DNA of 64,000 nucleotides from Amycolatopsis methanolica 239 (lineage in GTDB: Bacteria; Actinomycetota; Actinomycetes; Mycobacteriales; Pseudonocardiaceae). Below are positions 1 through 64,000 of this stretch, piece by piece. The notes beneath the pieces are model-generated. The model made no database searches. It saw only the letters and a list, made by a program, of their open reading frames with translations, and had not been told where the DNA came from. Position 1 is the first letter of the stretch. Each line of letters starts with the position of its first letter. The position numbers and the translations under genes are program-made. The stretch is taken from the NCBI RefSeq assembly GCF_000739085.1, contig NZ_CP009110.1:3844001-3908000 (forward strand), read 5' to 3'.

Positions 1-344
1 GGCCGCCGCCCGGGCGACCCGCCGGCGCCGGGCGTGACCCCGCCGCCGAACGCGGGCCCGTTGATCTCCGCGCTGGCACACGACGGGCGGCGCACGGCCC
101 CCGAGCTGGCTTCGCTGACCGGCCGCAACCCGGCGACCGTGCGGCGGCAGCTGGCCCGGCTGCTCGCCTCGGGGCTGCTGTCGTTCCGTGCGAGGTCGCC
201 CAGTCGGTGTCGCGCTGGCCGATCAGCAGCACCTGGCTGGCCAGCGTCGCCCCGGCCGACCAGCAGCGCACCGTGCGGATGGGCTGGCTGCTCACCCCGG
301 ACGGGCGCGCGACCGGCGAGGTCGTGCCGCCGGTGACGTGGTGA
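1..344 (+). pseudogene. Lrp/AsnC-family regulator remnant, cut by the window start
   Basis: The reading frame enters from before base 1. It shows an AsnC-type helix-turn-helix (APELASLTGRNPATVRRQL) followed by the usual 'LLASGLLSFR'. Near base 189 the frame shifts, and the family-typical continuation (CEVAQSVSRWPISSTW) is read in another frame to the TGA at 342-344. In that second frame ADQQRT runs directly into MGWLLTPDG. Intact relatives have several tens of residues of sensing domain between these points, so an internal deletion is inferred in addition to the frameshift. Members of this family are DNA-binding regulators of amino-acid or xenobiotic metabolism. No target can be proposed. The product is very probably inactive. 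Confidence 0.6.
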
Positions 345-347
345 TCG

Positions 348-692
348 CTAGCGCGGCAACGGCTGCGCGGCGATCAGCTCCTCCGGCGCGGACAGCCGCC
401 ACGCCTCGTAGACCAGTTCGGCCAGCTCGTCGGCGTCGATGCCGGCCAGGTGCACCACCACCCAGCCGAACCCGCCCGCGGTGAACTGCTCCTCGAACAC
501 CTCCGGCCGCTCCGCGACCAGCGCCTGCTGCTCGATCAGCGTCTGCTTCAGCCCCACGGTCTCCGTGCGCGGCCAGTAGTAGCCGAACCGCTTGCCGCGC
601 ACGCTGAAGGACGTGTACTCGCTGCCCTTGCCGCGCTCGACCTCCGCCAGCGCGTCCACCATGTCGTGGAACTCCGCACTGCGCACGCTCAT
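348..692 (-). CDS. MmcQ/YjbR-family protein
   Basis: A 114-residue protein of the small cytosolic YjbR/MmcQ family, which has a CyaY-like (frataxin-like) fold and possible DNA-binding ability. The supporting signs are the central 'KRFGYYWPRTETVGLKQTL' stretch, the 'GWVVVHLAGID' strand and the closing 'YEAWRLSAPEEL' helix, at about the usual length of 110-120 residues. The ATG at 692 (MSVRSAEF) is preferred to the upstream in-frame ATG at 728, because similarity begins just after it and the 12 extra residues are arginine-rich. Its stop lies only a few bases from the end of the broken AsnC gene, so the two genes converge. The cellular role of the family is unknown. The family call is firm, but a function is not offered. 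Confidence 0.82.
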   Translation of the reverse strand: MSVRSAEFHDMVDALAEVERGKGSEYTSFSVRGKRFGYYWPRTETVGLKQTLIEQQALVAERPEVFEEQFTAGGFGWVVVHLAGIDADELAELVYEAWRLSAPEELIAAQPLPR

Positions 693-740
693 CGCATACC
701 CCCGTCGTCCGGACACCAGCCTAGACAAACCGGGCAGGGG

Positions 741-1622
741 TCAGGAATCGGTCCAGGGCCGCAGTTTCTCCGGGTTGCGCACCGCCCAGATGCGGCTCAC
801 ACGGTCGCCGTCGACCTCGAACGCCAGCACCGCCTCGGTGCGGTCGGCGTGCCGGACCACCAGGCCGGGCTGGCCGTTGACCGGGTGTTCCAGCAGGCCG
901 AGGGCGGGGGCCCGCTCGACGAGCGCGGCCAGGTAGCGCGCGATCTCCGCCGCGCCTTCGATCGGGTGCGGCGCGGCGCTGACGAGACCGCCGCCGTCGG
1001 CGACCACCGTCGCACCGGGGTCGAGCAGCCCGACCAGGGCCCGGATGTCCCGGTTTTCCCACGCCCGCTTGAAGTTCCGGACGACCTCCGCGCGCTGCTC
1101 GGCGGAGGTGGCGGGCACCCGCGCGTCGCGGACGCGGCGCCGCGCCGACGTGGCCGGCTGACGGCACGCCGCGGGTGTGCGGCCGACGATCTCGGCGACC
1201 TCGGCGAACGGGTAGCCGAACACGTCGTGCAGCACGAACGCTACCCGCTCGGCCGGGGTCATCGCGTCGAGCACCACGAGGAAGGCCATGCTCACCGATT
1301 CGTCGAGCGTGACGCGCTCGGCCGGGTCGGCGGCGGACCCGCGGTCGGGCAGCGGCTCCGGGATCCACTCGCCGACGTACCGCTCGCGGCGGGCGCGGGC
1401 CGAGCCGAGCAGGTCGAGGCAGATCCGGCTGGCCACCGTCGTCAGCCACGCGCCCGGGGAGGCGATCGCCTCCTGCTGTGCGCGGGACAGCGAGTACCAC
1501 CGGGCGTAGGTCTCCTGCACGACGTCCTCGGCGTCGGCCAGGGTGCCGAGCAGCCGGTAGGCGAGGTTGATCAGCTGGCGCCGCTCGCTGAAGACGGCGC
1601 TCAGGCCCGGATCGGTGGTCAT
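741..1622 (-). CDS. sigJ: ECF sigma factor, SigJ/ECF41 type with SnoaL-like C-terminal domain
   Basis: A 293-residue RNA polymerase sigma factor. Region 2 lies at about residues 15-80 (RQLINLAYRLLGTLADAEDVVQETY) and region 4 at about 110-160 (MTPAERVAFVLHDVFGYPFAEVAEIVGRT). A SnoaL/NTF2-like extension follows from about 175 to the end (NFKRAWENRDIRALVGLLDPGA). In ECF41 proteins this tail replaces an anti-sigma factor and tunes activity in cis. In region 4 the family's usual 'CRQLASRAR' reads 'CRQPATSAR', placing a proline in the recognition helix, which is odd. The ATG at 1622 starts at MTTDPGL; upstream in-frame codons do not resemble the family. A TGTCACA word at 1691-1697 on this strand matches the -35 element known for ECF41 promoters, but no matching -10 was found. 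It is divergent from a broken GlxA regulator. Confidence 0.86.
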   Translation of the reverse strand: MTTDPGLSAVFSERRQLINLAYRLLGTLADAEDVVQETYARWYSLSRAQQEAIASPGAWLTTVASRICLDLLGSARARRERYVGEWIPEPLPDRGSAADPAERVTLDESVSMAFLVVLDAMTPAERVAFVLHDVFGYPFAEVAEIVGRTPAACRQPATSARRRVRDARVPATSAEQRAEVVRNFKRAWENRDIRALVGLLDPGATVVADGGGLVSAAPHPIEGAAEIARYLAALVERAPALGLLEHPVNGQPGLVVRHADRTEAVLAFEVDGDRVSRIWAVRNPEKLRPWTDS

Positions 1623-1716
1623 GGCGGCTCCCTCGGTGATGTGCCCCCTGTTCGACGAGACAGCGCCCTCGATTGTGAGGCGTGTCCGGATGTGACAGAA
1701 CACCGTCATTGCCGCC

Positions 1717-2599
1717 ATGGCCGGCCGCCGGTCACGACCTCCTCGACGTCACCGGCCGGACGGCGGCGTCGTGGCCACGTCGGCGGGGGTGCGGCTGGTG
1801 ACGGATCTGGCGTTCGCCGACGTGGACGGCTCGCTGGACATGCTCCTGGTGCCCGGCGCGGTCGACCTGCACCCGGGCGGGCCGGTCGCGCGGATCGACC
1901 AGGAGGTGGTGGCCTGGGTGAAGGCGACCGCGCCGCAGGCCCGCCGGGTCGCCTCGGTGTGTGTGGGAGCGCACGTGGTGGCCGCGGCCGGGCTGCTGGA
2001 CGGCAAGACCGCCACCACCCACTGGTCGACCGCCGCGCAGCTGGCCGCCGATCACCCGGCGGTGCGGGTGGACCCCGACCCGATCTTCGTGCGCAGCGGG
2101 AACGTGTGGACCGGCGCCGGGATCAGCGCCTGCATGGACCTCGCGCTGGCGCTGGTGGCCGAGGACCTGGGCGAGGAGGTCGCCCTGGACGTGGCGCGCC
2201 AGCTGGTCATGTACCTCAAGCGCCAGGGCGGGCAGAGCCAGTTCTCGGTCCCGCTGAGCTCGCCACCGGCCACCCGCCGCGACATCGACGAGCTGCGGAT
2301 GTTCATCGCCGACCACCTCGACGGCGACCTGTCCACAGCGGCGCTCGCCGCCCGGATGTGCCTGAGCGAGCGGCACTTCGCCCGGGTCTTCCAGCAGGAG
2401 ACCGGCCATCCGCCTGCCGCCTACGTCGAGGCCGCGCGGGTGGAGGCCGCGCGCCGTCTGCTGGAGGGCACCGACGAGCCGCTGGACCGGATCGCCGGCG
2501 TGCGGGCTCGGCTCCGCGGAGACCCTGCACCGGGCGATGCGCAAGCAGGTCGGCACCACGCCCGCGGCCTACCGCCGCCGGTTCCGCACCACTGTCTGA
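1717..2599 (+). pseudogene. GlxA-like regulator (DJ-1/PfpI plus AraC), two lesions
   Basis: The frame encodes most of a DJ-1/PfpI-like domain (SVCVGAHVVAAAGLLDGKTATTHW) joined to an AraC-type DNA-binding domain (LSERHFARVFQQETG), as in GlxA-family activators. There are two breaks. At the start, the family motif 'HDLLDVTG' is in another frame and is fused straight to 'PDGGVVATSAG', so roughly 20-30 residues are missing. Near base 2497 the frame changes again, and the AraC tail (ACGLGSAETLHRAMRKQVG) runs to the TGA at 2597-2599. The second lesion fits loss of one C and one G from a CCCGGG run. Beyond 2599 the first frame stays open into the next gene, giving a false fusion. The likely original target, the downstream hydrolase, follows by position only. 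Confidence 0.7.
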
Positions 2600-2665
2600 C
2601 CCTTTCGTTCCGGGCGTGGCAATCCCGCCGCGCCTGCCGTTCCCCTGCCCAGAAGGAGTTCCGTC

Positions 2666-3267
2666 ATGCCCGTTTCCCCGACCCTGCGGGAGGTTTCGGC
2701 CTCGGCGCCGAGCTGCCCCGGCTCGCCGACGCCACCATCGTGCTGATCGACTTCCAGAACACCTACCGCAGCGGGGTGCTGGCCCTCGAGGGCGCCGAGC
2801 CCGCCCTCTCCGCGGGAGCCCGCCTGCTCGCCGCGGCTCGCGCGGCCGGCGCACCGGTGGTGCACGTGGTCAACGACGGCGGGCCGGGCAGCCCGTACGA
2901 CATCCGGGCCGACATCGGCGCGATCAGCCCCGAGGTGTCCCCGGCCGAGGGTGAGCCCGTGGTGGTCAAGCGGTTCCCGGACGCCTTCCACGAGACCGGG
3001 CTGGAGAAGGTGCTGCGCGAGCTGGGTTCCGGCACGGACCTGGTGCTGGCCGGTTTCATGACCCACATGTGCGTCACGTCCACCGCCCGGGGCGTGTTCA
3101 ACCGCGGCTACCGCCCGACGGTCGTCGCCGAGCCCACCGCCACGCGGAACCTGCCCGCCCCGGACGGCACTGCGGTGGCGGCGGCCACGCTGCGGACCGC
3201 GGCCCTGACCACAATCGGCGACCTGTTCGGCACGATCGCCCCTACGGTGGAGGACCTGATCAGCTGA
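2666..3267 (+). pseudogene. isochorismatase-family cysteine hydrolase with an early frameshift
   Basis: The gene starts at an ATG behind AGAAGGAG (2651-2658). The first ten codons read MPVSPTLREV, then one base is missing near 2692 (a T-run, 'gaggtttcgg'), and the rest of the protein follows in another frame. That rest is a typical isochorismatase-fold hydrolase of about 200 residues. The triad is visible as Asp in LIDFQNTY, Lys in VVKRFPDAF and Cys in FMTHMCVTSTARG. Enzymes of this fold cleave amides or vinyl ethers; the substrate cannot be inferred here. It sits just behind a GlxA-type regulator, a common pairing in which the regulator controls the hydrolase. A sequencing error in the T-run would restore the gene. 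A GTG at 2740 could give a shortened product lacking the first strand. Confidence 0.72.
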
Positions 3268-3289
3268 ACACTCCGGCGAGGGCTGCGCT

Positions 3290-5209
3290 TCACAACCGCA
3301 GCCCGCGCCGCGGGTCCGGTGTGGCGTCCAGCCGGCGCGCGCGTTCCGCCGCGAATGCCCGCCCCAGGCTCAGCCGCTCCGCGGGCGACACCGTGCGGCG
3401 CAGCTCGTTCAGCAGACCGCGCTCCTCCGCGCGGATGTGGTCCTCCACCACGGTTTCCAGGCGCAGCAACGCCTTCTCCGAAGCGCACTCCGCCAGCGCG
3501 AGCACGTCGGCGGCGATGTCCGTCCCGGGCGCGGCCGGGCGCAGGACCCGCGAAGTCGCCGTGGCGTGGGCAGTCAGCAGCGACACCAGCTCACCCGCCA
3601 GCGCGGCCCGGTCGGCCTCGTCGTTGCGCAGCTCGCGGAACAGCTCCTCCATCCGCCGGTGGTCGGCCTGCACCAGCTCGGTCACGTCGGTGCCCGCGGT
3701 CGCCGCCGGGGACGGGCGGGTCCATCCGAACGTCAGCTCCACCGCCTGGCGCCAGTGCGCGTACTCCCGCTCGCGGCGGGCCGGGTCCATCTCCGGCAGC
3801 CACTGGCCGGCGCGGTGCCAGTTGCGCCGCAGCCCCTCCAGGTCCGGCCAATACCCGACCGACAGCCCCGCCGCGTAGGCCGCGCCCAGCGACACCGTCT
3901 CGGCCACCATCGGACGCACCACCGGCACGTCCAGGACGTCCGCGACGAACTGCATCAGCAGGTTGTCCGCGGTCATCCCGCCGTCGACACGCAGCGTGGA
4001 CAACGCGATCCCGGAGTCGGCGTTCATCGCCTCGACCACCTCGCGCGTCTGCCAGCCGGTAGCCTCCAGCACCGCCCGCGCCAGGTGCCCCTTGGTGATG
4101 TAGGAGGTGAGCCCGGCGATCACGCCACGCGCCTCGCTGTGCCAGTGCGGCGCGAACAACCCGGAGAACGCCGGCACGATGTAGCAGCCGCCGTTGTCCT
4201 CGACCGTGCGGGCCAGCGTCTCGATCTCCGGCGCGCTGCCGATCAGGCCGAGCCCGTCGCGGAACCACTGGACCAGCGACCCGGTGACGGCGATCGAGCC
4301 TTCCAGCGCGTACACCGCGGGCTCCTCGCCGATGCGGAACCCGACCGTGGTGAGCATGCCGTGCGTGGACAGCACCGGTGTCGTCCCGGTGTTGAGGAGG
4401 AGGAAACTGCCGGTGCCGTAGGTGCACTTCGCCTCGCCCGGCGCGAAGCAGGTCTGCCCGAACAACGCGGCCTGCTGGTCGCCGAGCGCCGCGGCGATCC
4501 GGATCCCCGGCACCACCCGCGACGTCGTGCCGTACACCTCGGTGGACGAGCGGATCTCCGGCAGCATCGCGCGCGGCACGTCGAAGAACTCCAGCAGCTC
4601 GTCGTCCCAGGACAGCGTGCGCAGGTTCATCAGCATCGTGCGCGAGGCGTTGGTGACGTCGGTGACGTGCACCCCGCCGTCCGGGCCGCCGGTGAGGTTC
4701 CAGATCAGCCAGCTCTCGATCGTGCCGAACAGCACGTCGCCGCGCTCGGCCCGCTCACGCAGCCCCGGCATGTGCTCCAGCTGCCAGCGGATGCGCGGCG
4801 CCGAGAAGTACGTCGCCAGCGGCAGCCCGCACAGCCGCCGGACGCGGTCCGCGCCCGGCTCGCGCGCCAGCGCCTCGACCATGGCGTCGGTGCGGGTGTC
4901 CTGCCACACGATCGCCCGCCCGACGGGCACGCCGGTGTGCCGGTCCCACAGCACGGTCGTCTCGCGCTGGTTGGCGATGCCGAGCGCGGCGACCTGCTCC
5001 GCGCCGATGCCCGCGTCGGCCAGCGCCTGCGGCACGATCCGGCCGAGGTTGCGCCAGATCTCGGTCGCGTCGTGCTCGACCCAGCCCGGGCGCGGGAAGT
5101 GCTGCTGGTGCTCGCGCTGCGCCACGGACACCAGCCGTCCGCGGGCGTCGAACAGGATGCACCGGGTCGACGTGGTGCCCTGGTCGACCGCCATCACGTA
5201 GTGCTGCAC
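3290..5209 (-). CDS. glpK: glycerol kinase fused to a hemerythrin-like (HHE) C-terminal domain
   Basis: A 639-residue cytosolic protein. Residues 1-502 are a complete FGGY glycerol kinase that phosphorylates glycerol to sn-glycerol-3-phosphate. Visible motifs are [10 protein letters not shown] at the N-terminus, [10 protein letters not shown], the glycerol-site [29 protein letters not shown] and [10 protein letters not shown]. Normal kinases end there, as does the second copy at 6976-8487. Here about 130 residues follow (about 510-630) that align by eye with hemerythrin-type four-helix domains: [20 protein letters not shown] and [12 protein letters not shown]. Some iron ligands are missing: HxxxE in helix 2 has become HATAT, and the histidine expected in helix 3 is absent. 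The GTG start follows gylR by 15 bases with a very strong Shine-Dalgarno. The tail may be regulatory, sensing oxygen or metal or only structural; this is inference. Confidence 0.9.
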
Positions 5210-5210
5210 C

Positions 5211-5222
5211 GGATCACCTCCT
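5211..5222 (-). promoter_or_regulatory. full-length Shine-Dalgarno of the glpK-HHE gene
   Basis: On the minus strand these bases read AGGAGGTGATCC, complementary to the conserved 3' end of 16S rRNA over 12 bases. The AGGAGG core lies seven bases before the GTG at 5209, which is ideal spacing. Most ribosome sites in the window match only 4-6 bases, so this one supports the GTG start and suggests strong translation directly behind gylR. Confidence 0.75.
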
Positions 5223-5224
5223 CC

Positions 5225-5986
5225 TCACCGGGACGCGACGACGTCGCGGGAGACCGCCCTGGCCGCGTCGCGGACCTGCTCCAGCAGCCGCGATTTCGGG
5301 TGCCCGCTGGGCTCGCAGATCCGGTCCTCGGCGCCGGAGACGCCGATCGCGCCGACCACGATGCCACCGTGCCCGCGGATGGGCGCGGCGATCCCGGCCT
5401 CGCCGGGCACCATCTCGCCGCGCTCGGCCGCCCAGCCGGCCCGGCGGACCTCGGCCAGCGCGCGGGTGACCGCGGCGGGCGGCAGGGTCCGGCGGGTGTA
5501 GGCCTCCGGCCCGGCCGCGCGCCAGGACGCCAGCAGCGCGGCGTCGTAGGCGAGCAGCACCTTGCCCAGCGCGGTGGCGTGCAGCGGCAGCATCGCGCCG
5601 ACGTCCAGGGTCTGCGGGCTGTCGTCCGGGCGGAACACGTGGTGCACCACCAGCACCCGGCCCTCCAGCGGCGCGCCGATGCGCACCGCCTCGCCGCTGC
5701 GGGCGGCCAGCGCGTCGGCCCAGTTGATCGCGCGGGAGCGCAGCTCGTTCACGTCGAGGTAGCTGCTGCCCAGGTGCAGCAGGGCGGCGCCGAGCTGGTA
5801 CTTGCCGGTGTCGCGGTCCTGCTCGACGAACCCGACGCCGGCGAGCGTGCGCAGGATGCCGTGCGCGGTGCCCTTGGCCAGCTCCAGCGACTCGGCGATC
5901 TCCACGACGCCGAGGCGCCCGGAACCGCGCGCCAGCAACCGGAGGATCGCGGCGGCGCGCTCGATGGACTGGATGGGACCCGGCAC
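5225..5986 (-). CDS. gylR: IclR-family regulator of glycerol utilisation (GylR-like)
   Basis: A 253-residue IclR-family transcription factor. An N-terminal winged helix-turn-helix spans about residues 5-70 (IQSIERAAAILRLLAR, LELAKGTAHGILRTLAGVGFV). A GAF-like effector domain follows from about 85 to 250 (LHATALGKVLLAY, APIRGHGGIVVGAIGVSG). In Streptomyces the gyl operon for glycerol is repressed by GylR of this family. Here the gene is divergent from glpF-glpK-glpD and directly upstream of the glpK-HHE gene on the same strand, so a glycerol role is inferred with good support. The GTG at 5986 is chosen because similarity begins at PGPIQSIERA; the longer open frame runs into arginine-rich sequence and covers the palindromic operator. 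Confidence 0.86.
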   Translation of the reverse strand: MPGPIQSIERAAAILRLLARGSGRLGVVEIAESLELAKGTAHGILRTLAGVGFVEQDRDTGKYQLGAALLHLGSSYLDVNELRSRAINWADALAARSGEAVRIGAPLEGRVLVVHHVFRPDDSPQTLDVGAMLPLHATALGKVLLAYDAALLASWRAAGPEAYTRRTLPPAAVTRALAEVRRAGWAAERGEMVPGEAGIAAPIRGHGGIVVGAIGVSGAEDRICEPSGHPKSRLLEQVRDAARAVSRDVVASR

Positions 5987-6013
5987 AGCGGGGACCCTAA
6001 CCCGACCGCCGCG

Positions 6014-6060
6014 GGTTCGACAATGTCGAACCGCACTTCCGAGTGTTCGACAATGCCGAC
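6014..6060. promoter_or_regulatory. palindromic operator pair between gylR and glpF
   Basis: Bases 6014-6032 form a perfect 19-base palindrome, GGTTCGACA-A-TGTCGAACC. A second, imperfect copy (GTTCGACAATGCCGAC) lies at 6045-6060, a spacing of 31 bases or about three helical turns. IclR-family regulators bind such sites as dimers of dimers. The position between the two divergent glycerol transcription units makes this the natural GylR operator, controlling both directions. Confidence 0.7.
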
Positions 6061-6141
6061 CACCGCGCGTTGCCGCGGTCTCACCGCCGGTCATAGCTTC
6101 GGCGTCACCAATGGGGGAACCGGTCCTTTGTGGAGGAAGCA

Positions 6142-6957
6142 ATGACGCGAAGCCTCAAGGCCCACGGACTCGCCGGCGAACTCGCCGCCGAGTTCGTGGG
6201 GACGATGATCCTCATCCTGTTCGGGTGCGGGGTGGTGGCCCAGGTGTCGGCCGCCGGCATCGGGGACCACGACAGCATCGCCTGGGCCTGGGGCATCGGC
6301 GTCACGCTGGGTGTCTACGTCGCGTCGCGGATCAGCGGCGCCCACCTCAACCCGGCGATCACCGTCGCGCTCGCGGTGTTCCAGGGCTTCTCCTGGCGCA
6401 AGGTGGCGCCCTACGCGCTGGCCCAGACGGCGGGCGCGTTCGTCGCCGCGCTGCTGGTGCGCTGGAACTACACCGAGGTCCTGAACGCCGTCGACCCGGG
6501 ACTGACCATCAAGACCCAGGGCGTGTTCTCGACCCTGCCGGGCAACGGCACGCTGCCGGTGGGCGACTGGGGCGCCTTCCGCGACCAGGTGATCGGCACC
6601 GCGATCCTGGCGCTGGTCATCTTCGCCATCACCGACCTGCGCAACACCGCGCCGGCGGCCAACCTCGGCCCGGTGGTCGTCGGCTTCCTGGTCGTCGCAA
6701 TCGGCATGGCCTGGGGCACCAACGCCGGCTACGCCATCAACCCGGCCCGCGACTTCGGGCCGCGCCTGGCGTCCTGGCTGACCGGCTACGACACCGCGTG
6801 GAGCGACCAGTACGGCAACCCGTACTGGTGGGTCCCGATCCTCGCGCCGATCGTCGGCGCGGTGATCGGCGGCGCGATCTACAAGTACTTCATCAGCCGC
6901 CACCTGCCCCGCACCGAGGACATCGGGCCCGCCAAGGCCCTCGAGCCCACCGCCTGA
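6142..6957 (+). CDS. glpF: glycerol uptake facilitator (MIP/aquaglyceroporin)
   Basis: A 271-residue inner-membrane channel of the MIP family with six hydrophobic segments and both half-helix signatures: GAHLNPAIT near residue 70 and YAINPARDFGPR near residue 200. Aspartate follows the second NPAR, and the D-loop is long, both traits of glycerol-conducting members rather than strict aquaporins. The ATG at 6142 is preferred because GGAGGA at 6131-6136 precedes it at good spacing; an in-frame ATG at 6130 lies before that site. It is the first gene of the plus-strand glycerol operon, 18 bases ahead of glpK and under the palindromic operator. Passive glycerol entry here is trapped by the kinase that follows. 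Confidence 0.93.
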   Translation: MTRSLKAHGLAGELAAEFVGTMILILFGCGVVAQVSAAGIGDHDSIAWAWGIGVTLGVYVASRISGAHLNPAITVALAVFQGFSWRKVAPYALAQTAGAFVAALLVRWNYTEVLNAVDPGLTIKTQGVFSTLPGNGTLPVGDWGAFRDQVIGTAILALVIFAITDLRNTAPAANLGPVVVGFLVVAIGMAWGTNAGYAINPARDFGPRLASWLTGYDTAWSDQYGNPYWWVPILAPIVGAVIGGAIYKYFISRHLPRTEDIGPAKALEPTA

Positions 6958-6975
6958 GTTCACGAAGGAGTGACC

Positions 6976-8487
6976 ATGCCCGATTTCGTCGGTGCCGTCG
7001 ACCAGGGCACCACCAGCACCCGGTTCATGATCTTCGACCACGGGGGCAACGAGATCGCCCGCCACCAGCTGGAGCACGAGCAGATCCTGCCCCGGCCGGG
7101 CTGGGTCGAGCACAACCCCACCGAGATCTGGGAGCGCACCCGCGCGGTGATCGCGAGCGCGCTGACCAAGGCGAACCTGACGGTCGCCGACCTGGCCGCG
7201 CTCGGCATCACCAACCAGCGCGAGACCACCGTGGTGTGGAACCGGCGCACCGGCCGCCCCTACACCAACGCCATCGTCTGGCAGGACACCCGCACCGACC
7301 GGATCGCCTCCGCGCTGGAGCGGGGCGGCCAGGGCGAGGTGATCCGCCGCAAGGCCGGCCTGCCGCCCGCCACGTACTTCTCCGGCGGCAAGCTGCAGTG
7401 GATCCTGGAGAACGTCGACGGGGTCCGGGCCGACGCGGAGAACGGCGACGCGCTGTTCGGCACCACCGACAGCTGGCTGATCTGGAACCTCACCGGCGGG
7501 GTGGACGGCGGCGTGCACGTCACCGACGTCACCAACGCCTCCCGCACCATGCTGATGGACCTGGAGAAGCTGGACTGGGACGACGAGCTGCTGGCGTTCT
7601 TCGGCATCCCGCGCCGGATGCTGCCGGAGATCAAGCCGTCGTCCGGCCACTTCGGCACCACCCGCGCCGACGGGCCGCTCGGCGGCGAGATCGCGATCAC
7701 CGGCGTGCTGGGCGACCAGCAGGCGGCCACCGTCGGCCAGGTGTGCTTCCGGCCCGGCGAGGCCAAGAACACCTACGGCACCGGCAACTTCCTGCTCCTC
7801 AACACCGGCCACGAGCTGGTGCGGTCGAAGCACGGGCTGCTCACCACGCTGTGCTACCAGTTCGGCGACGACAAGCCGGTGTACGCGCTGGAAGGCTCCA
7901 TCGCGGTCACCGGGTCGGCGGTGCAGTGGCTGCGAGACCAGCTCGGGATCATCAGCGGCGCCTCGCAGAGCGAGACGCTGGCCCGGCAGGTCGAGGACAA
8001 CGGCGGGATCTACTTCGTCCCGGCGTTCTCCGGGCTGTTCGCGCCGTACTGGCGTTCCGACGCGCGCGGCGCGATCGTCGGCCTGACCCGCGCCACCACC
8101 AACGCCCACCTGGCGCGCGCCACCCTGGAATCGATCTGCTACCAGACCCGCGACGTCGTGGAGGCCATGCAGAACGACTCCGGCGTCACGCTCGACGTGC
8201 TGCGCGTCGACGGCGGCGTCACCGCGAACGAGCTGTGCATGCAGCTGCAGGCGGACATCCTCGGCGTGCCGGTGTCCCGGCCGGTCGTCGCCGAGACCAC
8301 CGCGCTCGGGGCCGCCTACGCGGCCGGGCTGGCCGCCGGGTTCTGGCGGTCCACCGACGAGCTGGAACAGAACTGGAACGAGGACCGGCGGTGGGAGCCG
8401 TCGTGGAACGACGCCCAGCGCGCCGAGGGGTACGCCGGCTGGCAGAAGGCTGTCGGCCGCACCCTCGACTGGGTCGACGTCGAGTGA
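6976..8487 (+). CDS. glpK: glycerol kinase, standard length
   Basis: A 503-residue FGGY-family kinase converting glycerol and ATP to sn-glycerol-3-phosphate in the cytosol. It carries [61 protein letters not shown] and [10 protein letters not shown], all expected. It ends at DWVDVE with no added domain, unlike the second kinase at 3290-5209. The ATG at 6976 follows AAGGAG by five bases; the in-frame GTG at 6970 overlaps that ribosome site and is unlikely. It lies in the glpF-glpK-glpD order known from actinomycete gyl operons. Two kinases in one divergent locus imply different regulation or different partners. Confidence 0.95.
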
Positions 8488-8492
8488 ACCCC

Positions 8493-8545
8493 GTGCCGGA
8501 GCGGCCTGCGTGGCGACGCCCGGAGGCGGCTCGCCGCTCCGGCAC
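8493..8545 (+). promoter_or_regulatory. long stem-loop between glpK and glpD
   Basis: A perfect 12-bp stem, GTGCCGGAGCGG at 8493-8504 with CCGCTCCGGCAC at 8534-8545, encloses a 29-base loop. It begins five bases after the glpK stop and ends 25 bases before the glpD start. No T-run follows. It may act as a partial terminator or an mRNA-processing and stability element that sets glpD levels relative to glpK. Confidence 0.55.
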
Positions 8546-8570
8546 CAGGCCTGGAAAAGAGGAGAGAGCC

Positions 8571-10256
8571 GTGTCCCAACCCCTGTCCCCCGCATACCGC
8601 GGCGACGCGCTGCGGCGGCTGGCGAACGAAGAGTTCGACGTGCTCGTCGTCGGTGGCGGCGTGACCGGCGCGGGCGCCGCGCTGGACGCGGCCTCGCGCG
8701 GGCTGTCGGTCGCCCTGGTCGAGGCCCGCGACCTGGCCGCGGGCACGTCCAGCCGGTCGAGCAAGCTGATCCACGGCGGCCTGCGTTACCTGGAGCAGCT
8801 GGACTTCAAGCTGGTGCGGGAAGCGCTGCGTGAACGCGGGCTGCTGCTGCGCACCCTCGCGCCGCACCTGGTGCGGCCGGTGAAGTTCCTGGTGCCGCTC
8901 CAGCACCGGGTCTGGGAGCGCGGCTACATCGGGGCCGGGGTCACGTTGTACGACACGCTCGGCGGGGCGCGGGCGCTGCCGCGGCACCGGCACCTGAGCC
9001 GGCGGCGCGCGTTCGAGGTGGCGCCCGGCCTCGCCGACGACGCGCTGATCGGCGCGATCCAGTACTACGACGCGCAGGTCGACGACGCGCGGCACACGAT
9101 GATGATCGCGCGCACGGCGGCCGATCAGGGCGCGGCGGTGGTCACCAGGACGCGGGTGACCTCGCTGGTCCGCGACGGCGAGCGGGTCGTGGGCGCGCGG
9201 GTCACCGACCGGGAGAGCGGCGCGGAGATCACGGTGCGGGCGCGGGTGGTGATCGCCGCGACCGGGGTGTGGAGCGACGACATCGCCGAGGCCGCCGGCA
9301 TCGAGAAGCCGTTCACGGTGCGCGCGTCGAAGGGCATCCACCTGGTGGTGCCGCGGGAGAAGATCGACCTGGACACCGGGCTGATCCTGCGCACCGAGAA
9401 GAGCGTGCTGTTCGTGATCCCGTGGGGCCCGCACTGGATCGTCGGCACCACGGACACCGAGTGGGACCTGGACCGCGAGCACCCGGCTGCCAGCCGCGCG
9501 GACGTGGACTACGTGCTCGACCACGTGAACGGGGTGCTGCGCAAGCCGTTGACGCACGACGACATCGAGGGCGTGTACGCCGGGTTGCGGCCGTTGCTGG
9601 CGGCGAAGGCTACCGCGACGACGAAGCTGTCGCGGGAGCACGCGGTGGCGCACCCGGTGCCGGGGCTGGTGGTCGTGGCCGGCGGGAAGTACACGACGTA
9701 CCGGGTGATGGCGGCGGACGCGGTGGACGCGGCGATGTCCGATGTGGACCGTCCGGCGCCGCCGTCGTGGACAGACAAGCTGCCGATCGTGGGCGCGCGC
9801 GGGTACGCGGAGGTCTGGGAGGGCCGGTACGCGCTCGCGCGGCGCGCGGGACTGCCGGTGGCGCGGATCGAGCACCTGCTGGGCCGGTACGGCACGGCGG
9901 TCGAGGAGGTCCTGGCGCTGGTCGGTGAGCGGCCGGAGCTGGGCGAGGAGATCCCCGGGGCGCCGGACTACCTGAAGGCCGAGGCCGTGTACGCCGTGAC
10001 GCACGAAGGCGCGCTGCACCTGGAGGACGTGCTGACGCGGCGGACGCGGATCTCGATCGAGCAGCGGGACCGCGGACTGGCGGCGGCGCCCGCGGTGGCC
10101 GACCTGATCGCCCCGGAGCTGGGCTGGACCGCCGAGCGCCGCGACCGCGAGGTGGCGCACTACCGGGCCCGCGTCGAGGCGGAACGCACCGCCCAGGAAG
10201 CCCCCGACGACGCGACGGCGAACGAACGCCGCCTGGCGGTGCCGGCGCTGGGGTGA
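8571..10256 (+). CDS. glpD: glycerol-3-phosphate dehydrogenase, FAD-dependent
   Basis: A 561-residue membrane-associated flavoenzyme oxidising sn-glycerol-3-phosphate to dihydroxyacetone phosphate and passing electrons to the quinone pool. The FAD-binding GVTGAGAALDAASRG lies near residue 30. The family signature GTSSRSSKLIHGGLRYLEQ is at about 57-75, and WIVGTTDTEWD and GLRPLL mark the substrate domain. A C-terminal DAO_C helical region starts near residue 390. The GTG at 8571 is preceded by AGAGGAGAGAG and gives the usual short N-terminus before LANEEFDVLVVGGG. It is the last gene of the plus-strand operon and is followed by a strong hairpin. No key residue is seen missing. Confidence 0.93.
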   Translation: MSQPLSPAYRGDALRRLANEEFDVLVVGGGVTGAGAALDAASRGLSVALVEARDLAAGTSSRSSKLIHGGLRYLEQLDFKLVREALRERGLLLRTLAPHLVRPVKFLVPLQHRVWERGYIGAGVTLYDTLGGARALPRHRHLSRRRAFEVAPGLADDALIGAIQYYDAQVDDARHTMMIARTAADQGAAVVTRTRVTSLVRDGERVVGARVTDRESGAEITVRARVVIAATGVWSDDIAEAAGIEKPFTVRASKGIHLVVPREKIDLDTGLILRTEKSVLFVIPWGPHWIVGTTDTEWDLDREHPAASRADVDYVLDHVNGVLRKPLTHDDIEGVYAGLRPLLAAKATATTKLSREHAVAHPVPGLVVVAGGKYTTYRVMAADAVDAAMSDVDRPAPPSWTDKLPIVGARGYAEVWEGRYALARRAGLPVARIEHLLGRYGTAVEEVLALVGERPELGEEIPGAPDYLKAEAVYAVTHEGALHLEDVLTRRTRISIEQRDRGLAAAPAVADLIAPELGWTAERRDREVAHYRARVEAERTAQEAPDDATANERRLAVPALG

Positions 10257-10403
10257 GGTGCCCGCATCCGTCCGGACGGAGACTCCCGTTCGGACGGTGC
10301 CCGGGCCGTGACCGCCGCCTGGGTGGTGACCGCGCTGGGATGAGGGGTGCCGGCGCCCATCCCGACGGTGACCCCCGTCTGGACCGTGCACGGGCGGCGA
10401 GCG

Positions 10404-10432
10404 CCGCCTGGACGGTGACCCCGTCCAGGCGG
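10404..10432 (+). terminator. 12-bp hairpin downstream of glpD
   Basis: CCGCCTGGACGG at 10404-10415 pairs perfectly with CCGTCCAGGCGG at 10421-10432 around a five-base loop (TGACC). Only a weak T-rich tail (TGTCTTAC) follows, as is common for terminators in high-GC actinomycetes. It probably ends the glpF-glpK-glpD transcript. Confidence 0.6.
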
Positions 10433-10591
10433 TGTCTTACCCCGGCGCATGGCCCCATCCGGGCCGGGCGAGCGCCGGTTCGCGTGGCGATCAGCCGGCC
10501 GGCGACCGCGGCCCTCAAGCGGGCAGGGCGGTCAGGCGGGCGGGCGGGAAGCCAGCCACGGCAGGCGTCCCGGCCACCCGCCGGGTCCGGC

Positions 10592-10627
10592 CCCGGGTGA
10601 TCTCCCTGCGGGGTGGCATCACCCGGG
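10592..10627 (-). terminator. hairpin directly behind the MarR gene
   Basis: CCCGGGTGAT at 10592-10601 pairs with ATCACCCGGG at 10618-10627, a perfect 10-bp stem with a 16-base loop. On the minus strand it begins at the base following the MarR stop codon (10628-10630), so it is read as that gene's terminator. Confidence 0.6.
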
Positions 10628-11080
10628 TCAGATCGCCTCCCGCGGGGGGTGGAAGCCGTCGAGTTCGCGGGCCAGCGCCCGCAGCCCCAGCATCAGCCCC
10701 TGCCGCTCCTCGGCGGTCATCGCGCCGAGCATGCGTTCGTGCCGTTCCCGCCAGGTTTCGCGGAGCCCCTTCGCCGCAGTGGTCCCCGCGCCGGTGATCC
10801 GCACGACGAGGTTGCGCCGGTTGCGCTCGTCCCGTTCCCGGGCAACCAGCCCCTTGCGCTCCAGCGACGAGCAGACCCGGCTCATCCGGCTCTTGTCCAC
10901 CCGCAGCCGGGCACTGAGCTGCGCCTGCGTCGCCTCCCCCGCCCCGAACAGCTCGACGAGCACGACGCCCTCGGTCAGCGTCATCGCCGCCGCCCCGTCG
11001 CCGGCCGGCTCGTCGCCCTGCGTCGCGACCAGTCGCATGACCCGGGCGAGCAGGGCCTCCAGCGAGTCGATCTCCGCCAC
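10628..11080 (-). CDS. MarR-family transcriptional regulator
   Basis: A 150-residue winged-helix regulator of the MarR family. The DNA-binding part spans about residues 35-105: LTEGVVLVELFGAGEATQAQL, the recognition helix near RVDKSRMSRVCSSLERKGLV, and a wing with DERNRRNLVVRITGAG. The GTG start at 11080 has GGAGGTGC immediately upstream. It is divergent from a methyltransferase gene, and 83 bases separate the two starts. That gap holds a three-part palindromic operator, so the regulator most likely represses both genes until a small phenolic or other ligand binds. The ligand cannot be inferred. Confidence 0.88.
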   Translation of the reverse strand: MAEIDSLEALLARVMRLVATQGDEPAGDGAAAMTLTEGVVLVELFGAGEATQAQLSARLRVDKSRMSRVCSSLERKGLVARERDERNRRNLVVRITGAGTTAAKGLRETWRERHERMLGAMTAEERQGLMLGLRALARELDGFHPPREAI

Positions 11081-11090
11081 CGCACCTCCA

Positions 11091-11147
11091 TGGTTGATAG
11101 CGGCAACCGTTGACGCTAGCGTCGGTCACAGTTGCCACTGTCAACCA
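11091..11147. promoter_or_regulatory. three-part palindromic operator for the MarR regulator
   Basis: TGGTTGATAGCGGCAAC (11091-11107) and GTTGCCACTGTCAACCA (11131-11147) are inverted copies of each other with two mismatches in 17 bases. Each is itself roughly palindromic (GTTG-N7-CAAC). Exactly between them lies a perfect 12-base palindrome, GACGCTAGCGTC (11112-11123). The array fills the divergent promoter region. Confidence 0.7.
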
Positions 11148-11162
11148 TCATAGGGAGCGGTC

Positions 11163-11738
11163 ATGCACCGGACACTGCACGGGCTCGGCCAGCGGCACCT
11201 CTTCGCCGACGGGCGGTCGTACGACCGGCACGCGGGCCGCGCGTTCCGCACGCTCCACCGGCGGGTCGCCGACGACGTCGCCGCGGCGGCCCCGAGCGAC
11301 GGGCTGGTGCTGGACGCCGGTTGCGGCACGGGCCTGCTCGCCGCGGAGATCGCGCACCGGCGGCCGGATCTGCGGGTGCACGGCGTGGACCTGCAGCAGG
11401 CCATGGTGGACGTCGCGGTCGAGCGCGCCGAGCGGGCGGGCCTCGCGGACCGGGTCGCGTTCACGGTCGCCGACCTCGCGGACCTCCCGCTGCCGGCCAC
11501 CACCACCGACCTCGCGGTGTCCACGGCGAGCATGCACCACTGGACCGACGTCCCCGCGATCGTGACCGCCCTGCACCGGGTCCTGCGACCCGGCGGTCCA
11601 CTGTGGATATACGACATCCGCTGGGCGCCCTCCCGCGCGGTCCGCGCGGCCTCCGCCGCCGCTGGCCGCCGCACGGCCCGGACGCTCGTGCGCACGGGCG
11701 CGTTCCCGGTCGCGTTGTTCCAGCGCCTGGCGGCCTGA
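11163..11738 (+). CDS. class I SAM-dependent methyltransferase
   Basis: A 191-residue cytosolic methyltransferase. SAM motif I is VLDAGCGTGLLAAEI near residue 55, the acidic strand-2 end is VHGVDLQQAM, and motif II/III is FTVADLADLPLP. The post-motif 'MHHWTDVPAIVTALHRVLRPGGPLWIYDI' region is typical of methyltransferase type 11 or 25 domains. The C-terminus is short, ending soon after strand 6. The ATG start follows AGGGAGCGGTC. It is expressed divergently from the MarR gene and probably under its control, which suggests methylation of a small toxic or signalling molecule. Its end lies four bases from the end of the opposing oxidase gene. Confidence 0.85.
   Translation: MHRTLHGLGQRHLFADGRSYDRHAGRAFRTLHRRVADDVAAAAPSDGLVLDAGCGTGLLAAEIAHRRPDLRVHGVDLQQAMVDVAVERAERAGLADRVAFTVADLADLPLPATTTDLAVSTASMHHWTDVPAIVTALHRVLRPGGPLWIYDIRWAPSRAVRAASAAAGRRTARTLVRTGAFPVALFQRLAA
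11596..11607. repeat. iterated word GTCCACWGTGGA, copy 1
   Basis: GTCCACTGTGGA lies inside the methyltransferase gene. It is one of four exact copies in the window (the others at 16912, 31573 and 34113), all within unrelated coding sequence. Confidence 0.6.
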
Positions 11739-11742
11739 CCGG

Positions 11743-14074
11743 TCAGCTCAACCGCACCCACACCGCGGGTGACGGGACTCCCGCGTGGTTCACCACCGTC
11801 AGCAGGTACCAGCCGGGCGGCGCCAGGTTCGCTGACGCGGGCAGCCGCACCTCGACCGTGTCCTCCCCCGTCACCGTGACCGGCAGGTCCACCAGCCGCT
11901 GCTCCAGCTCGCTGGAGTGCGTCGTCGCGCCGGGGCGGATCAGCGACGCGCTCGCGATGTCCGCCGCGTCCGGGACGCCGGCCTCCAGCGTGTCGCCGTA
12001 GTGCACCTCGGGCGTGGTCACGACGACCAGCGGGCGCGGGCCGGCGAACAGGTAGGGCGGCCAGAACACCTCGATGCGCATCTCCTCGGTCTTGCGCGCC
12101 GGGTTGGAGCCCGCGGTCACGACCTTGCCGTCCGGCATCAGCAGCGCCACCGAGTGGTACAGCCGCGGCACCCGGCTCTCCGCGGCCATCGTCCACGCCC
12201 CGCTCACCGGGTCGAAGATCTCCGCCCCCAGCGCCGCCGCGTCCGCGTGCTCCTCCATCATCGAGCCACCGTTGACCAGCACCGTCCGGTCCGGCAGCAG
12301 CGTCGCGCACAGGTGCATCCGCGCCATGTGCAGGTCAGCCGCGGGCGTGTAGCGGGGCGTGGCGGCGGACAGGTCCGCGATGGCGGCCGACGCGGTCGCG
12401 CCGGAGTGGTCGTGCATGTCCCACGGCCCGCCGCCGACGATCATCACCCGCTGGTCCTGCGCCGGCGGCAGCAGCACGCTCGCCGACTGGTTGCGCAGCC
12501 CGGCGCCGGGCAGGCCCGGCACGTCGGTCACCTCGTTGGAAGCCAGGTCCCACACGCCCGGCCGCACCCCGTTGTTGCTGCCGTACTGGCCGCCACTGTA
12601 GAACACGCGGCCGTCGGCGAGCAGGAACAGGTGCCCGTACATCGGCCAGTGCGCCGACGCGGGCCGCGTGGTCCAGCCCGCGCCGCCGGTGTAGACCTCG
12701 GGGACGGTGTTGAGCATGCCGGTCTCGTCGAGCCCGGCGACGGCGAGGACCAGCCCGTCACCCAGCGCGAGCAGCGACGGGTACCACCGGCCACCCGCCA
12801 TGTCCGGTTGCGCCGTCCAGCTCAGGGTGTCCGGGTCGAACGCGATCGACTGCCGCAGCCCGAAGAACGGGTCGTACTGCCCGGTGCCCCCAGCGGCGAG
12901 CAGCCTGCCGTCGGGCAGGAACGCGTGCCCGACGCAGAACAGGTCGACCGGCGTGTCCGGCTGCTCGACCTCCTCACCCGGGTAGTGCCAGACCGTGGTG
13001 CCGTAGCGGTGCGCGTTGTGCCGGTCCGGATCGTTGCTCGACCCGGCGAAGAACAGCACGTCCCCGGTGCGCAGCAGCGCGGCGTGCACGGCGAGGGTGC
13101 CGGAGTCGCGCTCGAGCAGGCGCCACACCCCCATCTCGGGCGCCATGTGCAGGTCGGTGAGCGGGTGCAGCAACCGGTGCAGCGCGGCGTTCTGCCCGGC
13201 CGGGTTGTCCACGGCCAGCACGACGAAGTGCGGTTGTCCGCCGAATCCGGCGACGGCGAGGCCGCAGCCCTGGTTCTCCCAGAAACCCCAGTCCGGCACC
13301 GGGATCCACGGTCCCCAGCCGTCCGCGGGCCGCACCTCGTCGTCGAGCCGCCAGCCGATCGTGCTACAGCGCGCGGTTCTGGCCGGCCGGGTTGTCGACG
13401 GTCAGGACGATCAGCTCGTCGTTGCCGTCCCCGTCCAGATCGGCGACCGCGACGGCCGCGCCCTGGTTCTCCCAGAAACCCCAGTCGGGCACGGCGCGCC
13501 ACGGCCGCCAGTCCGTCACCACGCCGTCCGGGTTCAGCGTGCCGCTGCGGTAGAAGCCGGCGTTCGCGCCCGCCGGCGCGTCGACCATGAACACGACCAG
13601 CTGCAGCCCGGCGGCGGTGCCGGCGACGGTGATGTCCCCGCCGGCGTTGAGCCAGGCGAACCAGTCCGGCACCGGCTGCCACGGCGTCCAGCCGCCGGTG
13701 ACCGCGCCGGTGTCCCGGTCGAGCGACCAGCCGACGCGGTAGAACGCCTGGTTGGGGCCGTCCGGCGCGTCGATCAGGTAGACGATCAGGTCGGGGACGC
13801 CGTCGCCGTTCACGTCGGCCACGGCCACCCCGGCCGCGTCGTTCTCCCAGGAGAACCAGTCCGGCACCTGCTGCCAGCCGGCCCACCCGCCGGTCAGGGC
13901 GCCGGTCTGGTCCAGCCCGCGCCCGACGCGGTAGAAGGCGGCGTTGCGGCCGGGCGGGTTGTCGACCATCAGGAGCACGACGTCCCCGCCCGCGGTGGCG
14001 ATCGACGCGCCGCTGTTCTCCCACGGGAACCAGTCCGGCACGGCGGTGAAATCGGTCTGCACCGGCCCGATCAC
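11743..14074 (-). pseudogene. galactose-oxidase-like protein with N-terminal repeats, split by a frameshift
   Basis: Two minus-strand frames make one long gene. The first (14074-13364) encodes four repeats of about 55-60 residues built on 'PVPDWFxWEN', 'VAVADxDGDG', 'VDNPAGQN' and 'AFYRVGxxLD', an FG-GAP/VCBS-like propeller pattern. It stops at 'GQNRAL-stop', exactly inside the repeat. The second frame continues with TIGWRLDDE and a fifth 'IPVPDWGFWENQG' repeat, then a kelch-type galactose/glyoxal-oxidase-like domain (HAFLPDGRLLAAGGTGQYD, RWYPSLLAL, MARMHLCATLLPDRTVLVNGG). It ends with a DUF1929-like cap domain. Removing one G near 13368 restores a single protein of roughly 770 residues. No signal peptide was found, which is unusual for this enzyme type. 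The GTG at 14074 is the best start seen. Confidence 0.75.
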
Positions 14075-14136
14075 ACCCGGTCCGCGACCGCCCGGCTAGG
14101 GCCGAACGCCTCTTACCCCGGGTACGTGGCGCGGTC

Positions 14137-14294
14137 TCATGTGGACTTCGCCGGAGCCGGCTGGGACAGATCGTGCCGGTACCCCTCGGCGTTCTCCGGC
14201 AGCGGCAGGCGGCTCGTTGCCGTGGTGGTCCGACGTCGTGAAGCTGCCGCGCACCCACACCGAGACCTCGCCGTCGGCGACGGTCGTAGCACAT
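14137..14294 (-). pseudogene. small hypothetical gene with frame breaks
   Basis: Three minus-strand pieces join into one protein-like sequence of about 50 residues: MCYD from the ATG at 14294, then VADGEVSVWVRGSFTTSDHHGNE in the next frame, then LPENAEGYRHDLSQPAPAKST ending at the stop at 14137. Composition and the smooth join suggest a real small gene broken by one- or two-base changes near 14283 and 14213. No family was recognised, and the function is unknown. It lies between the repeat-oxidase gene and an AsnC regulator, all on the same strand. It could also be a chance reading, so confidence is low. Confidence 0.33.
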
Positions 14295-14351
14295 CGGCCC
14301 CCCACCCTACGGCCGGGAAGCCCGCGCCACGACGGAATTCCCGGCCTGGCG

Positions 14352-15278
14352 CTATTCGGCCAGTGGCAGCGCCCGGTCGTTCTCCTCCTTGATGGCGCGC
14401 AGGTGCGTCCACGCCTCAACCGTCCGCACGCCCGGCAGGCCACGCACGCGCTCCAGCGTGACGAGCACGTCGTCCAGCGAACCGGCGCGGATGGTGCCGA
14501 TTCCGCTGCACCAGCCGATCCCGGTGGCCAGGCAGTCGATCTCGTCGAGCGCGGCGATCTTCCGTGCCACGGGTTCGGTGTCGCCGTTGACGTCCAGCGC
14601 GAACCCCATCGTGTGGCCCCGGCTCAGCGGCGTCATGCGCACCAGCGCGCCGACGTGGACCACCCCGGACTCCAGCAGCCGCAGCACCCGGGCGCGAGCC
14701 GCCCCGGCGGAGAGGCCGCTGACGCTCGCCAGCTCCGCGAAGGAGGCCCGGCCGTCGGCACGCAGGTGCGCCAGCAGCGCGTGGTCGTGCGCGTCGAGCT
14801 CGATGTGCGCGAGCGGGCCGGGGCTTTCCAGCGGCCCCGGCGGGAAATAGGGGTCCTTCCAGATGCGCAGGTAGGTCATCGTCTGCAGCGCGCGCACCCC
14901 CGGCACGGCCTGCACGCGCGCGAGGCCGCGGGCGAAGGACTCCAGGTCGGCGGTGCGCAGCTCGGCGGTGACGGCGAACCGCCCGGCGGTGGTGGTGACG
15001 AAGGAAACCTCGTCGAGTTCGGCGACCTGCCGCGCGACCGGGCCCGCGGGGCCGTCGGTCTCGATGGTCACGTGGCCGAGCTGGTGCAGCCCGAACACCG
15101 CGGGGTGGATCGCCCCGACCAGGCGGAGCCCGCCCTCGCCGAGCAGGCGCTGCACGCGGGCCTTGGTGGTGGAGCGGGCCAGCCCGACCAGACGGGCCAA
15201 CGTCTCGTAGGAGGCCCGGCCGTCCTCGTGCAGGGCGCGGACGAGCCGCTCGTCGATGGCGTCCAGGTTCCCGTGCAC
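14352..15278 (-). CDS. Lrp/AsnC-family regulator with two tandem AsnC units
   Basis: A 308-residue regulator made of two similar halves. Each has an AsnC helix-turn-helix (LDAIDERLVRALHEDGRASYETLARLVG near residue 5, and LDAHDHALLAHLRADGRASFAELASVSG near residue 165) followed by an AsnC/RAM-like ligand domain. The two halves together probably mimic the dimer of ordinary Lrp proteins. The ATG start is close to the first helix. It is divergent from a peptide transporter and a coupled amidohydrolase, so control of peptide or amino-acid uptake is inferred. A possible operator lies at 15316-15369. Confidence 0.86.
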   Translation of the reverse strand: MHGNLDAIDERLVRALHEDGRASYETLARLVGLARSTTKARVQRLLGEGGLRLVGAIHPAVFGLHQLGHVTIETDGPAGPVARQVAELDEVSFVTTTAGRFAVTAELRTADLESFARGLARVQAVPGVRALQTMTYLRIWKDPYFPPGPLESPGPLAHIELDAHDHALLAHLRADGRASFAELASVSGLSAGAARARVLRLLESGVVHVGALVRMTPLSRGHTMGFALDVNGDTEPVARKIAALDEIDCLATGIGWCSGIGTIRAGSLDDVLVTLERVRGLPGVRTVEAWTHLRAIKEENDRALPLAE

Positions 15279-15315
15279 GGGGACAACCTAACGCATGCCG
15301 AGCGCTCCGACGATC

Positions 15316-15369
15316 TATTCACACAAATCGCCCATCGAAAGTCGCAACGGCGGCATCAAGCCGTGAATA
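15316..15369. promoter_or_regulatory. possible AsnC operator, inverted TATTCAC/GTGAATA
   Basis: TATTCAC (15316-15322) and GTGAATA (15363-15369) are perfect inverted 7-mers in an unusually AT-rich part of the divergent promoter region between the AsnC gene and the transporter. The 40-base gap would allow wrapping around an Lrp-type oligomer. This is position-based inference. Confidence 0.35.
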
Positions 15370-15448
15370 CAGTCGAATCATGCATTGATCACCGGGCCGT
15401 GCGGATGTAACGTCTGCGCCCATCTGACACGGTCGGCTCGGAGGTGCG

Positions 15449-16948
15449 GTGGGCGTGGGGAGTACGGATCGGGTGTTCTTCGGCCAGCCGCGCGGGCTGG
15501 TCGGGCTGTTCTTCGCCGAGGCGTGGGAACGGTTCTCCTACTACGGCATGCGTGCGCTGCTGCTGTACTACATGACCGACCGGATTCTGGACGGCGGTCT
15601 CGGCATCGACCCGGGCAGCGCGAAGTCGCTGATCGCGGTGTACGGCTCGGCCACCTACATGGCGGCGATCCTGGGCGGCTGGATCAGCGACCGGCTGCTC
15701 GGGGACCGGCGGGCGACGCTCACCGGCGGAGTCCTGATCATGTGCGGCCACATCTGCCTCGCGATCCCCGCCGGGGCGGGCGCCCTGTTCGCGTCGATGA
15801 TCTTCATCGCGAGCGGGACCGGGCTGCTGAAGCCGACGATCTCCTCGTCGGTGGGCGACCTGTACGCCCGCGACGATCCGCGGCGCGACTCCGGGTTCAG
15901 CATCTACTACATGGGGATCAGCGTCGGGGCGGTCGCCGCGCCGCTGGTCGTGGGCACCGTCGGCGAACGGTACGACTACCACCTCGGGTTCGGCCTGGCG
16001 GCAATAGGCATGGCGCTCGGCCTCGTCGGCTACGTGCGCAGCCAGCGCCACCTGAGCCCGCTCAGCAGCGCGCCGAAGAACCCGTTGCGACTGGGCGAGG
16101 TGCCCCGGTCGCGCTTGGTCGCGGTGGCGGCGGGGATCGCGGTGCTCGTCGCCGTGCTCGCCGCGACGACCGGCACCGGCGCGCTCGGCCCGGGCGGGGT
16201 CGTCGACCTGATCAGCGTGCTCGCGATCGCGCTGCCGGTCGGCTACTTCACGGTCATGCTGCGCAGCAGGCGCACCACCGCGGCGGAACGGGCACGGGTG
16301 CGCGGCTACATCCCGATGTTCGTCGCCGCGGTCGCGTTCTGGTGCATCCAGGAACAGGGCGCCACGGTGATCGCGCAGTACGCCGACGAGAGCACCGACC
16401 TGGGCGCGTTCGGGTTCACCATCCCGGCGTCGTGGTTCCAGTCGGTCGGGTCGCTCGTGCTGATCGTCCTGACACCGTTGTTCGCGGTGATGTGGCTGCG
16501 GCTCGACCGGTCCGCCCGGCCCCCGGGCACGGCGCACAAGTTCGCGGCGGGCCTGGCGATCGCGGGGCTGTCTTACCTGATGCTCGTGCTGCCCGCGGCG
16601 AGTCCGGGCCAGACCAGCCCGCTGTGGCTCATCGGCAGCCTCGCCGTGGTCACGATCGGCGAGATGTGCCTGTCCCCCATCGGGTTGTCCGCGACGACCC
16701 GGCTGGCGCCCGCCGCGTTCGCCACCCAGACGATGGGCCTGTGGCTGTCGTCGAACGCCGCCGGGCAGGGCATCGGGGCGCAGCTGGTGAAGTTCTACGA
16801 CGCCGGGTCGGCGGCCGCCTACTTCGGCCTGCTCGGGATGGGCGCGGTGGTGCTCGCCCTGGTGCTCTTTGCGCTCGCGCCGCTCATCCGGCGGCAGTCC
16901 GAACGCGGATTGTCCACAGTGGAACCGGTACGCGAGGGGCAGCGATGA
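15449..16948 (+). CDS. proton-dependent oligopeptide transporter (POT/PTR family)
   Basis: A 499-residue inner-membrane MFS protein of the POT family importing di- and tripeptides with protons. Key signs are the N-terminal 'FFAEAWERFSYYGMRALLLYYM' containing the ExxERFxYY motif, 'GSATYMAAILGGWISDRLLG' and 'GTGLLKPTISSSVGDLY', the two PTR signatures, and about fourteen hydrophobic segments. The GTG start at 15449 sits behind GGAGGTGCG. The gene overlaps the next one by four bases (ATGA at 16945-16948), so import and the amidohydrolase are co-translated. The tandem AsnC regulator is divergent. Peptide import feeding intracellular hydrolysis is the likely role. Confidence 0.9.
   Translation: MGVGSTDRVFFGQPRGLVGLFFAEAWERFSYYGMRALLLYYMTDRILDGGLGIDPGSAKSLIAVYGSATYMAAILGGWISDRLLGDRRATLTGGVLIMCGHICLAIPAGAGALFASMIFIASGTGLLKPTISSSVGDLYARDDPRRDSGFSIYYMGISVGAVAAPLVVGTVGERYDYHLGFGLAAIGMALGLVGYVRSQRHLSPLSSAPKNPLRLGEVPRSRLVAVAAGIAVLVAVLAATTGTGALGPGGVVDLISVLAIALPVGYFTVMLRSRRTTAAERARVRGYIPMFVAAVAFWCIQEQGATVIAQYADESTDLGAFGFTIPASWFQSVGSLVLIVLTPLFAVMWLRLDRSARPPGTAHKFAAGLAIAGLSYLMLVLPAASPGQTSPLWLIGSLAVVTIGEMCLSPIGLSATTRLAPAAFATQTMGLWLSSNAAGQGIGAQLVKFYDAGSAAAYFGLLGMGAVVLALVLFALAPLIRRQSERGLSTVEPVREGQR
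16912..16923. repeat. iterated word GTCCACWGTGGA, copy 2
   Basis: GTCCACAGTGGA lies near the 3' end of the transporter gene. With the two preceding T bases it also reads TTGTCCACA, which equals a DnaA-box word, but no origin-like context exists here. Confidence 0.6.
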
Positions 16949-18159
16949 CACGCACCATCCTCCGCGGCGGCACGGTGTTCGACGCCGCCTCCCGCACCGC
17001 CGGTCCCGCCGACGTGGCGGTCGAGAACGGCTGGATCACCGACGTCGGCACCGGCCTCGACGGCGACGAGGAGGTCGACTGCGCCGGCCGCGGCGTGCTG
17101 CCCGGACTGATCGACTGCCACGTCCACCTCACCATGACCGGCGCGGACCTGTTCGCCGCCGCGCAGGAGCCGTTCTCGCTGCAGTTCTACGAGGGCGCGC
17201 GGAACATGGCCAGGACGCTTGCGGCGGGGGTGACCACCGTCCGCGACGCGGCCGGCGCCGACCTCGGGATGCCCGTGGCGCGGGAACGCGGCCTGATTCC
17301 CGGGCCGCGCATGCAGATCTCGCTGAACATGCTGAGCCAGACCGGCGGCCACGGCGACCCGTGGTGGCCCTCCACGTGCGTGGTGGACCTGCTGCCGCCG
17401 CACCCGGGCCGCCCGCCGGTCATCGTGGACGGGCCGGAGGAGATCCGGCGCAAGATCCGCGAACTGGTGCGTGCCGGCGCGGACGTCATCAAGGTCGCGA
17501 CCAGCGGCGGGGTGGTGTCCAGCGGCGCCGGGCCGCGGATCCCGCACTTCCGCGACGACGAGATCGCCATGATGGTGACCGAGGCGTCGGCGGCCGGCCT
17601 GCACGTCATGGCGCACGCGCACGGCGAGGGCGCGAAAGCGGCCGTGCGCAACGGAGTCCGTTCGATCGAGCACGGGCACTTCCTGGACGACGAAACGCTG
17701 GAGATGATGGTCGCGCGGGGCACCTGGCTGGTGCCGACGCTCAGCGCGGGCGTCGGGCTGCGGCAGGCCGTGGAAGCGGGTGTGCCCTACCCGGACCACA
17801 TCGCCGAGAAGATCCGGCAGCGCTCCGGCGACAGCGTGCGGCGCGCCGTCGAGGCGGGCGTGCGGATCGCGATGGGCACCGACGCGCCGCTCTACCCGCA
17901 CGGCGAGAACCTGCTGGAGCTGGAACTGCTCGTCGAGCACGGCCTGTCCCCGGCCGAGGCCCTGCACGCCGCGACGCTGTCCGCCGCCGAGCTGATGGGG
18001 CTGGAGTCCACGCTCGGTTCGATCACCCCGGGCAAGCGCGCGGACCTGGTGATCGTCGACGGCGACCTGCTCGACGTGCGGGACCTGGGCAAACGGATCC
18101 TCGCCGTGTACCAGGACGGCCGGGCCGTGCACGTCGCGGACCGGAATGTGCCGGACTGA
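16945..18159 (+). CDS. metal-dependent amidohydrolase, Xaa-Pro dipeptidase/imidazolonepropionase-like
   Basis: A 404-residue cytosolic amidohydrolase. The metal site is visible as HxH in LIDCHVHL (near residue 58), the probable carboxylated lysine in VIKVATSGGV, histidines in MAHAHGEG and SIEHGHFLDD, and the aspartate in MGTDAPLYPHG. The ending 'LGSITPGKRADLVIVDGDLL' is standard. Members of this subgroup hydrolyse prolyl dipeptides, carboxylated amino-acid derivatives or cyclic imides. Coupling by a four-base overlap to a peptide transporter favours a dipeptidase role. The ATG at 16945 lies within the transporter stop. The substrate remains inference. Confidence 0.85.
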   Translation: MTRTILRGGTVFDAASRTAGPADVAVENGWITDVGTGLDGDEEVDCAGRGVLPGLIDCHVHLTMTGADLFAAAQEPFSLQFYEGARNMARTLAAGVTTVRDAAGADLGMPVARERGLIPGPRMQISLNMLSQTGGHGDPWWPSTCVVDLLPPHPGRPPVIVDGPEEIRRKIRELVRAGADVIKVATSGGVVSSGAGPRIPHFRDDEIAMMVTEASAAGLHVMAHAHGEGAKAAVRNGVRSIEHGHFLDDETLEMMVARGTWLVPTLSAGVGLRQAVEAGVPYPDHIAEKIRQRSGDSVRRAVEAGVRIAMGTDAPLYPHGENLLELELLVEHGLSPAEALHAATLSAAELMGLESTLGSITPGKRADLVIVDGDLLDVRDLGKRILAVYQDGRAVHVADRNVPD

Positions 18160-18175
18160 CCGGGGCAGGACACCC

Positions 18176-18670
18176 TCAACCCGCGTACGTGCCGTCGCCG
18201 GTCTCCGGGGCGCCCTTGGGCAGCACCTTGACCTGCGGGGCCTTCGTGGTGGTCTTCGACGGCGCGGGCGGCCGCGTGGACGTGCCCGGCCGCGGCCTCG
18301 TCGTGGTCGTCGCCGCCGGGCCGGTGATCGTGAAGGTCGCGGTCGCCGTGCCGTTTCCGGCCGGCCCGCCGCTGCCGGAGCACGTGAAGGTGGCCTGGTA
18401 GCTGCCGGGTTTCGCCCCGGCCTTCCCGGTGCCGGTGTAGCCGTCCAGAACACGGATGAGCGTGACCGGGGCGGCGAGCCCGGGCGAGGTCACCGTGCCG
18501 GCGTTGCCCGAGCAGTACGCGCTGAACTCGAGCGTCTGCCCCGGCGACACCGAGGACGGGGACACGCCGAGCTTCGGCGGCGGCGCGGTCGCGCCGGCGG
18601 CCGGCGCGGCGAGCGCCCCGGCCGCGAAGGCGAGCAGCCCGGCGCTGGCGAGAATTTTCTTGTGCTGCAT
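18176..18670 (-). CDS. secreted protein with sortase-like C-terminal motif
   Basis: A 164-residue exported protein. It has a signal peptide at 1-27 (MQHKKILASAGLLAFAAGAL, cut near AGA/TAP). An Ig-like domain at about 30-115 contains two cysteines (AYCSGN, FTCSGS). A Thr/Pro/Arg/Lys linker ([19 protein letters not shown]) follows, and the end is LPKGAPETGDGTYAG. The PETG-like motif resembles a sorting signal, yet no hydrophobic segment follows it and the chain ends eight residues later. The ATG follows GGGAGGAAACC and lies 19 bases behind the sortase gene, so the pair is an operon. It is probably the partner or substrate of that sortase. Its function on the cell surface is unknown. Confidence 0.82.
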   Translation of the reverse strand: MQHKKILASAGLLAFAAGALAAPAAGATAPPPKLGVSPSSVSPGQTLEFSAYCSGNAGTVTSPGLAAPVTLIRVLDGYTGTGKAGAKPGSYQATFTCSGSGGPAGNGTATATFTITGPAATTTTRPRPGTSTRPPAPSKTTTKAPQVKVLPKGAPETGDGTYAG

Positions 18671-18688
18671 GGTTTCCTCCCAGAATGG

Positions 18689-19252
18689 TCACCGCGGTGC
18701 GGCGTAGACAATGATGTTGTCGCGGTAGCTGTGCGCGGCCCGGTCGAAGCCCCCGCCGCAGGTGATCAGCCGCAGCTCGGGCCCGGCGGTGTCGCCGTAG
18801 ACCGCCTCGGTGGGGAACTCGTCCTTGTCGATCTGCTCCACGCGGGTCACCGCGAACGTGACGGTCGAACCGTCCTTTCGCGACACCAGCACCTCGTCCC
18901 CCGGCACGAGTTCCTTGAGGCGGTGGAAGATCCCCGGCCGTCCGCCGCCGTCGACGTGCCCGAGGACCACCGCGGGCCCCGGCTCCCCCGGCGCCGGACC
19001 GAGCCGGTACCACCCGGCCCGCATCGGCTGGGTCACCGGCGGCACCTCGATGGTCTCGTCCGCGTTGAGGCCCAGCGGGACGAGCGTCGAGCGCGCGCCG
19101 ATCCGCGGAATGTCGAGCGCTTCCGGTTCCGCCGGCGCCACGACCTCCGACTCCGGTGCGGACTGCACCGGCGCAGGCACAGGCGCAGGCTGCGTGGCGC
19201 ACCCGCCCAGCACGAGCAGGGCCAAGGCGAGCAGGAACCGCACGGCGACCAT
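18689..19252 (-). CDS. class F-like sortase, lipoprotein-type N-terminus
   Basis: A 187-residue cell-surface transpeptidase-like protein. It starts with a hydrophobic leader ending LVLGGC (lipobox, Cys near residue 18), followed by a Pro/Ala/Glu-rich linker. The sortase domain begins near DIPRIGARSTLV. The catalytic histidine is in VVLGHVDGGGRPGIFHRL, the cysteine in LRLITCGGGFD, and the arginine in AHSYRDNIIVY. All three are present and in order, fitting class F sortases of actinobacteria. The ATG at 19252 is chosen because it opens the leader. The next gene downstream encodes a protein with a PETG-like tail. The lipobox is notable because most sortases use a membrane-spanning anchor. Confidence 0.85.
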   Translation of the reverse strand: MVAVRFLLALALLVLGGCATQPAPVPAPVQSAPESEVVAPAEPEALDIPRIGARSTLVPLGLNADETIEVPPVTQPMRAGWYRLGPAPGEPGPAVVLGHVDGGGRPGIFHRLKELVPGDEVLVSRKDGSTVTFAVTRVEQIDKDEFPTEAVYGDTAGPELRLITCGGGFDRAAHSYRDNIIVYAAPR

Positions 19253-19334
19253 GCCGCTAACTCGCTCCCCCGCCCGATCCGGTTGCCGCCGAAACCGAAC
19301 CGTGACGTCGCGGGCCTCCGTCCACCTCGGACGA

Positions 19335-21038
19335 TCACCCCTCGGCGTGCGTCCAGTTCGCCACGTCGAGCACCACCAGCGCGGACTGCGCGTCGACGAC
19401 GTCGCGGGCGGAGCGCAGGTCCAGACCGCTGAGCGCCTCGATGCGGCGCAGCCGCTGGCTGACGGTGTTCGGGTGCACGGTGAGCGCCGCGGCCGTGGCC
19501 TGCCGGTCCAGCCCGGCGGCGAGGTGGACCCGCAGCGTCTCCAGCAGGGCGGTGCCGTGGTCGCGGTCGTAGGCGACCAGCCCGCCCAGGGTGCGGTCGG
19601 CGTACTCGCGCAGCGGCGCGGGATCGCCGAGCTGGAGCAGCAACCCGGCCACGCCGAGCCGGTCCAGCGTGATCGTGGCGCCCGACTGCCCGGCGTGGGC
19701 CGCGACGGCCAGCGCTCCGCGGGCGACCCGGTAGGCCTCGGCGTGGTTGACGGCGGGTGCGGACACCGCGACGGTGGCGTCGTCGACCCCGCGCGCGGTG
19801 ACCAGTGCCGGGCGGAAGCCGTCGACTGGCTCGCCGTCGGGCCACAGGGCGACCACCTCGCCGCGATACAGCGCGACCAGCGGGCGCGGCCGGACACCGG
19901 CGGCGAGCCGGGTCGCCTCGGCCACGGCCCGCTGGGTCGCGCCCGTCGGCGCCGGTTTCCCGGCGGCGACCACCTGGGCGACGAGCGCGCGGTGCGGCCG
20001 GGTCAGGTCGTGTCCCAGCAGGCCCGCGCGGTCCCGCACCGACGCGGCCGACGGGTCCGCCCCGGCAAGCAGGTCGGCGAGCAGTTCGCCACGCAGGTTC
20101 TGCTCCACTTCCAGCGCGGTCCGCTGCCGCAGCAGTTCCAGCGACAGCACCACCGACGCGTGCTCCAGGGCCAGGCGGTCCAATGGCGCGAGCGGCCCGC
20201 CGGGCAGCCACACCCGGGCGGCGACCTCGCCGGTGAGCACGACGTCGGCGACGACGTGCGCGCCGGTCTCCCGCACCAGCTCCGCACGCGGCGACCACGG
20301 ACCGGCGTCGCCGGCCGCCACCGGGCCGCCCGCGGCGGCGAGTTCCTCGCCCCGCGCGTCGCGAACGAGCACCGGCCTGCCCAGCAGGTCGTGCAGCGCG
20401 GCCGCGATCCCGGCGACCCCACCCTCCTGCACCGCGACGCGCAGCAGCCGTTCGTGGATCCGCTCCGACCGGGTCACCAGGTCGTGCTGGCGGCGCAGGT
20501 CGTCCAGCACCCGCGCCGAGGTGATCGCGATCGCGGCGTGCTCGGCGAGCAGCTGGAGGCGGCCGACCTCTTCGGCACCGAACTCGTGCACCGTGGAGCG
20601 GTAGCTGTTGAGCGTGCCGATCACGCCGGAGGCCGTGACGAGCGGGACCGACAGCATCGACAGGTAGCCCTGCTCGCGGGCGACACCGCCCCAGACGAAG
20701 TCCGGCTCCCGGGAGATGTCCGAGACCGCGCACGGACGGCCGGACAGGAACGCCTGGCTGGACGGGGCCCCGACGTCGGCGGTGGCCTCGATGCGCACCG
20801 GCCGGTCGGAGTTGACGCGGGCGACGTAGGCCTCGGTCAGCCCGCTCCACCCGGCGATCACCAGGTTCGCCCGCGCGGCGTCCGGCACCAGGACACCGCA
20901 GAAGTCGAGCCCGAGCAGCTCCCGCGCGGTCGCCGCGACCAGGTCGAGCACCTCCCGCAGCCCCTGCCCGGCGTTCACCGCCGCGGTCAGGGCGCCGATC
21001 GCGCCCAGCCACTCGCGCAACTCGGAAGCCTCATCCAT
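19335..21038 (-). CDS. PucR/CdaR-type regulator with N-terminal GAF domain
   Basis: A 567-residue transcription factor. A GAF domain spans about residues 25-170 (LREVLDLVAATARELLGLDFCGVLV to HEFGAEEVGRLQLLAEHAAIAI). A middle region of degenerate PucR/GGDEF-like type lies around 190-460. A C-terminal PucR helix-turn-helix occupies about 500-560 (LLETLRVHLAAGLDRQATAAAL, VHPNTVSQRLRRIEALSG). The ATG at 21038 is chosen because the upstream extension of the open frame overlaps the divergent aldehyde dehydrogenase gene. GAF-PucR regulators usually activate a nearby catabolic operon on sensing its substrate. The divergent operon 21157-27736 is the clear candidate target. Confidence 0.87.
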   Translation of the reverse strand: MDEASELREWLGAIGALTAAVNAGQGLREVLDLVAATARELLGLDFCGVLVPDAARANLVIAGWSGLTEAYVARVNSDRPVRIEATADVGAPSSQAFLSGRPCAVSDISREPDFVWGGVAREQGYLSMLSVPLVTASGVIGTLNSYRSTVHEFGAEEVGRLQLLAEHAAIAITSARVLDDLRRQHDLVTRSERIHERLLRVAVQEGGVAGIAAALHDLLGRPVLVRDARGEELAAAGGPVAAGDAGPWSPRAELVRETGAHVVADVVLTGEVAARVWLPGGPLAPLDRLALEHASVVLSLELLRQRTALEVEQNLRGELLADLLAGADPSAASVRDRAGLLGHDLTRPHRALVAQVVAAGKPAPTGATQRAVAEATRLAAGVRPRPLVALYRGEVVALWPDGEPVDGFRPALVTARGVDDATVAVSAPAVNHAEAYRVARGALAVAAHAGQSGATITLDRLGVAGLLLQLGDPAPLREYADRTLGGLVAYDRDHGTALLETLRVHLAAGLDRQATAAALTVHPNTVSQRLRRIEALSGLDLRSARDVVDAQSALVVLDVANWTHAEG

Positions 21039-21156
21039 CCCGGGAGTGTCAGTGGGAACACCGCGCAAGTCAACTCTGTGTCGCCGCAGACATCGCCCGG
21101 CGCGGCGCCGTCGATCAGACTCGGGAAGCGCTCCCCCACGACCGAAAGGGCCCGGG

Positions 21157-22635
21157 ATGTCGACGACCACCTCCCCCACCACCGCCGGGACCGGACACGC
21201 GCGGCCGATCCTCGATCCGGCCACCGGCCGGGTGCTCGACACGGTGCCGGACAGCACCCTCGACGAGGTCGACGCCGCCGTCGCCCGCGCCCGCGCGGCG
21301 TTCCTCGGCGGGCCGTGGCCTGCGCTGACCCGCACCGAACGCGGACGGCTGCTGCTGCGCGTCGCGGACGTCGTCGAAGGCGCCGCCGAGTCGCTGTACC
21401 GGCTGGAGACCCGCAACAACGGCCGCCCGGTGACCGAGACCCGCGCGCAGCTGTCCCGGGTGCCGGAGTGGTTCCGCTACAACGCGGGACTGCTGGCCGC
21501 GCAGCGCGACGCCGTGCTGCCCTCCGACGGCCCGTACCTGACCTACCAGCGGCGCGCGCCGCTCGGCGTGTGCGGGATCATCACGCCCTTCAACCACCCG
21601 CTGCTCATCCTGGCCCGCAGCCTGTCCGCCGCGCTGGCGACCGGGAACACGGTCGTGGTCAAGCCCTCCGAGATCACACCACTGTCCACTTTGGCCCTGG
21701 CCGGGCTGGTTCGCGAAGCGGGTGTCCCGGACGGTGTGGTGAACGTGGTGACCGGCGGCCGGGAGGTCGGCGAGCGCCTCACCGGCCACCCGGACATCGC
21801 CAAGATCACCCTCACCGGTGGCACCGAGGCCGGCCGGGCCGCGGCGGTCGCGACCGCCGCGCGGTTCGCCCGCGTCACCGCCGAACTGGGCGGCAAGACC
21901 CCGATCGTCGTGTTCGACGACATCGACCCCGAGGTGGCCGCGGAGGGCGCGGCGTTCGCCGCCTTCGTCGCGGCCGGACAGTCCTGTGTGGCCGGTTCGC
22001 GCTTCCTGGTGCAGCGCGCGAGCTACGAGCGCTTCGTCACCGCGCTGGCCCGCCGCACGGACGCGATCCGGATCGGCGACCCGTCCGACCCCCGCACCCA
22101 GCTCGGTCCCCTGGTCAGCGCCGCGCAACGGGACAAGGTGCTGAACCTGATCGGCGCCGGGATCGCCGAGGGCGCCCGGCTCGCCGCGGGCGGCGGCGCG
22201 CCCGACCTGCCCACCCCGTTGGACGGTGGGTTCTTCCTGCGGCCCACCGTGCTCGCCGACGCCACGAGCGACATGCGGGTCGCGCGGGAGGAGATCTTCG
22301 GCCCGGTCGCCGTCGTCGTCCCGTTCGACGACGAGGCCGACGCCATCGCCAAGGCCAACGACAACCGCTTCGGCCTCGGCGCCGGGATCTGGACCCGCGA
22401 CCTGGCGCGCGGCCACCGCGTCGCCGACCGGATCGCGGCGGGCATGGTCTGGATCAACGACCACCACCGCCTCGAACCGTCGCTGCCCTGGGGCGGCATC
22501 AAGGAATCCGGCACCGGCCGGGACGCCGGTTCCGAATCCTTCGACGACTTCACCTGGATCAAGACCGTCGTCGCCCGCACCGCCACCGACGACGTCGACT
22601 GGTATGGCGCCGACACCCCCGGCCGCCTCAACTGA
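21157..22635 (+). CDS. NAD(P)-dependent aldehyde dehydrogenase
   Basis: A 492-residue cytosolic enzyme oxidising an aldehyde to its acid. Visible features are ITPFNHPLLILARS (substrate and cofactor cleft), VVKPSEITPLS, the catalytic glutamate in TAELGGKTPIVVF and the catalytic cysteine in AAGQSCVAGSR. EEIFGPVAVV and the end motif LPWGGIKESGTGRD are also present. The ATG at 21157 follows GAAAGGG. It is the first gene of the PucR-linked operon, with the MFS gene starting 31 bases later. The substrate is probably a ring-cleavage or side-chain aldehyde made by the downstream monooxygenase and hydrolase; this is inferred from context only. Confidence 0.88.
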   Translation: MSTTTSPTTAGTGHARPILDPATGRVLDTVPDSTLDEVDAAVARARAAFLGGPWPALTRTERGRLLLRVADVVEGAAESLYRLETRNNGRPVTETRAQLSRVPEWFRYNAGLLAAQRDAVLPSDGPYLTYQRRAPLGVCGIITPFNHPLLILARSLSAALATGNTVVVKPSEITPLSTLALAGLVREAGVPDGVVNVVTGGREVGERLTGHPDIAKITLTGGTEAGRAAAVATAARFARVTAELGGKTPIVVFDDIDPEVAAEGAAFAAFVAAGQSCVAGSRFLVQRASYERFVTALARRTDAIRIGDPSDPRTQLGPLVSAAQRDKVLNLIGAGIAEGARLAAGGGAPDLPTPLDGGFFLRPTVLADATSDMRVAREEIFGPVAVVVPFDDEADAIAKANDNRFGLGAGIWTRDLARGHRVADRIAAGMVWINDHHRLEPSLPWGGIKESGTGRDAGSESFDDFTWIKTVVARTATDDVDWYGADTPGRLN

Positions 22636-22665
22636 CCCCTGTCCCCACGGCAAAGGAGCCGTTCC

Positions 22666-24027
22666 ATGGCCAACCCCTCCGCGCCACCGTGGCGCACCGA
22701 GATCACCCGCACCCAGTGGCTGGTCCTGCTGGGCACCACGATGGGCTGGGCCCTCGACGGATTCGCGGGCAGCCTGTACTCCCTGATCCTCGGCCCGGCG
22801 ATGACCGAACTGCTGCCGCACAGCGGGATCGCGCCCGCCACCGGCAGCATCGGGCTCTACGGCGGCATCACCGTCGCGTTGTTCCTGTTCGGCTGGGGCA
22901 CCGGCGGGATCCTGTTCGGGATCCTCGCCGACTACTTCGGCCGCGTCCGCGTGCTGTCCGCGGGCATCGTGACGTACGCGGTGTTCACCGCGCTGGCCGC
23001 CTTCGCCGACACCTGGTGGCAGCTGGGTGTCCTGCGGTTCGTCGCGGGGCTGGGGTCCGGGGTGGAGGCGCCGGTCGGCGCCGCGCTCGTGGCCGAGGTC
23101 TGGCGCAACCGCTACCGGGCGCGGGCCTGCGGCGTGATGATGTCCGGGTACGCGTTCGGCTTCTTCATCGCCTCGCTGGCCTACGCGATGCTCGGCGGCC
23201 ACGGCTGGCGGCTGATGATGGGCATCGCCGTGCTGCCCGCGCTGCTGGTGTACTTCATCCGCCGCCACGTGCCCGAACCGCCGGAGATCAAGGGCTCCAT
23301 CGCCGCCCGCCGGGAACGCCGCGCCCACGGCCACCGCACCGCGCAGGACCGCTTCGTGCTGCGCCGGCTGCTGACCCGGCCGCTGCTCAAGCACACCCTG
23401 GTCGGCACCGCGCTGGCCACCGGGTCGCTGGTCGCCTTCTGGAGCGTGTCCACCTGGTACCCGCAGGTGATCCGCCAGGCGGCGACGGCGGCCCAGCTGA
23501 CGCCCGCGGTGGTCAACGAACGCGTCGCGCTGGCCTCGATGCTGTTCAACGCCGGCGGCGTGCTCGGCTACGCCACCTGGGGTTTCCTGGCCGACGCGAT
23601 CGGCCGGCGGAAAGCGTTCGCGGCCAGTTTCGCGATCTCCGCGGTGAGTGTGGGGCTCCTGTTCCCGTTCTCGCCCGGCTGGGGCGTGTTCCTCGCCGTC
23701 ATCCCGGTCGCGGGATTCGGCCTCTACGGCGCGCTGTCCGGGATCCTCGTCTACGGCCCGGAGCTGTTCCCGCCGAGCGTCCGCGCCACCGGGATGGCGC
23801 TCTACAACGGCATCGGGCGTTACCTCACGGCGGCCGGGCCGCTGGTGGCCGGTGTGGTGGCCGCGTCCTGGTTCGGCGGTGACCTCGGGCTGGCCACCAC
23901 GTGCGTCGTCGCCGTCGGGCTGCTCGGTGCCGTCGGGCTGTTCTTCGCGCCGGAGACCCGGGGCGCGCCCCTGCCCGCCGATCCGGTCCAGCCCGGCCCG
24001 GTTCCCGCTTCGGAGGAGATCCACTGA
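22666..24027 (+). CDS. MFS transporter, aromatic-acid/sugar porter type
   Basis: A 453-residue inner-membrane MFS protein with twelve predicted segments. It has the segment 1 pattern MGWALDGFAGSLY, which recalls the DGxD-type motif of aromatic-acid:H+ symporters, and GILADYFGRVRVL in the first cytoplasmic loop. GFLADAIGRRKAF lies in the matching loop of the second half, and a C-terminal FAPETRG ending follows. A long charged loop of about 35 residues lies between segments 6 and 7. Its stop overlaps the start of the next gene (TGATG at 24025-24029). Within the catabolic operon it most likely imports the organic-acid or heteroaromatic substrate. Confidence 0.86.
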   Translation: MANPSAPPWRTEITRTQWLVLLGTTMGWALDGFAGSLYSLILGPAMTELLPHSGIAPATGSIGLYGGITVALFLFGWGTGGILFGILADYFGRVRVLSAGIVTYAVFTALAAFADTWWQLGVLRFVAGLGSGVEAPVGAALVAEVWRNRYRARACGVMMSGYAFGFFIASLAYAMLGGHGWRLMMGIAVLPALLVYFIRRHVPEPPEIKGSIAARRERRAHGHRTAQDRFVLRRLLTRPLLKHTLVGTALATGSLVAFWSVSTWYPQVIRQAATAAQLTPAVVNERVALASMLFNAGGVLGYATWGFLADAIGRRKAFAASFAISAVSVGLLFPFSPGWGVFLAVIPVAGFGLYGALSGILVYGPELFPPSVRATGMALYNGIGRYLTAAGPLVAGVVAASWFGGDLGLATTCVVAVGLLGAVGLFFAPETRGAPLPADPVQPGPVPASEEIH

Positions 24028-25211
24028 TGAGTGCCTACGCAGGCGCCCGCGCCGCCGTGATCGGCGGGTCGATCGGCGGCCTCACCACCGCGCTGCTGCT
24101 GCGCGACCTCGGGTTCGAGGTCGATGTGTACGAGCGCACCCCGACGCCGCTGGACGGCCGGGGCGGCGGGATCGTGCTGCAGCCGGACACCGTGCGCTGG
24201 TTCGCCGAGCGCAGCACGCAAAACCCGGAAGCGCTGTCCACCCCGACCGAGTACGTGCAGTACCTCGACCGCGGCAACGGCGTCGTGCACCGCGACCGCC
24301 GCCGCTGGACCTACACGTCCTGGGGCACCTTCTACCGCGCGCTGCTCGCCGACTTCGGCGGCGAGCACTACCACCTCGGCCAGTTCGCGTGCGGTGTCGC
24401 GCAGGACGAGGACCGCGTGACCGTCCGGTTCGTGTCCGGGCACCGCGCCGAGGCCGATCTGGTCGTGTTCGCCGACGGCATCACCTCGATCGGCCGGTCC
24501 CTGCTCGACCCCGGGGCGCAGCTGGAGTACTCCGGCTACGTCGGCTGGCGCGGCACGGTGCCCGAGCACGAACTCACGCCCGCGACGCGGGAGCTGCTCG
24601 GCAACGCGATCTCCTACAGCGTGGTCCCGCACTCGCACATCACGGTGTACCCGATCCCCGGCGAGACCGGCCCGTCGGAGCGGCTGATGAACTACGTCTG
24701 GTACCGCAACGTGCCGGCCGGGGGCGAACTGGCGGAGATGCTCATCGACAAGCGCGGCTTCACCGGCACCGTGTCCATCCACCCCGGACAGGTCCAGGAC
24801 CGCTACGTTGACGAGATGCGGGACACGGCCGCGGAACTGCTCGCGCCCGCCGCCGCCGAGGTGGTCACGCGCACCGCGCAGCCCTACATTCAGGTCGTGT
24901 CGGACGTCCGCGCTTCCCGGATGGCGCAGGGCCGGATCGCGTTGATCGGCGACGCCGCGGCCGCGGCGCGCCCGCACGCCGCCGCGGGCACCGCGAAGGC
25001 CGCCGCGGACGCCTGGGCGCTGGCCGGCGCGCTGACCGACGCCGACGGCGACGTTCCCGCAGCCCTGCGCAAGTGGGAGCCCGCGCAGCTGGAGCTGAGC
25101 GCCCGGCTGCTCGACCGTGTCAAGGCGATGGGCGAGCGCTCGCAATTCCACAACACCTGGACGCCCGGGGACCCGGACCTGCGGTTCGGCCTCTACGGGC
25201 CCGGCCACTGA
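24027..25211 (+). CDS. FAD-dependent monooxygenase, 2,6-dihydroxypyridine-hydroxylase-like
   Basis: A 394-residue class A flavin hydroxylase acting on aromatic or heteroaromatic rings with NAD(P)H and O2. The Rossmann GxGxxG-type motif is AVIGGSIGGLTTALLL at the N-terminus, the DG motif is VVFADGITSIGRS near residue 150, and the GD motif is IALIGDAAAAARPHAAAG near residue 310. The RPHAAAGTAKAA wording after the GD motif is typical of the 2,6-dihydroxypyridine 3-monooxygenase branch. This makes a pyridine-type ring substrate plausible. The ATG overlaps the transporter stop. It lies upstream of the cupin and the amidohydrolase, which could process a ring-opened product. Confidence 0.84.
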   Translation: MSAYAGARAAVIGGSIGGLTTALLLRDLGFEVDVYERTPTPLDGRGGGIVLQPDTVRWFAERSTQNPEALSTPTEYVQYLDRGNGVVHRDRRRWTYTSWGTFYRALLADFGGEHYHLGQFACGVAQDEDRVTVRFVSGHRAEADLVVFADGITSIGRSLLDPGAQLEYSGYVGWRGTVPEHELTPATRELLGNAISYSVVPHSHITVYPIPGETGPSERLMNYVWYRNVPAGGELAEMLIDKRGFTGTVSIHPGQVQDRYVDEMRDTAAELLAPAAAEVVTRTAQPYIQVVSDVRASRMAQGRIALIGDAAAAARPHAAAGTAKAAADAWALAGALTDADGDVPAALRKWEPAQLELSARLLDRVKAMGERSQFHNTWTPGDPDLRFGLYGPGH

Positions 25212-25226
25212 TACGAGGAGAAGACC

Positions 25227-25670
25227 ATGTCCGACACCAGTTTCCTGTCCGACCTGCCCCTGGCGGGCACCCTCGTCGCGAGCGGTTTCGAGGGCTGGAG
25301 CCCGCAGCTGCGCGCCGAGTTCGAGGCCCACGCCCACGACGGCGAGGTCGGCTCGCGCCTGCTGAGCGAGAACGGCCGCGTCCGGGTCTGGGAGATCCGC
25401 CTGGCGCCCGGAGAGCGCTGGCATGCCCACCGGCACGTGCTGGACTACTTCTGGACCGCGGTCAACGCCGGGCGCAGCCGCCAGCACACCAGCGACGGCA
25501 CGACCCGCGAGGTGTCCTATGTGGCCGGTGAGACGCGGCACTTCACGTTCGGCCCGGGCGAATACCTGTTGCACGACATCGAGAACATCGGTGACGGCGA
25601 CCTGGTGTTCACCACGGTCGAGCACCTGGACAGCGCCAACGCCCCGCTGCCGCTGGGAGAGCGGCAGTGA
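25227..25670 (+). CDS. cupin-domain protein
   Basis: A 147-residue cytosolic single-domain cupin. Motif 1 with metal ligands is GERWHAHRHVLDYFW (near residues 62-76), and motif 2 is FGPGEYLLHDIENIGDGDLVF (near 111-131). Two histidines spaced HxH, a later His and a nearby Glu are seen, so metal binding is possible. The ATG follows GAGGAGAAGACC. Its last codon overlaps the GTG of the next gene (GTGA at 25667-25670). Small cupins in such operons may be ring-opening dioxygenases, isomerases or helper proteins; the choice cannot be made here. Confidence 0.8.
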   Translation: MSDTSFLSDLPLAGTLVASGFEGWSPQLRAEFEAHAHDGEVGSRLLSENGRVRVWEIRLAPGERWHAHRHVLDYFWTAVNAGRSRQHTSDGTTREVSYVAGETRHFTFGPGEYLLHDIENIGDGDLVFTTVEHLDSANAPLPLGERQ

Positions 25671-26638
25671 TCGGGCCGATCGCGGACGGGCCGGTCGACG
25701 TCCACGCGCACTGGCTGCCCGCCGAGCTGTTCGGCCTCCCTCCGGGCGCGCCGTTCGGGCCGCTGCGCGACTCCGGCGGCGAGCTCTACCTGGGCGAGGT
25801 GCCCCTGTCCATCCCGACGCGGGCCATGAGCGACGTGCCCGCGATCCTCGCCGACACCGCCGCGGCCGGGCTCGGCGTGCGGGTGCTGTCGGCCCCGCCG
25901 TTCGCCTTCCCCGTCGCGGGCCCGGCGGCCGAGTACGTGGACGCGTTCAACACCGCGCTCGCCGAGGTCGTGGCGTCCGCTGATGCTGCGCTCGCCGGGC
26001 TCGGCCTGGTCTCCCTCGACGACGACGCGGTGGCGACCGCGCAGCTGAAGCGGCTCGCGGCGCAGCCGGGGATCGCGGGGGTGGCGATCCCGCCGCTGCT
26101 CGGGGGCGAGTCGCTGGACCGCGGCGGGCTGCGGCACGTGCTCGGCGAGTCCGCGCGGCTCGGCCTCTCGGTGCTGGTGCACCCGATGCAGCTGCCGCGC
26201 CCGGAGTGGCGAGACCACTACCTGGCCAACCTGCTCGGCAACCCGGTCGAAACCGCCACGGCGGTCGGCGCGCTGCTGCTCGGCGGGGTGCTCGACCAGC
26301 TGCCGGACCTGCGGATCTGCTTCGTGCACGGCGGCGGCTGCACGCCCGGGGTGCTGGGCCGGTGGGACCACGGCTGGCACACCCGGGCCGACGTGCGCCG
26401 CGACTCGTCGCGCCCGCCGGGTGAAGCGGTCCGGGCCCTGTGGTTCGACACGGTCACCCACGACCCGGAGCTGCTGCACCTGTTGACCACGCGGGTGGGC
26501 GAGCACGCGGTCGTGTGCGGCAGCGACCACCCGTTCGACATGGCGCAGCCGGACCCGGTCGGGTTCGCCACCGCGGCCGGCCTGGACGTCGCGACCCTGG
26601 CCGCCAACGCGCGGGCGTTCCTCGGGGCCGGCTCGTGA
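25667..26638 (+). CDS. amidohydrolase 2 family (ACMSD-like decarboxylase/hydrolase)
   Basis: A 323-residue TIM-barrel metalloenzyme of the amidohydrolase-2 family, which includes aminocarboxymuconate semialdehyde and resorcylate decarboxylases. The zinc ligands are visible as HxH in VDVHAHWLP (near residue 13), His in [10 protein letters not shown] (near 168), His in [10 protein letters not shown], and Asp in [10 protein letters not shown] (near 283). The start is the GTG at 25667 that overlaps the cupin stop, and the stop overlaps the GTG of the OYE gene. Such tight coupling means one stoichiometric pathway. A decarboxylation or ring-opening hydrolysis step in aromatic breakdown is inferred. 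Confidence 0.85.
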
Positions 26639-27736
26639 GCAGGCTGTTCACCTCGCTGACGCTGCGGGAGCTGACGGTGCCGAACCGGGTGTGGCTGTCC
26701 CCGATGTGCCAGTGCAGCGCCGGGGCGGACGGGGTGCCGGGCGACTGGCACCTGGTCCACCTCGGCGCCCGCGCCGCCGGCGGGTTCGGGATGCTGATCA
26801 CCGAGTCCACCGCGGTGTCCCCGGAGGCGCGGATCAGCGCGCGGGACACCGGTCTGTGGTCGGACGCGCAGGTCGCGGGCTGGCGGCGGATCACCGGGTT
26901 CGCGCACGCGCAGGGCATGCCGATCGCGGTGCAGCTGGGTCATGCCGGGCGGAAGGCGTCGGCGTTCGCGCCGGGAGAGGGGCGCGGCACGGTGCCGGCG
27001 GGCGAGGGCGGCTGGACACCGCTCGCGCCGTCCCCGTCGCCTGCCGCGGCTTCGCGACCCCGGCGGAAGCGACGGAATCCGACCTGGCCCGGGTCGTGGC
27101 GGACTTCGCCGCGGCGGCCCGGCGGGCGGTGGACGCGGGGTTCGACGCGATCGAGATCCACGCCGGCCACGGGTACCTGCTGCACCAGTTCCTGTCGCCG
27201 CGGGCGAACCGGCGCACCGACCGCTACGGCGGCGGGTTCGGCAACCGGGTGCGGTTGCTGCTGGAGGTGATCGGCGCGGTGCGCGCTGGGTGGCCAGCGG
27301 AACGCCCGTTGCTGGTGCGGTTGTCGGCGACGGACGGGGTCGAGGGCGGGTGGACCGCCGCGGAGACCGCCGATCTGGCGCCGCTGCTGCACGACCGCGG
27401 GGTGGACCTGATCGACGTGGGCACCGGCGGGCTCGACCCGGACCAGCGGATCCCCGTCGGGCCGGGGTACCAGGTCCCGTTCGCCGAGCAGGTCCGCGCC
27501 CGGACGGCGCTGCCGGTCGGCGCGGTCGGCCTGATCACCGAGCCGGACCAGGCGGAGGCGATCCTGGCGCCGCGAAGTCCGCGGACGTGGTGCTGCTGGC
27601 GCGGGAGGCCCTGCGCAACCCGGCGTGGCCCCTGCACGCCGCGGAAACCCTGGACCCCGGCTCGGCGCGGGAGAAGTACCCGTGGCAGTACCTGCGCGCC
27701 GCACCCGCCGAGGGGGCGCCGGCCCGGCGGGACTGA
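26635..27736 (+). pseudogene. old-yellow-enzyme family NADH:flavin oxidoreductase with two frameshifts
   Basis: From the GTG at 26635 the frame encodes [17 protein letters not shown] and [12 protein letters not shown], typical of FMN-binding old-yellow enzymes. Near 27042 one base appears lost in 'ccgtccccgtcg'. The protein then continues in a second frame through [20 protein letters not shown] and [10 protein letters not shown] to the 2-residue repeat around [12 protein letters not shown]. Near 27570 the frame changes once more and ends with [20 protein letters not shown] at 27736. The three pieces add up to the normal length of about 360 residues with nothing else missing. Two small indels alone separate it from an intact ene-reductase, so sequencing error is a serious alternative. 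It is the last gene of the catabolic operon. Confidence 0.75.
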
Positions 27737-27781
27737 CCTGCCCCAGCCCCGCGCGCACCTTGCGCGCGCTGCTCGGCGAGC

Positions 27782-27808
27782 CCCGAGGCGGCTGCCTGCC
27801 GCCTCGGG
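27782..27808. terminator. bidirectional hairpin between convergent genes
   Basis: CCCGAGGCGGC (27782-27792) and GCCGCCTCGGG (27798-27808) form a perfect 11-bp stem with a five-base loop. It is placed between the end of the catabolic operon on the plus strand and the end of the thiolase gene on the minus strand. Confidence 0.65.
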
Positions 27809-27828
27809 TCAGCCGACCGAGCGGGTGG

Positions 27829-29040
27829 TCAGCTCACCCGCTCGAACACCGCCGCCAGGCCCTGCCCGCCGCCGATGCACATCGTCTCCAGGCCGTACCG
27901 CACCTCCCGGCGGGTCATCTCCCGGGCGAGCGTCGCCAGGATCCGGGCGCCCGTCGCCCCCACCGGGTGGCCCAGCGACACACCGGAACCGTTGACGTTG
28001 AACCGCTCGTCGGTGTCGCTCAACCCGAGTGTGCGGGTGCAGGCCAGCACCTGCGCGGCAAAGGCCTCGTTCAGCTCGATCAGGTCCAGGTCGTTCAGCG
28101 ACAGCCCGGCCTTGGCCAGCGCCGCGCGGGTGGCGGGCACGGGGCCGATGCCCATCGTCTCGGCAGGCACCCCGGCGCGCGCGAACGACACCAGCCGCAC
28201 CAGCGGGCGCAGGCCGAGCTTCTCCGCGGTTTCCCGGCTGGTGACCAGGCAGGCCGCGGCGGCGTCGTTCTGGCCGCTCGCGTTGCCCGCGGTGACCGTG
28301 GCCTCCGGGTCGGTGCGGATCATCACCGGCTTCAGCTTCGCCAGGCCCTCCGCGGTGGTGTCCGGGCGCGGGTGCTCGTCGGCGTCGACCACCGTCTCGC
28401 CCTTCCGCGACTTCACCGTGACCGGGACGATCTCGTCCTTGAACAGCCCGCCCTCGATCGCCCGCGCCGCCCGCTGCTGGGACCGCAGGGCGAGCGCGTC
28501 CTGGTCCTCGCGGGAGATGCCGTGCTCGCGGCGCAGGTTCTCGGCGGTCTCGATCATCCCGCCCGGGATCGGGTGGTGCACCCCGCCCGCGGTGGCCCGG
28601 CCACGCGCCAGCGAATCGTGCAGCTGCAGGCCGGCGCCCTTGATGCCCCAGCGGCCCTCGTGCGTGTAGTACGGCGCGGCGCTCATCACCTCGGCGCCAC
28701 CGGCGAGCACGACGTCGCTGAACCCGGCGCGGATCTGCATGGCGGCGTCGAGCACGGCCTGCAGGCCGGAGCCGCAGCGGCGGTCGATCTGGATGCCGGT
28801 CACCGTGTCCGGCAGGCCGGCGTCGAGCGCGGCGACCCGCCCGATCGCGGGCGCCTCCGACGTCGGGTAGGCGTGCCCCAGGATCACCTCGTCGACGCGC
28901 TCCGGGTCCACGCCGGTGCGCTCCACGACGGCGGACAGCACGTGCGCGGCGAGCGCGGCGGGCGTCTGGCCGGCCAGCGCTCCCCCGAACCGCCCGATCG
29001 GCGTCCGCAGCGGCTCGCAGATCACGACATCGACGGACAT
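27829..29040 (-). CDS. acetyl-CoA acetyltransferase (thiolase)
   Basis: A 403-residue cytosolic thiolase joining or cleaving acyl-CoA units. The acylated cysteine lies in [11 protein letters not shown] (near residue 90), the catalytic histidine in [12 protein letters not shown] (near 355), and the second cysteine in [10 protein letters not shown] (near 385). [15 protein letters not shown], the usual loop, is intact. The ATG at 29040 follows AAAGGACAACGG; a start five codons upstream lacks support. It is separated by a strong hairpin from the broken TetR gene on the same strand. Degradative rather than PHB-biosynthetic use is likely given the acyl-CoA ligase, SDR and MaoC genes nearby. Confidence 0.92.
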
Positions 29041-29118
29041 CCGTTGTCCTTTCACGGCTGGGCAGGGCTACGTCCGACGATCGCACCCCCGGACCATGAA
29101 GTCCAATATCCGATTCAA

Positions 29119-29151
29119 GCCGCACTGAGACGACGAGCGTCTCAGTGCGGC
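29119..29151 (-). terminator. 14-bp hairpin behind the broken TetR gene
   Basis: GCCGCACTGAGACG (29119-29132) and CGTCTCAGTGCGGC (29138-29151) pair perfectly around a five-base loop. The arm on the right includes the TetR stop codon. It isolates the TetR gene from the thiolase promoter downstream. Confidence 0.65.
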
Positions 29152-29705
29152 GGCCGCAGCGCCGGGAACCCGATGTCGCTGAGCACCTGCGCGGTCTCGT
29201 CGGCCGTCGAGGTGATCGTGCCCTGCACCGCCCACCGGGTGAAGAACCGCTCCAGCTGGCTGACCAGCAGCTCGATCCGCAGGTGCGCCTCGGCCCGCCG
29301 CTGCGAGCCCCACCGTTCCAGGTACCGCGGCATCGCGGCGGGCAGCTCGCCGACCGCGCGCTTGGCGATGGCCCGGAGCTCCGGTTCGAGCGCGACCGCC
29401 TCGTCCCACGCGGGCAGGATCGCCTGGTTCTCCTCGAACCACGCGACCGCGCCCCGCATCCAGCGGGTGAACGCGGCGCGCGAGCCGGTGGCGAGCACCT
29501 CGTCCAGCTCCGCGGACACCGCGACCGCACGCTGCGCCATCGTCTCCGCGCCGATCTTCTGCAGCACCTCCAGCTTGCCGGTGAAGTGCGGGTAGAACGT
29601 CGCGCGGCTGCACCCGACCGTGGAGACGATGTCGTCGATCGCCACCGCCGCGTAGCCGCGCTCCACGAAACAGCGCCTTGGCGTGCTCCAGCAGGTCGCG
29701 AACAT
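29142..29705 (-). pseudogene. TetR-family regulator with frame breaks at the N-terminus
   Basis: The body is a clear TetR regulator: ERGYAAVAIDDIVSTVGCSRATFYPHFTGK forms the helix-turn-helix, followed by an all-helical ligand domain ending FPALRPPH. The first helix reads correctly (RDLLEHAKALF) only in another frame. An extra T in 'gctgtttcgtgg' near 29672 shifts it, and the frame of that helix meets a TGA before any start codon. At least one lesion, probably two, therefore separates the ATG at 29705 from the working frame. It is divergent from a heavily decayed monooxygenase gene that it probably once controlled. Confidence 0.65.
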
Positions 29706-29748
29706 GTCAGAGTGTTCAGCGGCATCGTGGCCAGCGGAAGAGGCATCC

Positions 29749-30742
29749 GTGAGGTCACTCCCCACCGTCTGCATCATCGGCGCCGGCTGCTCCGGCTTCG
29801 CCACGGCGAAGCGATTGCGCGACCACGGCATCCCTTACGACTGCTTCGAGATGTCCGACGACGTCGGCGGCAACTGGTACTTCGGCAATCCCAACGGGCG
29901 CTCGGCCTGCTGCGATCGCTACGCATCGACACCTCGACCACGCGCCTGCAGTTCGAGGACTTCCCGGCGGGCGCGGACTGGCCGCACTTCCCGCACCATT
30001 CGCTGATCCACCAGTACTTCCGCGACTAGGTCGACCACTTCGGACTGCGCGAGACGATCACCTTCAACACCGCGGTCGAGCACGCGGCCCGGCAACCCGA
30101 CGGCAGGTGGCGGATCACCCTGTCCACGGGCGAGACCCGGGACTACGACGCGCTCGTGGTCGCCAACGGCCACCACTGGAACCCGTACCTGCCCGACTAC
30201 CCCCGCACGTTCGACGGGCCGGTCCTGCACAGCCACGCCTGCCGCAGCCCGTTCGACCCGGTCGACATGCGGGACAAGCGGATCGTCGTGGTGGGCATGA
30301 TCGCGCGGCCCGTGCGGGTGTCCGCACGGCGCGGCGTGTGGGTGCTGTCGAAGTACCGCGGCGGCAAACCGGCCGACAAGATGATGATGCCGCCGTGGAT
30401 GCCGAAGAAGATCGGCCTACCGGGCACCGGCTGCCGCTGTTCAAGCGGATCGTCACGCCCGGAATCGGCAACCCCTGCTTCGCCGGCCTGGCGCAGGCGT
30501 CGCCGACGATCGTCAACCTCGCCGAGCAGCAGAGCAAGCTCATCGCGCGGCACCTGACCGGGGAGTACGAGCTGCCGGACGTCGCGGAGATGGCGGCCAC
30601 CATCGCGCGCGACGAGGCCAAGCACCTCGGGCAGTACTACTCCGCGCCGCGGCACACCATCCAGCTCGACTTCGCCCGCTACGTGCGGGAACTGCACCGT
30701 GAGATCGAGGCGGGCCGGAAACGGGCGGCGGCCGTCCGGTGA
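29749..30742 (+). pseudogene. flavin-containing monooxygenase, heavily decayed
   Basis: The gene starts at the GTG at 29749 with a sound FAD site (CIIGAGCSGFATAKRL) and GNWYFGNPNG. A frame change near 29905 follows. The frame then reads RSLRIDTSTTRLQFEDFP, until a TAG at 30027-30029 stands where relatives have tyrosine (YFRD-stop-VDHFGL). After VVVGM the NADPH-site segment (GNS-type) is gone and the text jumps to RPVRVSARRGVWVLS. A second large gap joins KKIGLPG to HRLPLFKRIVTPGIG. The C-terminus (ARDEAKHLGQYYSAPRHTIQLDF) is well kept. Two internal deletions, a nonsense codon and frameshifts make this a genuine pseudogene. Relatives oxidise ketones, amines or sulfides. Confidence 0.85.
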
Positions 30743-31828
30743 ACGGCCACTGCGACCCGCGGTTCGCCGCACTCGGCGACCTGCTGGCGGAGCGGCTGCG
30801 CGACGGCGCGGAGGCGGGCGCGTCGGTCTGCGTGATCGCCGATGGCGTGGTCGCGGTGGACCTGTGGGGCGGCTCGGCCGCGCCCGGGGTGCCGTGGACG
30901 CGGGACACGCTGGTCACCACGTACTCGCTGACCAAGACGATGGTGGCGCTGGTGGCGCTCGCACTGGTGGACCGGGGGGCAGCTGGACCCGGACGCGCCG
31001 GTGGCGCGGTACTGGCCGGAGTTCGGCGCCGCGGGCAAGGACGGCGTGCTGGTGCGGCACGTCCTGGGCCACACCTCGGGGGTGTGCGGGTGGGACTCGC
31101 CGGTCACCTTGGAAGACATCTGCGACGTGGAACGGGCGGCGGCGCTGCTGGCGGCGCAGGAGCCGTGGTTCCCGCCGGGCGGGGCCTCCGGGTACCAGGC
31201 GGTCAGCCACGGCCACCTGGTCGGCGAGATCGTGCGGCGCGTGACCGGCCGGTCGCTGGGCACGGTGCTGCGGTCGGAGTTCGCGGACCCACCGGGAGCG
31301 GACTACTGACTGGGCGCACCGGAGGACGTGGACGCCCGGGTCGCCACACTCGTTGCACCTGAATCGTCCGGTGTGGACTACGCCGCCCTCGACCCGATCG
31401 CGGTGCGCACGCTGACGAACCCGCTGATCCCACCCTCGGTGACGACCACGCGGCCGTTCCTGGCGGCCGAGCTGGGCGGGCTGAACGGCCAGGGCAACGC
31501 GCGCTCGGTGGCGCGGCTGCAGTCGGTCGTCTCCCACGGCGGCGCGATCGACGGCAGGCGGTTCGTGGCGGAGTCCACTGTGGAGCGGATCTTCCAGGTG
31601 CAGGCCGACGGGGTGGACCGGGTGCTCGGCACGCCCGTCCGGTTCGGACCCGGCTAGGCGGTCGACGGCCACACCTGCTGGTGGAGCGGGTTCGGCGGTG
31701 CGGTGGTGCTGAACGACCTCGACCGGCGGCTGACCTTCGCCTACGTCATGAACCGGATGACACCGGGCCTGGTGAACGCGCCGAACACCACTGCCTACCT
31801 CGCCGCGCTGCGCTCCTGCCTGGACTAG
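30739..31828 (+). pseudogene. serine hydrolase/esterase of the beta-lactamase fold (EstB-like), decayed
   Basis: The GTG overlaps the stop of the monooxygenase remnant, so the two genes were co-translated. The serine motif SLTKTM (SxxK) lies near residue 63. An extra G in the run at 30974-30979 breaks the frame, which resumes as [16 protein letters not shown]. Further on, TGA at 31307 replaces a tryptophan (ADY-stop-LGAPED) and TAG at 31655 replaces a probable tyrosine (GPG-stop-AVDG). The tail WWSGFGGAVVLNDLDRR to YLAALRSCLD is normal. The pairing of a flavin monooxygenase with an esterase and a TetR suggests a former Baeyer-Villiger-type pathway, ketone to ester to acid, now lost. Confidence 0.8.
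31573..31584. repeat. iterated word GTCCACWGTGGA, copy 3
   Basis: GTCCACTGTGGA lies inside the decayed esterase gene and is kept exactly although the gene around it has stop codons. Confidence 0.6.
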
Positions 31829-32958
31829 CGAGCCGCGAACGGGCCGCCGAACGCGAGCTTGGCGAACCGCTCCCCCATGAGCCGGTGGGTCGCCGCGTCG
31901 GGGTGGAGGTTGTCGGGCAGCGGGCGGTCGTTCTCGCCGTGGAGGTCGCGGCCGTCGAGGTAGTGCAGGTTCTCGTCGGCGCGCTCCGCGACGATCCGCG
32001 CCAGCTCGTCCCGGATCACGCGCAACGTCAGCTTCCCCGCGGCGCGCTCGGCCGGGTCACCGGTGGCCCGGAACCGCACCACGCCCGACTTCAGCGCCTC
32101 AACGTCGAACGCGCCGGGTCCCGGCGTGTCCTCGTGGATCGGGCACCAGATCGGGGACACGACCAGCAGCGGCGCGCCCGGGTGCCGGTCGCGGATCGTG
32201 TCGAGGAAACCGTGCACCGCCGGCGTGAACGCACGCAGCCGCATCACGTCGCCGTTCACCAGATTGATCCCGATCTTGACGCTGATCAGGTCGGCCGGCG
32301 TGTCGCGCATGACGCGTGCGGTGAACGGGTCCAGCATCGCACTGCCGCTGAAGCCCAGGTTCACCAGCTCGGCCCCGCCCAGGCCGGCGGCGACCGCGGG
32401 CCAGGTGGTGACCGGGCTGGCCGCGTCCGAGCCGTGGCTGATCGAGCTGCCGTGGTGCAGCCACACCCGCCCGCGCGTGGGCGACGGCGAGACCGGCGCG
32501 TCGGTGCGCAGCGCGATCAGCTCGGTGATCTCGTTGTGCGGCAACCAGATCTCCACGTCCTTGTCGTGGCCGGGCAGGCTGTCGAACCGGACCGTGCCGG
32601 GCGGTCCGGGCTCCATCCGGGCCGCGCCACCGGCCAGGTCGATGTGGACGGTGTTACCGCCGCCGACTCCGCCCTGCGCGGTCAGCCGTCCGTCGACGAG
32701 CAGGTCGTACACGCCGTCCGGCCGCGGCGGGGCGCCCACGTAGGACCGGGTGGTGCGCAGCGCGTCCAGCTCGATCACGGTCGCGCGGGTGCGGAAGGCC
32801 AGCCGCACGCCGGAGGGTTGCGACTCCGCCATGCGGAGCTGCGCGTCGGCCCGGGCGCGCGCCCAGGCGGGCAGCCGGTGCGGCACCAGGCCGTGCGCAC
32901 CGGACTCGACGTCCAGGGCGCCGCGTAGCAGGTCCGCGGTCAGGGGTGTGGTGATCAC
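31825..32958 (-). CDS. SGNH/GDSL-family hydrolase
   Basis: A 377-residue protein with an N-terminal beta-rich domain (about 1-170) and a C-terminal SGNH-fold esterase domain. The nucleophile block reads VWLHHGSSISHGSDA (Ser in HGSSIS, a GDS variant), the glycine block is ELVNLGFSGSA, the asparagine block is VKIGINLVNGD, and the Asp-His pair is DNLHPDAATHRL. The acid and histidine are thus in place. The GTG at 32958 overlaps the TetR stop by four bases (GTGA). No signal peptide is seen, so it acts inside the cell, probably deacylating a small ester. It is the third gene of a minus-strand unit: ligase, TetR, hydrolase. Confidence 0.82.
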   Translation of the reverse strand: MITTPLTADLLRGALDVESGAHGLVPHRLPAWARARADAQLRMAESQPSGVRLAFRTRATVIELDALRTTRSYVGAPPRPDGVYDLLVDGRLTAQGGVGGGNTVHIDLAGGAARMEPGPPGTVRFDSLPGHDKDVEIWLPHNEITELIALRTDAPVSPSPTRGRVWLHHGSSISHGSDAASPVTTWPAVAAGLGGAELVNLGFSGSAMLDPFTARVMRDTPADLISVKIGINLVNGDVMRLRAFTPAVHGFLDTIRDRHPGAPLLVVSPIWCPIHEDTPGPGAFDVEALKSGVVRFRATGDPAERAAGKLTLRVIRDELARIVAERADENLHYLDGRDLHGENDRPLPDNLHPDAATHRLMGERFAKLAFGGPFAAR

Positions 32959-33533
32959 GATCCGGTCCTCCCGGGCCAGCTCCGCAGGATGACGTCGAGG
33001 ACCTCGAGGATCCGCGACCAGGACTCGCCGGGCTCGGGCGCGCTGTGGCCGAACGCGCCGCCCGATTCGAGCTCGACAAAACCGTGCACGACGCTGCCCA
33101 GCAGCCGGACGGCGTGCGGGTGGTCGGCCTCCGGCACGTCGTAACCACGCAGGATCGCCTGCATCATCCGGGTGTGCCGGGGCCCGGCGCTCGCGGCCGC
33201 GTGCTCCGGGTCGAGCCGGAACTGCGCCGCCGCCCAGCGGCCCGGGTGCTCGTGGGCGTAGTCGCGGTAGACACCGGCGAAGGCGGCCAGCGCGTCCCGG
33301 CCGGCTCGCCCCGCCAGCGCGTCGGCGGCCCGGTCGGCGAGCTCGCCCACCGCGAGCAGCGCGACGCGGACCTTGAGGTCGTGGGCGCCCCGCACGTGCG
33401 AGTACAGGCTCGCGACCTGGACGCCGAACCGGCGGGCCACCGCCGACGGGGTCACCTCGTCGAACCCGGCCTCGTCGGCCAGCTCCGCCCCCGCCTGGAC
33501 CACGCGTTCCGTGGTCAGTCCCGCTCGCACCAT
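32955..33533 (-). CDS. TetR-family regulator with WHG-type C-terminal domain
   Basis: A 192-residue regulator. The helix-turn-helix is at about 10-55 (VVQAGAELADEAGFDEVTPSAVARRFGVQVASLYSHVRG). The C-terminal part (FAGVYRDYAHEHPGRWAAAQF, VRLLGSVVHGFVELESGGAFG) matches the TetR_C_33/WHG ligand domain. The ATG at 33533 lies 12 bases after the ligase stop. AT-rich palindromes sit just upstream, within the ligase 3' end, and may be its own operator. Its position between an acyl-CoA ligase and an esterase suggests that it senses the acid or acyl-CoA handled by them. Confidence 0.85.
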   Translation of the reverse strand: MVRAGLTTERVVQAGAELADEAGFDEVTPSAVARRFGVQVASLYSHVRGAHDLKVRVALLAVGELADRAADALAGRAGRDALAAFAGVYRDYAHEHPGRWAAAQFRLDPEHAAASAGPRHTRMMQAILRGYDVPEADHPHAVRLLGSVVHGFVELESGGAFGHSAPEPGESWSRILEVLDVILRSWPGRTGS

Positions 33534-33545
33534 GCCTAAAGCGTA

Positions 33546-35168
33546 TCAGGAATTTCCTAAATGTTTTAGGAGGAGGTCGCGGGCCCAGGCCAGCTCGAGC
33601 TTCCCGGTGGGCGTGCGGCGCAGCTCGGGCAGCAGCGCGATCGTGCGCGGCACCTTGTACCCGGCCAGGCCACGGCGCACCCATTCCCGCAGTTCCCCGG
33701 CGGACAAGGTCGCCGACGCGGTCGCGACCACCGCCGCGACGCGCTCGCCCCAGGTCTCGTCCGGCAGGCCGACCACGACCGCGTCGGTGACCTCGGGGTG
33801 GGTCAGCAACGCGTCCTCGACCTCCTGCGGGTACACCTTCTCGCCGCCGGTGTTGATCACCCCGGCTCCGCGGCCGAGGAACCGGATCGCCCCGTCGGCC
33901 TCGACGGCGGCCAGGTCGCCGGGGATGGCGTAGCGGACGCCGCCGATCGTGCGGAACGTCGTGGCCGTCTTCGCCGAGTCCTTGTAATAGCCGAGCGGGA
34001 TCGGGCCGCGGTAGGCGAGCACGCCGGGCTCGCCGCTGCCGGGCGTCACCTCGACGTCGCCGGGGCCGAACACCTTCGTCGCGGGCACCGGGAAGAACCG
34101 CGACGGCAGATCGTCCACAGTGGAGGTCACCGCGAACGCGAACGGCCCGCCCTCGCTGGAGGCGATCGCGTCGAAGATCGTGACGCCCGCCCGCTCGTGC
34201 AACGCGTGCTTGAGCCGGTCGGACAGCGCTGTGCCGGAGCTGATCACCGACCGCAGCGAGCCGAGGTCGTGCGGTCTCCCCCGCCGCTCCGCCGCGACCA
34301 GCTCGTCGACCAGCGGACGGCACACGGCGTTGCCCGCGACGATGATCGTGCGCGCCCGCCGCGCGGCGACCGTCATCCAGACGTGGCGCGGATCGAGCGC
34401 GCCGGGATTGGTGGTGATCACCCGGCCGCCGGTGAGCAGCGCGCCCATCGAGTTGAACAGGCCCGTGCCGTGCATCAGCGGCACGACCGGGATCGTCGCG
34501 TGCGAGCGGTCCTCGGCGTGCGCGTCGATCGCGAGACCGACGGCCTCGGTGAGGGTGGTGGGCAGCTCCCGCGCGCCCAGCGGGCGGAAGACCGGCACGA
34601 ACAGCGAGTGCAGCAGATCGGACTGCCGCCAGATGACCCCCTTCGGCTTGCCGGTGGTGCCGCCGGTGTACATGAAGATCTCGTCCGAGCCGAACCGGTG
34701 CTCCGGCGGCCGCGGCCGCATGTCCGCGAGGAGTTCCTCCAGTTCCGGCGCTGCGGGCCCGGGCTCCGCGGCGGGTCCGGCGCGGACCAGCAGCCGCAGG
34801 GCCGGCACGTGCGCCGCGGCGTGGCGCAGGTTCGGCGCGAGCGCGCCGCTGAACACCACCGCCGCCGCGTCGGCATCGGTCAGCAGCGCCGTCAGCTCGT
34901 CGGCGGTGTACCGGTAGTTCGCGTTGACCGGCACGGCGCCGATCTTGAACGCGGCGAACACGGTTTCCAGGTAGGCCGCGCCGTTGTGGAGGTAGCAGGC
35001 CACCTTGTCGCCCGCCCGCACCCCGGCCTCTTCGAACGCGGTGGCCAGCCGGGCGGCGCGGTCGTCGAACTCCGCGTAGGTGAGGTCGCGCCCCGGTTCG
35101 GAGATCGCGACCGCGTCCGGCAGGCCACGGGCCACGGCCTCCCACACGGTGCCGAAGGAGACGTCCAT
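33546..35168 (-). CDS. acyl-CoA synthetase (AMP-forming)
   Basis: A 540-residue ANL-superfamily ligase activating a carboxylic acid with ATP and CoA. Motifs in order are the P-loop IFMYTGGTTGKPKGVIW (near residue 165), IFDAIASSEGG (A5-like), FRTIGGVRYAIPGDLAAVEADG (A7) and FLGRGAGVINTGGEKVYPQEVEDAL (A8), with the catalytic lysine of A10 in RRTPTGKLEL. The ATG at 35168 is followed at once by the N-terminal domain. It is divergent from an SDR/MaoC pair, and the genes could jointly carry out activation, hydration and oxidation of a branched or cyclic acid. The final codons contain the proposed TetR operator. Confidence 0.9.
   Translation of the reverse strand: MDVSFGTVWEAVARGLPDAVAISEPGRDLTYAEFDDRAARLATAFEEAGVRAGDKVACYLHNGAAYLETVFAAFKIGAVPVNANYRYTADELTALLTDADAAAVVFSGALAPNLRHAAAHVPALRLLVRAGPAAEPGPAAPELEELLADMRPRPPEHRFGSDEIFMYTGGTTGKPKGVIWRQSDLLHSLFVPVFRPLGARELPTTLTEAVGLAIDAHAEDRSHATIPVVPLMHGTGLFNSMGALLTGGRVITTNPGALDPRHVWMTVAARRARTIIVAGNAVCRPLVDELVAAERRGRPHDLGSLRSVISSGTALSDRLKHALHERAGVTIFDAIASSEGGPFAFAVTSTVDDLPSRFFPVPATKVFGPGDVEVTPGSGEPGVLAYRGPIPLGYYKDSAKTATTFRTIGGVRYAIPGDLAAVEADGAIRFLGRGAGVINTGGEKVYPQEVEDALLTHPEVTDAVVVGLPDETWGERVAAVVATASATLSAGELREWVRRGLAGYKVPRTIALLPELRRTPTGKLELAWARDLLLKHLGNS
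33548..33570. promoter_or_regulatory. AT-rich palindromes upstream of the TetR gene
   Basis: AGGAATTTCCT (33548-33558) and CCTAAATGTTTTAGG (33556-33570) are overlapping palindromes, perfect about a one-base and a three-base centre respectively. They form the most AT-rich spot of the neighbourhood and overlap the last codons of the ligase gene. A TetR autoregulatory site, letting TetR and the hydrolase be expressed apart from the ligase, is inferred. Confidence 0.45.
34113..34124. repeat. iterated word GTCCACWGTGGA, copy 4
   Basis: GTCCACAGTGGA lies inside the acyl-CoA ligase gene (minus-strand gene, word written on the plus strand). Confidence 0.6.
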
Positions 35169-35345
35169 CGGGTCTGCACCTCCTCGGCTCGGCGTCCAGC
35201 GTAGGAAGGCGCGGGGTCCCGGCGACACGGCCGGGAACCGCAGGCCTGGCGGGACAAACGTCGCGCCACGCTGGCGACGCAAGGCCAGCGTGCCGGGCCG
35301 CCGCGGCCCATACCGTCGAGGAGATCCGTGATCGAAGGAGGGCAC

Positions 35346-36239
35346 ATGCTCGACGGCAGAGTCGCCGTGGTCACCGGGGCCGGCCGCGGCCTCGGCCGGT
35401 CCTACGCACGGGCGCTGGCCGCCGCGGGTGCCGCCGTGGTCGTCAACGACCTCGACGCCGACGTCGCCAAGGAGACGGTCGCGGAGATCACCGCCGCGGG
35501 CGGCCGGGCGGTCGCCGTGGTCGGTTCCGTCGGCGGCAGCTACCTGGCCGACGCACTGGTGCGGCGGGCGGTCGGCGAGTTCGGCCGCCTGGACGTGATG
35601 GTCACCAACGCAGGCGCGCTGCGCGACCAGACGCTGCGCAACACCAGCGACGACGACTTCGACCTCGTGGTCACCAGCCACTTGCGTGGCACCTTCACCT
35701 GCGGGCGGGCGGCCGTGCGGCGGTTCCGGGAGCAGGGCGAGGGCGGGCGGCTGATCCTCGTCGGCTCCCCCGCCGGGCAGCGCGCCAGCTTCGGCCAGAC
35801 CGCGTACTCCGCGTCGAAGGGCGCCGTCGTCGCGATGATGCGCACCTGGGCCGTCGAGCACGCGAAGATCGGCGTGACGGTCAACGCGATCGTGCCCACC
35901 GCGCTCACCCGGATGGTCGCCACCATCCCGGGACTGGGCGAGCTGGTGTCCAGGGTGGACGCCGGCGAGCCGGTGCCGCAGCCGCTGCGGCGCCAGGGTC
36001 TCGGCACCCCGGAGGACGTGGCGCCGCTGGTGGTCTACCTCGCGTCCGCGGAGTCGGCGCACGTCACCGGCCAGGCCATCGCCGCGGGCGGCGACCGCAT
36101 CGCGCTGTGGACGCACCCGGGCGAGGTGGCCGAGGAGCTGCGGCCCGGTGGCTGGACCGTGCCGGAGGTCGCGCGGCTGTTCGCCGAGGCGCCGCTGCAG
36201 GAGTTCGAACCCGCGCCGCTGGCGCTCGAGGAGGTCTGA
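35346..36239 (+). CDS. short-chain dehydrogenase (3-hydroxyacyl-CoA dehydrogenase-like)
   Basis: A 297-residue SDR. The cofactor motif is VVTGAGRGLGRSYARAL, the NAG motif is VMVTNAGAL, and catalytic Ser and YxxxK appear in LILVGSPAG and TAYSASKGAV. A C-terminal extension of about 45 residues (WTHPGEVAEELRPGGWTVPEVARLF) resembles the dehydrogenase units of peroxisomal multifunctional enzyme type 2, which oxidise 3-hydroxyacyl-CoA. The ATG at 35346 follows GAAGGAGGGCAC; an in-frame GTG at 35328 lies before that ribosome site. The next gene is a MaoC hydratase, one base after the stop. The two activities are fused in eukaryotic MFE-2, which supports a paired beta-oxidation role. Confidence 0.88.
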   Translation: MLDGRVAVVTGAGRGLGRSYARALAAAGAAVVVNDLDADVAKETVAEITAAGGRAVAVVGSVGGSYLADALVRRAVGEFGRLDVMVTNAGALRDQTLRNTSDDDFDLVVTSHLRGTFTCGRAAVRRFREQGEGGRLILVGSPAGQRASFGQTAYSASKGAVVAMMRTWAVEHAKIGVTVNAIVPTALTRMVATIPGLGELVSRVDAGEPVPQPLRRQGLGTPEDVAPLVVYLASAESAHVTGQAIAAGGDRIALWTHPGEVAEELRPGGWTVPEVARLFAEAPLQEFEPAPLALEEV

Positions 36240-36240
36240 C

Positions 36241-36699
36241 GTGGCGATCGTGGTCCACGGCGTCGAAGGGGTGCGCGCCCTGCCGGTCGGGGAACCGCTC
36301 GGCAGCAGCGGGCTGGTCGAGGTCACGCAGGAGGCGGTGAACCGGTTCGCCGAGGCGACCGGCGACCACCAGTGGATCCACGTCGACGTCGAGCGGGCGA
36401 AGAGCGGGCCGTTCGGCGGTCCCATCGCACACGGTTACCTGACGCTCTCGCTGGTGCCGCGGCTGCTGCCGGAGATCGTGGAGTTCACCGGGTTCGGGCT
36501 GACCGTCAACTACGGCTGCGAGAAGGTCCGCTTCCCCTCTCCCGTGCCGGTGGGCAGCAAGGTGCGCGCGACCGCGACGCTGGAGGAGGTGACCGAGGTG
36601 CGGGGCGGGCTGCAGCTGGCGATCACGATGACGATCGCCGTCGAGGACGTGCCGAAACCGGCCTGCGTGGCGACGATCCTCATCCGCCAGATGACCTAG
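36241..36699 (+). CDS. MaoC-like enoyl-CoA hydratase
   Basis: A 152-residue hot-dog-fold (R)-specific hydratase. The hydratase-2 motif is visible as FAEATGDHQWIHVDVERAKSGPFGGPIAHGYLTLSL, with catalytic Asp in GDHQWIH and His in IAHGY. The GTG at 36241 directly follows the SDR stop. Together with the SDR and the divergent ligase it would hydrate enoyl-CoA to 3-hydroxyacyl-CoA for oxidation. It acts in the cytosol as a dimer in known relatives. A short hairpin (36727-36742) downstream may end this two-gene transcript. Confidence 0.9.
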   Translation: MAIVVHGVEGVRALPVGEPLGSSGLVEVTQEAVNRFAEATGDHQWIHVDVERAKSGPFGGPIAHGYLTLSLVPRLLPEIVEFTGFGLTVNYGCEKVRFPSPVPVGSKVRATATLEEVTEVRGGLQLAITMTIAVEDVPKPACVATILIRQMT

Positions 36700-36726
36700 C
36701 GCCGGAACGGGAATTCGATGGACGGG

Positions 36727-36742
36727 CGGTGCGTTCGCACCG
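36727..36742 (+). terminator. short hairpin after the MaoC gene
   Basis: CGGTGCGTTCGCACCG is a perfect 16-base palindrome that folds as a 6-bp stem with a GTTC loop, 27 bases after the MaoC stop. It is short for a terminator and could instead be an operator for the MFS gene at 36852. Confidence 0.35.
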
Positions 36743-36851
36743 TATAAGTGGTTCGGCTGTTTTCGCCTGCCCTGCTGGGGGATGGGGTGCGGCCGTTCCG
36801 GCGGCGCCGAGGCCGCGATCCCGACCACTGAATTCCCTGTGAGGTGCTTCC

Positions 36852-38294
36852 ATGGCCGCCCCCGCGACCACTCCGCCCGACGCCACGCACGAGGCGCGGC
36901 CACGGTCCGGGCTGCTCATCGGCGTACTGGTCGTCTCCGCGTTCGTGATGATCCTGAACGAGACGATCCTGAGCGTCGCACTGCGCGACCTCACCGCCGA
37001 CCTGGCCGTCTCCACCACCACGGTGCAGTGGCTGACCAGCGGGTTCCTGCTGACGATGGCGGTGGTCATCCCGACCACCGGGTTCCTGCTCGAGCGGTTC
37101 ACCCCGCGTCAGGTGTTCCTCGCGTCGCTGACCCTGTTCAGCCTGGGCACCGCGATCAGCGGGCTCGCGCCCGGCTTCGGCGTGCTGCTCGTCGGGCGCG
37201 TGGTCCAGGCGTGCGGCACCGCCGTGATGCTGCCGCTGCTGATGACGTCGGTGATGCGCCTGGTGCCGCCGAACAAGCGCGGCGCGACGATGGGCACCAT
37301 CACCATCGTGATCGCCGTGGCCCCAGCGGTGGGGCCGACGATCGGCGGCGCGGTGCTGGCGTCGCTGGGCTGGCGGTGGATGTTCTGGATCGTGCTCCCG
37401 CTCGCGCTGGCCGCGCTGGCGGTCGGCGCGGCCTGGTTCCGGCTGGACAGCTCGACCCGCAAGGTGCCGCTGGACGTGCCGTCGGTGCTGCTGTCCGCGC
37501 TCGGGTTCGGCGGCGTGCTCTACGGCCTGGCCGGCATCGGCGAAGGCGACGGGCACTCGCCGGTGCCGCCGTGGGCCACCATCATCGGCGGGCTGGCCAT
37601 GCTGGCCGCGTTCACCTGGCGGCAGACCCGGCTGCAGCGCGCGGCCAGGGCGCTGCTGGACCTGCGGCCGTTCACGCACCGCAGTTTCGTCGTCGCGCTG
37701 GTGCTGGCCGCGCTGCTGTTCGTGTGCCTGCTCGGGGTCGCCTCGATCATGCTGCCGCTGTACCTGCAGACCGTGCTGCACACCAGCACGTTCGTCAGCG
37801 GGCTGGCGGTGCTGCCCGGTGGCCTGACGCTCGGGTTGCTGGGCCGCCCGGTCGGCGCGCTGTTCGACCGGTTCGGCGCGCGGCCGCTGGTGATCCCCGG
37901 CGCGGTGGCGCTGGCGGTGTCGATGTGGCTGTTCGCGCTGCTCGGGCCGGGTTCGCCGCTGGCCGCGGTGATCGCGATCCACGTGCTGCTGATGGCCGGG
38001 CTCGGGTTCATGATGACCCCGTTGATGACGGAGTCGCTCGGCGTGCTGCCGGACCACCTGTACTCGCACGGCAGCGCGATCCTGGCGACGCTGCAGCAGG
38101 TCGCGGGCGCGTTCGGCACCGCGGTGTTCGTCAGCGTGGCCACGCTGGGCAGCAACGACCCGGCCGGCACCCCGGACGCCGTCGGCCTGCGCACGGCTTT
38201 CGTGGTGGCCGGCGTCGTCGGGGTGCTCGTGCTGGTGACCGCGCTGTTCGTGCGCAAGCCCGCCTCGGCGACGCCGGCGCCTGCCGCGCACTGA
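36852..38294 (+). CDS. MFS drug:proton antiporter, DHA2 (14-segment) family
   Basis: A 480-residue inner-membrane exporter with about fourteen hydrophobic segments. DHA2 signs include VMILNETILSVALRDL in segment 1, TVQWLTSGFLLTMAVVIPTTGFL in segment 2, the antiporter motif C-like APAVGPTIGGAVL in segment 5, and RPVGALFDRFGARPL in the second half. The ATG at 36852 follows GAGGTGCTTCC. It stands alone between the SDR/MaoC pair and the convergent mycothiol genes, and no regulator is adjacent. Export of a lipophilic compound is the family role; the substrate is unknown. Confidence 0.88.
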   Translation: MAAPATTPPDATHEARPRSGLLIGVLVVSAFVMILNETILSVALRDLTADLAVSTTTVQWLTSGFLLTMAVVIPTTGFLLERFTPRQVFLASLTLFSLGTAISGLAPGFGVLLVGRVVQACGTAVMLPLLMTSVMRLVPPNKRGATMGTITIVIAVAPAVGPTIGGAVLASLGWRWMFWIVLPLALAALAVGAAWFRLDSSTRKVPLDVPSVLLSALGFGGVLYGLAGIGEGDGHSPVPPWATIIGGLAMLAAFTWRQTRLQRAARALLDLRPFTHRSFVVALVLAALLFVCLLGVASIMLPLYLQTVLHTSTFVSGLAVLPGGLTLGLLGRPVGALFDRFGARPLVIPGAVALAVSMWLFALLGPGSPLAAVIAIHVLLMAGLGFMMTPLMTESLGVLPDHLYSHGSAILATLQQVAGAFGTAVFVSVATLGSNDPAGTPDAVGLRTAFVVAGVVGVLVLVTALFVRKPASATPAPAAH

Positions 38295-38381
38295 GCGCGG
38301 GCGCTGCCCCGCCGACGCACCACCTCGCCGCCATCGCGGCTGGGCAGCCCGCGCGGTAGCCAGACGCGTTACGAGGGCCAC

Positions 38382-38399
38382 GGCGTGAGCAACCACGCC
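38382..38399. terminator. possible hairpin between convergent MFS and hydrolase genes
   Basis: GGCGTG (38382-38387) and CACGCC (38394-38399) form a 6-bp stem with a six-base loop just after the metallo-hydrolase stop on the minus strand. GCGCGGGC and GCCCGCGC words further left (near 38296 and 38348) could form a longer second stem. Confidence 0.35.
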
Positions 38400-38402
38400 A
38401 GC

Positions 38403-39029
38403 TCAGTAGCCGCGCGCGATCCACTCCGCCAGGTGCGGCGCCTCGGTTCCGATGGTGGTGCCGTCGCCGTGGCCGGTGTGCACCCGGGTGTCCTCGGGGA
38501 GCTGGAACAGCCGGTCCCGGATCGAGTCGATGATCGTCGGGAAGTCCGAGAACGACCGGCCCGTCGCGCCCGGCCCGCCGGCGAACAACGTGTCACCGGT
38601 GAACAGCGCCTTCGCCTCGGGCAGGTGCAGGCACACCGATCCGGGCGAGTGGCCCGGCGTGTGCAGCACCTCGATCTCGGTGCCCGCGACGGCGATGCGC
38701 TGACCGTCGTCGGCCTTCCAGAACGCCTGCCCGGCGTGGGTCATGTCCCACAGCTCCTGGTCGCCCGGGTGCAGCAGCACCGGCGCATACAGCTGCTCGC
38801 CGAGCTGCGGCGCGTGGGTGACGTGGTCGTTGTGGCCGTGCGTGCAGATCACCGCGACGACCTTGCGCCCGGCGACGGCCTCGACGATCGGCTTGTCATC
38901 GTGCGCGGCGTCGACCACCACCACCTCGTGGTCGTCGCCGATGAGCCAGACGTTGTTGTCGACCTCCCAGCTGCCGCCGTCGAGTTCGAAGACACCGGAG
39001 GTGACGACCCGGTCGATCCGGAAGCTCAC
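38403..39029 (-). CDS. metallo-beta-lactamase-fold hydrolase of the mycothiol formaldehyde pathway
   Basis: A 208-residue MBL-fold hydrolase. The metal motif HxHxDH is present as [11 protein letters not shown] (near residue 62), with further ligands in [20 protein letters not shown] and [12 protein letters not shown]. In mycobacteria and other actinomycetes a protein like this is encoded next to mscR and is believed to hydrolyse S-formylmycothiol or a related thioester. Here the GTG at 39029 overlaps the mscR stop (GTGA), which strongly supports that role. It is cytosolic. The ORF reaches normal glyoxalase-II-like length for the subgroup. Confidence 0.87.
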
Positions 39030-40111
39030 CAGACCACCACCGAACGCAGCACCTCGCCGGCGTGCATGGTGTGGAAGGCCTTCTCGACGTCGTCGAGCGA
39101 GATGCGCTCGGTGACGAACTTGTCCAGCGGCAGCCTGCCCTGCAGGTGCAGGTCGATCAGCACCGGGAAGTCCCGTTCCGGCAGGCAGTCGCCGTACCAG
39201 GACGATTTCAGCGCGCCGCCGCGGGAGAAGAAGTCGAGCAGCGGCATCTCCAGGCGCATGTCCGGGGTCGGGACGCCGACCAGCACCACCGTGCCGGCGA
39301 GGTCGCGCGCGTAGAAGGCCTGCTTCCAGGTCTCCGGCCTGCCCACCGCGTCGATCACCACGTCCGCGCCGAACCCGCCGGTCAGCGCCTGGACGGCCTC
39401 GACGACGTCGGTCTCGGTGGCGTTCACCGTGTGCGTGGCGCCCAGTTCGGTCGCCCACTCGAGCTTCTTCGCGTCGCGGTCCACGGCGATGATCTTGTTC
39501 GCCCCGGCCAGACGCGCTCCGGCGATGGCCGCGTCGCCCACACCACCGCAGCCGATCACCGCGACGGAATCGCCGCGGCTCACCGCGCCGGTGTTGACCG
39601 CGGCACCCAGCCCGGCCATCACGCCGCAGCCGAGCAGGCCGGCGACGGCAGGGTCGGCGGCCGGGTCGACCTTGGTGCACTGCCCGGCGTGCACGAGCGT
39701 CTTGTCCGCGAACGCGCCGATGCCCAGCGCCGGGGTCAGCTCGGTGCCGTCGGTCAGGGTCATCTTCTGGGTGGCGTTGAACGTGCTGAAACAGTACTGC
39801 GGGCGGCCGCGCTTGCAGGCTCGGCACTGGCCGCACACGGCACGCCAGTTGAGGACGACGTAGTCGCCCGGCTGGACCGAATCGACGCCTTCGCCGACAC
39901 TTTCGACGGTGCCGGCGGCCTCGTGCCCGAGCAGGAACGGGAACTCGTCGTTGATGCCGCCCTCGCGGTAGGTCAGGTCGGTGTGGCACACCCCGCACGC
40001 GGCGATCGCGACCACGACCTCACCGGGACCGGGGTCGGGGATCACGATGTCGGTGAGCTCGACCGGAGCTCCCTTCGAGCGGGCGATCACGCCGCGGACC
40101 GTCTGTGGCAT
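39026..40111 (-). CDS. mscR: S-(hydroxymethyl)mycothiol dehydrogenase
   Basis: A 361-residue zinc alcohol dehydrogenase. Catalytic zinc ligands lie in ACGVCHTDL and LLGHEAAG, structural zinc cysteines in [15 protein letters not shown], and the NAD-binding fold in [16 protein letters not shown]. Sequence wording such as FCxSTxNAxQKMTLxDG is characteristic of mycothiol-dependent formaldehyde dehydrogenase, which oxidises the formaldehyde-mycothiol adduct and also reduces S-nitrosomycothiol. The ATG at 40111 follows AAAGGAACAGCCG. The coupled MBL hydrolase completes detoxification to formate. Mycothiol use confines the host to actinobacteria. A LuxR-type gene is divergent. Confidence 0.92.
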
Positions 40112-40191
40112 CGGCTGTTCCTTTCGGTGGAGAAGCATGCGCGGTGACGCATACCGTTGGCGACGGTAGCCCTGAGTGGCGTTTCCGCGAC

Positions 40192-40207
40192 CTGGTCGTC
40201 GGACCAG
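40192..40207. promoter_or_regulatory. inverted repeat before the LuxR-type gene
   Basis: CTGGTC-GTCG-GACCAG forms a 6-bp inverted repeat in the 127-base divergent gap between mscR and the LuxR gene. A weaker repeat (ACCGT-N5-ACGGT) lies at 40153-40167. Either could bind the LuxR protein; evidence is position only. Confidence 0.35.
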
Positions 40208-40238
40208 TAAAACCTCGACCTCCGGTTAGAGTGGCCGC

Positions 40239-41486
40239 ATGGATCCGGTGACCGACCTGGTGGCTCTGCGAGAGGTCGTGGACGGGCCGCTGCACGAGAT
40301 CGCCCGCCGCCTTTCGCGGTTCCTGGCCGAGCGGTGGCCGCACACCGCGCTCGTGGTGTTCACCCGCGAGTGCACCGGGCGGCCGCGCAAGGTCGCCGGG
40401 GCCACGGAGATGATCAACAAGGTCACGATCGGCGAGCTGGAGGAGTTGAAGGCCGCGGTCGAGCCCGGCCGTCCGGTGAGCACGACCGCGTCGATCGCGG
40501 GCGCGCCGCGGACCGTGTGGGTGGTGCGCGACCCGGCCGGCACCCTGCTGGTGCTGGTCCCCCGCGCGGCGCGGCGGCGGCTGCCCGAGCCGGAGCTGCT
40601 GGCCGCGATCTTCGGCCTGGTGGTGACCTCGATCAGCCAGCAGGTCGCCCAGGCCAGCCCCGACTACCTCGCCGAGTCGCGTGCCGCGTCGAGCGAACGG
40701 GAGCGGACGATCGCCGAGCTGGCGGCCGCGCACGAGGCGGCGCTGGTGGCGATCCTGACCACGCTACGGTCCGCCGGCCTGGACGACCGCCGGGCCCGGC
40801 TTTCGGCAGCGGACTCGGCGTCGGCGGCGCTGCTCGCGCTGCGGTCGGCGCGGAAGTCGGACCAGGCGCTGTCCGAGGAGGCGGCGCCGGAGGCGTTCGC
40901 CCGGCTGCGCGAGGATATCCGGCAGATGCTGCGCCACCACGAAGCGCCGATCGAGTTCGTCGCCCCGTCGGGCGGTTCCGTGCCGGGCGAGATCGCGCAC
41001 GCCGCACGGGCGATGACGCGGACGGCCGTGCTGGCGTTCACCGCCCAGCCGGGCCTGGCGCGCCTGCGGATCGCGTGGTCGAGCGACGGCGCGAGCCTGG
41101 TGGTCGACGTGCGGGACCAGGGGTCCGGCGAACTGGATGTGGACGGGCTGCGCCGTGGCCTGCAGGGCCGGGCGCGCACCCTGGGCGCCGCGCTGGACAT
41201 CGACGCCGCGCCGGGCTGGGGCAGCCGGGTGACGATCTCGCTGCCGCTGGACGCGCCGCAGCCGTCCGGCGAAACGCGGCTGACGAACCTCAACCGCCGC
41301 GAGCGGGAGGTGCTGGCGCTGCTCGCGCAGGGCAAGCGCAACAAGGCGATCGCGGCGGAGCTGGGCGTCACCGAGAGCACCGTGAAGTTCCACGTCACCA
41401 GGGTGCTGCAGAAGCTGGAAGTGAGCTCCCGCGGCGAGGCGGCGGCGCTGGCACTGGGCGCGGGCCTCGGCGTGGCGCACGCCTGA
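40239..41486 (+). CDS. LuxR-type regulator with histidine-kinase-like ATPase remnant
   Basis: A 415-residue cytosolic protein with an unusual layout. Residues 1-140 are a GAF-like sensor (LSRFLAERWPHTALVVFTRE). Residues 150-250 are a helical, DHp-like region with repeated Ala/Arg (SERERTIAELAAAHEAALVAIL). Residues 260-345 resemble the C-terminal part of a kinase ATPase domain (VDVRDQGSG, LDIDAAPGWGSRVTISLPL). Residues 350-405 are a LuxR helix-turn-helix (LNRREREVLALLAQGKRNKAIAAELG). No phospho-acceptor histidine or N-box asparagine is evident, so catalysis is doubtful. It is divergent from the mycothiol-formaldehyde pair and may control it. The ATG at 40239 is the only sensible start. Confidence 0.8.
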   Translation: MDPVTDLVALREVVDGPLHEIARRLSRFLAERWPHTALVVFTRECTGRPRKVAGATEMINKVTIGELEELKAAVEPGRPVSTTASIAGAPRTVWVVRDPAGTLLVLVPRAARRRLPEPELLAAIFGLVVTSISQQVAQASPDYLAESRAASSERERTIAELAAAHEAALVAILTTLRSAGLDDRRARLSAADSASAALLALRSARKSDQALSEEAAPEAFARLREDIRQMLRHHEAPIEFVAPSGGSVPGEIAHAARAMTRTAVLAFTAQPGLARLRIAWSSDGASLVVDVRDQGSGELDVDGLRRGLQGRARTLGAALDIDAAPGWGSRVTISLPLDAPQPSGETRLTNLNRREREVLALLAQGKRNKAIAAELGVTESTVKFHVTRVLQKLEVSSRGEAAALALGAGLGVAHA

Positions 41487-41584
41487 AGTCGCGCGTTCGG
41501 CGGATCCACGGCCGTTTCCCCCCGGCGACCCAGCTGTCCCGGATCGAAGCGGTCGCGCGGCTCTCCACCGGTTCGGGTCACCTC

Positions 41585-42439
41585 ATGGTCGATGCCGCCG
41601 AGATCCGCGAACCGAGCAGGTTCGGACTAGCAGGCCGACTCGGCGAGCTCGCCAACCGCCTGTCCGATCCCGTCGATCTGCTCGACGGCGACTACCCCGT
41701 CCCCTTTATCCCGGTCGTCCGCGACGACACTCCCGACGACGCGGTGACCAACCTGGGCAGGCTGGCGGACGAAATCGGCATCGGCGCGGCCGTGCGGGTT
41801 CGCGTGCCCCTGCGCGACCGGTCCTCGGGTGGCGCGGCTCGTCGATCGGCTGCGGATCGACGTCGGCCTGGTCGACGTCATCGTCGACCTCCGGTACGTC
41901 GATCAGGTGGCGCCCCAGCGTGTCGAGCAGGTGCAGGCGGTTCTGGACCTCGTTCGGGTGGTCGGGCCGGTCCGGTGTCGACCGTCCTGCTGAGCGGCCC
42001 CATCCCGCGCACGCTGAATCGGACGGACCTGTGGCAGCACCCGCGCTAGGAGGAACAACTGTGGAACGAGGTCGTGGCCACGGGGGCGGGCGATCTCCGG
42101 TTCGGAGATTACGGCGCCGTGCACCCCATCGCCGGCCCTGGGTTCAGGAGCAAGCACGTGGCCGTGAAGTACTCCTGTCCGGCGGGGTGGGTCTACAGCC
42201 GGGACCGCCTGACCGAGGACGAACACTCCGGTGCGGACAGCAGCCCGGCGCACACCCTGCGCCGGACCTGCCGCCGTCTGGTGACGAGCCAGCACTTCGC
42301 GGGACCGCGGTTCTCCTGGGGCGACCGGGAAGTGGCCGCGGCCGCAGACGGCCGCGGGAACGGGCTGGGCCGCAGGAGCAAACCGGTCACCATCGCGACC
42401 TCGCACCACCTCGCCTACCTGGCGGCACGCTATCGCTGA
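41585..42439 (+). pseudogene. T4-beta-protein family gene, decayed
   Basis: Pieces in several frames resemble the 'beta family protein' (PF14350 type, named for phage T4 beta). The first piece reads LANRLSDPVDLLDGDYPVPFIPVVRDD. After a shift near 41830 comes LVDRLRIDVGLVDVIVDLRYVDQV. A further piece is RTLNRTDLWQHPR with a TAG stop at 42047-42049 before EEQLWNEVVATG. The best-kept part follows: LRFGDYGAVHPI, LVTSQHFAGPRFSWGDRE and TSHHLAYLAARYR. Several frame changes and a nonsense codon make it a pseudogene. The function of this family is not settled; it is often seen in accessory or defence-rich regions, which is inference here. Confidence 0.6.
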
Positions 42440-42456
42440 CCCCGCACCACGCGGCC

Positions 42457-42930
42457 TCATACCCCGGCGTGCTCCGCTCGCAGCGTGGTCAGGAACCGGC
42501 TGAACTGGCGGACCTGTTCGGCCACGAACTGTCGCCGACCGACACCGAGCACACGCGACGCGGCCCCGTGGTCCCACGCGACCACCATCGCGGTGGGGGT
42601 GTGCAGCAGTGGCCACGCGGTCCGCACCAGGCACCATGCCGGGCGCGGCATCGACCCGCGCAGGCGGTCCCGGTGGAAGGACACGTGCCGCTGCTCGTCA
42701 CCCAGGATGCGGGCCGCCACGTCGCGGGTCAGGAGGTCCCCGGAACCGTCGCGCAGGATGCGGTAGTAGCTGAGCGCCACGGTCTGGGCGATCAGCGGGA
42801 CCGCCAGCTCCAGCCGCAGCCCGCGCCGGAGTGCGACGAACACCGTGTCGGTCCAGTGACGCGTGATCGTCGGCGCCCCAGCGGCCTGGAGCAGGCGGGC
42901 GAGCAGCCGCGCGTGGTTCTGCTCCTCGGC
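42457..42930 (-). pseudogene. ferritin-like di-iron protein, 5' end missing
   Basis: The frame encodes two helix pairs with possible di-iron ligands: AEEQNHARLLARLL (ExxH) and ILGDEQRHVSFHRDRL (ExxH) about 50 residues later, with long hydrophobic helices between. This is a ferritin/rubrerythrin-like four-helix pattern. A GTG at 42843 could start a 128-residue product, but the first ligand pair lies upstream of it. In the upstream extension no ATG, GTG or TTG was found before the sequence stops looking like this family, near 42945. The gene appears 5'-truncated next to the SRPBCC gene. Function unknown. Confidence 0.5.
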
Positions 42931-43038
42931 GACGCTCCTTGACAGAACGGTCGAGCGCGGACGAGGTTGCCGGACCGAACTCCTTCCGGGCGCCGCCCGC
43001 CCGGCCTACCCTCGACGCACCACGAGAGGAGTCGGGTC

Positions 43039-43485
43039 ATGTCCGGGAAGACCACCGCCGCGGTGGACATCGCGCGCAGCCCGCAGGAGGTGTTCGGCTT
43101 CCTCGCCGACGCCACCCACCTGCCCGACTGGCAGCCCGACGTCCGCACCGCCGCCTTCGACGGCCCGGGTCCGGTCACCGTCGGGACCCGCGGGCACGAG
43201 GTCCGCCACGTGATGGGCGCCGACCGGACCATCACGTGGGAGGTGACGGCCTACGAGCCGGGCCGGCGGTACGGGGTCCGCGGCGTGGACGGGCCGGTCC
43301 GGGCGAACGTGGACGTCACGTTCACCCCGCAGGGCCAGGGCACCCACGTCGAGTACGGCATCGCCTTCGAGGGGCACGGCGTGGGCAGGTTCATCGCTCC
43401 CCTGGCGCGGCGCAACGCGCGCAAGGAAGTGCCCGCCACGCTCGGCCTGCTGAAGCAGCACCTCGAAGCGCAGCCTCACGGCTGA
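43039..43485 (+). CDS. SRPBCC (START-like) family protein
   Basis: A 148-residue cytosolic protein of the polyketide-cyclase/SRPBCC fold. It opens with the typical VDIARSPQEVFGFLADATHLPDWQPDV, then a GTRGHEVRHVMGADRTITWEVTAYEPGRRY core and the C-terminal long helix ending LGLLKQHLEAQP. The ATG at 43039 follows GAGAGGAGTCGGGTC. Such proteins bind hydrophobic ligands in a deep pocket; the ligand is unknown. The gene stands alone. Its 3' end overlaps the end of the convergent YbaB-like gene by ten bases. Confidence 0.84.
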   Translation: MSGKTTAAVDIARSPQEVFGFLADATHLPDWQPDVRTAAFDGPGPVTVGTRGHEVRHVMGADRTITWEVTAYEPGRRYGVRGVDGPVRANVDVTFTPQGQGTHVEYGIAFEGHGVGRFIAPLARRNARKEVPATLGLLKQHLEAQPHG

Positions 43486-43871
43486 GCGGGCAACGCTCCG
43501 CCGCAGTGCGGGCAGCACGTCACCCGCTCCCGTGCCGCCCGGCGCCGGTGCTCGTCGGCCAGACCGGTGAACAACTCCTCCGGCTCGTCACCCGCAGGCG
43601 GACGGGGCCGGCGCACCCCCGACGGCGCCCCCTGGCCCGCCCGGCGGATCGTTCTCACCACCGCCTCCGCCAACCGTGCTTCCGGCACCGTCCGCAGCCG
43701 CGCCGCGTCCAGCCGCACGTCGACGAGGACACCGGTTCCGCTGACCAGCACGTCGCCGAACCCACCGTCGATCACTTCGCTGACCGTGGCCCTGGCGCGT
43801 TCCCCCGCGGCACGTGCGATCGCCCGCAGGCGCTCGTCGGATTCCCGCGCCAGCTCGTCGAACCCGGTCAC
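43476..43871 (-). CDS. YbaB/EbfC-like protein with C-terminal zinc-ribbon-like tail
   Basis: A 131-residue protein. Residues 1-85 resemble the YbaB/EbfC nucleoid-associated fold (helix, then VSGTGVLVDVRLDAARLRTV, then LAEAVVRTIRRAGQ). A proline-arginine linker follows, and the last 15 residues contain CCPHCGGALP, a single CxxC knuckle plus one more cysteine. The GTG at 43871 overlaps the stop of the previous gene. It is the last of four coupled minus-strand genes with WXG-type proteins, an arrangement common around type VII secretion substrates in actinomycetes. The tail could bind zinc as a dimer; this is inference. Confidence 0.68.
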   Translation of the reverse strand: MTGFDELARESDERLRAIARAAGERARATVSEVIDGGFGDVLVSGTGVLVDVRLDAARLRTVPEARLAEAVVRTIRRAGQGAPSGVRRPRPPAGDEPEELFTGLADEHRRRAARERVTCCPHCGGALPAQP

Positions 43872-44134
43872 GTCGCCATCCCCGGCAGCACGGCGGACAT
43901 CGCCTGCCGCCGGTGCTCGGCGGCAGCGGCACGGGCGGCCGCGACCGCGAACACGATCTCGCGGCCCAGGACGTCCGGGTGCACCCGCCGCAGGGTGCCC
44001 GCGGCCAGCCGCAGGCCGGTCAGGTTGCCGTGTCCGTCCACTTCGGCCGCCACGTTCCCGTGCGCGGCGGTGGCGCGGTGGTGGTCGAGCCGGCGGCCGA
44101 GTTCGGCCAGCGGCGGCGGGATCTCCGGCGTCAC
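43868..44134 (-). CDS. small YbaB/EbfC-like protein
   Basis: An 88-residue protein with the same layout as its neighbour: an N-terminal helix (IPPPLAELGRRLDHHRAT), the beta pair GNVAAEVDGHGNLTGLRLA, and a C-terminal helix (GREIVFAVAAARAAAAEHRRQA). This fits the YbaB/EbfC-like family found in ESX-type gene neighbourhoods. Start and stop overlap both neighbours by four bases (ATG or GTG with TGA), so translation is coupled across the operon. It may form a heterodimer with the longer YbaB-like protein. No enzymatic motif is present. Confidence 0.7.
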   Translation of the reverse strand: MTPEIPPPLAELGRRLDHHRATAAHGNVAAEVDGHGNLTGLRLAAGTLRRVHPDVLGREIVFAVAAARAAAAEHRRQAMSAVLPGMAT

Positions 44135-45081
44135 TGCGCGCCTGCCTTCGGCTCGGCAGGGGGCATGTCCAACGGCGGCGGCCCCACCACCGTCACCTTC
44201 CCCTCCGGTTCCGGGTCAGCCGCGCCGAGGTCGACGTCGTCGGTGTACCCGTTGATCGCCTCGGCGGCCGCGAGGTACTCGTCCTCGTCGAGACCGTCGA
44301 AGCCGTGGTCGAAGGTCTGCTCGAACCGGTGCAGCGCCGCGGCGCTCACGTCCTTGCCGAAGTGGTCCGCGCTGACCTGCGCGAGGTGCTCCGCGAACCC
44401 GGGCGGCACCGTGGCGAGGACGGTGCTGCCGTAGGGCTTCGGCAACCAGTGCGCGGGGTCCTTCAGCGATTCGGCCATCGCCGCGGGCAGGGTGAGCTGC
44501 GCCAGGGCGTTGCACGCCTCCCGGAGTCTGGCCAGTGCGACGCCGGCGTCGCGCTCGACGATCGCCTGGATCTGCGCCACCTTGCCGGACAGGGTGGCCA
44601 TGATCGTGAAGACCGCGCCGGTCACCGACACCGGTGCGGTGCCCGAAGCGAACCCGGCGACACCGAGCAGGCCGGCGCTCATGATCGCGGCCGCGGCGTC
44701 GTTGACGGCGCCGTGGCAGTCCGCGGCGCAGGTGGCCATCGCCTTGTTCACCTCGCCGAGCGCGACGGCGACCTGCCCGGCCGCGGCCTGGTACTCCGCG
44801 TGCCGGGCCAGGGTGTCGTCGACGTGCCGGACGAACGCGTCCGCGGCGTCGCCGGCCCACACGTGCTTGACCTCGCTCTTCACGGTCTCCAGCCGGCTCT
44901 TGCAGCCGGCGAACCGCCTGCCGAGCTCGTTCCCCCACAGGTGCGCCAGCGCGTCGAGCGCGGCGGTCCGCGGCTCCCAGTCGGGCGCGGTCCGCAACAG
45001 GTCGGCCAGGTCGTCGTAACCCGTGCTCTCCGCGCACAGGATCACCACGTCGAACGCCAGCGGCAGGTTCCGGTCAGCCAT
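44131..45081 (-). CDS. WXG-type (ESX-associated) long protein
   Basis: A 316-residue, mostly helical protein. Near residue 70 it has the WxG motif in VKHVWAGDAADAFVRHV with helices on both sides, as in WXG100-type secretion targets. A longer helical region, a short hydrophobic Gly/Ala stretch around 140-160 (SAGLLGVAGFASGTAPVSV) and an acidic C-terminal tail (DEDEYLAAAE, DLGAADPEPEGK) follow. No toxin domain was recognised. It overlaps the preceding gene by eight bases and the following by four. No ESX core gene (EccC, mycosin) is in the window, so secretion would rely on machinery elsewhere. Confidence 0.72.
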   Translation of the reverse strand: MADRNLPLAFDVVILCAESTGYDDLADLLRTAPDWEPRTAALDALAHLWGNELGRRFAGCKSRLETVKSEVKHVWAGDAADAFVRHVDDTLARHAEYQAAAGQVAVALGEVNKAMATCAADCHGAVNDAAAAIMSAGLLGVAGFASGTAPVSVTGAVFTIMATLSGKVAQIQAIVERDAGVALARLREACNALAQLTLPAAMAESLKDPAHWLPKPYGSTVLATVPPGFAEHLAQVSADHFGKDVSAAALHRFEQTFDHGFDGLDEDEYLAAAEAINGYTDDVDLGAADPEPEGKVTVVGPPPLDMPPAEPKAGAQ

Positions 45082-45439
45082 GTGATCCCTTCCGGTAGCC
45101 GAACGCCTCGGCGTAATCCTCGTCGACGCGGGCGTAGACGCCGGCGATCTGCTTGAGCGTCAGCTCGGACTCGGCCAGCACCGTCGCACCGTGCGCCAGG
45201 GCGAGCCGCACCTCGGCCACGGCGTCCTGATAGGACCGCACACCGTCCACGATGGACGGGCTGCGCCGGGCGAGCGCGCCGAGGTCGTCCAGGCGAAGGT
45301 CGCAGCCCAGCAACAGTTCGCATGCGTCCCGCCAGGCGTCGGACGCCACGCCGAACCCGGTCGCCGCCAGCGCCAGCGAGCCGGGCACCACGTCGAAACC
45401 GGTTCCCGCCTGCGGTTTCCGATCGGGTAGTTCAGCCAC
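45074..45439 (-). CDS. ESX-1 secretion-associated-like small protein
   Basis: A 121-residue protein of helical, WXG-partner type: FDVVPGSLALAATGFGVASDAWRDACELLL, SYQDAVAEVRLALAHGATVLAESEL, then KQIAGVYARVDEDYAEAFGY. The C-terminal YxxxD/E-like pattern (YARVDEDY) resembles the general export signal YxxxD/E of type VII substrates. The GTG at 45439 is preferred because GAGGAGG lies directly upstream; a start at 45463 would lie before that ribosome site. It is the first gene of the four-gene operon and may pair with the 316-residue WXG protein as a secreted heterodimer. Confidence 0.72.
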   Translation of the reverse strand: MAELPDRKPQAGTGFDVVPGSLALAATGFGVASDAWRDACELLLGCDLRLDDLGALARRSPSIVDGVRSYQDAVAEVRLALAHGATVLAESELTLKQIAGVYARVDEDYAEAFGYRKGSHG

Positions 45440-45576
45440 GATGACCTCCTCGTCGAAGTGCACCGGTTGGATGCGACAGCTCTCCGCCCGGTTCCGGCGG
45501 AACCGGAAAAACGATCACCGGCGGCGGATCCGGGAAACGGCCACGCGGGCGGCGTCCGTTGCGTACAGTCCTGCAG

Positions 45577-47259
45577 ATGCGCGCGTTGCTGGGGGTGGCT
45601 CTGCTGGCCATGACGTTGCTGACGGCCTGCCAGGACCACGATCCTGGGCCGAAGGAGCAGACCGCGCCCACTCCGGCGCGCGCGGACGAACCCACCGCGC
45701 TGCAGTTCGCGCCGCGGGTGTGGCTGGCCGGCGACGAACGGTTCACCCCGATGGACACGACCGCGTACATCCGGCAGTCGGTGCTGCGGTACGAGCACGA
45801 CGACTGCGCCGACGGCGAACCGGTGGCCGACCCGGTCGAACCCGGCTCGCTCCGCGGCACTGTCTACAAGCACCAGAAGGACGCCGACCCAGCTGTGCCG
45901 TCCCCGGGCAAGCCGCTGTTCCCCTGCGCCCGCCACTCGGGCGAGGAGGTCACGCCGGACTCGGACGGCGGGTTCTACCTGGACGCGCACGACGACGTCC
46001 AGCCCGACGACGCTCCCCCGCCGATGTACTGGGAGCACCACCGCGCCGACGACGAGCGCTCCGCGTACGTGTACTGGTTCTTCTACGGCCGCAACGAACT
46101 TCGCCCTGCCGGCACCCCCGTGGGCAACACGCACGAGGGCGACTGGGAGCGGGTCGCCGTCCAGCTGCGGAACGGCGAGCCGGTCGCGGTGACCTTCTTC
46201 GGCCACGGCGCCGAGCCATGTTCGGTGCCGTGGACGGACCTGGACCACGACGACGGTCACCCGGTCGTGTACTCGGCCAAGGGGTCGCACGCGTCGTACC
46301 CGTCGAAGGGCTGGCACGTCTCCGGCGCCACCTTCGACTGGACCTCGCAGGGAAACCTGTGGCACGCGCAACCCCGCGCGCTCGACGGCGAGCCGTGGTA
46401 CGGCTACCGCGGCGCGTGGGGCGCGCAGTCGCTCGTGCCCGGCTTCTCCGGCCCAGCCGGCCCCTACCCGGGACGGCAACTCGCCGACTTGTCCACCGAC
46501 CGCCGCTGCGCCATGCCCGCCCGGCTGCCGGACGGGTTCGCCGGGACCTGGGAGACCCGCGACCCGGTCGAGCAGTCCCCGGCGACCCGGCCCTACCACA
46601 TGCGGGTGGTCCTCGGCGGCGACAGCAACCCGGTCGAGTACCGCACGACCTGGACCGGTCCCGATCCGGACCTGGCCTGCCGCGGCATCCTCCGGCTGGT
46701 CGACGCGACCACCCAGTGGCTGCAGCTGCGCGAGACGATCCTGGACAAGGACGCGGGCAACTGCGTCACCGAGGGCACGGTGACGCTCCACCGGGACGGC
46801 GAGTCGCTGAAGATGACCTACTCCGGCGGCGGCGTGACGGGAGAGGCCACGCTGTACCGCAAGCAGGAGGGCCAGCCCCCGTCCGGGTCCTCGGCACCGC
46901 CGACGTCGTCGGCGCCGTCGGCGTCCGACGGCATCCGGCGTTACGAGGAGTTCCTGCACGCGGTGGGCCGTGAGGACCTCGCGGTGGTCTGCGAGATCGC
47001 CGGCCCGGCCGCGAAGCAGGCGGAGGACCAGGGTTTCGGGCCGTGCGAGCAGACCTTCCCGATCACGTTCCAGATGTTCTCGCCGGCGCAGAAGCGGGCC
47101 CTGCGTACCGCGACGGTCGACCGGGCCCGGGTCACCGAAACCGCGGGGCGGATCGAGATCCCGGCCGGCGCGGTGCGGGCGGACACCCCGTTCGCGGACA
47201 GCGACCTCGGCGACGCGGTCCTCGAATACCGCGGCGGCCAGTGGTACGTCGTCGACTGA
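45577..47259 (+). CDS. lipoprotein with Vps62-like domain
   Basis: A 560-residue exported lipoprotein. The signal peptide is MRALLGVALLAMTLLTAC with a lipobox LTAC (Cys at residue 18). The central part has the Vps62 pattern: YVYWFFYGRNELR, NTHEGDWERVAVQL, YSAKGSHASYPSKGWH and WYGYRGAWG. From about residue 340 a second, lipocalin-like beta region follows. After a Ser/Pro linker (about 440-455) comes a separate C-terminal domain with two cysteines (VCEIAGPAAK, GPCEQTF). The ATG at 45577 opens the signal peptide; a TTG six codons earlier is less likely. It is divergent from the WXG operon. Function on the cell envelope is unknown. Confidence 0.8.
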   Translation: MRALLGVALLAMTLLTACQDHDPGPKEQTAPTPARADEPTALQFAPRVWLAGDERFTPMDTTAYIRQSVLRYEHDDCADGEPVADPVEPGSLRGTVYKHQKDADPAVPSPGKPLFPCARHSGEEVTPDSDGGFYLDAHDDVQPDDAPPPMYWEHHRADDERSAYVYWFFYGRNELRPAGTPVGNTHEGDWERVAVQLRNGEPVAVTFFGHGAEPCSVPWTDLDHDDGHPVVYSAKGSHASYPSKGWHVSGATFDWTSQGNLWHAQPRALDGEPWYGYRGAWGAQSLVPGFSGPAGPYPGRQLADLSTDRRCAMPARLPDGFAGTWETRDPVEQSPATRPYHMRVVLGGDSNPVEYRTTWTGPDPDLACRGILRLVDATTQWLQLRETILDKDAGNCVTEGTVTLHRDGESLKMTYSGGGVTGEATLYRKQEGQPPSGSSAPPTSSAPSASDGIRRYEEFLHAVGREDLAVVCEIAGPAAKQAEDQGFGPCEQTFPITFQMFSPAQKRALRTATVDRARVTETAGRIEIPAGAVRADTPFADSDLGDAVLEYRGGQWYVVD

Positions 47260-47403
47260 GTGGTGGACCGCGGCGGGTGTCCCCGTGGAAGCGGAAGAAG
47301 CTGCGGCCGTCGATTCCGACCACGGTTGCGCCTGCTCGCCCCGCGGCGCAAGGTGGAGGGCTACCGGCGGCGCCGCCGGGACGCCGCCTCGACCGGAGAG
47401 GGG

Positions 47404-48030
47404 GTGGAAGGCGTGTTCGCGCGTTCCACCACGGTGCAAGCTCACCAGGACACCATCGACGCCGGGATCGCCCACATCCGCGACGAGGTCATGCCGGAGC
47501 TGATGGAGATGCCCGGCTGTGTCGGACTGTCGATGCTCGTCGACCGCGAATCCGGGCGCTGCATCGCCACCAGCTCGTGGGAGTCGAGGGAGGCGATGCG
47601 GGACAGCGCGGACCGGGTACGCCCGCTGCGCGACCACGCGGCGGAGGTGATGGGCGGCAACCGCGCCCAGGTCGACGAGTGGGAGATCGCGGTGCTGCAC
47701 CGCACGCGGCCCGCTCCCGAAGGCGCCTGCTGCCGCGTCACCTGGACCCGTTTCGACCAGCTCGAGCGCGCGGTCGACACCTACCGCATGGGCTTGCTAC
47801 CCGAGCTGGAACGCCTCGACGGGTTCTGCAGCGCCAGCCTGATGATCGACCGCGACGCCGGTCTCGCCGTGTCCTCGGTGACCTACGACAACCACGCGAA
47901 CATGGCGAGCACCCGCAACCGCGCCGACGCCCTCCGTTCGCGCGGCGCGGAGGAGGCCGGCGTGGAGATCCTGGAGGTGGCCGAGTTCGACCTCGCGCTG
48001 GCGCACCTGCGGGTCCCCGAGATGGCCTGA
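47404..48030 (+). CDS. protein with tandem antibiotic-biosynthesis-monooxygenase-like domains
   Basis: A 208-residue protein with two ferredoxin-fold halves of the ABM/dimeric alpha-beta barrel type. The first is [17 protein letters not shown] to [27 protein letters not shown]. The second is [21 protein letters not shown] to [23 protein letters not shown]. The repeated 'S-LMxDRxxG' strand pairs show an internal duplication, so one chain may act as a pseudo-dimer. The GTG at 47404 or 47413 fits; GGAGAGG lies just upstream. It is separated from the lipoprotein by about 140 bases and followed by a tandem repeat array. Members act as quinone-forming monooxygenases or heme-handling proteins; the role here is unknown. 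Confidence 0.75.
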
Positions 48031-48033
48031 CCG

Positions 48034-48216
48034 GGCCACCCGAGCCGGGACGGGCCACCGGACCGAGACGCGCCACCGGGCCGGACCAGGCCACCCGACC
48101 ACAACGGGCCACCGAGCCAGACCAGGCCAACGGCCCGAGGCGGGCCACCAAGCCCGACCAAGACCAACGGGCCGAGGCCAACCACCGAGCCCGGCCAAGG
48201 CCACCGAGCCGGGGCG
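48034..48216. repeat. ten-unit tandem array, 18-19-base period
   Basis: Units anchored on GGCCACC (or close variants) begin at 48034, 48053, 48071, 48089, 48107, 48125, 48143, 48162, 48180 and 48199, a period of 18 with occasional 19. In one plus-strand frame they read as an imperfect hexapeptide of the type RRATGP/DQATRP. That frame differs from the gene just upstream, whose stop is at 48030. No start codon or known protein context supports translation. Confidence 0.75.
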
Positions 48217-48228
48217 GTCAGCCCCGGC
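48208..48228. terminator. hairpin between convergent genes
   Basis: GCCGGGGC (48208-48215) and GCCCCGGC (48221-48228) form a perfect 8-bp stem with a GGTCA loop. It is placed between the end of the ABM gene with its repeat array and the end of the universal stress gene on the other strand. Confidence 0.55.
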
Positions 48229-48242
48229 CCGCTGGCTCCCTC

Positions 48243-48599
48243 TCACCCGGGCGTCTTCACGGCCAGCACCGGCACGTCGGCATTGAGCAGCAGGAACTGG
48301 GCGAGGCTGCCCAGCACGAGCTTGCCCACCGGGCTGCGCCGCTTCATGCCGATCACCAGCAGGTCCACCTCGTCGCGGTGGCGGTCCAGCAGGCCGAGCA
48401 CGTGTTGCCCCACTTCGACGTCCGGCTCCCGTTCGAGCACGGTCGTCTCGACGTCGTCAGGCACGTGCGAGGTGTCCAGCGGCGCCAGGCGCAGGTTGGC
48501 GGCCAGCAGCCCGGTCCGGCGGCGGCGCGCCTCGGCGACCGCGGTGTCCAGCGCCGGCGTGCCCTCGTCCGAATCGGTCACCGCGACCAGCACCGCCAT
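48243..48599 (-). CDS. universal stress protein (UspA family)
   Basis: A 118-residue single-domain Usp. It starts MAVLVAVTDSDEGTPALDTAVAEA, with the first strand and the usual Asp. It ends with the nucleotide-binding signature GMKRRSPVGKLVLGSLAQFLLLNADVPVLAVK, matching G-2X-G-9X-G-S/T. It is shorter than the typical 140-150 residues, because the middle region is compact. The ATG overlaps the stop of the inositol-type transporter by one base, so it belongs to that operon. A regulatory, ATP-binding role tied to the transporter is possible but not shown. Confidence 0.85.
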   Translation of the reverse strand: MAVLVAVTDSDEGTPALDTAVAEARRRRTGLLAANLRLAPLDTSHVPDDVETTVLEREPDVEVGQHVLGLLDRHRDEVDLLVIGMKRRSPVGKLVLGSLAQFLLLNADVPVLAVKTPG

Positions 48600-50036
48600 C
48601 AGGCCGTCACCTGACCGGTGTAGCGGGTGCGCAGTTCCTTCTCCAGCGTCTCGAGCGACCGGCCGCGGGTCTCCGGCACGAACCTCGCCACGAACGTGAT
48701 CGCCCCGACGCCGAGCGCGGCGAACAGGAAGAACGTGCCCGAGATGTGGATGGCCTCCACCAGCAGCGGGAACAGCAGCCCGACCGCGAAGTTGGTCAGC
48801 CACAGCACCAGCGCGGACAGCCCGAACCCGAACCCGCGCAACTTGAGCGGGAAGATCTCGGACAGCATCAGCCACGTCACCGGCGAGATCGACCCCTGCT
48901 GGAAAGCCAGGAACGTCACCGTCAGGGTCAGCACGACGAACGCGCGCCCGGTCCCTTCCGGCAGCAGGAGCGAGAACAGCCCGATCAGCAGCAGCGCCGA
49001 GGTGGTGCCGATCTGCCCGGCGATCAGCATCGACCTGCGGTTGACCCGTCCCAGCAGCCAGATCCCGACGAACGTGGCCAGCACCGAGATCACGCCGTTG
49101 GCGATGTTCGCGGTCAGTGCGCCGTTCGCGGAGAACCCGGCGTCGGTGAGAATCTGCGTGCCGTAATACATGATCGAGTTGACGCCGGTGATCTGCTGGA
49201 CGATCGCGATGCCGGCCCCGGTCAGCACGAGCCGCCGGATCCACGGGGTCGCCAGGTCCGACCAGCCGCCGGTCTTGGCCTGCCGGTCCTCAAGCGCGAG
49301 CTGCCGCACCTCGGCAAGCTCGGCCTCCGCGCGCCGAGCCGAGCGGACCTCCTTGAGCACGGACAGCGCGTCGCCGAACCGCTCCCGGGCAGCCAGCCAC
49401 CGGGGGCTCTCCGGCATGACCAGCATCCCGAACCACAGCACCACCGCGGGCAGCGTGGCCAGCACCAGCATCCACCGCCACACGCCGCCGCTCTCGCCGA
49501 AGGCGTTGCCGATGATCGCGTTGAAGGTGAACGCGAGCAGCTGACCGGTGACGATCATCAGTTCGTTCTGGGTCACCAGGCGCCCGCGCCGTTCGGCGGG
49601 CGAGACCTCGGCGAGGTAGGTCGGTACGGTCACCGAAGCCCCGCCGACGGCAAGGCCGAGCACGAACCGCGAGATCACCATGACCGTGGTGTCCGGCGCG
49701 AGCGTGCAGCCCAGGGTGCCGGCGAGGAAGATCACCGCCAGGGCCAGGATGGTGCGGCGGCGTCCGCGGCGGTCGGACAACCGCCCGCCGAGCACCGCGC
49801 CGAGCGCCGCGCCCAGCAGCAGTGAACTCGTCACCAGCCCCTCGGTCAGGGCGGTGAGCCCGAGGTCGGCCTGCATGTAGGGCAGGGCGCCGTTGATCAC
49901 GCCCGTGTCGTAGCCGAACAGCAGCCCCCCGAAGGTGGCGATCACGGTGACCAGGCGGAGCCGCCGCGTGTGCGGCCCCTTCCGGTCCTCGGGGAGGGTC
50001 TGCCCGGATGGTGCGTCGTCTTTGATGTGTGACATG
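48599..50036 (-). CDS. MFS sugar porter, myo-inositol transporter-like
   Basis: A 478-residue inner-membrane proton symporter of the sugar-porter family. Twelve segments and all marker motifs are seen: GGLLFGYDTGVINGAL in segment 1, GRLSDRRGRRRT in loop 2-3, PTYLAEVSPAERRGRLV in segment 4, PESPRWLAARER before the central loop, QQITGVNSIMYYG in segment 7 and VPETRGRSLETLE at the C-terminus. The 'GYDTGVINGALPYM' wording is common in inositol transporters. It lies in the same operon as iolG and iolE, which gives the substrate call. The ATG at 50036 follows GAGGAAGAAACCCTC. Confidence 0.88.
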
Positions 50037-50049
50037 AGGGTTTCTTCCT

Positions 50050-50910
50050 CTAGGCGGCCAGTTCCTTGGTAACCCGTTCGAGCATGAAAGTGGAAGAGGC
50101 GACGGCGCGTTCCTCCCAGGCGAACACGCACACGGTCGCGACCCCGTCGAAGCCGAGCTCGCGGAGCGTGCCGAAGAACGCGTCCCAGTCGACCTCGCCC
50201 TGGCCGATGTCCAGGTGCTGGTGGATCCGCGCCGGGGTCCCCGGCGGGTTGAGGATGTAGCGCAGACCGGAGGACCCCTTGTGGTTGAAGGTGTCCGCGA
50301 TGTGCACGTGCTGCAGCTTGTCGCCCGCGTAGCGCAGCATCCCGGCGATGTCGCCCGCGCCGTCGGAGAGGTGGAACGTGTGCGGGGCGCAGTACAGGTA
50401 GTTCACCCACGGCTTGTTGATGGCGCGCACCAGGTCCACCGCGGGGTCGTTCAGCTCGCAGAAGTCGTCCGGGTGCGCTTCGAGGTTGAGGGCGATGCCT
50501 TCGCGTTCGAAGACCGGCAGCAGCTCCTCCATGGACCGCCAGAACGCGGCCTCGCTCTCCGCGGCCTTCTCCGGGCGGCCGTTGAACTCGGAGTTCATCA
50601 GCGGGCAGCCCAGCTCGGCGGTCACCTCGATCATCCGCGTCCAGTAGCGGACCGCGGCCTGGCGCTCGGCCTCGTCCGGGCTGGACCACTTGTACAGCGG
50701 CAGCACGCTGGCCAGCCGGACACCGGTCTCGGCCAGCACGCCCTTCAGCTCGGCGACCTTGTCGTCGTCGGCGCGCGGGTGCAGGAAGAACGGCATGAAG
50801 TCCGCGCGCGGGGACAGTTCGATGTGGTCGTAGCCGATGTCGGCGACCGTGCGGACCATCTCGCGCATCGGCAGGTGACGCAGCATGTAGGGGTCGAGTG
50901 CGATCTTCAC
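50050..50910 (-). CDS. sugar phosphate isomerase/epimerase (TIM barrel, IolE/IolI-like)
   Basis: A 286-residue xylose-isomerase-type TIM barrel. Metal-binding residues are seen in strand-end positions: Glu in IALNLEAHPDDF, Asp/His in LYCAPHTFHLSDGAGD, His in LQHVHIADTF, and Glu/Asp in LDIGQGEVDWDAFF. Typical start MKIALDPYMLRHLPMREMVRTVADIGYDHIEL. Members of this family near iol genes isomerise inosose or related keto-inositols (IolI/IolH). It is two bases from iolG and 14 from the transporter, so it shares their transcript. The precise reaction is inferred from context. Confidence 0.84.
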   Translation of the reverse strand: MKIALDPYMLRHLPMREMVRTVADIGYDHIELSPRADFMPFFLHPRADDDKVAELKGVLAETGVRLASVLPLYKWSSPDEAERQAAVRYWTRMIEVTAELGCPLMNSEFNGRPEKAAESEAAFWRSMEELLPVFEREGIALNLEAHPDDFCELNDPAVDLVRAINKPWVNYLYCAPHTFHLSDGAGDIAGMLRYAGDKLQHVHIADTFNHKGSSGLRYILNPPGTPARIHQHLDIGQGEVDWDAFFGTLRELGFDGVATVCVFAWEERAVASSTFMLERVTKELAA

Positions 50911-50911
50911 G

Positions 50912-51919
50912 TCAGCTCCCGTAGAGGTCAGGGCGGTCCTTGAGCCGCACGGACACCACGCGCTGCGTGTGCAGCGCCTCGGTGCCCGCGTCGGTGATCA
51001 CCGCCGCGGCGTAGCCGTCCCAGGCGCTGGGGCCGGCGAGCCTGCCGTCGTCGATGGAGGCGACCCACTCGACGAACTCCCGGTCGAACGCGGCGCCGAA
51101 GCGGTCCTTCCAGGCCTGCAGCACGCCGGTGCGCTGCACGGCGCCGGTCTTGACGATCACGTCCGCCGGGTCGGGCAGCCGCACGGTGCCGGCCTCGCAC
51201 ACCGTCTCGCACTGGATGTCGTAGCCGAACTGGCAGTTCACGAACACCTCCAGGTCGACCCGGACGCCGCTCGCGGTTTCGAACAGCATGAACTGCGGGT
51301 CGGCCAGGTGCTCGAACCGGTTGGCTGTGCGGCGCGGCTGGATCACCTGGGCGGAGACGATCTCCTCCTCCAGCAGCCAGCGGATCGTGTCGATCTCGTG
51401 CACCGCGGTGTCCTGCACCGCCATCGCCGAGTGGTAGGCCTCGGGCACGGTGGGGTTGCGGTGGGCGCAGTGCATCATCAGCGGGTGGCCCAGCTGCCCG
51501 CCGTCAAGGAGCTGCTTCATGGCGCGGTAGCCGGCGTCGTAGCGGCGCATGAAACCGACCTGCACCAGCCGCCGTCCGAACGTCTGCTCGGCCTCGATGA
51601 TGCGCAGGCAGTCCTCGGCGGTGGTGGCCAGCGGCTTTTCGCAGAACACGTACTTGCCCGCCTCGATCGCGGCCAGCACGTACTCGGCGTGCGTCGGGCC
51701 CCAGCTGGTGACCACGACCGCGTCGACCAGCGGGTCGGCGATCACGTCCTGCCCGGTGGGCAGGGCGCGGGCGCCGATGCCGGAGGCGACCTCGGCCGCG
51801 CGGGCGCCGTCGACGTTGGTCACCGCGACCACTTCGGCGCCGGTGACCACGTCGGTCAGGCGGCGGATGTGGTCCTGACCGATCATGCCGGTGCCGATCA
51901 CTCCGATGTGGACGGTCAT
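50912..51919 (-). CDS. iolG: inositol 2-dehydrogenase (Gfo/Idh/MocA family)
   Basis: A 335-residue NAD-dependent dehydrogenase oxidising myo-inositol to 2-keto-myo-inositol. The N-terminal Rossmann motif is IGVIGTGMIGQDHIRRL. The family signature EKPLATTAEDCLRIIEAE carries the catalytic lysine (near residue 95), and the Asp/His pair lies in AVQDTAVHEIDTIRWLL (near 170). The ATG at 51919 shares ATGA with the displaced stop of iolE. Because of a deletion in iolE the upstream frame now runs into this gene, so a 599-residue fusion can also be made. Internal start at 51919 would still give normal IolG. Confidence 0.9.
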   Translation of the reverse strand: MTVHIGVIGTGMIGQDHIRRLTDVVTGAEVVAVTNVDGARAAEVASGIGARALPTGQDVIADPLVDAVVVTSWGPTHAEYVLAAIEAGKYVFCEKPLATTAEDCLRIIEAEQTFGRRLVQVGFMRRYDAGYRAMKQLLDGGQLGHPLMMHCAHRNPTVPEAYHSAMAVQDTAVHEIDTIRWLLEEEIVSAQVIQPRRTANRFEHLADPQFMLFETASGVRVDLEVFVNCQFGYDIQCETVCEAGTVRLPDPADVIVKTGAVQRTGVLQAWKDRFGAAFDREFVEWVASIDDGRLAGPSAWDGYAAAVITDAGTEALHTQRVVSVRLKDRPDLYGS

Positions 51920-52711
51920 GCGAGCTCTCCTCCGGGGCGGCGGGTGCCGGACAGGCCGCGCGAGTTCAGGTACTCGCGAGTCCGCACCGCGATGGGCAGG
52001 GGCACCTCGGGGGCGCACCCGGTCGAGGACAGCCGCGTCCATCTGCTTGATGTGGACGTAACCGATGCGCTCGCCGAAGCGGCGGATCAGGTCGACCGCG
52101 TCGCCGCCGCCGTAGGCGACGTGCCCGGTGTCCAGGCACAGGTTGGCGTAGCGGGCGTCGCTTTCGTTGAGGTAGCGCTCGATCTCGGGCTGGGTCTGGA
52201 TGTGGCTGTCCGCGTGCGGGTGCAGCACGAGCCGCACGTCGTAGGTTTCCAGCAGGATCCGGCCCAGCTCGTCGGCACGCCGGCCGAAGGAGGCCCACTG
52301 CTCGGCGGTCAGCTCAGGCGACTCGGTGTACGCGCCGGTCTTCTCGTCGCGGTACATCGGCGGGATGTAGACGAGGTGGTGGGCGCCGGCGGCGGCGGTC
52401 AGCTCGGCGACCTTGCGGGTGGTCGCGAGCATGTCGTCCCACTGGTCGGGCCGGTGCAGCGCGCCGAACGTGGTGCCGCCGGACACCTTCAGGCCGCGCT
52501 CCCCCAGCTCCTCGGCCAGCTGCCGCGGGTCGGTGGGCAGGTAGCCGAACGGGCCCAGCTCCAGCCATTCGTACCCGGCCTGGACGAGCTCGTCGAGGAA
52601 CCGGGTGTGCGGGACCTGCTGCTCGTCCTGGGGGAACCAGACGCCCCACGAGTCGGGGGCGGAGCCGAGGCAGAGGTTGCCGATCACGGTGCGCGTCGTC
52701 GCGGTGGTCAT
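51916..52711 (-). pseudogene. iolE: inosose dehydratase gene with internal deletion, now in frame with iolG
   Basis: The first 233 residues are a good IolE: CLGSAPDSWGVWFPQDEQQV, YEWLELGPFGYLPTD, LVLHPHADSHIQ (metal His), NLCLDTGHVAYGGGDAV and YVHIKQMDAAVLDRVR. Then the sequence jumps to the normal C-terminal end (APEVPLPIAVRTREYLNSRG, read in the next frame), which ends at the TGA overlapping iolG (51918-51916). Relatives have several tens of residues between, including a conserved acidic active-site loop. The junction reads ccgggtgcgccc; GGTGCG could be shared by both sides. In the original frame the ORF does not stop but enters iolG, giving a 599-residue IolE-IolG fusion. Dehydratase activity is doubtful. 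Confidence 0.78.
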
Positions 52712-52718
52712 GGTGCTC

Positions 52719-52925
52719 CTAGCTGGAGGTGGGGAAGTTGAATCCGGCTTCGGTGTGGGGCCAGCGGGTGGTGACGACCTTGGCGCGGGTGTAGAAGCGG
52801 ACGCCTTCGGGGCCGTGGATGGGGCTGTCGCCGATGAGGGAGTCCTTCCAGCCGCCGAAGCTGTAGTAGGACATCGGGACCGGGATGGGCACGTTGATGC
52901 CGATCATGCCGACCTTGACCTCGCG
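52719..52925 (-). pseudogene. mmsA: methylmalonate-semialdehyde dehydrogenase, 3' fragment only
   Basis: Only the last ~65 residues of an MmsA/IolA-type aldehyde dehydrogenase remain: [40 protein letters not shown] and TKAR-like [10 protein letters not shown], ending FNFPTSS at the stop at 52719. The normal protein has about 500 residues, so the 5' 85-90% is gone. Similarity ends abruptly near 52925 and is replaced by low-complexity CG-rich sequence. The fragment lies eight bases before iolE on the same strand, where iolA sits in many actinomycete inositol operons. It marks a deletion or rearrangement breakpoint. Confidence 0.8.
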
Positions 52926-53051
52926 CTGTGGGGAGGCGCCCGCCCCGGCACGCGGCGGGGCGCGCCGGGGTGGGCGCCACCGGCACGCGGGACGCGCCCC
53001 ACCCGGCGAACCAGCAGCCCGCGGCTCCATCACGGCCGTTAGGCTGGCCGC

Positions 53052-54323
53052 GTGGGATCGCGGTGGACGGTGGCTCGGGTGCTCGCGCTGGCCCCGGACG
53101 CCGGGTCCGCGCGGGCCGCCCGTGGGCTCGCGAACCCGCGCACCTGGTCCGACCTCGGCAGCACCAGCTCACTCGTCTGGGGCAAGTGCCAGGGCAGCGC
53201 CCGCGCCCCCTACCAGGTGACCGTCGACCTCACCGAACCGTCCTTCCGCTGCACCTGCCCGAGCCGCAAGTTCCCCTGCAAGCACGGCCTGGCGCTGCTG
53301 CTCATGTGGGCCGCGGGCGACGGCTCCGTCACCGAGGACGCCGGGCCCGCCGACTGGGTCACCCCCGCCGCACCCCGCCGGGAAGCCGCCAAACCCGACC
53401 CCGAGGCGCAGGCCAAGCGCCTGGCCGAGCGGGAGTCGCTCATGTCGGCCGGCCTCGACGACTTCGAGCTGTGGCTGCACGACCTCGTCCGGCAGGGCCT
53501 GGCGACCGCCCGCCGCCAGCCGCCCGGGTTCTGGGAGACCGCCGCGGCCCGGCTCGTCGACGCCCAGCTGCCCGGGCTCGCCGACCGGGTCCGCGCCGCC
53601 GGCGCCGACATCCACGCCCGCGCCGACTGGGCGCCGCACCTGCTCGGCGAGCTCGGCCGCTGGTACCTCGCGGTCCGCGCGTGGCGGCGCCGCGCCGAGC
53701 TGGACGACGCCGCGATGGGCGACCTGCGCACGGTGCTGGGCTGGGCCCGCCGCCGCGACGAGATCGGCGACCGGGTCGCCGACCGGTGGTGGGTCGTCGG
53801 CCTGAGCCAGGAGGAGGACGAGCGCCTGCTGTCCCAGCGCACCTGGCTGCACGGCGAGCGCACCGGCGAAACCGTGGTGCTGCTGGATTTCGCCGCCACC
53901 GGGCAGGCCCTGAAGGTCGCGCAAGTGCTCGGGTCCGTTGTGGACGGTGAGGTGGCCCGCTACCCCGGCGGCCCGCCCCGCCGCGCCCTGCTCGCCGGCG
54001 ACGAGCACAAGGTCACGCCGGGCTCGGGCCTGCCGCACGCCACCGACGTCCGCACCGCGCTCGGGCAGGCCGCCCGGTGGCTCGCCCGGAACCCGTGGCT
54101 GCGTCGCATTCCGCTGGCCCTGGCGGGGATGACCGTCGTCCCCGGCGACCCGCCGCTGCTCGTCGACCCCACCGGCGCCGCGCTCACCCTGGCGCCGGGC
54201 ACCGACGTGTGGCAGCTGCTCGCCCTGTCCGGCGGGCACCCGGTGCCGGTGTTCGGCGAGTGGATCGACGAGCGCCTGCACCCCCTGAGCGTGCAGGTCG
54301 ATGACCGGCTGGTGGCGCTGTGA
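53052..54323 (+). CDS. SWIM zinc-finger protein (YehQ-like)
   Basis: A 423-residue cytosolic protein. The SWIM zinc finger CxCx(n)CxH is at about residues 70-85 ([20 protein letters not shown]), preceded by the usual beta segment ([11 protein letters not shown]). The rest is mostly helical with a central [13 protein letters not shown] region. A C-terminal beta-rich domain ([21 protein letters not shown]) ends [11 protein letters not shown]. The GTG at 53052 is chosen because residues before it are not protein-like. The next gene starts within the stop (GTGA at 54320-54323). It is first of five coupled genes. SWIM fingers bind nucleic acid or protein; E. coli YehQ has the same finger in a comparable cluster. 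Confidence 0.85.
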
Positions 54324-55729
54324 CCCCGTGGGACGACCTGCTGGGCACGGCGCTGGTCGGCACCGGCCGCCGCCCCTTCGACCTCACCGCCTCCGGCATC
54401 CCGGGCGCCGGCAGCGTCACCGCGGAGTCGCCCGAGGCCGCGGTCCTGGCCGCGGCCGCCATCGCCGCCGGGCACCGGCGCGCGGGCTGGATGCCACCGG
54501 TGTGGCGCGGCACCCCACGGCGACCGGCCGCCCCCGACGACCGTCCCGAATGCACCCCGGCCGCAGCCCAGCTGCTGGAACTGCTGCTCACCAAGGCCAT
54601 CCGCCTCGAGGTCGGCACCGAGCTGCTCACCGGCGACTGGCTCGCCGCCGCCCGCGACACCGGACGGCGCCCGCCGTACCCGCTGCTGCCCGAGCTGCTC
54701 CGGTTCGGCACGACCACCGCCACCGCCCGCCCGCTGGTCCGCGACGTCCTCGGCCCGCGCGGCGCCTGGCTGGCCGGGCACAACCCGGCGTGGAGCTGGG
54801 CCGCCACCGTCCCGCCGGCCGACGTGGCGGAGCGGTTCGCCACCGGCACCCGCGCCGAGCGGGTGGCGCTGCTGACCGACCTGCGCGCCACCGCACCCGG
54901 CCGCGCGCGCGAACTGATCGAGGAAACCTGGGCCGACGAGCCGGCCGCCACCCGCGCCGCCTTCCTCGACACCCTGCGCACCGGCCTGTCCGGCGACGAC
55001 GAACCGCTGCTCGAACGCGCCCTCGACGACCGCGCCGCGACCGTCCGCGCCGCCGCCACCGCGCTGCTCGACCACCTGCCCGGCTCGGCCCGCGCCCGCC
55101 GTATGGCCGAGCGCGCCCAGCGGCTCCACCAGGGCCGCGGCGCCTTCGACCTGCCCGGCGAACCCGACGACGCGGCCCGCCGCGACGGTGTCACCGACCA
55201 CCGCGAACCCGGTCTCGGCCGCGGCGCGTCCCGGCTGATCCAGATCCTCGCCGCCGCCCCGCTGTCCGCCTGGGACCCGGACTGGATCCCCGAGGCCGGC
55301 CACGACGTCCTCCTCGGCTGGACGAAGGCCGCGCTGCGCCAGCGCGACCAGGAGTGGCTCGCCGCGCTGGCCCGCCACCAGCCCACCCCCGAGCTGATCG
55401 CCGCGCTCACCCCGGCTGCCGCCGCGGAAATCCTCGGCGGCAGCCGGAAACTCGATGCCCGGTTCGGCGCGCTGCTCGCCGCCGCGCCCGGACCGTGGCC
55501 CGCGGAGTTCTCCACCGGGATCGTCGGGCGGCTGCGCACCGCCAAGGCCGAGGCCGTGCTGCGGCTCGCCGCCCGCGCGATGGCCGAGCACCTGCACCCC
55601 GCGGCGCTGGCCGCCGTCGAGAACTGGCTGCTCGCCCTCGGCACCGAGCACAAACCCACCGCGCGCACCCTGCGCGGCATCGCCCACGCGCTGACCATCC
55701 GAGCGACCATCCGGCAGGAGTTCACATGA
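54320..55729 (+). CDS. DUF5691-family protein
   Basis: A 469-residue protein of a family known only as a domain of unknown function. It is almost fully alpha-helical, Ala/Arg-rich, and has short repeated helices such as RAAATALLDHLPGSARARRMAERAQ and DPDWIPEAGHDVLLGWTKAALRQRDQEWLAAL, suggesting a HEAT-like scaffold. No catalytic motif is visible. The N-terminus [20 protein letters not shown] is family-typical. GTG start and ATG of the next gene both overlap stops (54320-54323 and 55726-55729), so it is made in fixed ratio with the SWIM protein and the MoxR ATPase. A structural adaptor role is inferred. Confidence 0.8.
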   Translation: MTPWDDLLGTALVGTGRRPFDLTASGIPGAGSVTAESPEAAVLAAAAIAAGHRRAGWMPPVWRGTPRRPAAPDDRPECTPAAAQLLELLLTKAIRLEVGTELLTGDWLAAARDTGRRPPYPLLPELLRFGTTTATARPLVRDVLGPRGAWLAGHNPAWSWAATVPPADVAERFATGTRAERVALLTDLRATAPGRARELIEETWADEPAATRAAFLDTLRTGLSGDDEPLLERALDDRAATVRAAATALLDHLPGSARARRMAERAQRLHQGRGAFDLPGEPDDAARRDGVTDHREPGLGRGASRLIQILAAAPLSAWDPDWIPEAGHDVLLGWTKAALRQRDQEWLAALARHQPTPELIAALTPAAAAEILGGSRKLDARFGALLAAAPGPWPAEFSTGIVGRLRTAKAEAVLRLAARAMAEHLHPAALAAVENWLLALGTEHKPTARTLRGIAHALTIRATIRQEFT

Positions 55730-56805
55730 CCGACGTGCTGAGAGCACACGCCGAGCAGCAGCACGCCGACGAGCTGGCTGCCCTCGCAGCCGCCGACGAC
55801 CGGCCCAAACCGCCCAACTGGAAGCTGTCGCCGTGGGCGGTGGCCACCTACGTGCTGGGCGGCGAGGCCCCGGACGGCACGCCGATCACGCCGAAGTACC
55901 TCGGCTCGCGCCGTCTCGTCGAGGTCGCGATCGCCACGCTCGCCACCGATCGCGCGCTGCTCCTGCTGGGCGTGCCCGGCACCGCGAAGACGTGGCTGTC
56001 CGAGCACCTGGCCGCGGCGATCTCCGGCGACTCCACCCAGCTGGTGCAGGGCACGTCCGGCACCGCCGAGGAGGCGATCCGCTACGGCTGGAACTACGCG
56101 CGCCTGCTCGCCGAGGGGCCCTCGCCCAAGGCGCTGGTCGCCAGCCCGGTGCTGCGCGCGATGGAGACCGGCGGCATCGCGCGGATCGAGGAGCTGACCC
56201 GCATCCCGTCCGACGTGCAGGACGCGCTGATCACGATCCTCAGCGAGAAGACCCTGCCGATCCCGGAGCTGGACAGCGAGGTGCAGGCGCTCGCCGGGTT
56301 CAACGTGATCGCCACGGCCAACGACCGCGACCGCGGCGTGAACGACCTGTCCGCCGCGCTCAAACGCCGCTTCAACGTCGTCGTGCTGCCGCTGCCCGAC
56401 GACGCGGAGTCCGAAGTGGAGATCGTCCGGCTGCGCGTCGAGCAGCTGGGCCGGTCGCTGCAGCTGCCTGCCGGCGCGGAGAACGTGGACGAGATCCGCC
56501 GCGTGGTGACCGTGTTCCGCGAACTGCGCGACGGGGTCACCGCCGACGGGCGCACGAAGATCAAGTCGCCGTCGGGCACGCTGTCCACTGCCGAGGCGAT
56601 CTCGGTGATGACCAACGGGATCGCACTCGCGACGCACTTCGGCGACGGCGTGGTGCGGGCCGACGACGTGGCGGCCGGCCTGCACGGCGCGGTGGTCAAG
56701 GACCCGGTGCAGGACCGGATCGTGTGGCAGGAGTACCTGGAGACCGTGGTGCGCGAACGCAAGCCGTGGTCCGACCTCTACCGCGCGTGCCGGGAACTGG
56801 TGTGA
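55726..56805 (+). CDS. MoxR-type AAA+ ATPase (YehL-like)
   Basis: A 359-residue AAA+ ATPase. Walker A is LLLGVPGTAKTWLSEHL (near residue 85). The Walker B region reads GGIARIEELTRIPSDVQDALITILSEKTLPI, where the usual DE pair is EE. Sensor 1 is FNVIATANDRDRGVNDLSAAL, the arginine finger is in KRRFNVVVLPLP, and the C-terminal lid carries SPSGTLSTAEAISVM. MoxR ATPases work as rings with a VWA partner to insert metals or remodel proteins. Such a VWA gene is two places downstream in the same coupled unit. The N-terminal 50 residues (HAEQQHADELAAL) are likely an oligomerisation arm. Confidence 0.9.
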   Translation: MTDVLRAHAEQQHADELAALAAADDRPKPPNWKLSPWAVATYVLGGEAPDGTPITPKYLGSRRLVEVAIATLATDRALLLLGVPGTAKTWLSEHLAAAISGDSTQLVQGTSGTAEEAIRYGWNYARLLAEGPSPKALVASPVLRAMETGGIARIEELTRIPSDVQDALITILSEKTLPIPELDSEVQALAGFNVIATANDRDRGVNDLSAALKRRFNVVVLPLPDDAESEVEIVRLRVEQLGRSLQLPAGAENVDEIRRVVTVFRELRDGVTADGRTKIKSPSGTLSTAEAISVMTNGIALATHFGDGVVRADDVAAGLHGAVVKDPVQDRIVWQEYLETVVRERKPWSDLYRACRELV

Positions 56806-58988
56806 GCGTTCACATCCTCGGCATCCGGCACCACGGGCCCGGCTCGGCCCGCGCGGTCGCCGACGCCCTGGAACGGCTCGACCCCGAGGTCGTGCTGATC
56901 GAGGGGCCGCCGGAGCTGGACTCCGTCGCCCCGCTCGCCGCGGCCGCGGGCATGCGCCCGCCGGTGGCCGGGCTGGTGTACGCGACCGACCGGCCGGCGA
57001 CGGCCGCGTTCTACCCGATGGCGGTGTTCTCCCCGGAGTGGGTGGCGCTGCGGTGGGCGCTGGAGCACGGCAGGCAGGTGCGGTTCCTCGACCTGCCCGC
57101 GAACGCCGCGCTCGTGCTGGAGGACGCCGAAGACCCGTCCGCGGAACCGCCGATCGACCCGATCGCGACACTGGCCGAAGCCGCCGGCTACGACGACCCC
57201 GAGCGCTGGTGGGAGGACGCGGTCGAGCTGCGTTACCACGGGCTCGAGGTGTTCGACGCGCTGCTCGACGCCATGCGCGCGCTGCGCGAAGGGCACGTGC
57301 CCGACCTGCGCACGCAGCGGCGCGAAGCCGCGATGCGGAAGGTGCTGCGGGCGGTCATCCGCGGCGGGGCCGGCACGATCGCGGTGGTGTGCGGCGCCTG
57401 GCACGCGCCGGTGCTGGTGCCCTCGGAGTTCCCCGCGCAGGCCGCGGACAACGGGCTGCTCAAGGGGTTGCGCACGACGAAGGTCGCCGCGACCTGGGTG
57501 CCGTGGACGTCGTCGCGGCTGGCCAGGGCCAGCGGCTACGGGGCGGGCATCTCCTCCCCCGGCTGGTACCACCACCTGTTCACCACCGCCCGGGACGAGG
57601 CGGTCGGCCGCTGGCTGGTGCGGGTGGCGCACCTGCTGCGCCGCGAGCAGCACGACGTGTCCCCGGCCGCGGTGATCGAAGGCGTCCGGCTCGCCGACGC
57701 GCTGGCCGTGCTGCGCAACCGCCCGCACCCCGGGCTGCCCGAGGTGCTGGAGGCCTGCCAGGCGGTCCTGTGTGGAGGGTCGGACGTCCCGATGCGGCTG
57801 GTCGCCCGCAAGCTGCTGGTCGGCGACATCCTGGGCCGGGTGCCCGCCGAGACGCCGATGGTGCCGCTGGCCAAGGACCTGGAGGCGACCCGGAAACGGT
57901 TGCGGCTCAAGCAGAGCGCGGCCGAGCAGCAGCTCGACCTGGACCTGCGCACGCCGACGCACCTGGAGCGCAGCAAGCTGCTGCACCGGCTGCTGCTGCT
58001 CGGCGTGCGGTGGGGCGAGCCCGCGGAAACGGCGCGGACGCGGGGCACGTTCCGCGAATCGTGGGTGCTGGAGTGGCGGCCGGAGCTGGCGGTCGCGTTG
58101 ATCGAGGCGAGCGGCCTCGGCACGACGATCGAGTCCGCGGCGACGGCGGTGGTGGCGCAGCGCGCGGCCGGGGCCGACATCGCCAAGCTGAGCGCCCTGG
58201 TCGAGGACACGCTGACCGCGGACCTCCCGGAAGCGCTGGCGGGGGTGCTCGCGGCGCTCGACGAGCGGGCCGCTCGCCAGCACGACACCACCCGGCTGAT
58301 GGCGGCGGTGGAGCCGATGGCGCGCGTGCGCCGCTACGGCAACGTGCGGCGCGCGGACACCGAACTGGTGCAGCGGGTGCTGACCGGCGTGGTCACACGC
58401 ATCGCGGTTGGCCTGCCCGCCGCGTGCGCGGGACTCGACGAGGACGCCGGCCGCGAAGTGCGGCAGCTCGTGGACGGCGTGCAGCGCGGCATCGGGCTGC
58501 TCGACCAGCAGGAGCTGCGGGAGGTCTGGTACGGCGCGCTGCGGACGGTCGCCGACCGGCTCGGCGTGCCGGGCCTGATCGCCGGCCGCGCGGTGCGGCT
58601 GCTGCTGGACGCCGGGCTGCTGGACGTGGCCGACGCCGGGGGCAGGCTCTCCCGGCAACTGTCCGTCGCCGCCGACGCGACGCAGGCCGCGGGGTGGCTG
58701 GAGGGGTTCCTGTCCGGCGAGGCGGCGCTGCTGGTGCACGAGCCGGAGCTGCTGGAGATCGTCGACCGGTGGGCCACCGGGGTCGGCGAGGAGGTGTTCG
58801 ACCACCTGCTGCCGTTGCTGCGCCGCACGTTCGCCGAATTCAGCGCGCCGGAGCGGCGGGAGATCGGGCTGCGGGTGCGGCGGATCGACCGCGGCGAGGG
58901 TGCGTCCGGGGCGCGCGCGGCGGACGAGGACCTGAACCACGAGAGGGCGGCGCTGGTGGTGCCGCGGATCCTGGAGCTGCTGGGATGA
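56802..58988 (+). CDS. DUF5682-family protein (TraB/ChaN-like N-terminus, YehM-like)
   Basis: A 728-residue protein. The N-terminal 250 residues have conserved His/Glu motifs: HILGIRHHGPGSARAVADAL, then VVLIEGPPELD, and near residue 200 VVCGAWHAPVLV. This trio recalls the TraB/ChaN/EreA-like fold, in which such residues bind a metal and cleave peptide or ester bonds. The remainder (250-728) is helical, with repeated hydrophobic heptads and an Arg-rich segment (LAKDLEATRKRLRLKQSAAEQQ). The GTG at 56802 overlaps the MoxR stop and the TGA overlaps the VWA start. It is the largest protein of the five-gene unit and its most likely enzyme or effector. Catalysis is inferred, not shown. Confidence 0.83.
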   Translation: MSVHILGIRHHGPGSARAVADALERLDPEVVLIEGPPELDSVAPLAAAAGMRPPVAGLVYATDRPATAAFYPMAVFSPEWVALRWALEHGRQVRFLDLPANAALVLEDAEDPSAEPPIDPIATLAEAAGYDDPERWWEDAVELRYHGLEVFDALLDAMRALREGHVPDLRTQRREAAMRKVLRAVIRGGAGTIAVVCGAWHAPVLVPSEFPAQAADNGLLKGLRTTKVAATWVPWTSSRLARASGYGAGISSPGWYHHLFTTARDEAVGRWLVRVAHLLRREQHDVSPAAVIEGVRLADALAVLRNRPHPGLPEVLEACQAVLCGGSDVPMRLVARKLLVGDILGRVPAETPMVPLAKDLEATRKRLRLKQSAAEQQLDLDLRTPTHLERSKLLHRLLLLGVRWGEPAETARTRGTFRESWVLEWRPELAVALIEASGLGTTIESAATAVVAQRAAGADIAKLSALVEDTLTADLPEALAGVLAALDERAARQHDTTRLMAAVEPMARVRRYGNVRRADTELVQRVLTGVVTRIAVGLPAACAGLDEDAGREVRQLVDGVQRGIGLLDQQELREVWYGALRTVADRLGVPGLIAGRAVRLLLDAGLLDVADAGGRLSRQLSVAADATQAAGWLEGFLSGEAALLVHEPELLEIVDRWATGVGEEVFDHLLPLLRRTFAEFSAPERREIGLRVRRIDRGEGASGARAADEDLNHERAALVVPRILELLG

Positions 58989-60136
58989 GCGAACGGCTGC
59001 GGCGGTGGCGGATGATGCTCGGCGGACAGGACGCCGACGGCACCGGCGTGTCGCTGTCCGGTGCGGACACCCGGCGGGACGCCACGCTGGAAGCGTTGTA
59101 CGACAAGGAAAAGGACCGCCGCGGCGGGCTCGGCGGGTCGTCCCCGCGGGTCGCGCGGTGGCTGGGCGACATCCGCGGCTACTTCCCCAGCTCGGTGGTG
59201 CAGGTCATGCAGCGCGACGCGATGGAACGGCTCGGGCTGCGCCAGTTGCTGCTGGAGCCGGAGATGCTGGAGTCGGTGCAGCCGGACGTGCACCTGGTGG
59301 GCACACTGCTCTCGCTCAACCGGGCCATCCCCGAGCGCTCGCGCGAAACGGCGCGCGCGGTGGTGCGGAAGGTGGTCGAGGACCTGGAGAAGCGCCTGGC
59401 GCAGCCGACGCGGCAGGCGGTGGGCGGGGCGCTGCACCGGGCCAACCGCACGAACCGGCCCCGGCACGGCGACATCGACTGGAACCGCACGATCCTGGCC
59501 AACCTGAAGCACTACCAGCCCGAGCAGCGGACCGTGGTGCCGGAGCGGCTGGTGGGTTTCGGCAGGCGGCTGCCGAGCGTGTCCAGGCAGATCGTGCTGT
59601 GCCTCGACCAGAGCGGATCGATGGCCGCGTCGGTGGTGTACGCGAGCGTGTTCGGGGCGGTGCTCGCGTCGATCCGGTCGCTGCGGACCCAGGTGATCGC
59701 GTTCGACACCGCGGTGGCGGACCTGACCGAGTCGGTGTCCGACCCGGTGGAGTTGCTGTTCGGGGTCCAGCTGGGCGGCGGCACCGACATCAACGCGGCG
59801 CTGGCGTACTGCCAGAGCCGGATCGACGCGCCACGCGACACGGTGCTGGTGCTGATCAGCGACCTCTTCGAGGGCGGTGACGAGGCGGAGATGCTGCAGC
59901 GCGCGCAGGCCCTGAAGGCCGACGGCGTGCAGGTGGTGTGCCTGCTCGCCCTGAGCGACGACGGGGCGCCCGCCTACGACCACGACAACGCGGCCGCGCT
60001 GGCGGCGCTGGGGATTCCGGCGTTCGCGTGCACGCCGGACAAGTTCCCGGACCTGATGGCCGCGGCGGTCCAGCGGCAGGACGTGGGCGCCTGGGCGGCG
60101 GCGAACGACATCCCGGCCGCGGCGGCCGGGGAGTAG
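58985..60136 (+). CDS. VWA-domain protein (CoxE/YehP-like)
   Basis: A 383-residue cytosolic protein. The N-terminal half (1-190) is helical with an SSPRVARWLGDIRGYFPSSVVQVMQ segment. The C-terminal half is a von Willebrand A domain with a complete MIDAS: DQSGSM (near residue 210), Thr in GGGTDINAALAY (near 265), and Asp in LVLISDLFEGGDE (near 290). CoxE-type VWA proteins act as the substrate adaptor for MoxR ATPases. The ATG overlaps the DUF5682 stop (ATGA, 58985-58988). It closes the five-gene unit; a decayed NACHT gene begins 30 bases later. Confidence 0.9.
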   Translation: MSERLRRWRMMLGGQDADGTGVSLSGADTRRDATLEALYDKEKDRRGGLGGSSPRVARWLGDIRGYFPSSVVQVMQRDAMERLGLRQLLLEPEMLESVQPDVHLVGTLLSLNRAIPERSRETARAVVRKVVEDLEKRLAQPTRQAVGGALHRANRTNRPRHGDIDWNRTILANLKHYQPEQRTVVPERLVGFGRRLPSVSRQIVLCLDQSGSMAASVVYASVFGAVLASIRSLRTQVIAFDTAVADLTESVSDPVELLFGVQLGGGTDINAALAYCQSRIDAPRDTVLVLISDLFEGGDEAEMLQRAQALKADGVQVVCLLALSDDGAPAYDHDNAAALAALGIPAFACTPDKFPDLMAAAVQRQDVGAWAAANDIPAAAAGE

Positions 60137-60165
60137 CCCGTTTCCGCCTCTCGCACGCGATCTTC

Positions 60166-64000
<3,835 letters not shown>

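Follow-up and report, generated by a model that had tools for sequence, protein, structure and literature searches.

What holds a sorting substrate in place for its sortase when the substrate has no membrane anchor? This question is raised by a two-gene operon on the minus strand of the window, a stretch of 64,000 nucleotides from Amycolatopsis methanolica 239, whose 7.24 Mb genome is a single contig. The operon contains first a class F sortase gene and then a gene for a secreted, anchorless protein, the putative substrate. The anchorless feature is real and conserved, and its working as an alternative mode of sorting is plausible.

The class F sortase and its operon partner

The two genes are separated by 18 nt, and GGGAGG precedes the substrate ATG. 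A gene for a PucR-type regulator lies upstream of the operon and a convergent amidohydrolase gene downstream, 16 nt from the substrate stop. Sigma-70-type promoters and terminators were searched for at the locus and none were found, which is uninformative here. The features of both genes are collected in Table 1.

Table 1. Features of the sortase-substrate operon, in positions of the window
Feature	Position	Strand	Basis
Class F sortase, operon gene 1, 187 aa	18689..19252	-	NF033748, model, solved-sortase matches
Lipobox-like LGGC of sortase, Cys18	19199..19210	-	Sequence; loose pattern in genus loci
His99 codon of sortase	18956..18958	-	Kept in 101/103 alignment rows
Catalytic Cys165 codon of sortase	18758..18760	-	103/103 rows
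Arg161 codon of sortase	18770..18772	-	103/103 rows; on Cys-bearing strand in model
Arg177-Asn179 codons of sortase	18716-18724	-	Sortase alignment
Secreted anchorless substrate, 164 aa + stop	18176..18670	-	Open reading frame
Signal peptide of substrate, residues 1-27	18590..18670	-	A-G-A before T28, by eye
Ig/PKD-like beta sandwich of substrate, residues ~28-117	18320..18589	-	Model + structure match
Pro/Thr/Lys-rich disordered linker of substrate, residues 118-145	18236..18319	-	pLDDT, pN~pS
Anchorless sorting-like tail QVKVLPKGAPETGDGTYAG, residues 146-164	18179..18235	-	Profile, survey, selection
Predicted cut in substrate tail, T157/G158	18200/18199	-	Sequence

The product of the first gene scores 206.9 bits against NF033748 (class F), for which the curated cut-off is 166, and its structure model (pLDDT 89.7) is matched by solved class A, C and E sortases at Z 15-16. 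In sequence searches of solved structures, the window sortase alone gave no match at E 0.01 and the sortase profile gave one, a sortase D. Alignment, model and structure matches place a sortase fold with His and Cys in this protein. The complete His/Cys/Arg site described in the initial annotation was confirmed for His99 and Cys165, but not for its arginine: Arg177, downstream of the catalytic Cys, is kept in just 36 of 103 sortase rows, and Asn179 (101/103 rows) occupies the position that, in an alignment by eye, corresponds to the class A arginine. With Asn at the usual arginine position, activity of the window sortase is not assured. Arg161 is invariant, lies four residues N-terminal of the catalytic Cys and is found in the model on strand 158-170, which also bears Cys165; the active-site arginine of class F sortases may have moved between strands. 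An Arg at the Arg161 position was read by pattern in 73 of 80 loci surveyed across the class, and in the same genome the class E sortase has QRLIVHA at the usual arginine place.

The N-terminal segment of the sortase ends in LVLGGC, and the lipobox first noted for this protein was thus recovered as a lipobox-like sequence. Its proposed significance, a lipid-anchored sortase that accounts for the anchorless substrate, was not sustained: a loose pattern detects lipobox-like starts in 50 of the 51 class F loci of the genus, including all 14 in which the sortase stands beside a normally anchored partner. The lipobox was therefore rejected as a mark of the anchorless mode, since within the genus it is found equally often with anchored partners. 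The same loose pattern finds such starts in 29 of the 80 class loci, as against 50 of 51 in the genus, and three f33 loci (L139, L149 and L151) encode class F sortases with a hydrophobic N-terminal stretch and no lipobox.

The second gene encodes a protein that ends in LPKGAPETGDGTYAG directly before the stop. An A-x-A ahead of TAPPP is conserved among 12 aligned relatives, and the best named matches are in Amycolatopsis. Pfam and NCBIfam searches of the substrate gave no family at E 1. In its structure model, residues 31 to 120 have pLDDT values of 73-93 by blocks of ten, and the values fall under 50 from residue 121; the best solved match to the Ig-like domain has Z 9.3 and rmsd 2.1 over 76 residues. 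Five antibody-type chains (E 0.63-1), returned when solved structures were searched with the substrate sequence, were treated as noise. The absence of a hydrophobic stretch and of a basic tail was borne out, since only GDGTYAG follows T157, and the mature protein has no membrane stop at either end. The sequence LPKGAPETG stands where an LPXTG-type pentapeptide would be expected.

Pfam searches of seven other partners identified Excalibur in the anchored partner of L008 and two weak matches, both under cut-off, in that of L009; none were found in the remaining five. Partners at L030, L024 and L033 lack the Ig domain and keep the signal peptide, linker and tail.

The tail motif and its association with class F sortases

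Tails beside class F sortases have in common a motif of approximately P-x-G-[GA]-x-x-T-G-x-G. The ending was initially read as PETG; the C-terminal TG stands, but the motif is neither PETG nor LPXTG, being longer, with a Pro six residues ahead of TG that is conserved in most tails. Relatives of the substrate within the genus have near-identical tails and different linkers, and the T, the G and the second glycine after them are invariant in 20 aligned tails. A profile of 22 positions (A1), built from 20 tails, detected four tails at E<=0.01 in the A. methanolica 239 genome, one beside each of its four class F sortases. Because the four tails and four sortases match one to one, the pairing is more than chance. 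Three of these tails are anchorless, the two outside the window ending in ...VVPRGAPQTGDGSLAP and ...FAPKAGVETGAGGTARF; the fourth is normally anchored, with ...KPVGGVDTGGG... followed by a helix and then RRRAGR. One core is common to the anchored form (QVKVKPVGGVDTGGG, helix, RRRAGR) and the anchorless QVKVLPKGAPETGDGTYAG.

The tails fall into two forms. Among 100 distinct tails in the fetched loci, 64 stop 2-13 residues past TGxG and 36 continue into a membrane helix and basic end, with none intermediate; the count covers tails over 13 bits among the final 110 residues of each open frame (of 102 rows, the 2 that scored 13 bits or less were excluded) and keeps related copies separate where their ends differ. 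The 64 anchorless tails come from 20 genus codes of the family. Profile A1 was made from anchorless, often sortase-linked tails and is biased, and neither the 64/36 split nor the 60/57 split given below represents natural frequencies.

The initial annotation had named, as the finding that would refute it, a genome survey in which the tail is not associated with sortases. The outcome was the opposite, because tail and class F sortase proved to be linked. Of 80 tails found across 60 family genomes, 63 have such a sortase on the same strand no more than 1.4 kb away, where random placement would give about 0.03 (all 80 tail rows and 107 of 146 sortase rows were entered, the 39 weakest, under 120 bits, being excluded). 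For the other 17 tails there is no neighbouring class F sortase; some of them therefore work in trans or serve another purpose. Of the 107 sortases, 48 have no linked tail at that threshold. By genome, in a hand count whose genomes are not independent, so that its p-value is no more than indicative, tails occur in 34 of 44 with a sortase of at least 160 bits and in none of the 16 that lack one; with the limit at the curated 166 bits, the figures are 32 of 42 and 2 of 18. The two exceptions are G031 and G194, with linked tails and sortases of 163-165 bits, and the 160-bit limit was chosen after these were noticed just below the curated cut-off.

Within the genus, 19 genomes yielded 51 loci: the broken copy L105 and 50 sortases above the cut-off. 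Each has a same-strand neighbour that carries the core motif. A regular expression assigned 31 of these as anchorless and 14 as anchored; the other six were read as anchorless by eye, among them L065 (G012), whose partner ends in PSGPVAAGDGSLATN, with AG replacing TG. The same expression was applied to the 80 class loci, which were chosen by hand (76 over the cut-off, 4 below). An anchored tail was found in 41, three of them beside short noise-like matches; 35 had no tail by the pattern used, and four had short matches only, of which two (L185 and L203) were accepted as anchorless. The noise of the expression can be judged from opposite-strand tails: the genus has 4 of these to 46 same-strand tails, the class 11 to 54.

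A search at the level of the order, in which at most 29 candidates were scored per genome, so that absence outside the family is soft, found anchorless tails in three genomes of another family code (f16, genus g180). The anchorless form is mainly, not only, a trait of the family of the window. Of 41 named loci related to the substrate, 29 have a sortase in the fetched flanks; anchorless tails in the named loci occur in Amycolatopsis, Lentzea, Crossiella, Saccharothrix and Sciscionella, and the single Actinosynnema locus has anchored tails only.

Several loci depart from simple pairing. Anchorless tails with no sortase in the fetched flanks were found at L225, L026, L219, L229 and named loci such as L325 and L327, and some sortase-distant anchorless tails end in MAWDW or in GDGSL plus one residue; such proteins are possible substrates in trans. 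In Lentzea, L330, L332, L336 and L349 have one or two sortases with one to three anchorless partners, which end in KPKGAPxTGGG plus about GTA.

History of the tail and selection on its core

A tree was constructed from 118 sortases with linked tails only, of which 60 have anchorless partners, 57 anchored and one both. On this tree the partner form changes at least 11 times, against about 40 with shuffled labels, and 4-5 of the changes are forced by well-supported (starred) branches; a quick method was used, and 52 of the 115 inner branches are under 80 support. Residues that differ between sortases of anchorless and anchored partners may merely follow the tree and were left unused. The membrane anchor was probably lost from an anchored ancestor, because outside the family the anchored form is the prevailing one.

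For the window-type group of 14 rows, among them the G017 remnant described below and a pair of tails from a single genome, the 15-codon core gave a pN of 0.091 and a pS of 0.404, and the 20 codons before it gave 0.635 and 0.588. The other three partner groups gave pN/pS values of 0.126/0.359, 0.035/0.082 and 0.097/0.284 for the core and 0.278/0.456, 0.475/0.476 and 0.521/0.520 just upstream. Across the four groups the core ratio is about 0.23-0.43 versus about 0.6-1.1 upstream; these are sums over related row pairs with an ungapped linker, which inflates the upstream values, and they give a direction rather than a test. In the L007 group the upstream stretch is also constrained (0.278 against 0.456), the direction agreeing with the others, and few changes lie behind the values of the L009 group. 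This crude count shows apparent purifying selection on the tail core and none in the stretch preceding it in the window-type group.

Two loci record unusual events. At L021, in the relative G017, a remnant of the operon has lost both the catalytic region of the sortase and the beginning of the partner; it retains an inverted fragment of the sortase start, and the tail is still readable. At L230 (G183, positions 877-1950, minus strand), a single 358-codon open frame spans both a partner and a class F sortase: an Excalibur-like stretch (recognised by eye) is followed by the core QVGVVPEGAVDTGDG, a further eight residues, a hydrophobic segment that ends in LLGGC and finally the sortase. This is either a natural fusion or an assembly error, G183 being a draft of 300 contigs, 86% complete; the locus was counted among the 63 linked tails. 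If it is no assembly error, the membrane segment of the sortase itself occupies the position of the substrate anchor.

A candidate mechanism, its rivals and known systems

We consider it rather probable that the operon encodes a dedicated sortase-substrate pair in which the anchor has been lost and the tail is recognised, cut and the protein attached to the wall. The substrate would be exported and its signal peptide removed, leaving a mature form with a folded Ig-like domain, a Pro/Thr-rich linker and a tail of about 18 residues at the end. Held by a lipid anchor at the outside of the membrane, the class F sortase would recognise the tail core, QVxVxPxGAPxTGDG, cut between Thr and Gly with release of the short soluble peptide GDGTYAG, and transfer the protein to a cell-wall amino group, in lipid II or a peptidoglycan peptide. 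Judged from the sequences, recognition of the tail by the class F sortase without a membrane stop is most likely; cleavage at T-G and transfer to the wall would follow from sortase chemistry. The membrane stop may be replaced by an enzyme close to the site of export, by the greater length of the recognised stretch or by the wall mesh holding the protein back. An anchorless tail beside a class F sortase is probably a real alternative way of surface display. Pilin-like polymerisation through the tail lysine was also considered and dropped, the lysine position varying among tails.

An unlikely alternative is that the sortase cuts the tail but leaves the substrate unattached to the wall, serving as a processing protease or linking the substrate to a different protein or a small amine, with a released or polymeric product. 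The missing membrane stop and the cleavable signal peptide would suit release, and the motif is unlike LPXTG; on the other hand, the Pro/Thr-rich linker ahead of the tail is a usual wall-spanning design, and anchored partners with the same core carry a normal membrane helix and arginines. Also in favour of such processing, the streptococcal protein AbpA was found not only in the supernatant but also in the wall fraction, where it runs as a ladder, according to the portion of the source available (PMC4974636).

It seems doubtful that production and display are uncoupled, so that free substrate is fixed to the wall of any hypha or cell that bears the lipid-anchored sortase. Such uncoupling, if true, would provide a shared, self-applied surface coat, and the C-terminal peptides set free could serve as reporters of the reaction. 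Quite improbable is a role of the tail as a docking or inhibitory segment, by which an uncut small protein would bind, regulate or chaperone the sortase. The strict pairing in the genus and the partners that keep the tail without a folded domain would fit, but the T, the G and the second glycine are invariant and common to anchored forms that resemble ordinary substrates, and tails exist on proteins distant from sortases. That the tail is a relic of an anchored ancestor on a merely secreted protein agrees with the probable loss of the anchor and the prevalence of anchored forms outside the family; against the constraint on the core relative to the upstream stretch, and the number and spread of distinct anchorless tails, it is very improbable. 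An anchor hidden by read-through, a frameshift or a wrong gene end is hardly credible: the fused frame of L230 indicates that a sortase start can follow a tail in frame at that locus, but sequence beyond the stop gives no hydrophobic stretch in the window, where read-through was rejected, and the stop lies almost against the convergent gene.

The dedicated-pair reading has a precedent. Anchor-free sorting as such is not new, because wall anchoring has been shown for AbpA/SrtB of oral streptococci: as stated in the available part of the source, AbpA, with LPKTS plus AVK and no hydrophobic stretch, is anchored to the wall by the neighbouring SrtB and requires its sorting motif for this (PMC4974636). 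As far as that part describes it, the two systems are alike in that a sortase adjoins a secreted protein with few residues after the motif and no hydrophobic stretch. They differ in that AbpA has LPKTS and a sortase B neighbour, neither of which is found at the window locus, where a class F sortase adjoins a P-x-G-A-P-x-T-G-D-G core, and in that the class F form extends over many actinobacterial genera and several partner types. Membrane integration has been called a prerequisite for the covalent wall attachment of four identified sortase substrates (PMC10924467, in the part available), to which an anchorless class F system would be an exception. No class F system of the anchor-free kind, using a motif of its own and occurring with several types of partner in many genera, was found in the open-access literature, within the text accessible.

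With the anchored partners of other class F sortases, such as that of L008 in the same genome, the window substrate shares the sortase family and core motif; the L008 partner differs in having a transmembrane helix, an arginine tail and Excalibur domains, and in preceding its sortase, whereas the window substrate follows its own. Classical LPXTG (class A) substrates resemble it in signal peptide, wall-spanning type of linker and C-terminal T-G, but it has no LPXTG pentapeptide, membrane helix or basic tail.

The first study of a class F sortase was reportedly made in Propionibacterium acnes. Class F sortases occur widely among actinobacteria, and what they do physiologically is described as unknown; in Actinoplanes missouriensis, deletion of all four class F sortases produced no observed phenotypic change, and neighbours of two of the genes (AMIS_11010 and AMIS_36440, next to srtF1 and srtF4), with membrane helices and no recognised pentapeptide, were suggested as possible substrates (PMC13251363, in the sections available). 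The core motif described here could be what that study missed. The paired motif provides a concrete candidate recognition sequence and a ready partner list for class F sortases, and the interchange of anchored and anchorless forms beside one enzyme family is a natural test of the need for an anchor and of its replacement. A sortase that accepts soluble tails would also interest protein-ligation work. At L289 (G431), L315, L320 and L323, a sortase stands beside both anchored and anchorless partners, which offers a natural test of whether a single enzyme accepts the two kinds.
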